Assembly (NCBI GenBank): GCA_022376515.1
Contig: WTXI01000020.1
Location: forward strand, 186,001 to 250,000
Length of the DNA stretch: 64,000 nucleotides
Reading direction: 5' to 3'
From: Lactifluus volemus
Lineage: Eukaryota > Basidiomycota > Agaricomycetes > Russulales > Russulaceae
The notes under the pieces are model-generated. The model had not been told where the DNA came from. It ran no database searches and saw nothing but the letters and a program-made list of their open reading frames with translations. The position numbers and the translations under genes were made by a program. Below, piece by piece: positions 1 to 64,000 of this stretch. Positions within the stretch are counted from its first letter, which is position 1, and every line of letters begins with the position of its first letter.

Positions 1-1921
1 CATAGTAAGTTTATATCGACCATGTCAACGGCCAGACATCACGGTTCCGTATTTAACAGTATGGGTCACACTGGAAACTATGGTCCACCTCGTGTGTATC
101 ATTTCATGACTTAATTGGAGATGACGTTAGAACCAGGGACGGGTAGATGGGCCTCCTGCCCCTCCCCCTCCGTCGGGGACACAGCACTACGGACCTCAAC
201 TTCAAGGATCTCAGCAACAACAACTGTCTTACCAGTACTCGCAATGCACTGGAAGCAAGAAAGCCCTATGCGTATGTTCTATCCCAGGTTCTGAGGTCGG
301 TGCGAGCGGGCTCACTTCAGGCCGACTAGATTGGGATCAACTATTTGAGACAGTCAAACGAGTTGGGAGGGTGCATCAATGACGCTCGTAACATGGAGCG
401 GTTCCTATGCGGTATTTTCAGCTTTCGTGCCTCTCGCAAATTTGCAGCCTCATCTCCCACTTTAGAGAGATTTGGCTACAGGCGTGAAGATATTGTAGTA
501 CTGACCGATGATCAACATGATCCACGTTCGGTACCGACGAAGGCTAATATTGTAAACCTTTTTCTATGAAGCTTCCTCGTTCTCACGATGTACTCGAAGA
601 TAAGGGCGATGCAATGGTTAGTAAGTGATGCGAAACCACACGACTCCTTGTTTTTCCATTGTAGGTTATTTTCTTATAGAGTTGGCATTCTACCACTGAA
701 CTGTTGTCTAGATTCTGGGCATGGCGGTCAAACGGAAGACTTGGACGGCGACGAAGACGATGGATATGATGAAGGTTTCTCATGGCCTCTTGACTCTGAC
801 TTTGCACTAACAGATGTTTGTTAGTCATCTACCCTGTGGATTTCGAGAAGGCAGGGCACATCGTAGATGATGTAAGTAAATTTGCAGCGGCCTCGTTGTG
901 CTTGCTAAATCTTTGTAGGATATGCACAATATCATGGTGAAACCTCTTCCTCCTGGCTGCAGACTCACTGCCATCTACGATGCAAGTTGGATTTGCATGT
1001 GCTGTTTGAGCTATACTGATTCGAGATGATAGTCCTGTCATTCTGGTACTGCATTGGGTGAGCTCTCCCTGTCCGATGAATATGATATTTTGTGACACTC
1101 CTACGAAGATCTGCCCTATATCGTACGTGATGCCCGACTCGGTCCACTCAACCGACTGTAAACTCTTTTCGTTGTCTCAGTATTCTACAGAAGGCAAATT
1201 GAAGGAACCCAATCTTGCTGCGGAGGCAGCTCAGGGCCTTTTCGGTGCCGTGACATCCTATGCACGTGGCGACCTTGGTGGTGTTTTCACATCTGTCAAC
1301 ACTTTATTCAAGTCCGCGACCACGGGAAGGAATGCAACACAGAGGGCCCGTGCAACTAAAACAAGCCCAGCTGATTGCGTGCGACGCTTTGTTTCCTTCT
1401 ATTCACGCTGCTCAGGTGATGTACAGATATCGTGGAGTGGATGCAAGGACTCGCAGACGAGTGCAGATGCCGTCGAGGCAGGTGCTGCTACGGGTGCCAT
1501 GAGCTATGTAGGCAGCTCTCCCGTTCTTCCGGTTGTAGTATTACTCTAACGTGATTAAATAGGCCTTTATTTTGGCGCTGAGTAAATATCGCCTTGGAAG
1601 AATTTCAGACGCCTCTAACTGACCCTATCAGCCCAGCAACCTCAACAGAGCTATCAGCAACTCCTCGTGTCTATTCGGTTATTGCCTTCTCTATCTATCC
1701 CCGTGCACAAAGTCTAACGTTGTCCAATCAGTTCTATCTTGGGTCCAAAATATGCCCAGAGGCCTCAGGTAAGCAAGGTGGAGGTTCTTGTGCTCAGTTC
1801 GATCTCACCTTTGGTTGCTCAGCTTTCTTGTTCTCACCCATTGGTATGAACGGTATATTTGCATTTCCGGGAAAGATTGCTCAAGGGTTCCTAGGACACA
1901 TCCCTGCTATTCATCGCTTAA
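1..1921 (+). CDS. Type I metacaspase, 5' end cut by the window edge
   Basis: Arg/Lys-specific caspase-fold cysteine protease linked in fungi to stress, ageing and protein quality control. Joining exons 60-91, 147-271, 330-411, 466-551, 600-660, 712-774, 825-871, 919-981, 1033-1057, 1109-1122, 1181-1378, 1427-1507, 1563-1581, 1632-1668, 1732-1768, 1823-1843 and 1895-1921 keeps one open frame of about 339 residues. The order is a Pro/Gly/Gln-rich prodomain, [21 protein letters not shown], the catalytic His in [17 protein letters not shown], the catalytic Cys in [20 protein letters not shown], and a C-terminal end [12 protein letters not shown]. Bases 1-4 look like an exon end followed by a gtaagt donor, so the gene starts upstream. 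The intron at 982-1032 uses a GC donor. Exons of 14-37 bp are frequent. Both catalytic residues are present, so it should be active. Confidence 0.93.
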
Positions 1922-2808
1922 CCTCGCGGCCCATACTGATTCTGGTGGACGTTGTAAATATTTCGATTTGTTGTAAAGCTGGGAGAATCGAATCCATAGT
2001 CCCGTCGAGCTACTGTACTTGTACTTGGAACGCAGGTCTATCCAGATGATGACAAGTGTAGCAACCCTACCGAACAAGGCCCACAACGGTACTGGGTGTC
2101 TGGGCGTTTGGATCCTGTGCCGAGCACCCTTGGATGGGTTGTACCCTCAGTCCGTATGCGCTCGGCTGACACGGGTGGCATTACCTTTGATACTAGTACG
2201 TGTACCGAAAATTTAAAGGGGACCGTGCCCGTTTAGTGGACACCGGGTACTGGCGTGGGCTGCAAGAGCACAGGGTTTCAACCGGATTAAGAGCGGGTGC
2301 CGAGAACTAACCTCACCCGTGTACATACGCAGAGAATTGCGCCTGAGATGAACCACGCAGAGTGCTACGTCGCAAACTTGAATGCTTGAATGCCTGGCGG
2401 AATTGCTACTCGTATCTCATAGATCTTATCGGCCATGTTTGGGATAGATATATACCCGACACCGCTCGAACGCTGGTCCATAAGGTCTGCATCGTTGCCA
2501 TCACTGGCACATTTCTTGTTGAAGGTCTCATGAGAAGACTAAGACTTCCATCGCAAAGCTTGAGGCCTGAGTAGCCGTGATGATGCAGAGGTCTTAAGAT
2601 CTCAAGCTCTCAAGTGTCATGGTCCGCAGTACACTGGTTACCCTAAAAGTGAAAGTGTCAAACAATGACGACGACAGAGGGACTCAGGCATGCACTGAAA
2701 TGGCACAACTACTGTACAGTACCAACTAGTTTGTGCACGCCACAGCTGCACAGGCGCTCAACCACTCTTAACCCTCCACTGTGATCGATCTTTTCTAAAG
2801 CTACCCAA
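1922..2808. other. Intergenic stretch with an unrecognised coding-like segment
   Basis: No gene can be supported here. One segment at about 2000-2210 on the + strand reads openly with protein-like composition (it contains YPDDDKCSNPTEQ, RYWVSGRLDPVPSTLGWV and SADTGGITFDTS). It is bounded upstream by a stop at 1997 and reaches a plausible gtacgt donor near 2195. I do not recognise the family, and I could not find convincing flanking exons. It may be a relic exon or part of a small secreted protein. The rest, 2320-2808, shows nothing that I can interpret. Confidence 0.3.
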
Positions 2809-3737
2809 ATGACCCCGAATCCTTATGTCAAATACTCCGATGCCCAGATTTCCCCGCTATTGATCATTACCACAGCTCACTGCCACAGATCAGCCACGCT
2901 CAGGTAGCCGAAACGCAACCGAACTCGCTCCCACTCCAGATTACTGGTACGTATCTTTATGACCGCTCTGAGAAGTACTAAATCACTTTCCCCTGCCGTA
3001 CTACCAGCCTCTCGTATCACAACATCCCTTTATGCGAAAAGGACCGTGCTAAAAGATATCCTTGTTGGAAGACAGGAAATAACCTGTGAACCTCAACCCA
3101 GTTCGTCTTTTTTTAAACAAATTCTTACACATGTGTCTGGCTGAGCATCTTATATCTAAGACTTGATATTGTTTTAGGCAATGCGGATGGACATGCCAGA
3201 AATCCGAAGGAGCCGGCCACAGTCTTAACGATCACCGTGTCCGCAAACGCGAGTTCCCTTCTGACTACGACAGTCAACACCCCGAGTCCCCCAGTGGACA
3301 GCCCAATCACCGAAGGAGGGTTATGCATCCTATTTTCCAATCTAACCCTGAAACCGCGCAACTCATGGAAATGACCGCTCCTAGTCGTTTCTCCAGGGCG
3401 GGTGATCGTCCCATCGAGAGCGGTACTCATGTGGGAACAGTGGCGGACAGCCAGGCGGAGATGTCGCGTCCTCCCGACCATGCTGAGGAAATTATGGATA
3501 CGGTGGAAACCTGGAAGAGTGCCACTCATTTTATCAAGGGTGATGGACACTATCAGTCCAATCGTCAAAGAAATATACCCAGTACCTTTTTTCTCTATGA
3601 CTCGCTAAGCTAATTTCCACCACTCAGCTGCAACCGCGTGCCAGCTCAGCATGGACTCTGCTCTCAAATATTCCCGAGGTGCGTGTCCTTGCCTTGTTGG
3701 ATGATATGGCACACTCACCCCTTCTCTTCTCTTCTTC

Positions 3738-3761
3738 TTTTCTTTCTTTCTTTCTTTCTTT
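3738..3761 (+). repeat. (TTTC)n microsatellite
   Basis: About five to six TTTC units form a pyrimidine-rich run that starts with CTTCTTC. It lies inside the decayed NLR gene, in a stretch with no open frame, probably within a former intron. Confidence 0.85.
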
Positions 3762-3805
3762 GCTCGCTGGTAGGATTTGGTACACCAGTTACAGTGTGAC
3801 GACAA

Positions 3806-3857
3806 TGCAAATTCAAATGCATCCAGTATTGCCATACTAGATACATTTGAATTTGCA
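3806..3857. repeat. Nested inverted repeat (foldback)
   Basis: A perfect 14-bp inverted repeat (arm TGCAAATTCAAATG at 3806-3819, its complement at 3844-3857) encloses a second small hairpin: AGTAT at 3825-3829, loop TGCC, ATACT at 3834-3838. It lies just 3' of the TTTC microsatellite in the NLR relic. It could be the remains of a MITE-like foldback. No target-site duplication was identified. Confidence 0.7.
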
Positions 3858-5480
3858 ATGAGGCAGATGTTTTGAGGAACATCCAACCGGCGTCCACGCA
3901 AGCAAAAATCCTCGATGAGCTGCTACAGTGTGTCTCCGAGTGTGCCAACTTGATCAAATCGTACGCGTTTACCGAATCGTTTGTCGTCCTGACCTCTCTC
4001 GTTGCTCATTATTAACATGTGATTTTCAGGTAAGCAGGCTTCGAAAAATGCTGAACACCGCACGACCCTCGTCCGACTACGAGAACTACGAGAAAATGTT
4101 TTCTACATGTCACCGCTGGCGCTGCTGTCCCTCAAATGCGGAACGATGTGAGAACACAGGTAGCGGAGATGTCGGACCAAGCGTTGGAAACTGGTGCGTC
4201 ATTCTAGCAGTCACAAGATCTCCGATTCGTGCTGATAAGAGCAACGCAGAATTGGGTGCAATAATCGGAGACAGCCCTGCTTTGGGGGGATGGCGATTGA
4301 ACGATAGGAAGGGCTGTCATCCAGACACACGTAGATGTTTCTTGGACCACATCATCAAGTGGGTTGAGAATCTTGAATCTGAATGTGCCTCGTTCTCCTC
4401 GGCCAGGCAGGCACAGGAAAGTCCTCAATTGTACACGAGGTTGCACTTCACTTCGACAAGGCGTGCCTCGGTTCCTATGTTGCCTTTCGGCGGAAGGAAC
4501 AACTCAAAGATGAGGCTTATCATTTCTTCGTATCACCCGGGATCATCGTAGACTTTTTAAATGGCTCCTGCTTGAACCACTCAAGAGCCTACCACTTGGT
4601 CATCCAATGCTTATCGTAATCGATGGATTGGATGAGAGTGGTCACATCAGCGGAAATGGTCTGCACACATTACTTGCTCAATGTCTCATCGACCTCCCGC
4701 CAAACTTCCGTGTACTCGTCACCTCGAGGTCGGAAGATGGTATCAACTGGTTCGCCAATGCGCGGTCCGTCCGTACCCTCTATATGGATGATGCCCAACT
4801 GGCTGCCGATACGGAGCTAAATATTGGTTTGTATCTTCGGAAAGAGCTCCCTGAGGACGTCTTCAAAGACTATGGTGGCAAATTAGTGAAGGCGTCGGAG
4901 GGATTGTTTCAGTGGGCCACTGTTGCAAGCGGTTTCATAAATAACTCTGGCCTTAGTGACAACGAGTGTGTACAACGCCTCTTGGGACACTCTCGAGGTC
5001 AGGGTGGCGAAGGTCTGTTGGACAACTTGTACGAAGAAGTTCTCAAAGAGTACTTCAAATCAGAGGAAGCGCAGAATCTATTTCGGTCCGTCATGGGTCA
5101 GCTTTTTGCTGCGGCCGAACCGCTCTCCATCCATTCGCTAATCGCTCTGCGACGGCATGCACCCACTATTGACCCCGAGGATTCCAATCGGGTTCCCAAA
5201 ATGCTCCGTCACCTCAGCACGCTGCTGAGCGACGTCACTCCATCGATCAAACACGTCCCATCATTCCCCTCCATACCTCATTCTGTGACTTTCTGACAAG
5301 CAAGACGGGCAATGTGTTTTATGTGGATCTTGCAGATGCCCACCATCAGTTGACACATTCCTGCTTTGAATTCATGCTTGATAACCTCAAATTCAACATC
5401 TGCAAACTGGAGTCGTCATATCTGGCCAACAGCGACGTCCCAGACTTAAATTCTCGAATCGCCTATTATATTCCATAATG

Positions 5481-6196
5481 TGTCCGCATCATTGTATATT
5501 TGGATGGCACCAAAAATTCGAGCTCTGCCTCCCAGTCGCTGAAAGTGGATACTCTACCTTCTCTATTACACTGAGGCTTTTCTATCATTCCCACTTTTCT
5601 CCTTCGAAGAACTTGACCAACTTAGCCATCTCAATTTCCAACGCCCCCGGCCATGCACTCTGGTCGTTCCTCCCGGCGACCGTCACCCCCCACGATGGTC
5701 TCCGTCACTAAATAAGTCCCTAGAAATATCCAAGCCCTGGCATAGTGCGCGCTGGACCTGGCCAGTCGGAGTAAGTTTACTGGTTCAAACCGAGTCGCCA
5801 AGCGGTTATAACAAGACAGCACCAGTATTCCCATTCCCCATTTATAACAACGATGCAGACCCCGTTGATGACTAGGCATTCCCACTGTTCGTATCCATTC
5901 ACAACTTCTGTATGTGCAGTAATTGTCTCGGAACTGGTCCTTGTGACCGAAGTAAATGGCGATGTTGGTGGAAACCGTATCGTAAGGGGATGTCTAGAGT
6001 ATTGTATTGCGACGTCTAGGTGGAGAGCAACAAGTACGAGTTACAAAGAATAACACAACTATGAATCAGAAATAATAACTGAATTCCATCCGAACGAACG
6101 CTGGGCATCAAGACATTGGCACAGCTGCGTCAAGAGACTTGTGCAAGTAAATGTAATGGGACAGAAGCACTAGGCAGAGGTATGGCCACCACGTTT
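5481..6196. other. Unassigned interval after the NLR relic
   Basis: No recognised gene. On the + strand an open stretch at about 5545-5770 has protein-like composition (it includes LSFPLFSFEELDQLSHLNF and SLNKSLEISKPWHSARWTW). It appears to continue through a gtaagt-like junction into VSLLVQTESPSGYNKTAP near 5770-5870. I could not tie it to the NLR family or to any other. It may be a further decayed exon. Beyond 5890 the sequence is closed in all frames, and it ends at the convergent 3' side of the polyphosphatase gene. Confidence 0.25.
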
Positions 6197-7944
6197 CTAC
6201 ACCTTGGGCCTGTGACACCGGACGCTGACGAGTCGTGCTTGCCTATTATCTCCGAAAGGAACGGCTTGTGGGGTTGATTCGATACTATTGATATCTCCCT
6301 CCTCGTCATCATGATAGTCGCGATAGGCATTGCGAAAGTCTGTGCTCCGGTGTGAGTGCTGAGCACCCAAAACAAGCGCCGTGAGTCTGCGACCGTAGAC
6401 CTGGATGCTGCTCAGAAGATGCACGACAAGGAGAAGGGGATAAACGTACGCATCCGGTGTCTAAACCCACAGCCCATCTATGTATGTCCAATCCACGCGA
6501 GGCGGCGTGGCCATAGATTACTGTAGATGGATGGCAAGGGAGCGTGTTTTCTCCCTTCTGCGCCCCTCGCTCGAACCCTACGCATCGAGATACTGTCTGA
6601 TTCCACACATCAGCCCAAGCCTCACCCTTGTTTGTCTTCCTGTTTTATTCATTTCTTGTGTCAATGGAAGTGTCGAGAGTGGGTAACCACACACACCTCG
6701 ATACTGTATGATCCTTCCGTAGATTGCGGATATTCAATACTACCCAAGGGTTATTATTTTGCTTTACATCGTCTAGAATGGCGAGTTCCTGTGCATTCCG
6801 CAGAGCTGGGACGGAGCTCCCAAGACTAGCTGAATGGAGCTTCGGTAGGTGTGCAAGTGGCTGCCGTTTGGATGTGATGGAAAGTTTTGGGTCATAGGGA
6901 AGGAGTCCTGCATGTACAAAGAAGGCGTGCTCGGATGGGACATGTAGCACCAGCGGAAGGGAGAGGAGGTAACGATAGTCCGACTCTGACATGAGGCTGG
7001 CCTTTCATTTAGAATTTTTACAAACTGCCAGCGAGTGGAAAGAGAACCTACCGGGCAATTCGATAATGATCAGAGAACAACTTCCATCCTTTGGGAATTC
7101 TTGACCACCACTTGTGGTGCTTTCTCCCCGCGCGCATTTGCGTTGCTACCCACTCTTCTGTATATGAGGAATCCTCCAGCTCACCACGTACATTCCCCTC
7201 TTCCCATTTCTTCTCGAGATCTGAAAGCCACCGCGAGCCGGCACCATCTTCCAAACGATTGGCCCAGTTTAACCATGCACGCCACTCAATAACCATCTGG
7301 TCATGATTACCACGTACACCGGTGATGTTATACTCGCTCATAAAAGACAGCACTGAGAGAGACCCGGGAAGCGGGGCCTTTGCTGTGATGTCACCGAGAT
7401 GAATGAGAGTATCTTTCTCCTTGTTGTAGGAAACCTGTTCCAGGAGATCACTAGTTAGCGAGGATAAGTGCGTGTATAAGTCCAGAAAGTTCAAGTGCGC
7501 ACTCCAAGGCTAACTTCATCCCATGGACATCTCCAACTATTATGGCTCGTCTCTCTGGGTCATCTGAGGGTTAGGGCTATTAGGTCACCCTGCTGCCTCG
7601 CTGTAGAGGAAGAACCAAAACAACCTAGTGAGAGTTGCTCGGCCGACACAGTGGCCGTACGTCTATAATTTCCAAAGTCGGGGAGCCCTTGAGTGGGATG
7701 AGGCCAAATGCGCAATGGTAAATGACATTGTTGACGGACCAGAGCCCTTCATGAAGACAGTACTCTGCGAGTCGCTCGACAACTCATGTTGCACACCGGA
7801 AGAGAAGATATAGACCAAAAAGAAGGAGAGTACAAAAAAAGGGATTGCACTCCTCGGCTTAGATGATGTTCCATAAGAAAACGAGGCGGAGAATTTCAAG
7901 AGAGGCGAGTGCGTGTTGTACTCCAGCTGGAGTCCCAATCCCAC
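6197..7944 (-). CDS. Ppn2-like vacuolar metallophosphatase (endopolyphosphatase family)
   Basis: PPP/ApaH-type metal-dependent phosphatase. The closest match by motif is yeast Ppn2 (YNL217W), a zinc-dependent endopolyphosphatase of the vacuolar membrane. On the minus strand the order is a short N-terminus with one membrane segment (IPFFVLSFFLVYIFSSG), RRAIIVGDVHGMK (7545-7505), DTLIHLGDITAKAPLPGSL, GVRGNHDQ (metal ligands Asp, His, Asp, Asn, His), FFVHAGLLPYDP (about 6910) and VIYGHAASRGLDI (about 6500). The C-terminus is PQAVPFGDN...RPKV. The family's GDxxxKGP reads GDITAKAP here. Introns lie near 7500, 7030, 6730 and 6450. The N-terminal splice near 7690-7740 is uncertain. The single N-terminal anchor fits vacuolar localisation. 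It is divergent from the class V enzyme, with a 318-bp gap. Confidence 0.82.
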
Positions 7945-8262
7945 GATCAGCCCAGATTATGTAAGATCTGATCTAATCACCTGCTTTAAAGATCTGAGCT
8001 CATTGTTGATTCCCATTCAGCAGAAGCGGGGTCCCTTTGTGGCTAGCACGCCGCAAGTCTTGTCTCTCCATGGAGAGAGTCTGAGATTGCACGTGCCCTT
8101 TGGGTCGCTTTGTACGTACGAACCCCACTTAAACGTAACTTACAACCGCCGGTGCACACGCACAGGGGCCTGTTAGTTTTTATCACAAACGCCACCGCTT
8201 TTCTCGCCGACCTTTACCAGTAGCACATCATTCCAAGACACAACTGCCGTACTGAATGAAAA
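7945..8262. promoter_or_regulatory. Divergent promoter interval
   Basis: These 318 bp separate the divergent starts of the Ppn2-like gene and the class V PLP enzyme. No open frame, TATA element or recognisable operator stands out. A pyrimidine-rich tract near 8195-8215 (CTTTTCTCGCCGACCTTTACC) precedes the + strand start. Confidence 0.4.
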
Positions 8263-9948
8263 ATGGCTACACCCAATGAACCCCCGCCTGCGTTTGGCCA
8301 TCAGATGCGACAATATTTCAGCTTTGAGGAAAATTACGTGAATCTCAACACTGGTCAGACCTTCTCCCCTATCGTAGTCTGGCCTAATTCATACTTTATC
8401 AGGTTCCTATGGCTCCGTGCCAATCCCCGTTTCCTCTGCCACCGAAAATACTTTTAGGTCCATGGAGAGGAATATCGACAGATTTCTCAGATTGCGTCTT
8501 TCTGAGCACCTCAATCTTGCCAGACACCGCATGGCCAGATTCGTCGGTGCTGGACCCGAGGAACTTGTATTTGTGCCAAATGCCTCTCACGGCCTCAACA
8601 CCGTCCTCAGGAATCTCGTGTGGAACAAGGATGATATCATCATTATAGGTAGGAGGTAGCCTCCGGAAAACTGAAAACTGACTACCTACCTTTACTTTTG
8701 CCCTTACCCCGCAGCAACTACAACGTATCTCCCTATAGAACGGGCGCGCAATATATCAGCGATTTACCGCCCCACCCTTCAATCTCTACATTTGAGCTCA
8801 ACTTTCCGACTACTCGCGCATCTGTCTTGCAGAACTTCCGTGTGCATGTCGATGCATTGAATGCCAAGTTGCAGGCTACTCAGAGCCAAATCAGCAATGG
8901 ACCGAAGTTGAAGATCGTTGCCATTATTGATAGCATCAGCTCCAGACCAGGAGCTTACCTTCCATGGAAAGAGATGGTTGCCATTTGTCGTGAAGGGGTG
9001 TTTTGACTGTCATAGACGCCGCCCACAGTGTTGGGCAAGAGCCCGACATCAACCTGAGCGAAGCCAATCCGGACTTTTGGGTATCCGTAGGGCCGATCAA
9101 CAGCTCATTGTATGGATGTGCTGAATTGTGCACTCACAGAATTGTCACAAATGGCTCTTTGCCAAGCGAGCTTGTGCTATCCTTTACGTACCGGAAAGGT
9201 TCGCTTCGGCGGGGGAACTAATGAACTTTCATCTTATTGTAACTCGCAGAAACCAACACTTGATACGAGACACCTTCCCAACTTCCCATGCCTATGTATC
9301 TCCTAAGGACTTCCAAAGAACCACGGGAAATCTCTTTTATAGAGATGTTTGAATGCGAGTGCTCGTGCACATGCCCATATGTGTGGCGAGCTCAATAATT
9401 GTTGTAGGGACGGGAACCGCGGACTACTCAGGATTTCTGAGCATTCATCATGGTATGATTTCAATTTGACAAGCTCGTGGAAACATATTAACCAATGGAA
9501 TTGGCAGCCCTGACTTCCGTCAGTGGCTTGGAGGCGAAGAAAAAATAAGTCGTTATTGTCGCTCACTCGCGCTCTCTGGCGGTAGACTGCTCTCTCAGCT
9601 ACTCGGAACCCAACTACTAGACCCTACCGGGGAGTTCACGCTCAACATGGTCAACGTTGGACTCCCCCTTGCACCGAATACCCAGACAACGCCATTACAC
9701 ATGGGCTTCTTCTGCACAACTTGTTGGAGGTTTGGCGGGTGTCTGCCCTAATATTCCGACACGACGATAGGTGGTGGGTGAGGGTAAGCGCGCAGATTTG
9801 GAATGAGGTGAATTCTCAAGACTGCTAATAGCTGGAGTTCGGCTCATCGATTCTAGATCTCTGACTTTGATACCTCGCAAAGGCGCTACAAGATTCGTGT
9901 AAGAAGTTGGAGCTGAAGCATCGCAGGATGGACTCTGTAAAGTTGTAG
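8263..9948 (+). CDS. Class V PLP-dependent aminotransferase-fold enzyme (Egt2/isopenicillin-N epimerase-like)
   Basis: PLP enzyme of the NifS/class V fold. Fungal members of this shape are annotated as isopenicillin-N epimerase-like or as hercynylcysteine sulfoxide lyase (Egt2). The sequence alone cannot choose the substrate. Start [19 protein letters not shown], then YVNLNTG joined to SYGSVPIPV, an [15 protein letters not shown] region, [32 protein letters not shown], the Schiff-base Lys in [44 protein letters not shown], and [10 protein letters not shown]. The end is [12 protein letters not shown] plus a last exon. About seven short introns. The frame slips by one base near 9708 and again near 9875. 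Read without the second slip the protein would stop at 9916. The family-like ending [10 protein letters not shown] needs the slip and stops at 9948. Confidence 0.82.
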
Positions 9949-10179
9949 GTTTCTGGTAGAAGAACATATTCTAGTGTTTAGAATAGAGATGAACGCATCC
10001 AATGCGTTATAGCAACCAAACTTGTTGAATGGGCTAGCTGAACTAGGCAGCGAAGCTTGCTAGCAAGATGAGACAGATTGCACGTGACTCGTCCGTGTCA
10101 CGGCGTTGCGGACCGTCAAATTTGCGCGATGACTCTGAAAAGTTTAGGCAACAAACATACTGTATAGCAGTCTTTTACT

Positions 10180-12018
10180 ATGTCCGAACTCTGCGGAAAT
10201 CCGGCTGCCGAGACAGGAGAGGCCCTTATGCCTAGTGAGCGGGTCATCCCGTTCTCTCATTTTCTAGTTGTCTCGTTAACGCGTTGGTTTGTAAAGAAAG
10301 GCGAAAATTCGACAGATCAAGAGTTTGCGTCAAATGTAAGACTAATCCTGGAAACTTGGTTATTCGTCACTCAGTCTACTGCAAGTGGGTCATCTCGCGC
10401 GCTCCATTTTATGCGTTGCAGTAAAGCAGGAATGGTGTCGTATAGAGATTGTTTTACGCCACTCATATCCACCAAGTTTCGTCAAGCGCTCGAACCTCAC
10501 ATCAACCACGTATCCACTGGTCACGGCGAGGTGCGCTCAAGTCATCGGGTGGTCTACTTATAGGATTCTCTGGTGGCCTTGGATCCTCTGTCTTACTTGA
10601 CCTCGTGCACAAAGTTTACTGCACGAGCGTGGGAGGAGACGAGTCAAAGGGCGGAAGAGAGCATCCGCGCAGGAACAGGGTTTGGAAAAAAATTCACGTC
10701 TGTTATGTGGAAATGTGTGATGCATTCCCCGAGGCGCGTCATCCTACTTCTCCCTCTTCTCTTTCTGTTTTAGCCTAAACGTGCAGTTGTGCTAGACAAG
10801 CGAACGGATTGCGCAGATCCGCGGAGCCGTCACACGGTACGAGGATTACGAGTTCATATCAGTGCGCATCCAAGACGCCTTCGACCGCGGCTGGTGGGAA
10901 AGAGTTTCTGGGGGCGTAGCTCTCGATCTCGCAGAATCATTACTACCCTTTAATCTGGGTGTCGGGGGAGGTGTGTCCAACCGTGCTTCTTTTTTTCCCT
11001 GAACCAACTAAATTTGGATTTTAGACTCGGGACCAATTTCTGCATTGCGGAGTCACCTCCGTGCCTTGCCCACTCCGACGGCTATTCAATCGACTCTATC
11101 AAACCTAACGAGGCTGCTCTTGTTATACACCGCTTATTCGATTGGTGCTTCTCATCTTGTCCTGGGCACATCTCTCACTTCTTTGTCAATATCCCTCATC
11201 TCTTCGATATCTCAAGGAGGTGGTTTTGTCGTTCCCCAGGCAATACACGAAGAATGGATGCCCCCTTTTGTCCAACGTATGCCTGACGATAACTCGTGGA
11301 ATGGAGAGGTTCGCCTAGTCCGGCCATTGAGGGATATCGGCATCAAAGAATGCACCGCTTGGGTCTGGTGGCATCAATTTCCGGTGGTCGGGAAGCAAAG
11401 AATTCCTATTCCTAAGCAGACAATTGGGAACTTGACAAAAGGTAAGCAACGAATCACTTGTGATTTGCCATCTCTGATGGCAACAACGCAGATTTTATCA
11501 TTGGGCTCGAGAGAGACTACCCATCAACGGTATCCACCATCGCCAAAACTGTTGGTAAACTTGCACCAAAAGGAAAGTCAGAGATACGGTGCATTATGTG
11601 CGAACTGTAAGTTGTTAAAATGGCGGGGTCCACGTCACACATATTCAACGGGGGCACCTTTAGACCAACACAACGGTCTGTTCAAGCGTGGAAGGCGCAG
11701 ACTGCGATCCATTCATTTACAGAAGGTTCTCCGGCGGATCTCACTTCCGCTCTCCCCTCATATCTATGCTATTCTTGCCACACTACGCTCACCAGCAAAA
11801 GTAGCCGAAGCACAGCACCAAGGCCTTCAGACATGACGTCAGCAATGAATCTCCCTACCTGGGCAGCGGCGCGGCTTGCCTTGGAAACGCCTGATAAGCA
11901 GAGCGCTGATTTGCCGTCATGTAGTAGGCCGGTAAATGAGATTTGTGAGATCAAAAGAACGAAATTAGATGTCGATGATATGAAGTCTGTAGTAGACGCG
12001 TTTCTTCTGGACAAATGA
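10180..12018 (+). CDS. NCS2: Cytoplasmic tRNA 2-thiolation protein 2 (Ncs2/Ctu2)
   Basis: Partner of Ncs6/Ctu1 in the Urm1 pathway that adds the 2-thio group to wobble U34 of Lys, Glu and Gln tRNAs in the cytosol. Start MSELCGNPAAETGEALMP, a first intron, then a zinc-binding region FDRSRVCVKCKTNPGNLVIR and HSVYCK. Next is the PP-loop-like LIGFSGGLGSSVLLDLVHK (10555-10610), CYVEMCDAFPEA, YEFISVRIQDAF, LLLLYTAYSIGASHLVLGTS (11120-11170) and VRLVRPLRDIGIKE. A C-terminal zinc motif uses CIMC and CYSC spaced by a serine-rich loop (11600-11780). The C-terminus ends AFLLDK. As in Ctu2 generally, the PP loop reads SGGLGSS rather than the catalytic form of Ctu1. The frame shifts by one base near 10521-10532, between PHINH and the SSGG before the PP loop. 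Confidence 0.9.
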
Positions 12019-12216
12019 AAATGAATACACATGCATTTTAGGGAAGGTAGACACGAGGAGGGAGTATAAACCCGCCGCCGATCACCGATCATCGCAGCAA
12101 TCGAGCTGAGATGTCATAGTCATTCATCCCTCCCTCCGTTCACTCGCCTAACTTCACTTTCTTCTATTTAACCGCCCGTGGAGCATTTCAGTTCTTCACT
12201 TTTTGCCTTCCCCACC

Positions 12217-13593
12217 ATGATGTCTGCTTTGACTTGGGCCGTTACTACAGCTTTCGTCGTACGTCCGAATATTATTATTATTTCCCCTAACTTGATTCAT
12301 GCCATCCAGGGATTCGCACTCTGGAGAAACGGCCGTAGCTCTCGAAACATGCTCATCCCGACCCCCGACTTGCCTCATGGTTATTACTCGGAGGGTACTC
12401 ATAACGCTCACTGCATGATCGTCCGAGACACGCTTTTTAATGACATGAGCCATTGCGAGGACGCCGTTTTCTGGGAGAGGGTCGAGGGCTCCACAGGTGC
12501 CGTAATCGACAAGGTTCTGTTGCTCAGTTGCGACCCTAACCGCAAGGCGTGGAACACCGTCATGGGTCCGCTGAAAGACCCTGACCCCCGCGGGGCACTC
12601 TGGCTCTATCATCCCAACACTCGTCGGCCGCCAAGACGAATCGGACTGGAAGGGTATCCAGACTCGCACGACTTTCATCCCTGGGTTTCGACGTTTACCC
12701 TTCGCGTACAGACGAACCACCCATTCCAACCTCTTCGTCGTGAACCACGCCCGGAACGGCAGTACGATCGAGCAATTCTCAATCTCGTGGAACGCGCCGG
12801 ACCACGCGCGTTGGGTACGCACGATATCCGGCCCGGAGCTCGTCGCGCCCAACTCGCTCGCGCTCACCGGTCCGACGTCGTTTTACCTCACGAACGATCA
12901 TCTATTCACGCGTCGTATGCCCGGCGTGCTCGGAAAGACGTTGCCCATCACAGAGTCGGTCCTCGCGTTACCCCTCGGTTGGGCCACTCACGTTACGGTT
13001 TCGGCAACAACAACAACATCATCATCATCACAAGAGACACACACGTACACGACAGTCGCATCGTACATTCCCTTTCCAAATGGCATCGCATCTCCCCAGA
13101 TGGCACACAAGTGCTATAGCGTCCACGACGCTCGGCGAGATCCGCTTTTACACGCGTGACCCCGCAACAGATACCCAAACGCGAACGCAGGGGACACCCT
13201 CACTCTCGCTGCGCGCACGCGTACCGACGCCGTTCGCGCCGGATAACATCATGTTTGATTCGCAAGGGGTGCTCATCGCCGCGGGACATCCGCACTTTCA
13301 GTCTCTCGTGGCGGTAGCGCGAACCAAACAAAGGCGCGCGCACCTAGTTGGGTCGTGTCCATCACGCCCACGCCCGCAGACGCAGAGCGGGGACGGGAGG
13401 TGCGTGGGATGTGGGGGTACCGGTACCTGCTTCGCGCAAGGTGCCGCGAGTGCCTGGGTACGAGTTGCGAACGTTATACCAGAGCGATGGCAGCGCGTTT
13501 TCGTCCTCGTCCGCCGCACTGCGGGACGCAGAGACAGGGGTGTTGTATATCGTTGGGCTGTACGAGGAGGGCCTGATGGTGTGCTCACCCTAA
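12217..13593 (+). CDS. Paraoxonase/arylesterase-like six-bladed beta-propeller, with frame breaks
   Basis: Calcium-dependent phosphotriesterase superfamily (serum paraoxonase/SMP-30 fold). A hydrophobic start MMSALTWAVTTAFV is spliced to GFALWRNG, followed by HCEDAVFWE, LLSCDPNRKAWNTVMGPLKD, GALWLYHPNT and GYPDSHDFHP. Then come NLFVVNHARNGSTIEQF, VAPNSLALTGPTSFYLTNDH (the conserved Asn and Asp calcium ligands), ESVLALPLGWATHV, PNGIA and ISPDGTQVL, TTLGEIRFYTRDP, PFAPDNIMFDSQGVLIAAGH and a C-terminal ETGVLYIVGLYEEGLMVC. These parts lie in three frames. Single-base breaks occur near 12682, between about 12690 and 12735, near 13089 and near 13115, and no introns fit. This is either a recent pseudogene or an assembly with missing bases. 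The GTG at 12178 is in frame, but the ATG at 12217 is preferred. Confidence 0.8.
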
Positions 13594-14049
13594 ATTAGCC
13601 AGCTTGAATTATTGTCCTTTTTTGTACGATTACACGGGTGACGTTGAAAAGGCAAAAGCGGTAGCCATTGTCAGTGGTAAAGTGTGCCATCAGCTCCTGC
13701 CAATTTCCCAGGACGCCATACTAAATACAGAGAGTAGAAAAAAAAGAGCGGTAAATAGAGGAAAATATATGATGACAGACAACACCATTCATGGAGTAGC
13801 CGTCCGACAGACGACAAAACAAAACGACAACGCATTCATTAACAGAGGAAAGAGTAATGAGGCGCATGGAGCTGGATAGAGGTCGCCCAAACTGCCTAAA
13901 CCACAACGGAACCCTACCTATGAGACTAGTGATCGGAACGAGAAACAGCGTGAGAACGTAAGAGAGGTTAGAGCCACGGATTTGGGATGTATGTCCTGCA
14001 CAAAACGAAAATAAGCGACCATAAACAGAAAAAGGCTTTTTTAAACGGC
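13594..14049. other. Convergent 3' intergenic region
   Basis: These 456 bp lie between the 3' ends of the paraoxonase-like and Bqt4-like genes. They are AT-richer than their neighbours, with A-rich runs (AAAAAAAGAGCG near 13738), and probably hold both 3' untranslated regions. Open stretches here have no family-like sequence. Confidence 0.4.
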
Positions 14050-15373
14050 TCACATGGCACCGACTGCGGCCGCAAACGCAGCAACACCCCATGCAAATGA
14101 CCTCCGCTCCGGCGTCATCTCTGGCAACCGAGAAACGCGCCTGTTCGTAGCAATCTGTCGTGGCTCGGTTTCCGGCTCTTTAAATTCAAACTGCAACGTT
14201 GAGCTTTCATCGTCCCGTTCGCGCTTCTTCTCTGACCCCTCGATCATCCCTTCATCCTCGTCTCCTGCTGCCTGTACCCGCGTCCCCGCATCACGCTGCG
14301 CCTTGAGGGCCTCGATCATCTCCTTCTGGTCCCGAATATCTTCATTCATATCGGGTCCCGGCACCTCCGGGGCATCGTCATCGACGGCCGTCTCATCTGA
14401 CCCTGCGGGCGTTATTACTTCCAGTCTGCGGGTCTTCACGGGAGAGCGAGACACTTTCGATGATTTCGGAGTGGTAACGGCTTTCTGGCCACCAAGCTTA
14501 GGGGTAGCGGGAGGTGCGGGGCTGATCGTACGCAAGGAGCGACGATTCGAGATTGGACTCGAAGGAGGCTTTGTGGGTGAACTGCTAGCAGCAGTAGAAG
14601 GTGACTTGATTGGAGCTGGGGACGCCTCACGTCGGCGCTTGGGAGGATTAGGAGAAGACATGGACGGAGATGGAGTAGGGAGCTGTTTCGGCCCAGGTGA
14701 GCCACCATCTGACATCTGCTGTTGTTGTGCGCGCGATGACTTCCGATATTCAGTGTTAGGATCAGGCCTGGCGTCCGTGAGTGGGGTAATGATCTTTCCG
14801 AGCGAATAGTCATCGGCGATGGTGACTGCAACCTCTGTGGTCACCCATGTACCCGCGAAACGCGCTTTCCCGGTGCGGTTGCCCCCTGTATTGTCATAGT
14901 TGGCTTTTACCCAGTTGGCCTCTGACCTTTCCGATTCATCGCTAGCTGTAGGGAAAGCAGCACGGAACATAGTCGTGAGGCTGATCGCGCCTGTATCCAG
15001 ACGGCGGAGGATAAACGCGTGACCTGCAGGCTACGGGAAGAAAATGAGGCAACTGGGAGGCAGATGGGAGATTGATGGAACACACTGTCGGGACCTTCAT
15101 GCGCGCTACCTACAAAAAAAAGGGTTCAAAAAGGGATTGGGAAAAAGAGGAAAGGAAGACGCACGATCGTTGACTGGCCTTCGCGTATAATCTCCTGGAA
15201 CTTGACATTAGGCAAGTTGGAAGTATCAACTGACAAAGTTGGTAAGAAATAGGTGAGAGTGTGATTAGAGAAGAGTACAGACGTGACTTGATATGGGGGT
15301 TTAAATGTTCCAAAGGGAGAGGTGGACGGGGAGTACCGGAAAGGGGAGCAGCGAATTGAGAGTGGGATGGCAT
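14050..15373 (-). CDS. Bqt4-like inner nuclear membrane protein with KilA-N/APSES-type domain
   Basis: Resembles S. pombe Bqt4, which anchors telomeres to the nuclear envelope through a DNA-binding-like (KilA-N/APSES) head and a C-terminal membrane helix. Exons on the minus strand are 15373-15283, 15229-15165, 15109-15086 and 15030-14050, all in phase, giving about 386 residues. The head contains NVKFQEIIREGQSTIV, ARMKVPT, GHAFILRRLDTGAISLTTMF and ANWVKANYDNTGGNRTGKA, then RFAGTWVTTEVAVTIADDYS. A long Ser/Pro-rich disordered middle (about residues 155-330) holds basic KRRREASPAP and KTRR patches that could be nuclear signals. The last residues SFAWGVAAFAAAVGAM form a short hydrophobic tail, suiting a tail anchor. 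A start ten codons upstream (15403) is possible. The telomere role is inferred from the architecture only. Confidence 0.8.
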
Positions 15374-15520
15374 TACAAAGTAGAGGACGAGTTGTTTGCG
15401 CACCGTGACCGGGTGGCGTGTCGTGTGTGTGCAAACGACCGTGGTCAGTCGCGTTTTTAATGCTCCGCTTAAATTTCATCACAACAACAATCAGTCAACA
15501 AGAACACATAATACATCACA

Positions 15521-18510
15521 TCACAACAACTGTGGTCGGGCTGCCAATCTTTCCACAAGTTCCTTGTATTCTCCCCACCATGCATTCTTCCCTCGTCGGT
15601 TTTTCAAATCTGCATGTGCAGCCATTTCTTGAACTGGCACATACTTTATCGCCGAATTTTGTAGTGTAATCACCGCCGCAGTCTCAGGGTTTGCCACTCG
15701 TGCCTTGAACTTCTGTTCCCGTAGTTGCTCGTGGTGCTTCTCAATAAATGCCATGCTCTTCAAAGCGAATCGCACCCCATACACACGATCCAGTGGTGAG
15801 GGTACACCTCCCTGTAACGTATGGCCCAGAGACGCCGAGCGTGCGTCGAAAAGTTCGCCACCCTCTTCCTTGAAAATCTTTGTGATCACCTCCGTCGTGT
15901 AGATGTTGGATGCTTTTTCGTTCCTGTTGAGATCCAGGCTCAGTGCATACAAGTCAGAAGGCGTCAACCCGACGTACCTAATCACCACGCGCCCTTCACT
16001 TTGGCCCTTCTCATCCAGGCCATACCGCATCTTGAGAACCTTCACGTCGTCGCGTAGGGTGTCAGATTGATGCCTACTTCTGGTGTATACACAATCACCG
16101 CGCCCACCTTTCACATGTCAAGATGTGGGTGTAAAGAACATAAATCGACATACTGCGAGCGCTCCCATTGTTGCGATGTAACCGCACATACCACCTTGTG
16201 TCTCGACCACGAAAACTCGATTCCGACTTGCTGAAGCGCTTTGTTTGATCGAGTCACAGGCACTTACGAGTGCGTTCAAACTGGTATCGCTTCCAAGGCT
16301 CAACTCGGTCATTGGCACGTTGTTGGATATGGTCGCCGGGATGTGGATCATAGGGATGCGGAATGCCGGGTAATACTTCTTTCCATCTTCTAGAATCAAC
16401 AGGGAGCTAAAGGCTTCAAAGCCACCGATCATCAGTAGAGCTTGTAGGTGATGTTCCTGGAATTTAGAGGCAACTCCGCCAAGGTCTATGTCTGGGAGGG
16501 TGCGGTTCGTGCCGAGTTCCGAGCCACCGCGCACCATCCAATTATCAACACCGAGCCAGGAAAGTTCATAAACATTGTCATCGAGCAAGCCCTTGAACCC
16601 GTTGGAAATTGCCAGAGGCGTGTGACCTTGACGTATGCAATAGCGCACTGCGGCACGCGTCGCAGCGTTCATGCCACCCGCCGGTGCGCCCGTACTAAGA
16701 GAGGGATTAGATACTGCCGCGTTCACGCGATGAAGGCGGGCCTACTGCATGATGCCCACTCGTATCCTCTATCAATGATTACTATTAACAACAGCAGACA
16801 ACCTTCGATATACCAAGTCATACCTTCTCAGGAGGGAGAAGTGGGTGCTCTCCAACTTCGAGGTCGCAATGAAACCTTCGAAAGTCTCCTGGAACTCTGG
16901 ATCCCGTAGGGACATCGCCTTTTCGAAGTCTCGATTTTGGATCGCTTCCGCTACACCTTTCGTCTAGGATATATTTAGCGCCTGGCGGGAGAGATTGAGG
17001 ATGCAAAAGGTACCGTTTTGACGGCCTCCACAAGAGGTACACGGTGGACTTTATTTTCCCGCATACCGATCATATACGACGGAGTGTCCGGGGTTGCCTC
17101 AAGGAGTGCATCAACGGCATCCAAGCCTTGCAATGTTGGCTAAATGGGATCAGTTGGTTGACGGAACGAATAGGGGAGTAGGGATAATGACCCAAACACG
17201 GTCCCAAGCGCACGGCCTACCGCCACGCTGAACGTGACCAAGGGTCGTAACGCGAGTGTCGAGGCCGAGACGATCGGTTAAAATATCTTTGACATATTCC
17301 GCGCGAATGGGTTTGAGATCGGCATCATGTGCCCCCTCTGCCACAATTACTATGGTTTTCCGTTTCCCATTTTCGCGATGCTTAATGGACGAGAGTGAGT
17401 TGCCGAAAAAAAAAAAAAGGCAGAATGGCATACCTGATGGATTATTCTACACATCTCATCCTCCCAGGGATTTCCTTGGGCGGGATGTTCGGGAATAAAG
17501 ATGAAGTCTGCGCCAGAACTTAGGGTATCGGGGTCAGCAGAATTATCGGAAGCGCAAGCGATGTACAAACCTGACTCCACTCATGAGTGTAAGCCATCCG
17601 CAATGTCGTCCCATGACTTCGAGGACGAATGCGCGCGAATGCGAGATGGCAGTGGAATGGATGTTGTCTATAGCCTCGCAGATTCTATGCAACGCAGTTG
17701 GCGCGCCGATTGTAAGATCGGTCAATGACATATCGTTATCTATAGATCCAACAAGGCCCACGATCCTGAGGTGCCCGTGACGCGAAACCTGCTCATCCGT
17801 GATGCGATCTGGCCGGCGTCAATGGGAATCACTCTGGGGAGCGGGAGCTAACATACCTTGCGATCGCAGCGTCTGGATGTGTGTCGGCCACTCTCCCTGA
17901 ATACATCCGCCCCCGTTAGGGAACCATCGCCTCCGCACACCACCAATGCGTCGATGCCTTCTTTGATCAGGTTGTATGCTGCAGTCAGGCGACCCTCAGT
18001 CGTTCTGAACACTTGCGAGCGCGCAGTACCGATGAGAGTGCCGCCCTGTTTGTGCAGGCGTGTGAGTATACCAGACGGACGGGGAAACCACGGAACGCGT
18101 ACCTCCGCGAACCAGCCTCGGACGTCATCCCACCCACCCGGACTATGTAACGTCCCCTGAGCGTCCGTCCGCTAGTGTGATCACCAGTTCCGTCACGTAA
18201 CAGTGCACCGTCACCGAAGCGCAGGTTTTGTATAAACGAAGGATCGCGAACATTGACGTCGAGTGTCGTCTGGAGATTGGGCGGACTTGGAGCGTCCGCG
18301 TCCGTGTTTCCGCGAACAAGGCCTTCGTATCCTTCTCGAACGATCCAAGTCTCACATCCTCTATAAATCAATGCGCAATTATGTTGAAAAAAATGATGCC
18401 TTCCAGGGAAAAGTGAAGACATACTTGAGAATGCCAGCTTTGACGACGGCACGTACGACGGCGTTCATGCCGGCGCTGTCGCCCCCAGAAGTGAGGACAG
18501 CGATCTTCAT
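15521..18510 (-). CDS. PFK: ATP-dependent 6-phosphofructokinase (eukaryotic two-domain)
   Basis: Phosphorylates fructose 6-phosphate to fructose 1,6-bisphosphate, the committed step of glycolysis. It begins [20 protein letters not shown] at 18510, so it lacks the N-terminal glyoxalase-like extension of yeast PFK subunits. The N-half (catalytic) has [33 protein letters not shown] with the catalytic Asp (about 17740), [36 protein letters not shown] and TLGHVQRGG. The duplicated C-half (allosteric, fructose 2,6-bisphosphate in the family) has [18 protein letters not shown] (about 16680), [56 protein letters not shown] and [15 protein letters not shown]. It ends [10 protein letters not shown]. 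Several 50-60 bp introns interrupt it. It shares a short divergent promoter with the Wss1 gene. Confidence 0.95.
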
Positions 18511-18748
18511 TTTATATCCTGCTACTATTCACCCCCCACAAAATGTTGCGATTTATATACTCCCTTTGGGGAGAACGGCGTTGGGGTCGGGAATTATGGT
18601 ATCGAGCGAGGGAAAACCCCAACTTATTGATAAGATAGGGTGCCGATCAGCCGAGAACATCACGTGATCGAGTGAAAGCGCGTCCCAAATCGCACCCAGG
18701 ACGACTTCGTTCCCTTCCTCACTCTCGGAGTCTCGACCAGCCGAAATT
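18511..18748. promoter_or_regulatory. Divergent promoter between PFK and WSS1
   Basis: These 238 bp lie between the two start codons. A TATA-like TTATATA occurs at about 18552-18558 on the PFK side, where the spacing to the PFK start fits. A C/T-rich tract at 18707-18735 precedes the WSS1 start. Both observations are suggestive only. Confidence 0.45.
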
Positions 18749-20521
18749 ATGGTTCATCTGAGGCTCAACGAAAACGAGCCAAATCCTAACCCTCATGTGA
18801 ATTTCATTACCGCTCTACCAATGGCTGACGCGCACGAGCAAGAACGAGCGCGTCAACTATTGCGCGCGTTAGCGGCGCAGGTCAGGCCTATCATGAAATC
18901 TCACGGCTTTGTCGTCAATAGCCTAGAAGAGGTGTGTTGATGTTTTACTATTTTTTAGGATGTCCCTTAAGTGGGCGCTAGTACGAGTACAACAACGTTT
19001 TCGCCGGAAGGAACTGGAATAATGGGAGACCGTTGGTATGCACATTTTATACTTTGATACATTCCGGATCACGTAGTGGTTGCATGTAAATGTAAACAGA
19101 ACTTGTACTTCGCGGGCGGGACGGTTCATTTGTCTCGACCCCGTGGCTAATAGGGACATTGTGCCATGAAGTGCGTACCCTGTTATCATGTCCACGGCTC
19201 ATCAAAGGTGACAAAAATCCAGCTTGCACACATCAAGGTAAATAGTTTCCTTTGTGTATCTCAGGGCTATTGAACGTGTACACGCAGCATATGAACCACG
19301 GTTCTGATTTCCAAAGCCTTTGGAGCCAGCTTCGGAAGGAGGTCGTAGCTCTTCAAGCGAAGGGCTACTATGGGGACGGTAATGATGAGGTGATCCCTCT
19401 TCTACGTCCAGTAAGCTGACTTGCATATAGGGATGTGGTCTTCGGGGACGAGATTGACAGACTCTACCAAAGTAGTGGGGAGTGGTCCCATAGAAGATGG
19501 CCTGCCCGAATATATGGTAATGAATCCTCCCGTCCACATCCTTGGGTGCACTCATTGTTTCGTCAGTGTGGAGGAGCGCAGAGTCGCGCTCGCCCTTCAG
19601 CACGTAGGCGACGCCGACAACCAGTTGCTGGACCCTCGTTGCTAACGGGTGCTCAAACGACAAAGCGACGCAAAGCGGGCTCCCGTGTTACGACTTCCGG
19701 GATTTTCACCGGCGGCGGTCAGGCTTTGAATGCCGACGAAGATGACAAACGAGCGGGAACCGGATTTCGTAAGAAAGCTGCCAGGTGCGTCGGTCTATCT
19801 GGCTCTCGGCACTCTTAACGCCGCAAGGTTCAGTAAACGGGCTCGCGAAGAGCGGGCACTAGCTGCGGAAAGACGCTTCCGCACTTTACAGGGTGACGGT
19901 AGGGTCATCTCCCCATTTCCATTGCAACGTTGCCGACCCTTGACGAACAGCTTCCAAGCCTCTACACAAGGTTCAGACGAGGATGACTCCGACGTCGATG
20001 CACAAGAATTACGTGAGAGTGACCAGGACCGTCTTCATGCAATGATGACGTCTATGGATGTATCGGAAGTCAATGAGTTAAGGACAGGAACATTGTCAGA
20101 CTTCTGGGGCGATTTCATTTTGCCAAGGCACCCGACAGGGTAACGGCACAGAGGGCAAGGCGACTGGGAAGGACGGACCTTGTAGTGCTACCCTGCAGGG
20201 GTGTGGGGAGGCATCGATCGACACCTCGTCCTCAGTACGGAAACTGGTGTCATCAAGGGCTAGGCCACTTCAAGATATACGGCACACGCAGCAGGAACCG
20301 CCGGTTCACAACGTGCCACAGTTGGAAAATCAAGTGAACAAAAACCCTGAATGGCCCTGTCTTGTGTGCACCCTGTGAGTCAAATCTTATCCGACGCGTG
20401 TGCGTGTCAGGGCGTCATACAGTTGCTACTTTATCTCAGTGATAACGATTCCGATCACCTTGCGTGCACCGCCTGTGGTACCCCTCGAGGCGACACCCGA
20501 TGGCACAGAGCTATCCACTGA
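18749..20521 (+). CDS. WSS1: Wss1-type WLM metalloprotease with RanBP2 zinc finger
   Basis: DNA- and SUMO-linked protease that degrades DNA-protein crosslinks. Start MVHLRLNENEPNPNPHVNFI, then YEYNNVFAGRNWNNG. The active site is assembled from three exons: TLCHE, LAHIK, HMNHGSDFQSLW. This gives the HELAHIKHMNH metal site (HExxHxxxxxH) at about 19170-19310. The WLM core then gives LRKEVVALQAKGYYGDG and MWSSGTRLTDS. The middle is basic and disordered, with an acidic DEDDSDVDAQEL run near 19977-20015 that could serve SUMO binding (inference). Near the end WPCLVCTL joined by an intron to DNDSDHLACTACGTPRGDTRW is a RanBP2-type finger (two Cys pairs around an Asn). It stops after WHRAIH at 20519-20521. 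About eight introns. Confidence 0.9.
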
Positions 20522-20700
20522 GCACACATGATCATTTTTACTTGTGGAAAAAGGTACGGGTTTTGCGGCCAAGCAACAATATTCCCAACACTACTTTCCG
20601 GATCTTCACATATGTGTACATACAGGGATATGACGACATATCACAGGCATATATGGTCAGACTAATTAGGACGGCCGTTAATCCGCGCGGCAGTCACAGC

Positions 20701-21640
20701 CTAGAACTTCCAGCACCTGCATGCGTAGGGTCAAGAATGATCCAAAAATCTAAACACGGATTGAACGTACAGTATTTCATAGTTCTCAGTCACAACATGT
20801 TCCTTGTCACCATACGCGACGTTGCAGCCGCCCTGATAAGAAAGACCATGAGTTTATGTCCCGTTCTGTAAATGGGCAAAATCCCCGGGCGGAGGTAGGA
20901 CCGCGGGAGGGTTAATTGCATACCAAATGTACACCAGTCTTTCCGGGGACCTTGACGCCGTCGATCATAGCAGCTGCGTGATAGAGCTCTGCGCCGTTAT
21001 TCTCAAACCCACCTTTGACCGGCCGCCTTGCGGGGGGTATACGTCCGTGGGAAGTCTGAACGAACTCCATGCGCTCCGGCACGAAGGGCAGCAAATCGTA
21101 CCTGCCGTGGTGCGCGTGCTCTTGGCCCCCGTACGGCACACGACAAGCCGAGGGCGGCGCGAGGTGCGGCGCAATCTTGCAGGGGTGCACGGAATATTGC
21201 ATGAGCGCCGAGCCGATGAACACGGGCGAGCGACCGTCGCCATCCGTGAATGGGGCAGCGCGCGTCTTGTCGAGGCCTGGGAACTCGGTTCCCTCCTGCG
21301 TGCTCAGCGGAATGCGAAAACCGGAAGGTGGCATTTGATCGACATTTAGCATAGACGGGGCGAATGATTTGGATGTTGTTGTTGTTGTTGTAGATGTGGA
21401 TGGTACGTATGTTGGGGGAGGGTCATGGGGCGGCAACGACGACGACGACGGCGGCGGCGGCGCAGTGAAACCGGACTTTTGGGTCGTTGACGCTTGCGCA
21501 CCCCCCGAATTATCGCTGTGGCTCTCGCCCTTATCAAATGCGTGCTTCTTTGATTGAAGAAATTGATCGTTCATGTTGGGAGGAGGTGATGACGTGCTGG
21601 ATGAGGAATCGATGCTCCGCCGGCGGTTCGGTGGACCCAT
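20701..21640 (-). CDS. DM9/DUF3421-repeat protein with Pro/Ser-rich N-terminus
   Basis: Exons 21640-20924, 20832-20771 and 20716-20701 join in phase to about 264 residues. Residues 1-110 are low complexity (Ser, Pro, Thr runs; PPPPSSSSLPP). The C-terminal half is a tandem DM9 (DUF3421) unit: SPVFIGSALMQYSVHPCKIA, PYGGQEHAHHGRYDLLPF, TSHGRIPPARRPVKGG, ELYHAAAMIDGVKVPGKTG, GGCNVAYGDKEHVVTENYEI, ending LCWKF. DM9 proteins bind mannose-type glycans in animals. The role in fungi is not established, so function is left open. The start at 21640 (MGPPNRRRS) is chosen over 21706 because the upstream 22 residues have no DM9-family look. The last coding exon is only 16 bp. Confidence 0.85.
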
Positions 21641-22026
21641 AGCGACGACCACAGGAGACCACGTGAAGAATGCCTCGTTGTTGCAACGAGTTGAAAGTGC
21701 CTGCAAGCGAGTTGAAAAGTGCCAAAACCCTAGGAGAGTGGTACTAGGGTGATGTTGATGTGCCAGTTAAGTTAGTTGAGAGAGAGTGAGCTGGAGATCT
21801 ACGGCGCCGCCGCGATTTGCGCTTTCTGAATTTACTTTCCCGCGAGTCATCAACCTTCTGACCTAATTACTGTAACATGTCTTTCTTACGTCCGTCCTCA
21901 TTTCTCCATTCAGGATAGCACCGGCCACCTTTTTCCGACGACAACGGCACAAATACACGGTCTTTCAAACACCGTCTCATTCCAAATAACCAGTATGTGC
22001 TACAGGAGCCATCAGCACGCTGTATG
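21641..22026. other. Intergenic, 386 bp
   Basis: It lies between the DM9 start and the PalA/Rim20 stop, with both genes on the minus strand. It should hold the DM9 promoter and the PalA 3' end. No further gene is visible. Confidence 0.35.
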
Positions 22027-25000
22027 CTATTTCTTTCTTTGCTTACTCGTTCGGTTGCTCGATGGGGGCGGCGGTAATTCCGAAACTTCCCATTGATCTG
22101 AATCAGGAGGCGGCAGGTCCGGGGCGATCTGACGACCAGGGCGTGATTTGAGCGGACTGTGCGGACTGGAATGTGGAGCTAGGGATGGTGGAGATACGGA
22201 GGTGGACCTTGGACCGGCGCGTCGGCCTCGGTCGTCAGTCTGTTCATTTGATCGGTGATGGAACTATCTAGGAGTTAGCGGATGAAAAGTAATGTCGGTA
22301 ATCATGGTGTATTCACAGTGATTCGGACCGTCGACTCATTACCCAGTTGGTACAGCTTTCTTTGAACTGTATCAACATCGCGGCTAGATCATTGTAGAAC
22401 TATTGTCGTATTAATCATTCAAGGACACGACCGACAGAAAGGCTCATGTGGAAACGCACTTGCATCCCCTCGTCTAGATGTCGGACAATTTCTTTGTACT
22501 TGTGATAGGATAAATCTAGAGATTGTAATGCATGTTCGCGCTCTTTCACGGAGGGATCTTCTCTCCGAGAAGAGATGAAAGAATCCATCCGGGTCTGATT
22601 AGCGAGCGTGTCAGGACATCACCGAAATAAAATAAACGCATTGGGGGCTTTCCTTGACATTTTCCAGTAGCTCCGATTGCATGGCAGCACTTTCTTCTAT
22701 GTCACGACGAAATTTGTCATATTTCGCCAGCTCCTGGTCCAAGGTTTCCTCGAACATGGACGGCTGAACTTCCGCCCACCTCTCCAGACCCGCCGCTTCC
22801 TTTAGAATGCGTCCACTGATATCATCGGCATCTGAAAGGCGCTGTGCGCGTGACACCAATTGGTTGCGCTCGCGCACGAGGTCATCTAACTGTTCCAGCA
22901 TCACGCGGAGGGCACGGGCGTGAGTTTGTGTAGCTCCAATCGCCGGCCGACGCGTACTTGTCCATACAACCGTGGATGACGGCACGGCGGCCTCCAACTT
23001 GGCCTAGAGGGGGTAATAGATCGCTCGTAACGGGGTACAGGTTACGTTGATCCACGCACTTCGTCCCAAGTAAGTTGAATGATGCATTTCTCCCATTCGT
23101 CCCATCTTTGCCTGATGACGGCATCGCTCTCTGCCGCCTGGTGTAGAATGTTACGGTATTTCTCGGCCTTTGATGTTAATTGACCGTTCGCCTGATGGGA
23201 GGGCAGACGGTGTGTCAGCGTGGTCCTTCGTAGCTGCTCATCTTCGGAAGCTTCCTGATCTAAAATGTCCAAGGCCTGAGGGAAATTATGAGGAGCTGCG
23301 ATTGATGGTAACAATGGTTCAGCGCGTACTTCCGTAAGAACAGTCATGGCGCGCTGCGCCAACATTTCGACGTCTTCCAATGATTTCTCCACTCGTTCGG
23401 GTCCGTTCTCTAACCGAACCTCCTCCGCCCTTTTGAGCAGACTAGGAGGTAACCCAATCGGCTTGTCCAAGGCGTCTAATGCGGCAGGAAGGTTGTGGAA
23501 CTGAAGTTGCCTAGAGCAGTCAAATGAATGAACACTATTCGTATATCCTACGTACACTGCCACTCACTGCGTACACACATCATTCAGATTCTGTGACCTA
23601 TCCTTGATATGCTCTTTGATCGTGGTGTTTCGCCTGTCAATGTATATTTCTGGAACTCGTTAATAAAGGGCGGGGATAAGAGGATACCCGCGGTACCAAT
23701 TGCAGTCTGTGCACCCCAGCTGACCAGCTCGCCAAATATTAAATTATCATTTCCCAGAATCTTTTTGGGTTCGGTAAGTTCTGGTGAAACCACGCTCGCC
23801 ACCATTGACGCCGGTTGAATCACCGGCAGAGAAGAAGCGGCCGGTACATCTTGATGATAGATCAAATCATTGTCACGCTGCGCCCGAGTGAGATTTGAGT
23901 CCACGATCTCCAATAGGGACTGCATAATAATCGTCAGATGGTAATAAGTACGGCAATACGACAACATACTTTGACGTCTTCCAAGACCAGCTTAGACGCC
24001 CCGCGACGGGCCGTGTCAAACGCCTTTTTTGCTGTAGTTTGTGCAAAGAGGAGGCGCGCAACTTCGTGCCCGTACCTGAGATGTCAGGAGTCAAGACACA
24101 AACAGTAAGATACAACGCCCCGCTGACTTGTTGCGTTCGGTGTCATCAACGGATTTGCGATACTGGGCAGCGGCACTGAAATGGAGGCTCTTGACTTCAA
24201 TGTGCACAATCCATCCCTAGGAGATATCTTTGAGTCGAGATGGCCCAAGGAGAAACGTGTGAAGATGACTGACGGGTGGCAAGGCACTTTGGATAGGTGG
24301 GACCGCATCCCGAATTGCTAATCGTGTGTCCTCGTAAAAAGCCGAAACCTGAAAAAGAGAAAACACGCTAAACGGACAGTATATGGGAGGAAGGATAACC
24401 AACCTGTGCTGCAAGCTTTGCTATTGTCCCGTTCGAGTTGCGGCCTATGTTTGAAGCTAAGAAACGTCTGATAAGGATAAATCTCGTGATCGTACCCATG
24501 ACCGCCCACTGCCACACACATTCCTGCGCCTGTGCCAACATGAATAACTCTAATGAAGTTAGAAACATTTCTGACACGTCCAATGGTAGTTCATCTTCTT
24601 CAGAGATTGAATCCCTGAGTCTGGGCCATACGTGCGCCTTCAGGTACGAGAGTGTACCAGCGGAGCTCTCAGGGACAGACATACAATCAAATAAAATCGG
24701 CATTTCGACCCGATTTAAGCTCTCACCTGATAAAACGTGCTGGCCCGTTTTACACCTTCAGGGGTGGTGCGGTCCTCCGTAAGACCCAAGTGTGAATAGA
24801 GAGAAGCCAAGTTGAATAGTAAACAACAGCGTTCAAAGTGAAGGTTGGATAAGGAGGCTGGAAGTGCATCTGGAGAGGAAACGGGCGCATAAGGTATGTC
24901 GAGCGCTATCTAGACTGACGGTTAGACGGAAGAACGGAGAAGGGGCACGAGATCCATACGTCTTCCGGCAACTTGGTGAGAATAAATGCGAGGTGTGCAT

Positions 25001-25255
25001 GATACCTGCACGACTGGTGACCGGGGAATCAGCGAGATGATTCGGATTGACAACTTACACGAGCATTTTCTCGACTTGATCTACGTGAACCGAACTTGTT
25101 GTCACAGCCTTGCGCAGCTCCTCCCATCTATTGATGTCCCATTTAAACGCGTCGGGATGTACATTATGATGTTTGGAACGGATGTGTCCGTAGACTGCAT
25201 CCCTCAAAGGGATGAGATAGGTCCTCTTGAAAGGGATTGACAACTGGTTTGTCAT
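22027..25255 (-). CDS. RIM20: pH-response regulator PalA/Rim20 (Bro1-domain scaffold)
   Basis: Bro1-domain protein of the ambient-pH (Pal/Rim) pathway. It binds ESCRT-III (Snf7) and the YPX(n)L/I motifs of the PacC/Rim101 factor so that the factor is proteolytically activated. The start MTNQLSIPFKRTYLIPLRDA is diagnostic of the PalA/Rim20 Bro1 domain. On the minus strand follow LPYAPVSSPDALPASLSNLH, ERCCLLFNLASLYSHLGLT (about 24830), AQECVWQWAVM (24530), LHKLQQKRRL..., and then the coiled V-shaped region (ALDKPIGLPPSLLKRAEEVR, ARALRVMLEQLDDLVRERNQ, MFEETLDQELAKYDKFRRD). The tail is proline-rich: PDLPPPDSDQWEVSELPPP, ending SKQRKK. Many short introns. It sits divergent from a small proline-rich gene. 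Confidence 0.9.
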
Positions 25256-25704
25256 TTGGGACTAAGAGGATAAATGCGCGTTTACGAGGTCGGGTCGAGT
25301 TGCCACCGACAGGTTCAGCCACAGCCGTGATGAGGACGTGTTACGTTACTCGGAACCGGGCTATGCACATTCAATACAGATCTTGTCTCTTTTTCCCATT
25401 CCCCCAATCGCGATATCTTAGCGCTACCGTATGCTTTACCACGCACCAAACGCGTGTTAACCCCTTCATTATAGTTCAAAGATCCGGAGACGACAGATAG
25501 ACATCCAGCCTCGGCGACGATGACGCACCCCTCTCTACATTCGTGTATTAATTTAATTCACACCGTTGGCAATATACCGCTTTTGACGTTCACCTCTCAT
25601 ATTCCCAGTTGTGGTATCTTAAACTGCCTCTTTTCTGGGCCCTCTCTGCCACGCCACGGTACTTAAAGGCAAGGCATATCTGCCTGGCACTATTATCACT
25701 CCCC
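25256..25704. promoter_or_regulatory. Divergent promoter interval, PalA/Rim20 and proline-rich gene
   Basis: These 449 bp lie between divergent starts. I looked for the fungal PacC-type site GCCAAG, because PalA acts upstream of PacC, and saw no clear GCCARG core near either start. No gene is visible. Confidence 0.35.
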
Positions 25705-26370
25705 ATGGGTTCCTACCAAGTCCCATACAACCAGCCTCCCTCCTATGTTCATCACTACGACCCTCCTCCCAGGCTGCCTCCCACTGGCGTCGTACACCCC
25801 GCTCCTGGTGGCGCAGCACCCTACCCATCCTGCGCTCCCGTTAATGCACCCCGACCATATCCCAATGTTGGGGTCCATCCCAATCCTCAACGGCCTCAAC
25901 TGAGTGGAAGTAACTTTGCGCCGCAACCAAGTGGTGGATACACGCTGCAACAACCACCCAACATGTCACAAATTGCCCTCAGGCCAGACTATGTATGCAA
26001 GGTTCTACTTTGACTTCCGGCTATTCCTAACTCGATCCGCGACTCTTTTCAGAAAGAGGTTCGTCACTGTCGTAGATATCATTGTTGCACGACAAGTAGT
26101 TGATGTCATGAATTTCCTAAAGGGAAAGCAAGTCCAGGTCCGCATCACTACCGACTTTTGGGTCGCAGCAGTCATTGTCAGTGTTCTCGAATTCTGCCAA
26201 AAGGTGATCATTGTTGGGTCGCTTGACGTTGTGGCATTTAACTGATCGCGAGGAACCAACAGTTTGGTGGCCCAAAATATCGTGTTCAGTTTGATTCGCC
26301 GGATGGGAGTGGACGAAAAGAATTGGATGTGACCGGCCAGGATTTGCTCCCTTACTGGCCACGGCAGTAA
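25705..26370 (+). CDS. Small proline-rich protein with a Tudor/SH3-like C-terminal segment
   Basis: Unrecognised. The start MGSYQVPYNQPPSYVHHYDP opens a region of about 90 residues rich in Pro, Tyr, Asn and Gln (LPPTGVVHPAPGGAAPYP; GGYTLQQPPNMSQIALRPDY). After an intron near 25995-26050 a folded-looking part follows: MNFLKGKQVQVRITTDFWVA. Another intron ends near 26261 before GGPKYRVQFDSPDGSGRK and LDVTGQDLLPYWPRQ. The pattern of short strands with conserved aromatic and Gly residues suggests a small beta-barrel (Tudor- or SH3-like), but this is inference. The exact joints are uncertain. PalA/Rim20 lies divergent to it, and no functional link can be shown. Confidence 0.55.
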
Positions 26371-26721
26371 AATATATATGCGTGAATTGTATGCGATAAA
26401 TTGTAATATATCTATTGTATGTATGCGAAGCGGAGGCTGCGGAGTTGATGGAAATACCGAAAAGGTAAGCGGGAGAATTGTCGGTTAACTACCATTGCCA
26501 CCCTTGGTTTCGCTCAATCATTAACCTGCTTTTCTTCTCCCGCCGCCTCCCCTCTCCGTTCAACTCTCTCCGTATTTTTCTTCCCATCTAGCGCTGGCGT
26601 CGCTCTCATCAAAGTCTGCGTCCCATAAATATCGATAACGACGACGGCTCTCGTTCGACCCTAGGATAGCATCTTTCTCTCTTTCATTCCATACCCACCT
26701 CCTATCCTGCACTCGTCCACA
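26371..26721. other. Intergenic, 351 bp, promoter of the RasGAP gene
   Basis: It contains an AT-rich block (26375-26425) and then long pyrimidine tracts (26525-26590; 26665-26715, including TTTCTCTCTTTC) that precede the RasGAP start codon. CT-rich tracts before the start are common in fungal promoters. No other gene is seen. Confidence 0.45.
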
Positions 26722-29544
26722 ATGTCTTCCTTTTCTGAATCCCCATCTTCTCCAACAACGATGTCATCCAGACGTCTCACAAACAGAAACACTAATAGAT
26801 ATAGTGTTACTGCCCTGTTCAGCATGGCCGCCGAACAAGATGTAGAGGTTGAAGATGATTTGGCTAGAGGTACGTATCAACCTGACTCTGTTAACCTCTT
26901 TTTAATGCAATACCTTCAGCCCAAAAGCGTTTACGAGACCTAAAGGCTCGCATTTCAACACAATCCAAGAAGAATTTCGTCTTGGAGCGTGATGTACGCT
27001 ATCTCGATCAGAGGATAGCTCTCCTCATTCAGAATCGTATGGCTCTCGATGAAGTACGTCTCTTATCCCCCCTCTCTCTTTATCAAGCCAAAATTTATGC
27101 ACCATCTCAGCAACGTGAAGTCGAGAAGCATTTCGAGGAGGTAGACCCCACCGAAGGCCAGTTCCCGGATGAGCGCAAACTTCAACAATACTCCAATCTT
27201 TTCTTCCTCCTCCAATCAGAACCTCGTCATATTGCCGCACTTTGTCGTCTTGTTAGCCTGACGGAAATCGACACCCTCCTTCAGACCGTCATGTTCACTC
27301 TCTACGGTAACCAATACGAAAGCAGAGAAGAGCATCTCCTCTTGACCATGTTCCAGTCTGTGCTTTCTGCTCAATTCGACACCGCGACGGAATTCGGGTC
27401 ATTGTTACGTGCCAATACCCCAGTTTCCCGGATGATGACAACCTACACACGTCGCGGACCCGGCCAGAGCTATCTTAAGAGCGTTCTCGCCGAACGTATC
27501 AACAGTCTGATTGAACATAAGGAGCTAAACTTGGAGATCAATCCGGTCAAGGTCCGCTCATTTTATCGATATTCGCTCTTCACGTGTTCTTCATATTCTT
27601 TCGTTGTCGCGCAGGTTTATGAACAGATGATCAGCCAGATCGAGGAGGAGACTGGTTCTTTACCCGAGAATCTTCCTCGGGGCGTTCCTCCGGAAATTGC
27701 TGCGGCTAACCCCGATGTGCAGGCGATCATAGCTCCGCGGTTGACCATGTTGATGGAGATAGCGAATAGCTTTCTCGTTACCATCATTGATAGTTTGGAA
27801 GATGTTCCCTATGGCATTCGGTGGATATGCAAACAAATCCGGAGCCTCACTCGAGTGCGCACATAGCGTCTGCTTCTTGTCATATCTTGTTTCTCACTGG
27901 GGGCACTTCAGAGAAAATATCCCGAGGCCACTGACATTGCAATCTGCTCGCTCATTGGTGGTTTCTTCTTCCTTCGGTTTATCAACCCCGCGATTGTCAC
28001 TCCGCAGGCCTACATGTTAGTCGATGGTGTTCCGGCCAAACACCCGAGGCGAACATTGACATTAGTACGTGTTGGTGATCGGCGATCGGGGCTCTGTTGA
28101 CCGCCGGTGTAGATCGCAAAGATGCTTCAAAATTTGGCAAATAAACCATCCTACTCGAAGGAGGCTTATATGGCAACCCTCAATCCGTTTGTGGAAAACA
28201 ACAAGGCACGAATCAACCAATTCTTGAACAGTCTTTGCGAAGTTGGAGACTTTTATGAAACTCTCGAGGTATGCTCTTCACCATGCCTTGGTGCCGCAAA
28301 ACGAAGTTTTAATTAAACGCCTCTATGTAGATGGACCAGTATATGGCTCTCTCCAAGAAGGACATGATGATCCATATTACGTTGAACGAACTGTACAACA
28401 CTCACTCTCTGATCTTGCAACATATAGAAGCGCTAGTACGCCGTTCCAGTCCTTACAATCACTCTATTGCTGATCATCTCCCAGTCACCAAATGACAAGC
28501 AGCATCTACGTATTTTAATGGACGAGCTGGGACCAGCACCTCCCCAGGTGCCACGGAAGGAGAACCGGACAATCGAGCTCAAACTTTATAGCCGCTGGGA
28601 GACACCCGTGCAAGACATACAAGCTGCATTTGCAGACTCGGTCTCGTCAAGTGACATGCTCTACATGGAGACCAAGTCAATCTTTGTTCAGCTCATCCGC
28701 TCGCTCCCTCATGTGGCCGATAAACAACCATACAACCTCAGTGCTATTGCTGAACGAGCAGCAACGACAAAGGATGCGACACTTGTACGTAAAGGCATCA
28801 AGGTGAAGGAGATGTTACGGGAACTGGAGGAGCTTAAGATCATCGAAGCGACTGATGGGTACAAGCTCATGCAAGACGAAGTCGCCGCTGAACTCGTCCA
28901 CCTTGGGAACCTCCGCGACAAAGTCATCCTTGAGACCAAGTCGCTTGAGGCTGTCTACAAGACTATCCTCGATCACAACAACTATATGCGCGGGCAGCTC
29001 GAGCAATACAAGGCGTACTTGCAGAATGTGCGCATCACGGCATCAAAGGACAAGGGCGCGGCGACTGCCGTTGGAGTCGTCAGTGTTGGAGGGAAGGAAA
29101 AGAAGCCTCCAAAGGCGGCTGTGTTGGGACCCTACCGCTTTACACATGCTCAGCTAGAAAGGGAAGGTATCATCGTCGAGAGCAATGTTCCAGACAGCAG
29201 GTTTGTGATAAACGCCCTAGTAACTCTGCGCCACCCTCATCACCGATCTACCTAGGCGGCCGAATATCTACTTCAATATCACATCGCCAACTCCGGGGAC
29301 GTTCATCATAGCGCTTCATTACAAGGGTCGAGAGAAAGCGATACTGGAGATGGACCTGAAAATTGATGATCTGCTAGAGAAGGTGTGTGTTTCACATACA
29401 AATCAACACCTGTTCCCCGAAACGTGAACTGAATTATTCCTCATGTAGCAAAAAGATAACAAGCATCTTTTGGATCTAGAATACGTGCAACTGAACGTCC
29501 CAAAGGTGTTAGGCCTCCTCAAGAAGGTCTTTGCCAAGCGGTGA
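26722..29544 (+). CDS. gap1: Ras GTPase-activating protein, IQGAP-related (Gap1 type)
   Basis: Stimulates GTP hydrolysis by Ras. The layout matches S. pombe Gap1/Sar1 and mushroom Gap1: a coiled-coil N-terminus (LRDLKARISTQSKK, FVLERDVRYLDQRIALLIQN), a RasGAP domain and a RasGAP-C domain, without calponin or IQ repeats. RasGAP signatures are LLTMFQSVLSAQF, FGSLLRANTPVSRMM (arginine-finger region, about 27395-27430), SYLKSVLAERINSLIE, ALEM-type helix PRLTMLMEIANSF, YGIRWICKQIRSL and FFFLRFINPAIVTPQAY (27970-28015). The C-domain has WETPVQDIQAAFADS, IRSLPHVADKQPYNLSAI and PYRFTHAQLEREGIIVES, ending VLGLLKKVFAKR at 29542-29544. About nine short introns. Frame continuity is good throughout. Confidence 0.92.
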
Positions 29545-30129
29545 AAAAAAATGTTCTGAACTTCCACTGCGCGCGCCACCCACCTCAATTGTCTTTTTTC
29601 TACTGGTTTTCCTCCTGTGCTTTTTTGTGTTGTTGCTTCCTAACTGTTTTCCTTGATGATGATGTTTGATGCCCCGGTCCAGCTTGTGCGGTCCTGTTAC
29701 CCATCCATTTGCCAGTTACCCCAGCGCTCTCATCGTACACGCCTTCTCTACCATTTAGTTTTCAGTCGGAGGGCGCTTTAGACTACCGCAGCTCTACACT
29801 CGCTCCTTCACACCACTCTATGTCACAACCTCTCTCCTCCCTTCTCATCTTTCCTCTCTTTATTAGTTTAAGATTCCTTTCTCTCCTCTTTTTTTATTAT
29901 ATTCTGTCTGTCTCGTTCGTCCACTGGATGTATTATTGTTGTAATTATCATTGTGCGGCGGGATAAGACGACCGATATGCAATATAAGGCTTGTTGTGCG
30001 CGTTGCGAGGGGCTGTCAAGCGTAACGATGCGCGCGCAGATTCCGATCCGATTGGTACCGACGGGCTCATTTCCCCCCCTGAATAGAATGGAAGACGGAA
30101 GACGGAAGGGGTTTAATAATAGTTTACGT
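29545..30129. other. Convergent 3' intergenic region, 585 bp
   Basis: It lies between the RasGAP and ER DnaJ stop codons. It is T-rich at 29590-29650 and 29850-29910, fitting the RasGAP 3' untranslated region. No gene is supported. Confidence 0.4.
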
Positions 30130-31742
30130 CTATAGTTCGTCTTTATCTCTATGTACGTTCCCGTAAAATGCCTCGGCGAGACCTATTTGAATGTTTCATG
30201 TGTGAGCGCGGTTGAACTAGACCAAAAAGAGAAGGTAGACAATAGGCTCACGTCTTCGTGTTTCCGTCGAGAGCTCAGTTGGGAGCACCACATTATATTC
30301 GACGAATAGGTCGCCAAAAGTGGACGGGCGTTCGAAATGAGGCATACCCTCGCCCTTGATGGTCTGTACGAACCCGGGCTGTGTGACGCCTTTGCGCACG
30401 AGCGGGACGTCGTGACCATCCAAGTGAGTCAAGTTGCGCGTGAAGCCGAGTAGAGCCTTAAATAAAATAAAAAGTGGCAAAAAGGTTGTGTGAAAAAAAA
30501 TTTGGGAAAATTTGGGGAACACACACCTCGTCGACCCCGATCGTCTCTTTCCAGTACAAGCTGCTCTCCTTGCGTCTCCAAGCGCCGCTCTCCGCCGACT
30601 CCGCACGCGCAGCACGACGTCTCCAGGTTCCCAATCCGGACTCTCGTCACCCTCACCCTCATAGATGACTTCGTGACCCTCGGGGGCGCCGCGGGGTACT
30701 TCTAGAGTAAAGTGAGCCGTGTGTTCGAGCACCTTGTGACCGCCGCAGGCGGTGCACTGTCGGACGACGACGCGGCCTCGCCCACCGCAAGCGTTGCACG
30801 TCACTTGCGATTGCGCATACATGCCAGGGAAGATTTGTTGTTTGACCACGCGCACGCCGCTACCACCGCATTCGGAACACGAGTGGATGTCACCGTCCGA
30901 GGCGGCGCCGGATCCGCGGCAGTGGTCGCATAGCACACTCTTTTTGATCATGAACTAAGGGGAATTGTAAGATGGTGAGTATGAGAGGAAGGGTGTGTGG
31001 GTGTGGGGGGGGAGGGGAAGATGAGTTGGTGGATGATGGATGATGAGACTCACGTCGATGCTGGCACCCTTGTATACATCTGCGAGAGAGACCTCAAACT
31101 CGGAGACGGACGTTGGCCCCCGGCGCACTTGATCTTGTGCTTGGACTACGCAGAAGGAAGAGAGTATTTACATGTCAGCGAACACACGAAACAGAGTCTC
31201 AAATTTTATTTTATTTTTCATACGTACATCCTCCACCGAAGAACTGCGAGAACATGTCAAAGGGGTTGGCATATTTGTGCTGGCCGCCTTCATGGGCCTT
31301 CAAGCCCTCCTCGCCATGTCGGTCGAATATTTGTCGTTTCTGTCCTCAATTCTCTGTCAGTGCACACACACACTCGTGTTAAGCGTATACTTACAGTTGG
31401 ATCAGAGAGGATCTCGTATGCTTACAAAAAGCGTGAGATGGAATGCGCGGACGGCTGAGCCCATGCCTTGGACGTACCGTGTGCGACTTCAACAAACCTG
31501 CCCTCCGCCTCTGGATCTTGGTTCTTGTCCGGGTGGTATTTACGACTGAGACGTTTATATGCTTTTTTAATGTCCTGTTCCGATGCAGACCTGTCCACTG
31601 TTTGAAGTCACAAAGTTACAGCAAGTACGGCACATAGCGGGGTCAACGCACAGTCAAGAACTTTGTACAAGTCCGCTGCGTTGATGAGTACAACACATGT
31701 GAGAAGAAGTGTGAGAAGAAGAAAGAGTGGATTGATGGCCAT
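30130..31742 (-). CDS. SCJ1: ER-luminal DnaJ/Hsp40 chaperone, Scj1 type
   Basis: Type I J-protein that helps BiP fold proteins and acts in ER-associated degradation. A cleavable signal [20 protein letters not shown] (start 31742) runs into [10 protein letters not shown], the first helix of the J domain. The J domain (with the HPD-containing exon near 31530) is followed by a Gly/Phe-type linker. The zinc-finger region has [24 protein letters not shown] and CTACGGHK. Then come [60 protein letters not shown] and [15 protein letters not shown]. The last exon, 30182-30130, encodes [16 protein letters not shown], so the protein ends in the KDEL retrieval signal. This fixes the ER assignment. The 69-bp intron before it (30251-30183) would, if retained, end the protein after [10 protein letters not shown] without KDEL. 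Confidence 0.93.
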
Positions 31743-32013
31743 CTAGCTGGCTTGAAGCATGGACAGGACAAGATGAGAACGGTAACTTTTTGATGGGAAC
31801 GGCGGGATGCGGACATGTCGCCTTGAATGCTCACGACACGTCGGTGCGACCATATATTCGGGTTAGGGTCTAATTCATGTCCATCATACATCATCATCAA
31901 GTCCAAATGTAACTAAAGTGTCAAACTGTCCCAAGTCCAGGTACCAATATGCGTAATGCGTGAATGAAATCGAATAAGGAATGAACAGATGAGGCGTCGA
32001 GTCCAGTAGAACC

Positions 32014-34429
32014 TCACCGAAATGAATCGATATGTGAGTGTGCAAAGGCAAGCAAATTAAAGGGTAATAATAGATCAACACAAAATCCCGTAGAAAGTGA
32101 GAAGGCAAGTGAAACAACGGCGAGCATGGCCATCACACTGTGTGGCCTGATGGTGCTGCCGCCCGAATTGTATCCTGGTGGCCGCCCAAGTATCACGGTC
32201 GAAATAGGCAGTGGGCTTACTGTAGTACGAACGACGCCGCTCGCATCGGTGAGGATAAGAGTCGCGAGCGTAGGTGTCGGCGTCACTCCTGGAAGAGATG
32301 TCACAACCAACTTTTGTGACACGCCGTTGGCGACTTGCTCGATTAGGGGTGAATAGGTCGACGTCGCAAGATCAGTGGCAACGACAACGGAGATCGGTAC
32401 GGAAGTATTGAATATGTATAAAGGGGTTGTCGGAGACGGCGTTGGTACGATATAATTAGGCAGATTGGTTGCAACAGTGTCTGATTGGGAGGAGAAAAAT
32501 GCAGAGAGTGACGCAGGTGAGAGAGGTACCGCCCCTTGTCGGAGCGAGTAAAGGCCGATAAAGGGAGGCTCCTTGTAGTCAATGCCGTAGCTAATTTCTT
32601 ACATGAGAAAATGTTGTGCAGCAACAAAACTGGCGTATCACACCTGAACACAGAGTACACCGTCTGCATGAAAGCAGAACCTATCTGCCAGTCGATGCCA
32701 TCTGAACTTGGAGGCGAAGCTTTGGGCCATGTCAAGCACAACTCGGGTACGCTACTAGTGGGCCCGATCATGTAGTCGGATGGAAGGAGCGTGTAAGCGT
32801 TCGCACTACAACGGGGCAGGTTACAACCACGGTCAAAAAAGAGAGATTTGGTGACTCACCTGAAAGTGAAGGTCATGGTCAAGTTAGTGTTGCAGGGGAT
32901 TGCCCATTGTCCGGCTAAGGTAGACGTAAGGCTCAAAGTGGTCAACAAAAGATGAAGGGACACACTGTTATCCACTAGGCGGCTACCGTCGATGGCGTTA
33001 AATATTCGTTCAACCTGAAAGGAAGAATCAATCAATACTCTTAGGGGAATCACAGACACTGTTGCTTACGTCTTGATAGGGACCAAAGATCCCATTAGTG
33101 CCCCTGCGACCAAGAACTAGCTAAGCACAAAAACAAGAAGGCAAATAAAATGACTCACAAATCAAATAACGCCACAGAGCGATCGCCATTTGCTTGAGGA
33201 TATGTGGGCTCGAGTTTGAAGGTCTTTGTCCCTACCTGCGAACTGCAGCGTGAGCCTGATCAGAAAAGGCTTTGCCGAGGCACTGACTGTGATAGTCGAG
33301 ATGGGGATGGCCCATTCCAGGTAGCTAGATGCAGCAATCTCAGAGCCAAATGGCTCAAATGGAATGACCTCGTTCCATTCAATAAGGGCAACATCACTGA
33401 CAACCGTCGAGTCGATAGCACCTACGGAAAACACAATCAAAAATCAAGTTCGGGTGAGGGTGGACAGAGAGAAGCCGATCTCACCAAGCGAAAGGGAACC
33501 AGCCGATGAATTGCGCTGTAACCTCACGGCAAAAAAGGATAATCCAGCACGCCTTGTTGGGCCAACTTTGCAAAAAAGGGCGGCGGCGCTGTTTAGACCC
33601 GATCGTCAGAAGTCATGGGGTTGCAAATAGCCGACGAGTAAACGTACAGCCAGCTACGAGCCCACGGATCCTGGAAAGGCGGGAGAAACCAAGGCCGAGG
33701 ATGCCACTGACTTGATCAACAAAAGAAACGTTGGTGTAGTTCATCAGACCTGTGGGAAAAAAAGGCATGAGAGGAAGCGACGGTCAAAAGGAGGTACCAC
33801 GAACCGAAAGCCTGTCCGTATGAAGTGAAACCCGCGAGGTTCATGGCCTCCTGGGCGACAAAGCCCGATGCAACTAGAAAAGAAGTTTGAGCGACTGTTA
33901 AAAAGCCAGATTTGAATAATAGATAACGTACCGGTGGTATCGACAAAGCTGACGTTGAACACCGTCTGATTCTGATTGACAGAGACGAACGTCGGACTGT
34001 CGTAGTTCAAAAGATACTTGGGCAGATTCTTGCATTGAGCGGTGTTGCAAGCCGAGGAGACGACCCAAGTGTCTGAAGAGGCCGTGTCGCAGGCAACACG
34101 AAGACTGATATTTCCGAGAGAGATGACGGAATAGTACGTCCTGCAAGCATGAAGAAAAAAAAAAACCCCCTTTGATGAGTGCACGGGGTGCGGGAAGTGG
34201 AAGGACTGCCTCACTGTTTGTCACTCGCGAGTATCAACGGGACGATGCCCGCGCTGGTGTTGCTAGCCGGGTTGGTAACGTTTTGAGTTGTCTGTCGCCT
34301 GAGAATGCTGCGAAGCGAGGAAGTGAGGAGCCGAGGGGTACGAATTTGGTGGTGACCTGAGAGTGCGCGTGCCCAAGCTCCATGCAGCAGGGCAGGGAGA
34401 CAAAGGAGAAGGAAGAGGGAAGAGAACAT
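32014..34429 (-). CDS. Secreted or membrane-tethered pepsin-like aspartic protease (A1 family), altered active-site motifs
   Basis: Signal peptide MFSSLFLLLCLPALLHGAWA, a propeptide with SILRRQTTQN, then the pepsin fold: YYSVISLGNISLRVACDTAS with the first catalytic Asp in DTASSDTWVVSS, CKNLPKYLLNYDSPTFV, NYTNVSFVDQVSGILGLGF, and IDSTVVSDVALIEWN. The second motif SVALFDLGTNGIFGPYQDVE is split by an intron inside DL. Later come QWAIPCNTNLTMTF and DWQIGSAFMQTVYSVF. Usual A1 motifs are DTG and DTG/DSG. Here they read DTA and DLG, so both aspartates remain but neighbouring residues differ. A Ser/Thr/Pro-rich stalk and a hydrophobic segment (VMAMLAVVSLAFSL) near the end suggest surface tethering. 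More than ten introns. Activity is uncertain. Confidence 0.82.
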
Positions 34430-34780
34430 GGTGAGGGAGACAAGGCGGCTATTGGGTAAGATCCATAGAGGTTAGAGGTTGACAAGGGACTACACTGGTT
34501 TAGCTTGCTTGCGCACGGCACGGCAAGGCCCCCGTACCTAGTCCGACTCGGTCTCCGACCGGGCTCTCCGCTTGCTTAGCTCCGTATGAATGATACAGTA
34601 CTGTAAATAGGCAATTTGGTCCCCTCAGTCAGGCCCCCGCAGCCAGCACGCAGCCGCAGTGTACATGAGTTCTTTCCGCAGTTGATCTCGATGGGCTATA
34701 TAGTACTCCCGTCAATCTCCCCACATCTCCCCATTCCTTTATCTCCTCATTTCTTTCTCCCTCCCTTCTCCCTCCGTTAT

Positions 34781-34806
34781 CAACAACTCGTTGACTCGAG
34801 TTGTTG
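34781..34806 (+). repeat. Inverted repeat, 10-bp stem, 6-base loop
   Basis: CAACAACTCG, loop TTGACT, CGAGTTGTTG: a perfect 10-bp stem. It immediately follows a long pyrimidine tract. Confidence 0.9.
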
Positions 34807-34851
34807 GTATCCTCCCACTCCGCCTTCCTTCCTCCTTCCTCCTCCTATCCG

Positions 34852-34871
34852 CAATTCGTTGAGTCGAATTG
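34852..34871 (+). repeat. Inverted repeat, 7-bp stem, 6-base loop
   Basis: CAATTCG, loop TTGAGT, CGAATTG. Loop and stem-top (TCG-TTGAxT-CGA) match the hairpin at 34781-34806 apart from one base. The two look like diverged copies, while the outer stem bases changed in a compensated way. Confidence 0.85.
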
Positions 34872-35091
34872 TCGGTTCCGCCTCTCCACCCTCCCTATGC
34901 ACCGCGATTCGGGGTACTCCCTCCGAAGAGTTCGGCTAGGTTCGTGGGTCTCCGCCATTCCCATCCAATTATGAATCATTGCCGTGCACTCGTCAGTCTG
35001 GAGATCCCTTCTCTACATCCTTCCATTGCCTGACTCTTTCTTCCCTTATCTTTGCAGGCGCGGTGTCTTTTTTTTTATGACTTCGGAAAAT

Positions 35092-35139
35092 CCAACGAAT
35101 CTCGTTGGTCTGCATTGAGTTGCAGTCTCCGAATGGAGA
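35092..35139 (+). repeat. Three adjacent short hairpins
   Basis: CCAACGA-ATC-TCGTTGG (35092-35108), CTGCA-TTGAGT-TGCAG (35110-35125) and TCTCC-GAAT-GGAGA (35126-35139) follow one another with 0-1 bases between them. All stems are perfect. The middle one shares the TTGAGT loop of the hairpin at 34852. Confidence 0.85.
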
Positions 35140-35149
35140 AATACGTTAT

Positions 35150-35195
35150 GGAGAGTTTGGTCACGTCTTTGCAAAAAGACGTGACCAAACTCTCC
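35150..35195 (+). repeat. Perfect 21-bp stem with GCAA tetraloop
   Basis: Bases 35150-35170 are the exact reverse complement of 35175-35195, with no mismatch, and enclose GCAA at 35171-35174. In RNA on the + strand this loop is a GNRA tetraloop, a very stable cap. The left arm begins GGAGAGTTTGG and ends CGTCTTT. The strand assignment is a reading preference, not proven. Confidence 0.95.
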
Positions 35196-35196
35196 T

Positions 35197-35275
35197 GGCT
35201 CCCGAGCTCGGGAGCCGAGGCGTGATCACGCCGCCGCGAATGACGCGGAGTTTATATCTCGCGCCTTGCGCGAGA
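35197..35275 (+). repeat. Cluster of two perfect palindromes and two hairpins
   Basis: In order: a perfect 20-bp palindrome at 35197-35216 (GGCTCCCGAG and its complement, no loop), a perfect 14-bp palindrome at 35219-35232 (GGCGTGATCACGCC), CCGCG-AATGA-CGCGG at 35234-35248, and TCTCGCGC-CTT-GCGCGAGA at 35257-35275. The gaps between them are 2, 1 and 8 bases. Confidence 0.92.
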
Positions 35276-35566
35276 AGCAAATCAATTACCCCAGGCCATT
35301 CTCGTTGTAACCGCAGTAGCACAAGGACTCAACTTGGTGCGGAATTTGCCCCTTGATAGTTACTGCATCATGTACAGCGCCACGATACCAGTCGATTGAC
35401 AATACCAGACAAGTGTCGTGTTAAATTGCGTGTGTTCAACTTGGCGAGGATTCGGAAAACGAAAGCCGACGTTGACCGACCACTCATTCACCTGACTTGC
35501 TCTGAGTTGCAATAAATGATACACGATGTCCAAAGTACATGGAAAAAGTAATGCAGGAGATATAGT

Positions 35567-38562
35567 TCATGCCTGCCGTAACGAACGTTAAGCAATTCTG
35601 CCGTTGGAAATAATGGGGTCTGACTTGCCAGATAGTTATATGATTTACGATCCTCACACCGCTCGAGATATTCTCTCTGATAACCCCGCCATGAGCCAAA
35701 ACGGACGAACGACCAAAAAAATAAATTTGCAAGCGCACCTCAATCACCGCTTCAATCCGCTTTTTGATATTCAATGGGTTGGGCAAGAAACGCGATGAGA
35801 GTTGTCGGGTAGCCTCGTTGACCAGATCGTTATGGGTCATATGTTTACGACTCTTCATGATCCGCACGATGCATGCCTTTTTTTAAAAAAAATGCAACGC
35901 AATCAAAAAAACTCGGTCCCAGTAAAGAGATCTGAAATTAATACACGCACGTCCGTCTGAAAACGTCGCTCTTCCTCGACGCGGTCCTGTGTCTCCCTGC
36001 GCTCGTCGCCACTCTCGATGCGCGCTGCGACTGTGCTGATCTTGATCTTCTGCAAAGGGGACGAGAAATCCGCGTTGAACGAGAACGCGTCGTCCACGTT
36101 GACGTCCCGTCCCGGTGGGTGTTTTTTGAGCACCTTGTATTTTGTACACGCGAGAGATTGTAAGTTGCGTTGCAACTCGCCGTCCGGGATTTTCGTTGCG
36201 CTCTTAATTTCCTCGTACGTGAGGAACTCTCCCTCCTCAATATCCTCGAAGAGCAGGAGAATGACCAGCGCAAACGATGACACGTTAAGGTCGTGTTTGC
36301 GTGCTTTGAATGTGACGCGCAAGTCCGCATTCCCCAGGGACGGTTGCCATGTAAGCTTTCGCCCAGAATGCCGCGAGAGGTAGAACTGCTCGAACAACTT
36401 GCTCGCCTTGACAAGCAGCGGCGGGAGTGTGCACGGTACGGGCACGTAGGACATGGGCCAGAATGTAGATGTCATTACGACAACATTGAGGTCAACTTCA
36501 GGGGCCTACATACTCGATGCATCAACTAAAACTGGGGCAAGACGAAAGGAGTAAAACTTACAGTTGTTTTGCCTACGTGATCGCGGTAGGCCTGCGTAGC
36601 GTCCGCAGATAGCTTCATATCGTGGAACATGCCCTCTAGTTTTACCGTGAATTGGAACCCGCACTCGACCTTGAGCTTGGTGAGCATGCCACGTTCTGCA
36701 TCATCGGAGATAGATCGATTGAGAAGAAGGCGCTTCGCAAGGTGAGCCTTATAATATCGTTCAAAGACATCCTTTTCTGTAATAAACCTGAAGAGGGTTA
36801 TGGTTTTATCGAGGACTGCCTCGACTTCGGCATCCGTTTTCTAGATATGGTTGTGAGATGATGCGGACATAACAGATCGTACAGCGCACCCCTTTCAACC
36901 CTTTCTTCAAATTCTCGTCGATATACAGTGATATGAACTCAGAAGCCCGCGGATGCAGGTTAATAAACGACTCGAAAGCCTAGAATACGTCAGTCTTCAT
37001 TAATAACAATAAGCTAATAGTGTCAATGACCTCGTTAAGTCCGCTCTCAATCTCACGGTTATTCTTGAACGACAACTCCCAGACGTGATCGAACTTATCT
37101 TTCAGTTGCATCACATCCTCGACCCATCGGAGAGCCGGTGCGAGACTATGTACGCCAGCATTGGGTGATCGGGCTTTCGCCTTGCCTTTACCCTTAGCGG
37201 CCGGGTCCGGTTCATCTTCAGCACCTCCATCGTCGGCCCCTCGACCCTCCATGCTGATTTCGTTGAGTTCAGTACCTCGCTTTTGTATTGAGGCCTTGAG
37301 GGAACGACGTAGGGAAGGTACCCCTTCAGGGACCAACGAATACAGCTGATACAGGCGGGAAAGGCCGTCAACCTTCTCAAGATCGATCATGGCATTCAAG
37401 CCCGAGCTGGCCATGTCAATGAGTGTTTGCAAGTGTGGCGTGAGGAGAGTATCCTGGAGGATAGCCTGGAGAGGGGCAGAAGTTTGTAACGATAGATATT
37501 GGTGAGCGCGTGATTCCTCTTCGGAGAAGCGTGTTTGAACCTAGCGGCCCAGCATCGAGGTAAGCAAGACCAAGAACTGCAACAAGAAGAGACGGATATT
37601 TCACCCTGCGTAGATACTCCAGAGCATCACAAGTCTCCAGTAGCCTCGCAGCTTCGGCTTTGTAGTACACGTCACTCTGACGCAGGATTTCGGGTTCCAG
37701 ATATTGCTTATACACCGACGCACCCTCTGGGTTGTCGCTTAGTAGCAACAGTGCCTCCACACAATTCGTAATGGCAGATCGGTTAATCACATATCCGTCG
37801 CGTTCGATATGCAAGAGACTCAAGACAGTACTGATGACGTAATCCTTTATTGGAGGATGAATGATGTGCCTTACGAAGAGATCGCGACCTAGCTCGACAA
37901 CCTCGAGAGCATTGGCAGATTTCACATATACGCGGTCCTAAGGAGAACATACGCTCGGAGATCGAAGTAGGGAGAGGGCACTGCTAGTGGAGACACATAC
38001 CATGTACTTGAGAATATGACTTAACTTGTCCATACAATCTGTATGATCGACCCATACTTTATGCACGGCTTTCAAGAGCCTCTCCCCTTCTTGACTCTGT
38101 TGCATTGGGTCTTGCTCAAGTCCGGAAGGGAAGCAGGCAGGATAATTTCCTCCGCAAGGCGATTGAGGTTCTCGACGACCAGATCGCTGACGCCATCGTA
38201 GAGCATCCGGCCCTGCTTACTCACTACCAGTTGATACCAGCCGGTAGCATTCTTCAAAGGAGAGTTTGTGAGCGTTGTGGTGCTGAATTTCCCGAATGTT
38301 CAAGGTAAGCTTCGCCCACGACTCGTCAACGGCGATATTGGGACCAAGCTGATTGAAACATGTTGAGTAAGACGGAGATGAACAAATTCAACAAGTCCGC
38401 AGACCTTTCGTGGTGGCCTCTGCGGATGGCAAGGCGTCAGTAAGATTGCGGTCCGTAGTGAAGGAGGCTACGCACGATCTTCGGTTTGATCTTCTTGGAG
38501 GCTTAAGAAAATAATTAGGGAATGAGGTCGTCGAATGAATATATATACGTACTCGAGGCCAT
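35567..38562 (-). CDS. CUL3: Cullin-3, scaffold of a BTB-type ubiquitin ligase
   Basis: Scaffold binding BTB adaptors at its N-terminus and Rbx1/E2 at its C-terminus. The first exon is 10 bp (38562-38553, ATG GCC TCG A) and joins the exon at 38501-38476 to read [12 protein letters not shown]. Then come [20 protein letters not shown] and LSFEECYR, the Cul3-like N-helix, and [20 protein letters not shown]. The cullin repeats include [20 protein letters not shown] and [20 protein letters not shown]. The cullin-homology domain contains [17 protein letters not shown] (about 36470), [20 protein letters not shown] and [20 protein letters not shown]. The neddylation region is IVRIMKSRK (about 35870), followed by RRIEA-type KKRIEAVIE and [17 protein letters not shown]. 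The last intron (35628-35573) has a GC donor and leaves only GCA TGA in the final exon, restoring the classical YLA end. Confidence 0.92.
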
Positions 38563-38784
38563 ACAGCCAAGGGGGAGAGGAGGAGGGGGAAGAGGTGTGT
38601 GTGTCGAGAGGGTGTGCTACCGCCGGAGACGCACATGGACATCCGCATTTGGTCTCACTCGCGTCGCGTTTGTGTGTCATCTGACTTCCCACGATACAAT
38701 GACATTAGTTTACTACTACATACACTAATCGATGATGAATTCATACGTATTCTAAACGAATTGCAGTTAGGTAGGTAAGACGTG
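38563..38784. promoter_or_regulatory. CUL3 promoter gap
   Basis: 222 bp upstream of CUL3 and downstream of the exportin-T stop, both on the minus strand. No specific element recognised. Confidence 0.3.
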
Positions 38785-41700
38785 CTATGAGGTAGATCGT
38801 GAAGCCCTGACAAAATCGGAGAAGTATTTGCGGAATTGTTTCGAGTCTAAATCGCGCATTTTGGTCGTAAACTCGAGCGCAGTCTCCGTGGGCCAATTTT
38901 GAGCGGGAAGAAAGACGGAGAGGAAGTACTCGTATGCTTCCTGTCCTCTAACTTTTCCAACTGTTTGCAGAAGGCCAGCAATTTCTTGGAGGACCTTGGA
39001 AAAAAAGGATTAACCAATACTCACATGAGGAATAGGATCAATCGCACCACGAGGACTTGCCCATCCTTAATATTTAACTCGGGCAACGAGAGCACCGCAA
39101 AGGCCGTAGGCACGACATTCTCGTAAACAAAACGCTCAAATCCTGGTACACCAGGCACGATCTCTCCATTTGCTGCGGGAGGTAGAGGTTGTCCCCAGAT
39201 GTTCACGCTCTTGCTTAGGAACGCAAGTGCAGCTCTTTGACTCTGCGAATCCGATACGTCGCCAGAGAGCTGGAGCATACTCTGCAACAAGGGCTCGAAA
39301 TTCTCTTTGTTACCTGAGCGTTATCTAAAGTTATCAAGACTGTGGAGAAGAGAGAAAAGAAAAGGACTCCTCTCACGATTAGATAGGAAAACGTCTGCCA
39401 ATTTTGAAGACACGATGTTATTAGAAGTGTAAGGTAAGCTCTCTTGCTCTCGCTATGCGTGAATACATCGTCAGTTCCCGTGACTGGCTGGAACATGAAG
39501 TTCGTGATGTGGGCATTGAGGGGACCAATAAGCTCGTCCAACACATTGAATAGGTCCTGCTGTTATCGTGTGTCAATGGAGGCGACGAAAAATCACGTAC
39601 AAAAAAAGAAACGAACCTGAAGTTTGTGGACGAGGAGATTGACAAAGTTGATAAAATCTACAAGCTCACTACCCTCGAAATGTGCAAGCAGGTTTACCAT
39701 GAGGGTCGGAATCAGGTCAGTGACCTCGGGACCTGTGGTGGCAAAGATGCGGGCAAAGGCGAATCGAGTCTATAAGAAATCGATACTCAGCCGCTAAATG
39801 CAAGCCAGCGAGACATGAACATACAGCATCACGGACGACCTTGAATTCCTTCATTGCTCCGAGAGACATAAGAATCGCCTGAGCTATATTCCGAAAGACA
39901 TGAAGCGGGGGTAGCTGAAAGTCATCTGGCACTGGTGTTGGGTAGTCGGGAAACCCCTTGGCTGTGTTTCCCAGGGCCATAATGACGTGGTGGATTTTGA
40001 CGATGGGGAGCACGTCTTGCTTCCCTTCAAATACTCGTAGATTCGTCGACAACTCGTCCAGCAGAGGCGTCACCACGGACAGTAAAAGAGCGGCACACTG
40101 TTCTGGCGTCTTGTAAAATAGGTGAACCAGCGTGCCGGCTGTTTCGAACAGATAAAGCTGTGGATCTGGCGTAGAAGTAGCTTCCGTTAAGGGGTCATTC
40201 GGTTCGTTAGGGTCAACTTCTGGAAGCTCGACGCGAATGGCAAGCATATCCCGAATACCGTCAAGGAGGGTGCCTGCGAGTTCAAGTGATATTTCCCTTT
40301 GGTTATCTTTGATGAATCGATGGAATAATAAAACACCCTGGCGCGAATGACAGAACTCGGATTGTGTAGACCCCTGGGGGGACCAGATGCAATCAATATA
40401 TAAAGAAGGAAGGGTGGAGACTCTTACCTCGTGTCTACCATCACCTCTAATGCAGGAACGATATATTGTTTACGCACTCTGAAGAAATCGCCATAGCGTG
40501 CCACGGTTTCGAAGAACTGCATCACCACCGCTTGGTTCGGATAAGCCGAGATCCCAGTTTCGAATAACATCATGAGCAATTCGCCGTGGGGCGTCAGCGG
40601 AAAGTCCGCATAATCGATCTCTTTGCGTCTTTCTTTAGGAACCTGCGGTGCTTGACTGAAAGCGGATCGGCCTTTCGTTGAACCTGGAAAGCTTTAACAA
40701 ACAAACATTCGGGGTCAGAAAAAAAAGCGACGCAAACGCACTCTTATTAATTTCGCCGAAAATGAAAATGAGATAGACCGCTAGTTCTGCATCATTCCAT
40801 TTGATGGCGGTGCCGGACGAGTACAGTTGGAGCGTCTGTAGGGCGTGTGTTCGGATCGTTTCAACGACCAATTCTTGATCAATGGATAGTACGGAATCCA
40901 TAAGCGAACGGAGCTCCTTCAGGTTGCCATTGAGTTGAAAGTGAAGGTCATAAAGACGTCAAAGGTTGACGTACCTTGCGAAGGATTTCAAATGCTGTTC
41001 TGTCATCCTCGTCAATATCGTCAAGATCCGCGTCCTCCTCCCACTTCATTTTTTTGAGAATAACAGCCTGCAACGAGACGAGAAATGCTCGCTTCTGTTG
41101 ATCGAGGGGCTCTGTGGAAAGCTTTCGGCTCCGCTTGTACTATGTTGGGAATCAGCGGTCGTGATATGAAAGTAGGGAATAGGGCATACACTGGCAAGGA
41201 CTGTTTGTAACATTGGGAAGACGGTCGAGCATGTATCGTCGTATTCGTCCTCCATAAATCTAAGCATGACGGGAAGGGTCTGTTGTAACAACTGGATCCT
41301 TCTGACCGCACTTGATCTGTAGGGGCATCCTTCGGGACAGGTGAGGCGATCGAGTAGATGGACAATCGAGTGACTCACATCGGCGAGCTTGACAAGCTCG
41401 AGACCAAGAACGTTTAGTAACCGCCCCAGGGCCTCCCTGTAAGATTCCTCGCCCTCATCCGTATCGTTCCCCCTAGCAATCTGCTCCGCGCGGGTGCGCT
41501 CTTCTAGTGAATCGATGACTTGACCGAGAGCAAGAACTTTGATGAGCTGAAGCTTATCCGCGGGTTCCTTGAGACCCTTGGAGACGATACGACGGAGTGC
41601 TCCAGCTGCGGCCATGCGAACGGATAGTGATGGATCGGACAGAGAGTAAAGAGGAGTGGGATCGTCGTCGGCGTCACGGTGAGATTGATGTCGACCCAGC

Positions 41701-42735
41701 CTAATACCTAGCAAGTTAGAGAGAGGGCGGTTCAGAGAGAGGTGCCGGGTACAAATCACACCTGCGTACGAGCCAAACGTTCTGATACCCCAATCCACTA
41801 CCTCTAGAATTTCGGAGGCTTCTCTAGCTGTGGCCGTTGCGGCTTTCCTCAGTGCCTGTAGCCTCTCAGCGTAATCAGCGATGATGGTCAAAACGGCCTC
41901 GTTGATCCGGGCTGCATCCCTTTCTCGAACAGCATCTCTCACACGAGCATCGCGAACATGTCGATCACCGTTGAATTGACGTGCGCCCTTGATGACTTGA
42001 TCGGCAACCTCCTCCGAGATCTCTATTACGAAATGAAAGAAGAGAAGCGAAACATGGGCATTGAACGAGGTTTGAAGGGCCGATTCTGTGGGACGCATGA
42101 GAGCGAAAAGGTCGGTAAAGAATGTAGGCCATCGATCGAGATATGTCGCGAGGAAAAGAAGAGTCAATGTATGGGAGAATTTATTGCGTAAAACTGGACC
42201 AAGGTGTCAAAACGAACAAAAGGGGACTATAATATGACGTACATGGAGCGTTGGATTCAGCTGACCCGTAGGTGTATTCGGATTGAATGTATGTTAAGAA
42301 AGCCTGCCGCAAGGTATCAAAAGATTGTTCGTCCAAAGGTTCAGACCTAGCGAGAGATGCCGGATCAGAGGAAGCCATGAAACGAATAAGGAATAAAAAG
42401 AACCCCGGGGAGATCGCGGGTCATCGAACGGAGTGTACTGCCCCGGACGAGAGTGGCCCTCGAACAAGTGATAAAAAGAAACAAGGTAAGGAAGCTCACC
42501 TGGTTTCGAGGAAGTCATCCAAGACGCGTAGGGCGAAGAAACGAGCCTCAGTGGGGTGCTTTCGCTGACCAGCGGGAGTGGCATCGACGAACAGGTTGAG
42601 GGCGAGGTTCCAGGTTTCTCCCGCATTTTGCTGTATGGTTGACAAGTATTCGAGAGCCTGCTGGTGCAAAGTCCCCTGGGTAGGGTCGGATGCAATGAGG
42701 ATGGCCCGGACAACCTGATCAGCTTGCTGTTCCAT
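38785..42735 (-). CDS. LOS1: Exportin-T (tRNA exportin, Los1/Xpo-t)
   Basis: Ran-GTP-dependent karyopherin that carries tRNA out of the nucleus. Start MEQQADQVVRAILIASDPTQ, then YLSTIQQNAGETWNLALNLF and ARFFALRVLDDFLE, the N-terminal Crm1/importin-beta-like HEAT repeats. LDEQSFDTLRQAFLTYIQSE joins FLATYLDRWPTFFTDLFALM (about 42160). A long helical array follows: EILEVVDWGIRTFGSYAG, ESYREALGRLLNVLGLELVK, RRIQLLQQTLPVMLRFMEDE, VETIRTHALQTLQLYSSGTA, and LYLFETAGTLVHLFYKTPEQ near 40160. The end is RKYFSDFVRASRSTS at 38785. It is about 1,050-1,100 residues, the usual size. More than ten introns of 50-70 bp. It shares a divergent 444-bp promoter with the gene at 43180. Confidence 0.9.
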
Positions 42736-43179
42736 GAGCCGATTGTCACTCGGGCTTTCCTTTAAATCGATTTTATTGGCTATCGATTAGGATGGGGTTA
42801 ACAAGGTGACGATGAGGTGGCAATTGTGCCCCGCAGAGAAGAGAAAGGGACTTACCAAGGGTGTACTAATTTCAAACAGAAGAACGTCGGGCGAGTCACA
42901 ATGCAGATCTCATCACACCGGCCCGGGTGTCAACCCACAGGTAATTGTTCAATTCCCGCGGAAAAGGTAAATATAATAGGACAATCCCAAAACGTGGGAT
43001 GAACGACAAATCTACGTGGAGGTAGGGCAGGTGAACACGATGCAGAATACCATTTTAGAGAGATAAATTTCTTAGGGTCCGTGATTGAGTGATGGTGATG
43101 AGATAGTAGGGTTACAAAAGGAGTCAGTAGTAGCCACCCGACCCGACCTATCAATCGATGCTTCCGAGTACATAAGGAC
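42736..43179. promoter_or_regulatory. Divergent promoter between exportin-T and the AIM-containing membrane protein
   Basis: These 444 bp lie between divergent start codons. A short palindrome, TCGATTTTATTGGCTATCGA, surrounds 42765-42785, with a CCAAT-box complement (ATTGG) inside it. No gene is visible. Confidence 0.4.
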
Positions 43180-45485
43180 ATGCCAAGTCAACCCCCTTTC
43201 ACTACAACTACATTGATGCTCAAACCACCACCTTCCCTAACTCCTACCGATATCCATGACAGTGGTCCCTCCGAGATAGATAGTATCTCTGACTCGGATT
43301 GGCTCGACATTTCCGCTTCAGAAGATACTGGCTCTATCGATATCCCAGAAGAGAGTGACCGCGAAGAGCCTGGTGACCGTCCTCTATCCCAACGATCACG
43401 ATCCTTCAGCAGCTATTCGAGCTCCCGAGATGAAGACCTTGACATATGGGAAGGGTTAGTAGAAAGTGCCGACGATGACGTACTCGAAGAACCAAGAGAG
43501 AACTCACTCGGTCCTTCCCCTTGGCTCGCTCCTCCTTTACTTATCCCGATGGTCCTTCTCAAGAAGAACGACGTGTGGAGGACGCCCTCAACCAGAGCAT
43601 GCTCAGCACACTCAGCACGTCCCGCGCCAGCTCCATGAGCGCCAGTGGCACAACCAACTACCCCGCTAACCGAACACGCGATTTGAGGTTGTCATTCCCC
43701 GACCCTTTATCAAGTTCTAAGGATGAATTGATCCGTTTTCCTGACGAGGTATTGTTTCCACCGCCGACTGTTGTAGACGCCCCTCCGCCGTCGGACCTTT
43801 CGGACGATGAAGAACCGGCCGATCTAACTTCTTCTGCGCCTTCCTATCTACTCAAGCTACCCACTGTCGTATTTGAGATCTATCTGTATGGTACACCCCC
43901 CAAACGCAAGTGGACCATCGTAGAAAGCCTAATTGGGAAATGGGGAACCGTCTTGGATTGCGCAGTCTCGGAACGTCATCCGCAAGGCAACAGGATATCT
44001 ACCTATTGGCTTCGTCCTAAGGGCAATTTCCATCGTCTCTCTCTAGGTCGCGCCGTATCTGTAGTTGACAACACGGAAGCCCAATCTGTGGTAGGTGTAG
44101 CTTTACCTTGTTCGCTAACCGTTGATATTCAGCTTCATCAGTCGAACACGGAACCCGTCCTGGATAAGCCTTCGTTGGCCATCGTCTTCCTGCCGACGTT
44201 TCTCCCCTCTTTACCTCCGCACACCCTGTTCCTTCCAGCAATTACTTCCACGTTTCATGAACGTGACGCCGGTGGGTTCGATGAACGTGAGCGTCAGGTG
44301 TTCGAGCAGCAGTGGAGCATTTTCAATATTTCCAAGAAGCAACACCTTTTCCCGAGCGCAGCTACCATTCTTGCCGTAGATGAGGTTGACCGCATCGAGG
44401 CTTTGGAGGTTGCTCGAGCATTTCAACCCCTTCAACCCCTCCGTCGGGGGCTTCTCCGCGGTATCAAGAACCAAGTTGCGACAACCCCTGCGGTGACCAT
44501 GTATGTTCCCTGACATGAATAACGTTTCAGCCTATCTAACTTTTCATACAGTGTGGCAATACTTTCTATCGTACTTGGTTATCTTGTCAGCCGTTTCTCA
44601 TACATGGCCGTCCCGGCAGCGACACTCGTGGAGAAAGTCAATTCTACGTCCGTCATCAAACCCACAGTGAACTTATCGGAGCAGCATCTGGCTACATCCT
44701 TTGTAACCCAGATGTCTTCGGCCATTTCCGTTTCTTCCCCAAGGGACATCTCTGTTGCCATTGTCAGCACCCCCCCTTCTAGCCTATCCACAATTCCCAC
44801 GGGCCGGCGCAGCTCTTTATTTGGCGCCGAGGAACCTCGTTTACGAAACGAGAAGCTAATCAACACTGCGGTTGCCCAAGTTTCCCAACAACCTCCCTCG
44901 TCCATATCTGAAGTACCCATTCGCTCAAAGGCGCTCGCTGTCTTTCAGAGGGCAATGGAGCAGGCAATGCCGAGGCCCACCGAAACGGCAACCTCCCTCG
45001 TCACGAAATCCAGGACTGAGGCCATGTACTCCCTAAGCACCCGCCTCGCGGGTACCTTGTCCGAGATGTTCAATGTGAAGGCATTTACTGGTGCACTGCG
45101 TGCCGACATGAAAGAACTTGTCGAAGCACTTGACGAGCTCCTGCGGGCCCTTAGCGCACAGGCCACCACCGCAGTGCGCGTCACCGAAGGACTACGCGAA
45201 CAATTACGTCGCCGTAACGAGCGCGCTCAGCAGAAGGCACGTGAGCTTCGTGAGAAGGGTGAGCGCATGGTGTCCTCGCTCGGCGAACGTGCACGTAGCC
45301 ACGTAGCGCAGGCGCGGTCTCAGGCTCGCGCACTGAAGGACGTGATCAGCGCTGAGGTTGCCACTGTGTACAAGAAGCACCATGGGCGCGAGTTGGTCAA
45401 GAAGATGCGTGAGCGGCAACGAGGTCAGAGCCGTAACCTACGCCGTGGGATGCGACGGATGACGAAGGGTCGTTTGGGCTTTTAG
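43180..45485 (+). CDS. Single-pass membrane protein with N-terminal candidate Atg8-interacting motifs and basic coiled-coil tail
   Basis: Not a family I can name. Exons 43180-43510, 43564-44090, 44133-44500 and 44552-45485 join in phase to 719 residues. Residues 25-100 are acidic and Ser-rich. They hold WLDI (41-44) directly after ISDSD, and WEGL (90-93) after DEDLDI, both matching the W-x-x-L/I/V Atg8-interacting motif with acidic residues in front. Residues 140-400 contain conserved-looking blocks (VFEIYLYGTPPKRKWTIVES; IVFLPTFLPSLPPHTLFLPA). One transmembrane helix spans about 410-430 (VAILSIVLGYLVSRFSYMAV). The remainder is Ser/Thr-rich, then a long positively charged helical or coiled tail (REQLRRRNERAQQKARELRE), ending RRMTKGRLGF. 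The order AIM, single TM, amphipathic helix resembles yeast Atg39-type receptors, but that link is inference. Confidence 0.82.
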
Positions 45486-46329
45486 ATGCTTGTCATCTTT
45501 GCCACCACTTTCGTTAGTTATTCGAGGTACGTGAGTTTTTACTTTAATGTTGATCATTCATCGCCGTATTGGTTGCAATGACGTACTACCATCTCTGGCC
45601 GTCTTTGTATCTGGTTCCTTTTTACATGTGTCGTCAAATCTTTAGCATGTGGTTACCTTTTTCAATCAATGTTACGGATAAAGTATGTTGTAGTTTAAAC
45701 GTTATCGCGATATGACTCTCTCGAGCTCCGGGTAGAGCGTAGGCGAACGCAAAGGTGGGTAAGGTACGATACAACCTTCTCCCAGAGAGCGCGCAACGTA
45801 AACGATTCCAGAGGTACTGTTTATATGAGAAAGGCTGGAACTAATGTTGACGAGGGATACAGGATGATAGCTCATGTTCAATTGGAGGCACTAGATACGC
45901 CCACATGTTGGCACCTGTCGCAGTTGTTCTATTGTTAGAGCGACGCGTTGACAGGTTCCGGCTACATCCGAGTCGGCAAGTCGAAAATCAAGTTCCGCGG
46001 CAGGAGAGTTTGCAAAGCTTTACATTGACAACCTCTCCTCTAGACCAATGAATTCAGTCGATTTCAGGGAGATCATCAATGCCGGCGGTACCTGGTTTTT
46101 ACCTCATGAACGCCCATGTCGGCATTCAGGAAACACTGATGTGATTTCTCCCCGCAGACACGTGTGGAAAGCGCGTGGTCATGTCATTTTAGCCGTGAGT
46201 AACTGTAACCTCCAGGCGTAGCCGCCCTTGAGCCTACTAGTAGAAGTTGAATGTTGATAATACGCTAAACCTCTTTTTACCGATTTACCTCTTTGTCCCC
46301 CCCCCTTCTGCCTCTGCCTCTGCCTCTGT
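45486..46329. other. Intergenic, 844 bp
   Basis: Between the AIM-type membrane protein gene and the GH5 gene, both on the + strand. AT-rich near 45535-45720 (likely 3' untranslated). A C-run followed by CTCTGCCTCTGCCTCTG repeats (46299-46327) abuts the GH5 start codon. No gene, tRNA or element was recognised. Confidence 0.4.
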
Positions 46330-48138
46330 ATGTGGTGGATCTCCGCCTCCCTTCTTGGCTTTGTCGTGCAAGTTGCCCTCGCAGCCCATCCGCAATGCGT
46401 ACTTGTAGCACGACCAACACATGGTCGGTTCAATCCTTCGGCGTCTTCTGTAAGCCCTCAAGGTACCAAAGCCCACTCCTCTACTTCCACTGCTCCGACT
46501 TCCACGCCAACACCCTTTACCCCGTTTCCCTACTATACTAAACCCGTACGCGGTGTCGGCCTGTAAGTTTCAACACACTCTTTTTCTTTTTCTAGGATAC
46601 CTGGCTGATCTCCAATGTTAACTTGCCAGCGGAGGATGGTTCATGCTTGAGGTATGGCATCATCACTCCACATTTTTTTTGGTTCGACCTCACTGTCCGT
46701 TTGATTTAGCCGTGGATAACGCCGAGCCTCTTTCTCAATACGAACAATAATGCGATCATTGATGAGTATACGTTTGGGCATTGCAGGATGAGAACACCGC
46801 GCTGGCAGCACTTCAACGACACTGGAACACTTGGATAACAGAAGATGATTTCGTTCAGATGGCTGCCGCAGGGCTCACTCACGTTCGGTGAGTACTCCCA
46901 TTCATCCTCCACATGAGTTAGCGCTCACCTATCTTTTGTGTTCGTTGCACATCCTCCCCGCCCCGCCCCTTCAAAAAAAAAAAAACGAACTCTCTAGTCT
47001 TCCATCGGTTATTGGCATGTCCCCACAAATGCTTCCGTTGTACCATATGTCCCTGGTGGATGGCCCTATATCAAACGTGCGCTGGGCTGGGCGCGGCAGC
47101 ACAATATACACGTCATTCTTGACGTTCATGGCGCGCCCGGATCACAAAATGGATTCGATAACTCCGGGCAACATACGAACACACCCCAGTGGGCGCTTAA
47201 TCAGGCAAACATAGATGCGACCTGGAAGTCATCAAGGTGATTGCTACCGAGGTCGGATCACAGGTGGACGCGATCGAGCTGTTGAATGAGATCGCCGGGT
47301 TTCTTGGCCCCCAGTGGAATGCTGCGGCAAGGACGTTTTACCAGAGTGGCTATGATGTCGTAAGACAAGCAGCCGGCGATAACGTGGTCGTGGTCATTGG
47401 AGATACTTTTGACGCCCTTTCCGTACGTGCTTGTCACTGTATAACACTGGTTGTCAGGTTCTCATGCATCGCCGTGCAGAGCTGGCAGGGTTTATTGGAT
47501 TATCCACAGGCTACCAGAGCGATGATGGATGTCGTAAGTCTGACATCTTTCGGCTCGTTCACCCGTTTTTTAATATGTGATCAGCACAGGTATCAATTAT
47601 TCAGCGACGGAGAGTTGACTCGCACTCTTGATCAACACGTGCAATTCTCGTGCCAGACCATACTTCCGGAACTAAGAGGCTATGCATCCACAACCTTTGG
47701 ACGGTGTTAGGGGAATGGACAATAGCAACCACGGATTGTGCTATGTGGCTCAATGGACGGGGTACGGGCTCTAGATGGGAAGGGACGTTTGGGGGCGGGC
47801 CCGCAATTGGTAGTTGCACTGGATACACGGGCAATTATTCGACGTTTTCCCAAGACCTTAAGACAACCATGCGGAAGTGAGTTCCATCAGGATCGTTCGT
47901 TCTTGCGCAAGAAGCTCATGCCCGTGTAGGTATTGGGAAGCACAGGTGGAGGTTGCGGAAGCCGTGCAAGGATGGCTTTTCTGGACGTGGAAGGTACGGC
48001 ACCTCCATGTAGCGAAATGTCTCAGGCTAACCTTTGCAGACGGAGAGTGCAGACGAGTGGAGCTATTCAAAGGGTCTCGAGGGTGGTTGGATTCCGCGAG
48101 ACCCGACACAACGCCTGTATCCAGGACTTTGCAACTAA
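46330..48138 (+). CDS. EXG1: Secreted GH5 exo-1,3-beta-glucanase (Exg1 type)
   Basis: Hydrolyses beta-1,3-glucan of fungal walls by a retaining mechanism. Signal peptide [20 protein letters not shown], a Ser/Thr/Pro-rich linker (residues about 40-65), then [20 protein letters not shown] across an intron, the entry motif of GH5 subfamily 9. Further motifs: GLTHVR joined to [41 protein letters not shown], the acid/base Glu in ELLNEIAGF (about 47290), [15 protein letters not shown], and the nucleophile Glu in [19 protein letters not shown] (about 47715). Next [38 protein letters not shown] and [15 protein letters not shown] at the end. About nine introns. Length (about 440 residues) and both catalytic glutamates are normal. 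Confidence 0.93.
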
Positions 48139-49177
48139 AGTGACCAGAGGAGCGTAATGATGGACATTGAGTTGTTCGTATCGTTAGATGTTGTACTTCA
48201 CGAACTATGGACCACACACGGACTTGTAAGGACTCGGATGTGCCTTACCTTAGACGATTCGGATCATCACGACGCCATGCCATTGGAATAAATACTGTAT
48301 ATACAACTCTAAGCTAGGTTTGCCGAGTCGTTAAAAAAAATAAGTTGAGAAGAAAAAGGGGTCAGACTACCCCCGGGTAACAAGGAACCGGAAGTGGCAC
48401 GTGAGGTACACACGCATGCCAACCCCCGGGCCCGGATCCCCGTCAATACTCTCATTTGCACTCACGCCATGCAACTCATAACTCTGCGTCTATCAACAAA
48501 CGGGCTCGTGTTGCCGCGAGCTATCGACATCAGTAGTGAATCAACTCGCCTATGCATGAGCCCGTTTTTTGTTAGCCGAACATGACCGTGCTGAAAGGAA
48601 CATCACTCAACTGACCGCCATTAATTAGTTTTCCTCCGCTTCACAAGAGAGAGACGAGCCGACACATCCACGACTAGATAACAAGCATGACGCTTGGCAC
48701 GAGTCCGTTGGCCTTGGCCAAGCTTATTCAAATCTTTTAATTCGATATGTCTCTCGTCGATTCTTGGATACAACGCTGGTTGTACGACTGGATGGCTGAG
48801 CGTTGAGGAGCACTGAGCTCGCAACGTGTACTACTACGGAGGGTTCACGCCGGACTGTTTCCATGAACTGGGCAACGTATCGCCGTATGGACTCGACTTG
48901 TCGTTTCGACATGGCAAACAAAAATGATTTTTTTTGGGTGGCAATCGTCTCATCATCAATCTCATATTTTTCTTTCCTCTTTCTCGATCTTCTCTGTCGC
49001 TATGGAGGCACTCGAGGATACTTTATGAGTCCCAGCTCGGGGCATTTGAACTGGACACAGATTTCCCTTCTTTTATTCGTTTCTTTTCCCTCCCATAAGT
49101 CACCAGGTGAGATCTATTTAGTATCACCTGCTACGCTATCCGACGTTGTTTGTTTCGCCCCTTTATAAAGAATAAAC
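48139..49177. other. Intergenic, 1.04 kb, with an imperfect inverted repeat
   Basis: No recognised gene. AAACGGGCTC (48498-48507) is inversely repeated as GAGCCCGTTT (48558-48567), and similarity extends a few bases on each side. CCCCCGGG occurs twice (near 48369 and 48424). On the minus strand two overlapping short open frames (48621-48921; one contains ERHIELKDLNKLGQGQRTRA) have protein-like composition but no known family. They could be exons of a small gene or a relic. The right end (48940-49177) holds pyrimidine-rich tracts, a likely promoter of the next gene. Confidence 0.35.
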
Positions 49178-50804
49178 ATGGTTTCAAACACATTCTTTAC
49201 TGCGGCCGTTGTGCTGGCCACGGCGAGCCAAGCCTTTGCTCACATCTGTAGGACCTTTGCCAAGTGAGTTGTATATCGGCCGACGCTGACATCTATATTC
49301 TAGCCTTATTCACCCCAGCCATGTATGGTTTTAACCACTCCAATATTGACGGAACCGTCCTTTAGATCCGATGATGAATAGGATTTCAAAGAATGGTGGT
49401 TCGTGAGTATCGGTCCACGTTCAAGATACATGTCTTATTAGCATCCTGATTCTTGCGCAGCACATCTTATGGATGAACCCCCTCATCCGATGACATCTTT
49501 CAGCTACCTGTCGGGCAAACCGTTACGACGGAGCTGGCTTGCACCAGGGGTGCCACATCCTACTCGGAAGGCATTCCCGGAGGTGACATTCGAGATCCCA
49601 ACGATCTCAATAATCCGTGTCCCCGCTCACATCTGTACGCGTTTCATACTAACGGGTTAAACGACCTCGGCGGGTGCGCGTTGGCCGTGGCATACAAATC
49701 AAACGCTTCCGATGTCAAGCCGGAGGACTTTACCGTATTCAGCGTGAACCAGACCTGCGTATATTATCGGTTTACCGACTTCCAAATCCCAGCGCAGATG
49801 CCCAAATGTCCGAATGGGATGTGCATTTGTGCGTGGTTCTGGATACACCTCGCGGATTCGGGCTCCGAACAGAGTTGGTTCCATCTATCTATCCTTTTTT
49901 TTGGGATGGGATCTAGTTTTACTGACCGATGGGTAGACTATATGACGCCCTTCCAGTGCAACATGCAAGGCGCCACGTCGACCACGCCGCTACCTCCTGC
50001 CCAGGTTCCGCGTCGGTGCGTGACCAAGGATTTTTTTCTTGTCTGCACGAATATTTATTTCATCACGGACAACATTAGTTGTGGCATAGACATACTTCTC
50101 GACCGCCCTGCTGATCCCAGCAATTGCACGTACGGTGCCAAACAACCCTTTTATTGGTTTCAAGCTGAGAGAAACAACATGAATGAGGGCACGTACACCC
50201 CTCCGCACTACAAGGATTTGTACAACTTCCGCGACGGCGCCCAAAATGACATCTTTGACCCTGCTTATTATAACAACAGTCAGTTTCGAAACGTTTTTTT
50301 TTGAGCGTCATTTGCCACCCCTCAACTTACTTATTTATGCCTTAATTAGCTCTTCCGCACTACAACATTTCGACAGACACCAGAATCATTCCTGCCCCGT
50401 CGCCCTTCTGATGAAAACGTTTTCCGGGAGCGAGTCTTTGAATAATAACAACACCAACACCAACAGTAGTAGCGTCGAGAAGAATAACGCTAAGCCCGCC
50501 GGCGGCGACACGGCATCACCTCCGCCGAGTCGAGGACGAAACTGTGCTGGTGATCACGGCCAAAAACAACAATACCACAAGGGGACCACCGGCAAGCACG
50601 GGTTGGAACCATCTCTCCTCCATCCATTTATCAACTCGAAACCTGACCCTGTTTTTCTTTTTTCGCAGATCGAGTTCTAAGCACGTGGCTCACGGGACTC
50701 ACCATCATGGCCACGCGAAGCAGCGCCACGAGGAGAAGGAACGGTCCTCGCCTCTATGGGGCGGCCGTAAGATACCACACGCTGAGGCTAAGCGAAACCC
50801 TTGA
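49178..50804 (+). CDS. Secreted AA14-like protein (lytic polysaccharide monooxygenase type), frame break present
   Basis: The signal peptide MVSNTFFTAAVVLATASQAFA would be cleaved before His, giving the N-terminal histidine (HIS then LFTPAMYGFN across an intron) expected for the copper 'histidine brace' of LPMOs. Later parts match what I recall of AA14, a copper oxidase family linked to wood xylan: EWWF, HLMDEPPHP, DDIFQLPVGQTVTTELACTR, GATSYSEGIPGGDIRD, GGCALAVAYKSNASDVKPED, FTVFSVNQTCVYYRFTDFQI, PAQMPKCPNGMCICAWFWIH, QNYMTPFQC-type core, NCTYGAKQPFYWFQAERNNM and KDLYNFRDGAQNDIF. The tail is Asn/Ser/His-rich. The frame slips by one base near 49488 between PHP and DDIF, and may slip again near 50400. 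This could be a pseudogene or missing bases in the assembly. The family name is from memory. Confidence 0.75.
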
Positions 50805-51289
50805 CAAAATGTGGGAGAAAGCTTCCCCCCCCCCTTCCCTACAAATGATTTGATCTCTCCCCATCTGTTCCTCGCAAAACAGTCATTTATTTTATACCCT
50901 TGCCTCTTGTATATTTTAACTGTGCGCCTAGTGCGCATGCCTTTTTTTTTAAAGTACCCCACGAGCTGCAGGTACTACACATTGCTTTCAGGACGTTGCC
51001 CTCCGGAACTCCAGAATTCTTTGAAAAACCTATTTTACCGAGTTTCACACTAGCATACTAAATGCAAAATGTAAGAGTGTTCCTTTATTACTATTGTCCG
51101 AAAACATTCCAATGGTTCATACACGTGCCTTTGTCGAAATGATGGTCCGGTATCTGTGAAAGAGAGTCATACTCGCGCACAAGGGCGCTTGTGGGAGGTG
51201 AAAGAACGAGGGGGTATTTGTCTACATAAACCGTCCGTGAGGTGTCCAATTAAAGGTAACCACGAAAGAAAAAGAAAAAGAAAAGGTAT
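50805..51289. other. Convergent 3' intergenic region, 485 bp
   Basis: Between the AA14-like and DUF4112 gene ends. A nine-base C-run occurs near 50825-50833, and an AAAAAG-type purine repeat at 51265-51286. No gene supported. Confidence 0.4.
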
Positions 51290-52795
51290 CTAAGGTATAT
51301 CGGCCTCGTCCTCCTCCCAATCCCCTGGCATGTCTTTTGGCATACCCACGACATCCTGGATATCTGGTGTATCTGTGATGTCCTCAATGAAACGGCTATG
51401 ACGTTGTAGGGATTCAGGCGCGCTAAGGGCTGCAACCCTGAGACGTGCGGAGCCAACGGCCTGCCCGCTTGTATCTCCCATGGCGACATTCGCGACATTT
51501 GAGGCCTCTTCCATGACATGTTCACCGCTCCGTAGGGTCTCGGGAGCTGTGATCTCAAGAATGGCCTCCTCGCCTACGTCAGGGGTAAAGCCTGAACCTG
51601 AACTGAACCTCCTTGGCCCCCGCTGTTGTTGTTGTTACTACCAGGTACGACAACGCTCGCGCTTGCGCCCTGGTTGTTCGTGTCGTTGTTTCCGTCCTGT
51701 CGGGAGGGCGCCAGCGCTCCAGCGCTCGCATCTGGTGCCTGACCGTTCCCACCTGCACCTGCGCCTGCGCCTGGCGTTCCAGTGCCCCCACCAGTAGGGG
51801 CGGTACCCGCATCCGCACTCGTCCTCGCCTTTGCATCTTGGTTGTCATCTGCATTCAAGGTGGGGATTCCGGCATCAGCTAGCAAGGCAGTGGCGGCAGC
51901 AGCACCGCGACGCCTCCTATCGCTAATCCTTCATCGGAGAGCTCGACGCGGCCCTCGTCCTTCGGAGCGGCTTTCGTCTCATCCGTGGAGGTCTTCTTCT
52001 CGTCCGCAATGTGTGACTTATCGTCCGGGTCGGTCTTCTTCTCCGCCGGAGCCTCAGACTGTGCTGCTGCCACCTTTGGCTTGTTCCTACTACGCATGCG
52101 GAGGTACTCCTCGAGGAGCGCTGCGTTGCGCACGTTGGGTCGGAAGGAGGTAAGTAGGACACTGCCGATGCCAGGCAAGAGGCCAAGCCCACCCGCAAGG
52201 GCAAGATTTAGGATCATACGCTGCGTGAGCCACCAGGGAATCCTGAGCAGATGGATGAGATGGGATGATGGGAACGGCGACGATTGGGCGAACGTACTTT
52301 GCCTTGCGGCCCGACGCACGATGAGGGTGTAGCCGAGCACCGGATGAATTACATCACCAAAGATTGGTACGAAAGATGCTGCACAAGGGAGAAGAGATGG
52401 GTTTGTGGGCAAGATCGAGACAAAGAGGTGCACACCGAGGATGACCGACAGGCCAAATTCTGCTCCGCAGACGTTGAAGCCCTTGTCGAGGAAATTTGCG
52501 CGACGCTGTACTGCTCGCAGGACTTTCACTTCTTCGGGGGTAAGGCCTGGGGGTAAGGGCCCACGCTATGTATGACGAAGGTGAGTGTGATAGATGTTGA
52601 TGATCAGCAGCACGATGACGGAGGGGCGTGAGGATTTAGACGAACCTTGAAGTGATTGACGTGAGAATGCGTATTCTGGTTTACAGTTGACACCTTGCTG
52701 ACACCATATTCGTCGTAGAGATTATCTGCAGGGGCGTATTCACTGAAATGTTCACGAAGGAGATCCGTGCCAGCATGCCCGAGCACGGCTGCCAT
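51290..52795 (-). CDS. DUF4112-domain membrane protein with Gly/Ala/Asn-rich C-terminus
   Basis: Start MAAVLGHAGTDLLREHFSEY (52795), then VLRAVQRRANFLDKGFNVC (about 52525), the first helix of DUF4112. Next FGLSVILG, an intron-spanning hydrophobic stretch FVPIFGDVIHPVLGYTLIVR, and WWLTQRMILNLALAGGLGLL then PGIGSVLL. NVRNAALLEEYLRMRSRNK closes the domain. The function of DUF4112 is unknown. The pattern suggests two to three membrane helices with a cytosolic end. A Lys/Glu/Asp-rich segment (EKKTDPDDKSHIADEKKTS) and a low-complexity Gly/Ala/Asn region (GAGAGAGGNGQ; SNNNNSGGQ) follow, then MEEASNVANVAMGDTSGQAV and an acidic end GDWEEDEADIP. Introns are near 52620, 52400, 52235 and 51885. Confidence 0.78.
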
Positions 52796-53382
52796 GGCTG
52801 AAGAGAAATGTGTGGTGGAAGAAGCGGGGGAAGGCTGATTACGACTTGATCGAGCACCGACAGCCTTGTACTAATATCCGTGTATAGTGGGCTTAACCGC
52901 GTGAGATTCACGTTGCGGCGTAAGTCGTAGGATATATACAACCTACAGCTAAGCGTACCTTAATATCTTATCGCCGAGTTTTGAACAAAAACCCTTTGTC
53001 GGAGAGGAATCTTCAATTTGACGGTGATATAGTCAATATGTCTTGTTTTTTACTTCTCATGTCAGTGCATATCCGAGTAGTCAAAGAGCAAGTGGTGCAT
53101 TGATATAAAAACCTGTAAAATGGGCAGTCATTATCCAACTCCGACTAGACGCCTCATGAATCTTAACTTGGTGTCGAGTCGTGAAGTATATCGGATATCG
53201 CAATGTTTACGTATAGGAACGTCGGCATGAAAGCTTCTTTAACTGGTCCCGTTCTGCGGTACCGCTTTCTAATCGGTCCGCTCATCCCGACCCGGAAATC
53301 GCTGCCGGCCGTACAGAGCTCCGCAGTAGGCCTAGGGTTTCATTTTTGAGATTTGTAACTTGCTCATTGTTGTCTACGTTCC
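52796..53382. promoter_or_regulatory. Divergent promoter interval, 587 bp
   Basis: Between the DUF4112 gene (minus) and the Q-rich gene (plus). No open frame or known element. A CCTAGGGTTT motif (53330-53340) resembles telomere-box-like (AGGGTTT) promoter elements. This is only a resemblance. Confidence 0.35.
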
Positions 53383-54817
53383 ATGGCAGAACTCTCAAAT
53401 AACCCATTCATCGATCATACCGCGAGCGTCGTCTCTCGTTTTCCACACATCGATGCCGTATCTTCAACCCCTAATGCCTCACAATACTCCGCCAGCTGGC
53501 CGCAGCAGCAGCAGCAGCAGCAACAACAACCTTCCTATCAAACCTCTTCCGGATTTATAGGCACAAATCCTACAGGGTACGCTCAACAATACACCCCCTC
53601 CCAACAATCGTGGCCACAACAGCAGCAGCTACAACAACCCCAATATCAACCGCAGGTGCAGGCACCCTACTCACCGACCGGATTTCAGCCTCCCGAGCTC
53701 ATTTGGCCAGCAATTCGTGGGCCAAGCAAGTACCCTCCCCACAAACTACCCACAATCTCAACTACAAGCGCAATATACCAGCTACCCGTCTCAGCAAGCC
53801 AGCTACAGTTATCAACAACAACAACCTCCTCAACAGACCGGCTATGGGTACCAACAACAACAACAGCAACAACAGCAACAACAATTGATTTCCCAGTTCG
53901 ATCCCTACGCCAACCTCGGACAACAACTCTCTCCAACTGGCACGTCGACTTCCTTAACCACCGGCGGCGTGAGCTCGCCGCCACAGGGCTTACAGCACCC
54001 GCGTGCATTTATCCAGTCCCATAAGGTTGAGCTCGAGGCGTGGGACCCGACCACGTGGAAACAAATACAGAATAGCTTGGATGCACTCAAGACCGCGTGG
54101 GAGGGGCGCAAGCGCGCAGCCGAGTCGCAGGTGCGTGCCTTCGGTGGCACCGTTGGTGTCCCTAGCACGGGCGCTGGCGGTGGCTTTTTCGGTGGCGCGG
54201 GTGCGTATGGTGCATACGGTGGAGGGTACGTGACACCGCAGATGCAGGAGATCGATCGATTAAATGCAGTACGTCCCCTCCCCACCGGTGTTCCTTCTGG
54301 CGCGCTCAAAGTCCTGACTAACCCCCCCGCCGTTTCGTTTGGCAGCTGGTCAAGGAAGCCGAATCGAACGTTGGTAAGCTTTTCATTTTTACGTTGACGT
54401 TTATGAGTGCGCGTGGTGTTCACGGTTGTCATCGTTAGACACAATTGCGGCAGCCTCGTTGCAGATGTCAGAGGTTTTCACTGGCTATCGCCATTCGGGA
54501 GACATGGCTAGCAAACGCCGGGTGCGAGAGTCATGTAACGCTGCGGTTACCAGCCTACCTGAGTATCCACCCGGTACGCTATAATAACTTGAAGGAAGAA
54601 TTACTGTGTGTGCGTGCGAAATCGCACGGATGCTTTTTATCTGGTCTCGATCGGGTTGTTGTACTTCCGTTGTTGTACGTATGTAGATTGGTGATCTGCT
54701 GTAATCAGTAAACATTTCACGCCCTCACAGCTGTCACTCAAACAGGAGCATGCCGACTTTGTAAAAATGGAAGTCACCGCCCTACTCGGTTCGTACCCCC
54801 AAAGCCCCAAAAAATAG
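53383..54817 (+). CDS. Glutamine-rich protein of unknown function
   Basis: Start MAELSNNPFIDHTASVVSRF. Residues 40-190 are Gln/Tyr/Pro/Ser-rich with several CAG/CAA runs, including Q9 and Q11 (53500-53530; 53850-53885), a prion-like composition. After residue 200 a folded part begins: GLQHPRAFIQSHKVELEAWD, PTTWKQIQNSLDALKTAWEG, RKRAAESQVRAFGGTVG, a Gly-rich loop GGGFFGGAGAYGAYGGGY, and MQEIDRLNA then, after an intron, LVKEAESNV, DTIAAASLQMSEVFTGYRHS. The end SLKQEHADFVKMEVTALLGS with PQSPKK stops at 54815-54817. The frame shifts by one base near 53695 with no intron available, inside the low-complexity region. No family recognised. Confidence 0.72.
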
Positions 54818-55039
54818 ATTTGTTACCAATCGACGAATCGGAAGCACTCTACTAAGTGCCCGTTCTCGGACATCTTCACGTGAGGGGAGATTACGGATTC
54901 AACACTGGCCACACAAATAACCCAACCTACGTTCTCATAAATACAGACGCGCCAACAACCTAGCACCAGGATGACCAAAGTTGATATGAAATAAAAGGTC
55001 GATACCGATGCACTCACGCATACACCCTCATCTTACGCC

Positions 55040-55821
55040 TCACTGACGAGCGACTCTCGGAGCGGGGAGTAGACCCATAATCCCAAACGCGAGCGCATAT
55101 AGTCCCGACCCTGTACGATTTTTTTTGGAAAAAGTCAAGGGTGAGCGTAGCGATGCGAAGAAAAGAAGCACGCATACCTGCAATGATACCAAGTATGTAC
55201 CCCAAACTCGAGTATCGTCCGAGCACCCCACATAACGATGCCCAACCCGTGATGATCGATCCAGTCAAGATCTGCCAAAGAAAAGAGAGAGAGAGAGAAA
55301 CAAAGGGAAGAAAAGCAACACCCCGACCACCCCACACCATCACCACGAATGGCCCCTTCAGCGTCATATTCCAGAAAATCGAGATAGAGGCAAAAAAAAA
55401 TATAATTAAAAATTAAAAAGACACGTACAGGAATGACGGATGACAACTCCCCCGACTCTCTCCATGACCGATACTGTTTTAGAACCGATCCCGCTATTGA
55501 GCGCCGCGCTATATGATCTGCATGCAATCACGACGTACGTTTGGTGGAATACCCTTGATCATTGGGATCAAGAGAATATACAAGAATAGAGAAACCGTCA
55601 ACAAGCCCGACAGTGTCGACACCCCCACTAATAGTCTATAAGCGGAACGAAGGAGTGAATTGGCGTCGTTCAGGTAGTAGATATTGGAGAAAAACGAACC
55701 GAGCGAGTGGAGCAGCATCTGCCCAAATACGTGCGAATATAGAAGGGGTGTGTAACCAGTAAGTGATAGCGGCTCCTGGAATCACAAAGCGAAGCTGGCG
55801 GGTGAGATGACCGGAAGGCAT
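55040..55821 (-). CDS. Small multi-pass membrane protein, unrecognised
   Basis: Start MPSGHLTRQLRFVIPGAAIT (55821), then WLHTPSIFARIWADAAPLAR and, after an intron, LNDANSLLRSAYRLLVGVST. A hydrophobic stretch GLLTVSLFLYILLIPMIKGI follows, then YRSWRESGELSSVIP and LTGSIITGWASLCGVLGRYS, GYILGIIA, and the last exon GLYALAFGIMGLLPAPRVAR with a stop at 55040. This gives about four hydrophobic helices in about 170-180 residues. The sequence between exons is AT-rich and closed. I cannot place the family. The repeated short loops and lack of a signal peptide suggest an ER or organelle membrane protein, but that is inference. Confidence 0.6.
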
Positions 55822-56055
55822 AACGAGTGGAGAGTGTGAGGATGGATGGTTTGTGACCTACCCCCGTGGCGGTAGGTAGGTTGTCAGGTTCAGGCGTAAT
55901 CACATGTTGCCACACTCCGACTAATCGGCTCGGCATCAAAATTGGCTGACTATTTCGATCCGCTCTCCTCCGAGATTGCTATTCATCATTCTAATTGTCG
56001 CTACTACTAGGGCTGTTCTACATTTCGAATAGTTTGTTTGTCCCCTTCAACAAGT

Positions 56056-57120
56056 CTAAACCACCACAGAGATCACAATGCTCGTTAGGCCTACTGCGCT
56101 CATTATACCAAAAACCGTCCAAGGCGTGCTTGGCCCAGCTGAGTTAGCCTTTACGGTTGGTGACCGGTTCGGTGATACACTGCTGCCTGACATCTTCGGC
56201 ACTTCCATCTTGGAGCTGGAAGGGCCAGGCATCGAGGCTGACGATACACTCTTCGGGGTGGGGGAGCCGGCTGCCCCAGTCCCAGTGGGGGCACTCGAAG
56301 ATGGCGCTGAGCTTTGAGAGGCCGTACCACCTCCAGGGTAACCTTTCGCAGGTACAGGGCTGCCAGACACGTCAGAGCTAAGCTAAATACCAAAATAAAT
56401 CTACCGTACGGTGCTTGATCAGGAGAGGTCGCCGAGCCTCCTTCCATGACGTCATTGTTGACGCAGCTTTAGGAATGTAGAATGTTATACCGGTCTGTTA
56501 TCCATTCTATTCTGTCGTACCTTGTGTCGCTGCTCTTTTGAACGGTCGTGGGTGCAGAATACACTTGCTGACCGCTTGCATCCTTCAGGCAAAAAGTGCT
56601 TTCAACAATGTATCAGTACTTCAGGTGATTTTTGGGCTGTGTTGATGCATACACGCCTGTTCCAGGGGACAGATCGACCTTCGGCCATGTGAAGGAACTC
56701 CCTTGTTGCGGAGGGAACTGCTTAAGCTACGTAGTCAAAAAGCCAGCATTGTCAGTAAGTGGTTGAAGGGGGCACACAGAAACGACTCACTGCATCCGCG
56801 GTAGGCTGACCCGCTTATGGGGGAATGGTGAGCTTCAATAAGGGGGAAAACCAAGAAATGTCGAACCAGGGACAATGGAGAGGTAAACGGTGCTAAGGCG
56901 CCATCTGTGGACCAGGTAATCTGCTGAGGTTCTGGACAACAACTTAGCGCACAAGATTAGACTGGTAAGACAATTGCTCACGACAGACGACTAGGGATGC
57001 CCTGGATGAACGAGGGTAATTACTCTGTTAGTGGGTGTGCATCTTTGTTACTCACGGTGTATTGATGGAAAACGCGGATGCAAGAGCAACAAACGTAGTG
57101 AGGACGACGAAGGGATTCAT
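56056..57120 (-). CDS. GPI-anchored Ser-rich surface protein with Kre9/Knh1-like N-terminal domain
   Basis: Signal peptide MNPFVVLTTFVALASAFSIN followed by TPG, then the Kre9/Knh1-like beta-sandwich known from fungal Ser/Thr-rich GPI proteins: CPEPQQITWSTDGALAPF, YLSIVPG, GQPTADA, LKQFPPQQGSSFTWPKVDLS, CLKDASGQQVYSAPTTVQ and SSDTSCVNNDVMEGGSATS. A Ser/Thr/Pro/Ala-rich stalk (SSAPSSSAPTGTGAAGSP) leads to a hydrophobic end WTVFGIMSAVGLTSIVISVV without a hydrophilic tail, the shape of a GPI signal. Likely a cell-wall or plasma-membrane protein. The frame breaks near 56886 between APF and YLSIVPG, where a run of three A (plus strand) would need a fourth. About seven small introns, several exons under 60 bp. 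Confidence 0.75.
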
Positions 57121-57410
57121 GACGGCGGGCTAAAATTGTCACAAGGGGAAGGCTGAGGACGTGTAATCTAGAATAAAATGATAGGATGAAGAAGAAAAGC
57201 TAGTGAGGGATGGATGCCTTTCTCCTTCAACTTAACCGCGGGTGGCGAAGCGGAGTTTAGCGTTGGAATTCATCTTCTAACAGGTGAGATGTATAGCAAT
57301 CTACAGTTGTCGGGCTACAAGATAGTACAGTGCAAAAGATAGGTCCAGTGTAAAGCTTTCAGAACATACATCGATGATAGATATGCAACGAATGACGAAC
57401 GCATCAACCC

Positions 57411-60090
57411 TCATGAGTCGAAACCAAGCACCTCCACAATGACATTGATGATCATGATCACCACGTAGAAGCAGATGAGAAACACGCCCCACTTGCGAGG
57501 GAGGAAATAACCGTTCATTGGAACAAATATCATAGTTGTGACGAGGAGCGCAAGCAGCCCGACGGCGCTCACGAGTAAGGTGTTGGAGAAGTGCAGGCGG
57601 TAGGGTTCACCCGTATGATAGATAACATACGAGCCAGAAATGCCGACGCCGAATAATATATTGAGCATCGGCCCACCGAAGCAAGCCGAGAAACCCATGA
57701 CGGGGGCGAAGACCTAGGTGATCCTGGGTCTGAGGATGGAATACCGATGCATAAATGGGTAAAGACGTACAGCCACGCTCATGTTAGCCACCAAATCAGC
57801 GAGGGAGTTCCCAACGGCAAATATCGTTAGACCAATGATTGCATCCGACAGCCCAAAAACAAAGCCAAAAGTCTACGAACATAAGTTAGAGTCATACCTG
57901 TCATCCTGATTCCACTGACCTGTAGGACGTTGATGATCTCGTCTGCAATGGCCATAATCCAGACTATGGCGACGAAAAAACCCATCGAGCAACGAACAAA
58001 AAGCCACCCTCTGCTGTCTCCCTTATCAGCAAAGAAGGCTACAGATACCCCAGATATGAGGCCTGCCAGCCCTGTCGCAAGGACTACCCAACGCTCGTGC
58101 GTCGTACCCTCTGAGATAGGTGTCAGATTTATTCAATCGGAGAAACCTAAGCGAGAAACGTACTTAAAAGTACGGCGACACAGAATAGGGGACCTAGAGT
58201 GCACTGAAGTGCCATAAGCCACTTATTGAAATGCAAACCGTCTACCTCCTCCACCTCGCCAATGAGGTGCTCGGATTCATCCCCTTCAAAGGTGACAAGA
58301 GTATCGTTTATGGCTGAGGGCTTTTCATGGCGGTAGCCTGAACTGTCGTATGGTCCCACCACAACAGGTAGGGTGATCGTCAACGCAAATACTGCAGGGG
58401 TCGCAAGGATAGCCGCAGTCTTCCCAAGTAAGCTCTTTGCATGAAATCCGTGCAGTGTAGGGAAAAGGATATGACATGCGTGCGCGAGAACGAAGCCTGC
58501 TTCCTGTGACGGCTCTGCCACTATGTGATGCCCCACGTCGCTGCCAGAGTCGGAGATTGGAGATGGAGGTATGTGGGAAATCTCAGGAATCGGTAGCTCA
58601 GAATCAGTGTCGATGTGAATGAGCGGGACCTCTGGTGTGTGGTCTGAATCGTCGGGAGCAAGAGAAGTCGCAGGAGGTAACGGAGAGCGATCACTCAAGG
58701 GAACATCAGACGAGGTTTCCCATGTCTGCGCGCTTACACTGTGGATGGAACCGCGCGAGCGAGAGCGCGGATGGCCATAGCCATGATAGTGTCCGCCAGG
58801 GTACGGTGTCAATGGTGTCAATGGGGAATCAAAGGCGCTTAGAGTGAGCCCGGCAGCATCTTGCTGCAATGACGAAATTACGCTTCGAAATTCGAGGGCC
58901 CCAACTAGAGAGAAGGATGGCATCGTGGGTAAGCGTGGAGATGATGACGGTGACCTGGAATCAGCCTGCGAGTCTTGAACCTGTAGATTCAAAGGCTGCG
59001 TCTGAAATTCGAGGCGTGGCAACGATGATAGACGTCGACGACTAGTGTCAGAAGGGGGCGGCATAGGAGCATTGGAGAGTGAGCGGGTGGCTATGTATTC
59101 GATAAGACGAGGTCATAGGTACAACTGTAATGCTCACGATCATCTTGATATGGCTCATCGTCAGTGTAGGGTGGCATACCCTCTTCGGCATACTCGCTGC
59201 GTATTCGCGCCTCTAGCTGGTGCTTCTTCTGCTGCCTGTATTCCCACCAACTGCCCACGACCACAGTGAAGACGTACACGAGGTATAACAAGAGAAGAAG
59301 GACCGCTTCCCACGCATATATCCACCCATCAAGGAGGATGCCAAGTAGCATAGCGACGGCAGCCATAAAGAATGAAGCATCCCGTAGGAAGGGACCTCGA
59401 TTCACTCGAAAAGGTTTGATTATGCACATGGAACCCACGACACAGGAGACGATGAACGACGCGGCGCCCAAGAGCTCTCCTATGGCCAAACTTCCCGCAT
59501 TTGAACGCAGGGCAGAAAACGTCGCAAAGACGTCCGGGCTGCCATTTCCAAATGCAAGGAATGTAACACCTGCGACGTTCTCGTCCAAATTTAATAAATT
59601 GGCTATGGTTGCTAAATTGGGGCAGAAAAAGTCTGAAGCACTGATGCCGAGGGTGGTAAACAGGAACATGAGCCAAAGCAGTAGACCGACGAATACGAAC
59701 GGCCTAGTGGCAGGACTGGCACAGAAATAAGCTTTCAGGTACTGGATGGCAGAAACGTGTCTGATGTAGGACACGAGTCGTGCACGACCCTGCATTGGTT
59801 TTCGATAGGAACAGCTATAGGACGACACTAGGACGGATTGAGAATGAAGGCGTACTTGACTCATCAAAGATAGCACGCACCTCGCTCCCGCCTTCCTCAT
59901 ATGAGCTGTATTGCTGCTTGCTTTCCAGCAGACTGAGAATGCTCCGCTTCGAAATTTTGTGGCCGAGTGATTGAAGGGCATGGTTATGATGTGGTTGTCC
60001 GTAGGAGCCTCGTGACCATAAGACGACATTGAGAAGCAAGAGCGCAATGAATGCAGCTCTGCCAATTGTGACGTACGAATCGTTTCCCAT
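57411..60090 (-). CDS. Cation/calcium exchanger of the NCX/CCX type (YDL206W-like)
   Basis: Ca2+/CaCA-superfamily antiporter of an internal membrane. A hydrophobic N-terminus RAAFIALLLLNVVLWSRGSY, then LKAYFCASPATRPFVFVGLL. The alpha-1 repeat TFLAFGNGSPDVFATFSALR (about 59545) lies within the first hydrophobic half (GELLGAASFIVSCVVGSMC; LLLLYLVYVFTVVVGSWWEY). A long hydrophilic loop of about 300 residues rich in Ser/Pro/Asp follows (HTPEVPLIHIDTDSELPIPE). The second half holds TAAILATPAVFALTITLPVV, ADKGDSRGWLFVRCSMGFFV, and the alpha-2 repeat TIFAVGNSLADLVANMSVAV (about 57815), then GFSACFGGPMLNILFGVGIS. The end is IINVIVEVLGFDS. The start at 60090 (MGNDSYV) is preferred because the frame fits family N-termini. 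60134 is the alternative. About eight introns. Confidence 0.88.
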
Positions 60091-60382
60091 TCGTTGGTGA
60101 AGAAAAGGAGCGCCAAGCCAACGACGTGTGCCATGCTAGCTATTTATATCGCGTGGGAACATTATGGCATATACTTTGGACCTCTCGCGACCACGTTCTT
60201 TCTATGATTTTCGACAGAGCTCCATTAAGGAAAGGAAATAAGAATTGATGTTCAATTTGGATGAACAATGATAGCGAGTTTTAGTGCTGGCTAATTTTAG
60301 GTCTCTATGCCCGAGTAATCACGATATTAATGAAATTTTGCTCAGATGATACTATATTATATAAGAATCATTAAAATACAAT

Positions 60383-60470
60383 CCTTCGATAGCTCAGTTG
60401 GAAGAGCGTGGGACTGTAACGGTTAACTTCTGACATCCCGAGGTCGCTGGTTCGAACCCGGCTCGAAGGA
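60383..60470 (+). tRNA. tRNA-Tyr (anticodon GTA) with 15-base intron
   Basis: Acceptor stem CCTTCGA (60383-60389) pairs with TCGAAGG (60463-60469), discriminator A. D stem GCTC/GAGC, anticodon stem TGGGA/TCCCG, loop CTGTAAA with anticodon GTA at 60416-60418. The intron is 60420-60434, directly after position 37, the canonical place. T arm GCTGG-TTCGAAC-CCGGC. C1-G72 is the eukaryotic cytosolic tRNA-Tyr identity pair. Mature length is 73 bases before CCA. Confidence 0.97.
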
Positions 60471-60471
60471 G

Positions 60472-60480
60472 TTTTTTTTT
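60472..60480 (+). terminator. RNA polymerase III terminator
   Basis: Nine T residues start two bases after the tRNA-Tyr 3' end. Confidence 0.9.
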
Positions 60481-60624
60481 CTCCGGCCAACGCGAGAAAA
60501 CTATCATCGCTGTGTATTTCTTAGCCCCGCATCAAGAAAGCAATATTATTATCGCTACAATGAGTATCTGCACAACACATAAAGCCGAAATATAAAACTC
60601 GTATATCGACCGTATATGAGGCTC

Positions 60625-63600
60625 TCAGAGCCCCATCCAGCTGCTCCTGCCTCCGGGATTGTGAAGCGATGTCTGCCCAATCTTGACGACACCGGTTTTA
60701 AAACTAGAGACCCTCTGTATTCGCTTGGTCACCTCCTTGGATAGTCGATCCCCAGAAACCACAAAAGGGTTGTCAATCGCATCAACTAACGGACTAGGCG
60801 GTACAAACGGCGTCGATGTCGCTGCCCAAACAGATCCATGTCCATCAACCCTGGGCACGGGGCCCACTTTTGGCGCTTGTATTGGGGGGCGCAGCACCGG
60901 AAGAAATGATTCAGCATACCACTCATACCAAACCTGGCGCTGATCTGTGAGTCGCCATATGGAGACTTGCAGTTCGGAATTGCTCGGTAAGTATAGCGGT
61001 TCCTGATGTAATAAATATTTTTTACTGTTGAGATTTGGTGGGCACAGCAATAGTGATGCAACCGAGGCTTGCCTTGAGGGGGAAAAAGAGTGGAAACCAA
61101 CTCAACATATCTTTAGAGACAAGGTCCTTCCGATGAGGATGGATGCTGAGTCCGATCTTTCCGTATAATACGGCCTCGAAGTAGCCAGCCAGGCCGTGCA
61201 GCACGCCTGCGTGTGGGATGTGGAAGGTTAGCCTGGCAGACCGGATGTTGTGGCTGTTCGTGACAGGTAGCCCTAAGGAGACACGTAAAACTGTCAGAGC
61301 GTGGTTGACGACCATTGGTCAGCGGCATAGCTTGCCTTGATCATCCAACACTACGTCGCGTCTCGGGTGTTCAAATTCCCAACATTCCTGTATCTGTGGG
61401 CCGCAGCGATCTCCGTCATCACCCCCTTGATCGCTGAGAATGTTGACTGCCTGAAACATCACAACGTATGGCGTCTCCGGGGCCTTACCATCCTTTCCTG
61501 CGAGGACCTCATTATAAAGTTTCGAAGAGGACAAGGGTGCTAGATATGCCGAGTATGTCGAGGGTATCGAAATGCCATTTGCTGGAGATAGCCCATGAAA
61601 ACTGGGGTTGGAACGAAAAAAAATTACAGGGACGTACATTTCAAGAAACGCATTGCGCCGTCGAGGCATTCCGGACAAAGCTCATTGTCACCAAATGAGC
61701 CCAACAATTCGCTCACGATAATATCCGCACGCTCCGGAACTAAGAGGGTCCTCATGTCACCAAACAAAACTTCCACTCTTTCTCTCCATTCGGATGCCTT
61801 TCGTCGCTGCAAACTAGGAAAGTGTCCCGAGTACTCGACATGAATACCGATTTTGATAACGTCGACAGTAAAACCCACGTTACATAGGCGCTAGGATTTT
61901 TCTCAATCGCGTACACGAATACGTTCCGCTGAACACGTGCGATGGCACTCAGACATCGAGCAACGAGAGGCCCTCTTCCAGCTCCCGCGACGCAAATGAC
62001 ACTGAGGCAGGGCCAACGTTACATACGCTCGATGATTTGCTAGGTCTGGATACTCACATCCTATCTGATGGGGGCCACTCAGACAGAGCCGCATACACCG
62101 CCTGTAGTAGGGAATGGCGCTTTGTTTACCCCCTATATCAAAACATGATACTTACTTCTTCGTATTTTTGATATTTCACAGGGTCTTGTTCGAAAGTTTG
62201 ATAAGTGGTGCCCTGCAGGTTATCCATAAGGGGCTGTGATGGGGTCAGTGCTGCTGTTCATGTGACAGGGTCGGTCCGACCTGCAGAGGCGCTTGAAGAT
62301 AGTCCTGATATCCCCGCGCAAAATGCTCCACCGTGCCTGCGGTCTTGGCCTGTACTACAGTGGGACTGGTCTTATCTAAATGGCGTACATATTGCAGATA
62401 GGCAGTCTCGCCTCCTTTTACGTGTAGGCCAGTAGTAGTATCAGACAATATGACTACCGGCCGATGCTGTATGCGGGACGAGTGAGCACAGAGCTCAAGA
62501 AGGAGTGCTTGATGCAGCCTGACCTTCATGACGTCGCGGATGAACGACTGCGACCCCTTGGGCAGCACGGGGTATCCCTTCGTGTTTGCAATGAACGTCG
62601 AGGCCGGGATGAATAAGTGGCTGATAGGTTCAGCAGCCCAACGATCCAGGACACCCGGTACGGACGGTAGAGGCGCTACAAGGTCCAGGGCTATGGAGCG
62701 AGAAACCAATCAGACACAGCCCCAGACATCAAACTGAGCCAACAGATATGTACTTAAGGTTAGACGCGGGTTGTAAGCACAGATGGAACGTATGGCGTCC
62801 CACATCTCCCATGTGGCATTTAATTCAGCTTCTGATGCCCTCGTGGATGGCACAGCCCTGGGTTCAGGTGGGCGAACCGGGGTTGATGATGCGGACGGTG
62901 ATGAGGGCTGTGTGGGCGGGTTGTCACGCGGAGATCCAGAGATGGAGCGTGGAGACGAGCTTTGAAAAATGGTGGGATCGTAGATGGGAAGCCGGATGGA
63001 GAACTGCATGTAAGGAGTCCGCGACAGACAGGTGTTGATAGCACGCCCATAAGCTGCAATCTGACCGCGGTTGCGGGGAGGAGGAAGATTGCAGAGTGTA
63101 CGTTCAGGTATGACGCGTAAGACAGCTCCTGCTGTAAGGCCTGGAAAAAGGAATCGGGGGGGTGGTATGGAAACTCCAAAGATTGAGGCACGAACGAAAG
63201 GACACGCACGATTTCAGAGTCGTGTCTAACCCAGCTATCCGACGCATCCAGCTCTAACCAATCAGAGATCATCACAATGACCCCTTCGACTTCCTCTGAT
63301 CCGCGCGTTCTGTGTCAGCAGATGCAACTACCGCTCACGAAGAGGGGGCCAATTACCGAGACGCGTCATGGTCACTCTCCGAGCTCGAAAGCCGGATTCG
63401 CCCTCCAAGTTTCAGCGTGTCGTTCGGTGGACTCTACCCTCTCGCCATGATGTTCGGAGGTTATGATGCACATATCTCTCCATCTGTCTCTCCATTTTGC
63501 AGTGGTGAGCGGGACACAGACTGTATCGTACGCTCTAGATCGCGCGTCATCAATGAAAGAGACACCCGGTGGCGGGTCCGATTGGGAGCGGGCTTCGAGA

Positions 63601-63653
63601 TCGGCCAATGAAAGGAAGGTTGCAACGGGCACGGGATTGTCCCAAGAAGTCAT
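60625..63653 (-). CDS. PRMT5: Protein arginine methyltransferase 5 (PRMT5/Skb1/Hsl7)
   Basis: Type II arginine methyltransferase making symmetric dimethylarginine, with roles in splicing, histones and cell-cycle control. Start [40 protein letters not shown], then the TIM-barrel part: [57 protein letters not shown] and PVVILSDT. The Rossmann core has [24 protein letters not shown] motif I (about 62010-61960), [13 protein letters not shown] and GDMRTLL. The double-E loop [20 protein letters not shown] (about 61715) contains the diagnostic glutamates. The C-terminal barrel shows [64 protein letters not shown], ending GGRSSWMGL at 60625. About nine introns. Motifs are intact. Confidence 0.93.
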
Positions 63654-64000
63654 GACTACGAACGATAAATCTAGGGCTTAGCACTGGGTGTGCTGAGCTG
63701 CGTTGATGATGCAAAAACCGAGATCGAAACGAGAAGTGGCTCAGCTCTGTGCTGGAAAAGGCACTGATTGCCACGATCGCCAGTGTCAGCGAGCCATCCA
63801 ATAAGATTTGACTCAACATCCGATAATGGTCCGATGCCGCTGCACCTGTCTCAGATAATTTTGATGGTAACTTGAGCTAGTAGGTATATGAATGTACATC
63901 AAATTTTTACAAGACAGGAAATGCTAATGTATCCGGGCTTATCAAAGTAACCTTTGCGCAGACTTTAGGATAAGACTGCAGTAAGTTACCTCGAGTGAGC
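63654..64000. other. Window end, PRMT5 promoter side
   Basis: 347 bp upstream of the PRMT5 start. Mixed composition, AT-rich after 63850. No gene or element recognised before the window ends. Confidence 0.35.

Follow-up and report, generated by a model that had tools for sequence, protein, structure and literature searches.

The window, by which we mean the whole stretch of 64,000 nucleotides of the Lactifluus volemus genome that was analysed (C113:186001-250000), carries a row of perfect hairpins between a cullin gene (Pfam Cullin, minus strand) and an aspartyl protease gene (minus strand, 33744-34220 and upstream). By our reading, cullin-like coding extends to about 35.74 kb and an exon-like piece to about 35.64 kb, which puts a few hundred bases between the cullin gene and the row. 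Among the matches listed for the one protein searched (120 of 437), those with a name come from mushroom-type fungi, at best with 58% identity, in agreement with an agaricomycete. Elsewhere in the window are an AA14-type lytic polysaccharide monooxygenase gene (Pfam LPMO_AA14) at 49477-50304 on the plus strand, and an 88-base tRNA at 60383-60470 (plus strand) that Rfam recognised and ARAGORN, run with bacterial settings, did not report, perhaps owing to an intron. The features of the locus are as follows, with the strand where one was assigned.

34599..36141: host segment (insert apart), cullin 3' coding end and downstream DNA; also on contigs C153, C335, C592, C112 and C534
34711..34778, plus: pyrimidine tract, after a TATA-like CTATATAG at 34696-34703; common to the other copies
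34781..34806: older hairpin, common to the other copies; partly broken in C153, C335 and C592
34852..34871: older hairpin, a diverged repeat of the 34781 hairpin; one pair is T-A in the window, T-G in four other aligned copies
34923..34935: small hairpin; of the six copies, only that of the window has it
35092..35108: hairpin formed from the target site and the first insert base; its inner 6 bp are present in the unoccupied C153 and C534 sites
35100..35107: target duplication, left copy TCTCGTTG, 8 bp; in the unoccupied target it holds a small hairpin's 3' arm
35108..35299: insert, 192 bp, seven different perfect hairpins; absent from 5/5 other segment copies
35108..35116, minus: other insert end; its 9 bp also lie beside the end motif at C113:145328
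35110..35125: hairpin, 5-bp stem, 6-nt loop
35126..35139: hairpin, 5-bp stem, 4-nt loop
35150..35195: hairpin, 21-bp perfect stem, 4-nt loop
35197..35216: palindrome/hairpin, 20 bp, perfect
35219..35232: palindrome/hairpin, 14 bp, perfect
35234..35248: hairpin, 5-bp stem, 5-nt loop
35257..35275: hairpin, 8-bp stem, 3-nt loop
35278..35299, minus: insert end motif; its 20-mer recurs with 1-2 mismatches at C113:144553, 145038 and 145328 and on the duplicate contig C255
35300..35307: target duplication, right copy TCTCGTTG, 8 bp

Density and folding of the hairpins

An earlier reading of this DNA from its letters (the sequence-only reading) had listed 11 inverted repeats, all of which are present, and between 34701 and 35300 there are 11 non-overlapping perfect hairpins (stem of at least 5, loop of 3-8). 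That reading also described a pyrimidine tract ahead of the array on the plus strand, and the tract is indeed there. The claim of a density beyond chance was borne out from 35092 on, where values lie far above those of shuffled sequence. In 2000 dinucleotide shuffles of the 192-bp insert, stem base pairs numbered 5.0 on average and never more than 23, where the insert itself has 57. When 142 kb of genome was shuffled 60 times, the highest counts within 200 bp were 23-36, compared with 64 here. This background was made up of the window and 16 loci from the genome, overlapping or near-identical loci being left out, and the array was removed from it before shuffling. Folding both strands against shuffled sequence, a check proposed in the sequence-only reading, gave the insert z-scores of -10.7 (plus) and -10.1 (minus), with 0/200 shuffles as good on each strand. 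The left part (34781-35100) is much weaker: it scored 22, where 500 shuffles averaged 5.8 and reached 25 at most, and 34600-35100 folded with a z-score of -1.95, matched by 3 of 100 shuffles. The significance thus comes largely from 35108-35299, and the array has to be divided: genuine as the hairpins are, they fall into a dense insert and, to its left, a sparser set with another origin. The idea of a single array with one function is not supported.

A genome-wide tendency to form perfect hairpins was considered and dropped, as their frequency in the 142 kb is about that expected: the ratio of observed to expected is 0.8-1.2 for stems of 5-8 bp, 9-bp stems were seen 0 times against 1.4 expected, and stems of 10 bp or more twice against 1.0. 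Two further places were taken up as candidate arrays and rejected. On the reverse strand of locus L049 (contig C82, reverse-complement positions 1789-1922), five perfect hairpins lie directly behind a copy of the ~270-bp repeat described below; their density score of 36 was also the highest reached among 60 shuffled data sets, and their fold (z -1.02) is no better than that of shuffles. Within the window itself, seven perfect hairpins of 5-6 bp occupy 228 bp at 9330-9557; the score of 31 for 9326-9557 was reached by 8 of 60 shuffled sets and the fold z-score was -0.87, values that chance can produce.

The statement that no coding frame accounts for the array needs a qualification. One of the six frames, 35081-35356 on the plus strand, is open across the whole insert (91 codons from stop to stop), but there is no sign of coding: at least one open frame is also found in 57% of 3000 insert shuffles, and the frame gave no Pfam match. 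Closure of the insert through pairing of its ends was not upheld, as shuffles reach the same pairing (5.4-12.7% of them on the plus strand with ends of 18-26 nt, 54-62% on the minus strand), and the 22-nt end-pairing value is reached by 43% of random 192-bp pieces of the window. No inverted repeat of at least 12 nt joins the two ends of the insert; the arms in the hairpin row measure 5-21 nt.

Unoccupied copies and the age of the insertion

The sequences on either side of the insert (34700-35060 and 35300-36300) each have five further copies in the assembly, on C153, C335, C592, C112 and C534, and the segment ends are common to all copies. All five aligned copies run straight across the place of the window's 192 extra bases, and each unoccupied site has the octamer TCTCGTTG once, exact in C153 and C534 (2/5) and altered in C335, C592 and C112 (3/5). 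The dense part is therefore missing from every other copy of the segment, which does not favor its conservation. Five insert-free copies and an exact 8-bp repeat at the ends argue for a real event rather than an assembly error, and the flanking repeat together with the absence from five segment copies indicates that the 192 bp entered the locus as one insertion. The opposite course, in which the copies' ancestor cleanly lost the insert along with one octamer, is less likely.

These results should be interpreted with some caution in regard to the number of independent observations. C153, C335 and C592 are ~99% alike over 10 kb, so that the five copies amount to three distinct loci. Moreover, a single captured ancestor probably gave rise to all five empty copies; they are consequently not independent of one another, and one inheritance may account for the empty site. 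In the 0.8-kb right part, divergence is 4.2-5.4% between the window copy and the others, and 0.4-4.5% among the others. The age of the insert would thus be bounded by a split of ~5% divergence if entry followed that split, as the 8-bp repeat suggests, and in that case perfect pairing would be expected without selection.

The history of the host segment itself appears to involve another repeat. Elsewhere in the genome the segment 34599-36141, without the insert, is joined to a ~270-bp repeat, and it stops at the same cullin-coding position in the copies, within a few bases, where the letters resemble the 3' end of that repeat. The repeat, seen for instance at L021:5289-5556 (C112), starts TCCAAGTACTATAAAATTAC, ends near CACTTGTA and has at least 40 genome matches, the cullin-bearing copies included. 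The cullin 3' end seems to have reached other contigs by travelling with this repeat; a mobile element might have used the look-alike end in the cullin gene, carrying the gene's tail along.

The sparse hairpins at 34781-34935 belong to the host segment and would be unrelated to the insert. Covariation, a further check named in the sequence-only reading, found no support in the two older hairpins: in five aligned copies, 0/20 pairs of the 34781 and 34852 hairpins have changed on both sides, and 4 of 99 cells are broken. Five of the six copies were used for this count, C534 being left out for a deletion that fuses both older hairpins; at L022:4982-5044 on that contig the 5' arm of one is joined to the 3' arm of the other. 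The same locus holds a tandem array of ~130-bp units (L022:1912-3787; ~72-79% identity in self-matches).

Copies of the insert and of its ends

A search of the 62.4-Mb, 628-contig assembly turned up one full copy of the insert and no other; this search skips very common words and could miss a diverged copy. A genome search with 35085-35285 matched only itself and its own inverted repeat. The many scattered identical copies by which the sequence-only reading would have recognised simple debris of miniature elements are therefore not seen, one full copy being found.

The ends of the insert gave a different picture. The right-end 20-mer occurs with two mismatches or fewer at three sites on C113, ~76 kb away, and in their three C255 duplicates; three more matches have 3 mismatches, and a reversed control pattern gave 0. 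When one mismatch was allowed, the right-end 16-mer was found at eight places, namely the window, the six C113/C255 sites and an exact match at C556:966228, the last already counted among the 20-mer matches with 3 mismatches. This place we take to be an intron of a small GTPase gene, and the match may for that reason be chance. On C113 the ~20-bp motif shared with the insert end stands three times in one orientation within 0.8 kb (144553-145347). At C113:145328 the 9-mer of the insert's left end lies beside it, where a 9-mer of that end is expected in 0.2% of random 60-nt stretches (three sites were examined); the other two sites have at most 7 and 5 bases of that end. Two of the C113 motif sites, when folded, were no better than shuffles (z -0.59 and -0.23), and a family of hairpin arrays is not shown by them. 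With 3 mismatches, the left end has seven matches elsewhere (control 2) and the long arm three (control 0). Taken together, the ends of the insert resemble those of a unit that has relatives, but the assembly yielded no kin of the hairpin cargo. A stretch of the C113 locus L185 (1192-1249) has six further dispersed matches of 47-54 bp (87-91%).

Outside the assembly, the insert had no plasmid match; a phage match of 27 nt (E 0.2) was taken as chance, an 18-mer matched one viral contig, and a 16-mer had at least 120 matches in prokaryote genomes, about the chance number by our reckoning. In literature searches limited to open-licence papers we recognised no comparable hairpin array in a fungal nuclear genome.

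Origin of the insert

We tentatively favor the explanation that a small non-autonomous mobile unit entered the locus through a staggered cut of 8 bp, while granting this somewhat less than an even chance of being right. Three observations support it: the empty site in 5/5 copies, the recurring right-end motif, and the left-end 9-mer at C113:145328. According to this explanation an integrating enzyme would make the 8-bp staggered cut, the ends of the unit would be the ~20-bp motif on the right and the 9-bp end on the left, and the hairpins would be either interior cargo or a requirement for moving as a folded single strand. Transposons of the hAT and Zisupton (KDZ) groups usually produce an 8-bp duplication, according to the portion consulted of PMC12730594. 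Non-autonomous, MITE-like derivatives of these fungal elements share with the insert the 8-bp target duplication, small size, discrete ends and no sign of coding. The insert differs from them in having no clear terminal inverted repeat and many unrelated hairpins inside, and where they have several genome copies only its end motif recurs. The lack of a clear terminal repeat, the single full copy found, the two C113 sites that fold no better than shuffles and the probable common descent of the empty copies all count against a mobile unit. Debris of foldback or mobile elements, one of the options in the sequence-only reading, comes nearest to our result in that there is an insertion with an 8-bp target duplication; the long terminal inverted repeats that form the bulk of a foldback element are, however, replaced here by a row of hairpins with arms of 5-21 nt.

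Next in our order of likelihood, and in our judgment an improbable though serious rival, is that a chromosome break with staggered ends captured a piece of DNA rich in GC hairpins, from the mitochondrion or another extrachromosomal source, fill-in of the overhangs giving the 8-bp repeat. Such a source would agree with the failure to find a parent copy of the insert in the assembly, where mitochondrial DNA seems to be missing (0 COX1 matches, the exons being searched one by one), and with the composition of the insert, whose hairpins are 60% GC, its spacers 35% (48 bases only) and the flanks 49%. Optional GC palindromes and putatively mobile hairpin elements occur in fungal mitochondrial genomes, including a basidiomycete one, as far as the sections consulted of PMC10234125, PMC7218506 and PMC2800124 describe them. 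The double-hairpin elements and GC clusters of fungal mitochondria resemble the insert in their GC-rich perfect hairpins, short loops, apparently more AT-rich spacers and optional presence; the insert departs from them in its nuclear contig, its seven different hairpins in place of one or two repeated, and its 8-bp target duplication. In the part of its description that we consulted, the Heterobasidion palindrome is one 13-bp motif repeated many times, unlike the seven hairpins of the insert, which all differ. The end motif at three nuclear C113 sites also speaks against capture.

We give slightly less credence to a repair patch, in which a break with 8-nt overhangs was filled by a polymerase that copied the end motif from elsewhere and then folded back repeatedly on its own product, so that no parent element would exist. 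The hairpins are perfect and mutually unrelated, with 2 of 67 pairs of the folded insert being G-T, and the missing parent copy is as expected. Precedents exist in yeast, where fold-back inverted insertions at breaks are documented (PMC11724301, in the part consulted), and in template switching, which can produce perfect hairpins (PMC8794818, likewise in part). Insertions of both kinds resemble ours in being perfect inverted repeats without a known parent copy, but ours is longer, repeated about seven times, and has a long arm without a flank match. The yeast fold-backs copy break-adjacent sequence and most are under 14 bp, as far as the same part of PMC11724301 goes, whereas the 21-nt arm of the insert matches the flanks over 10 nt at most, and a full flank match exists for four of the seven arms (5-7 nt), as chance predicts. 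Seven rounds would be required, and perfect hairpins show no general excess in the 142 kb of genome.

A functional structured RNA gene or a cluster of protein-binding palindromes under selection is highly unlikely, for all the strong fold on both strands and the TATA-like site and pyrimidine tract upstream on the plus strand: the empty-site comparison and the pair count led us to drop the conserved RNA gene, and Rfam reached its gathering score only for the tRNA in the whole window, with 7 sub-threshold matches in 34600-35400, so that the earlier statement that no described family has this layout holds for curated RNA families.

A bolder form of the mobile-unit explanation may be stated as speculation, which we think doubtful: that the insert is the first member to be recognised of a kind of eukaryotic mobile unit in which short fixed ends enclose a row of unrelated perfect hairpins, and which duplicates 8 bp of its target on integrating, perhaps in the form of a folded single strand. 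If this were true, the ~33 bp at C113:145326-145358 would be the same hairpin-carrying unit without its hairpin cargo.

In conclusion, a dense and well-bounded row of perfect hairpins that arrives in one step separates hairpins gained by insertion from hairpins kept by selection. Strong folding z-scores in fungal intergenic DNA call for a check of empty sites before a structured RNA is claimed. The source of the insert, if found, would reveal a new small mobile unit, a transfer of hairpin DNA from organelle to nucleus, or a repair process that writes hairpins.
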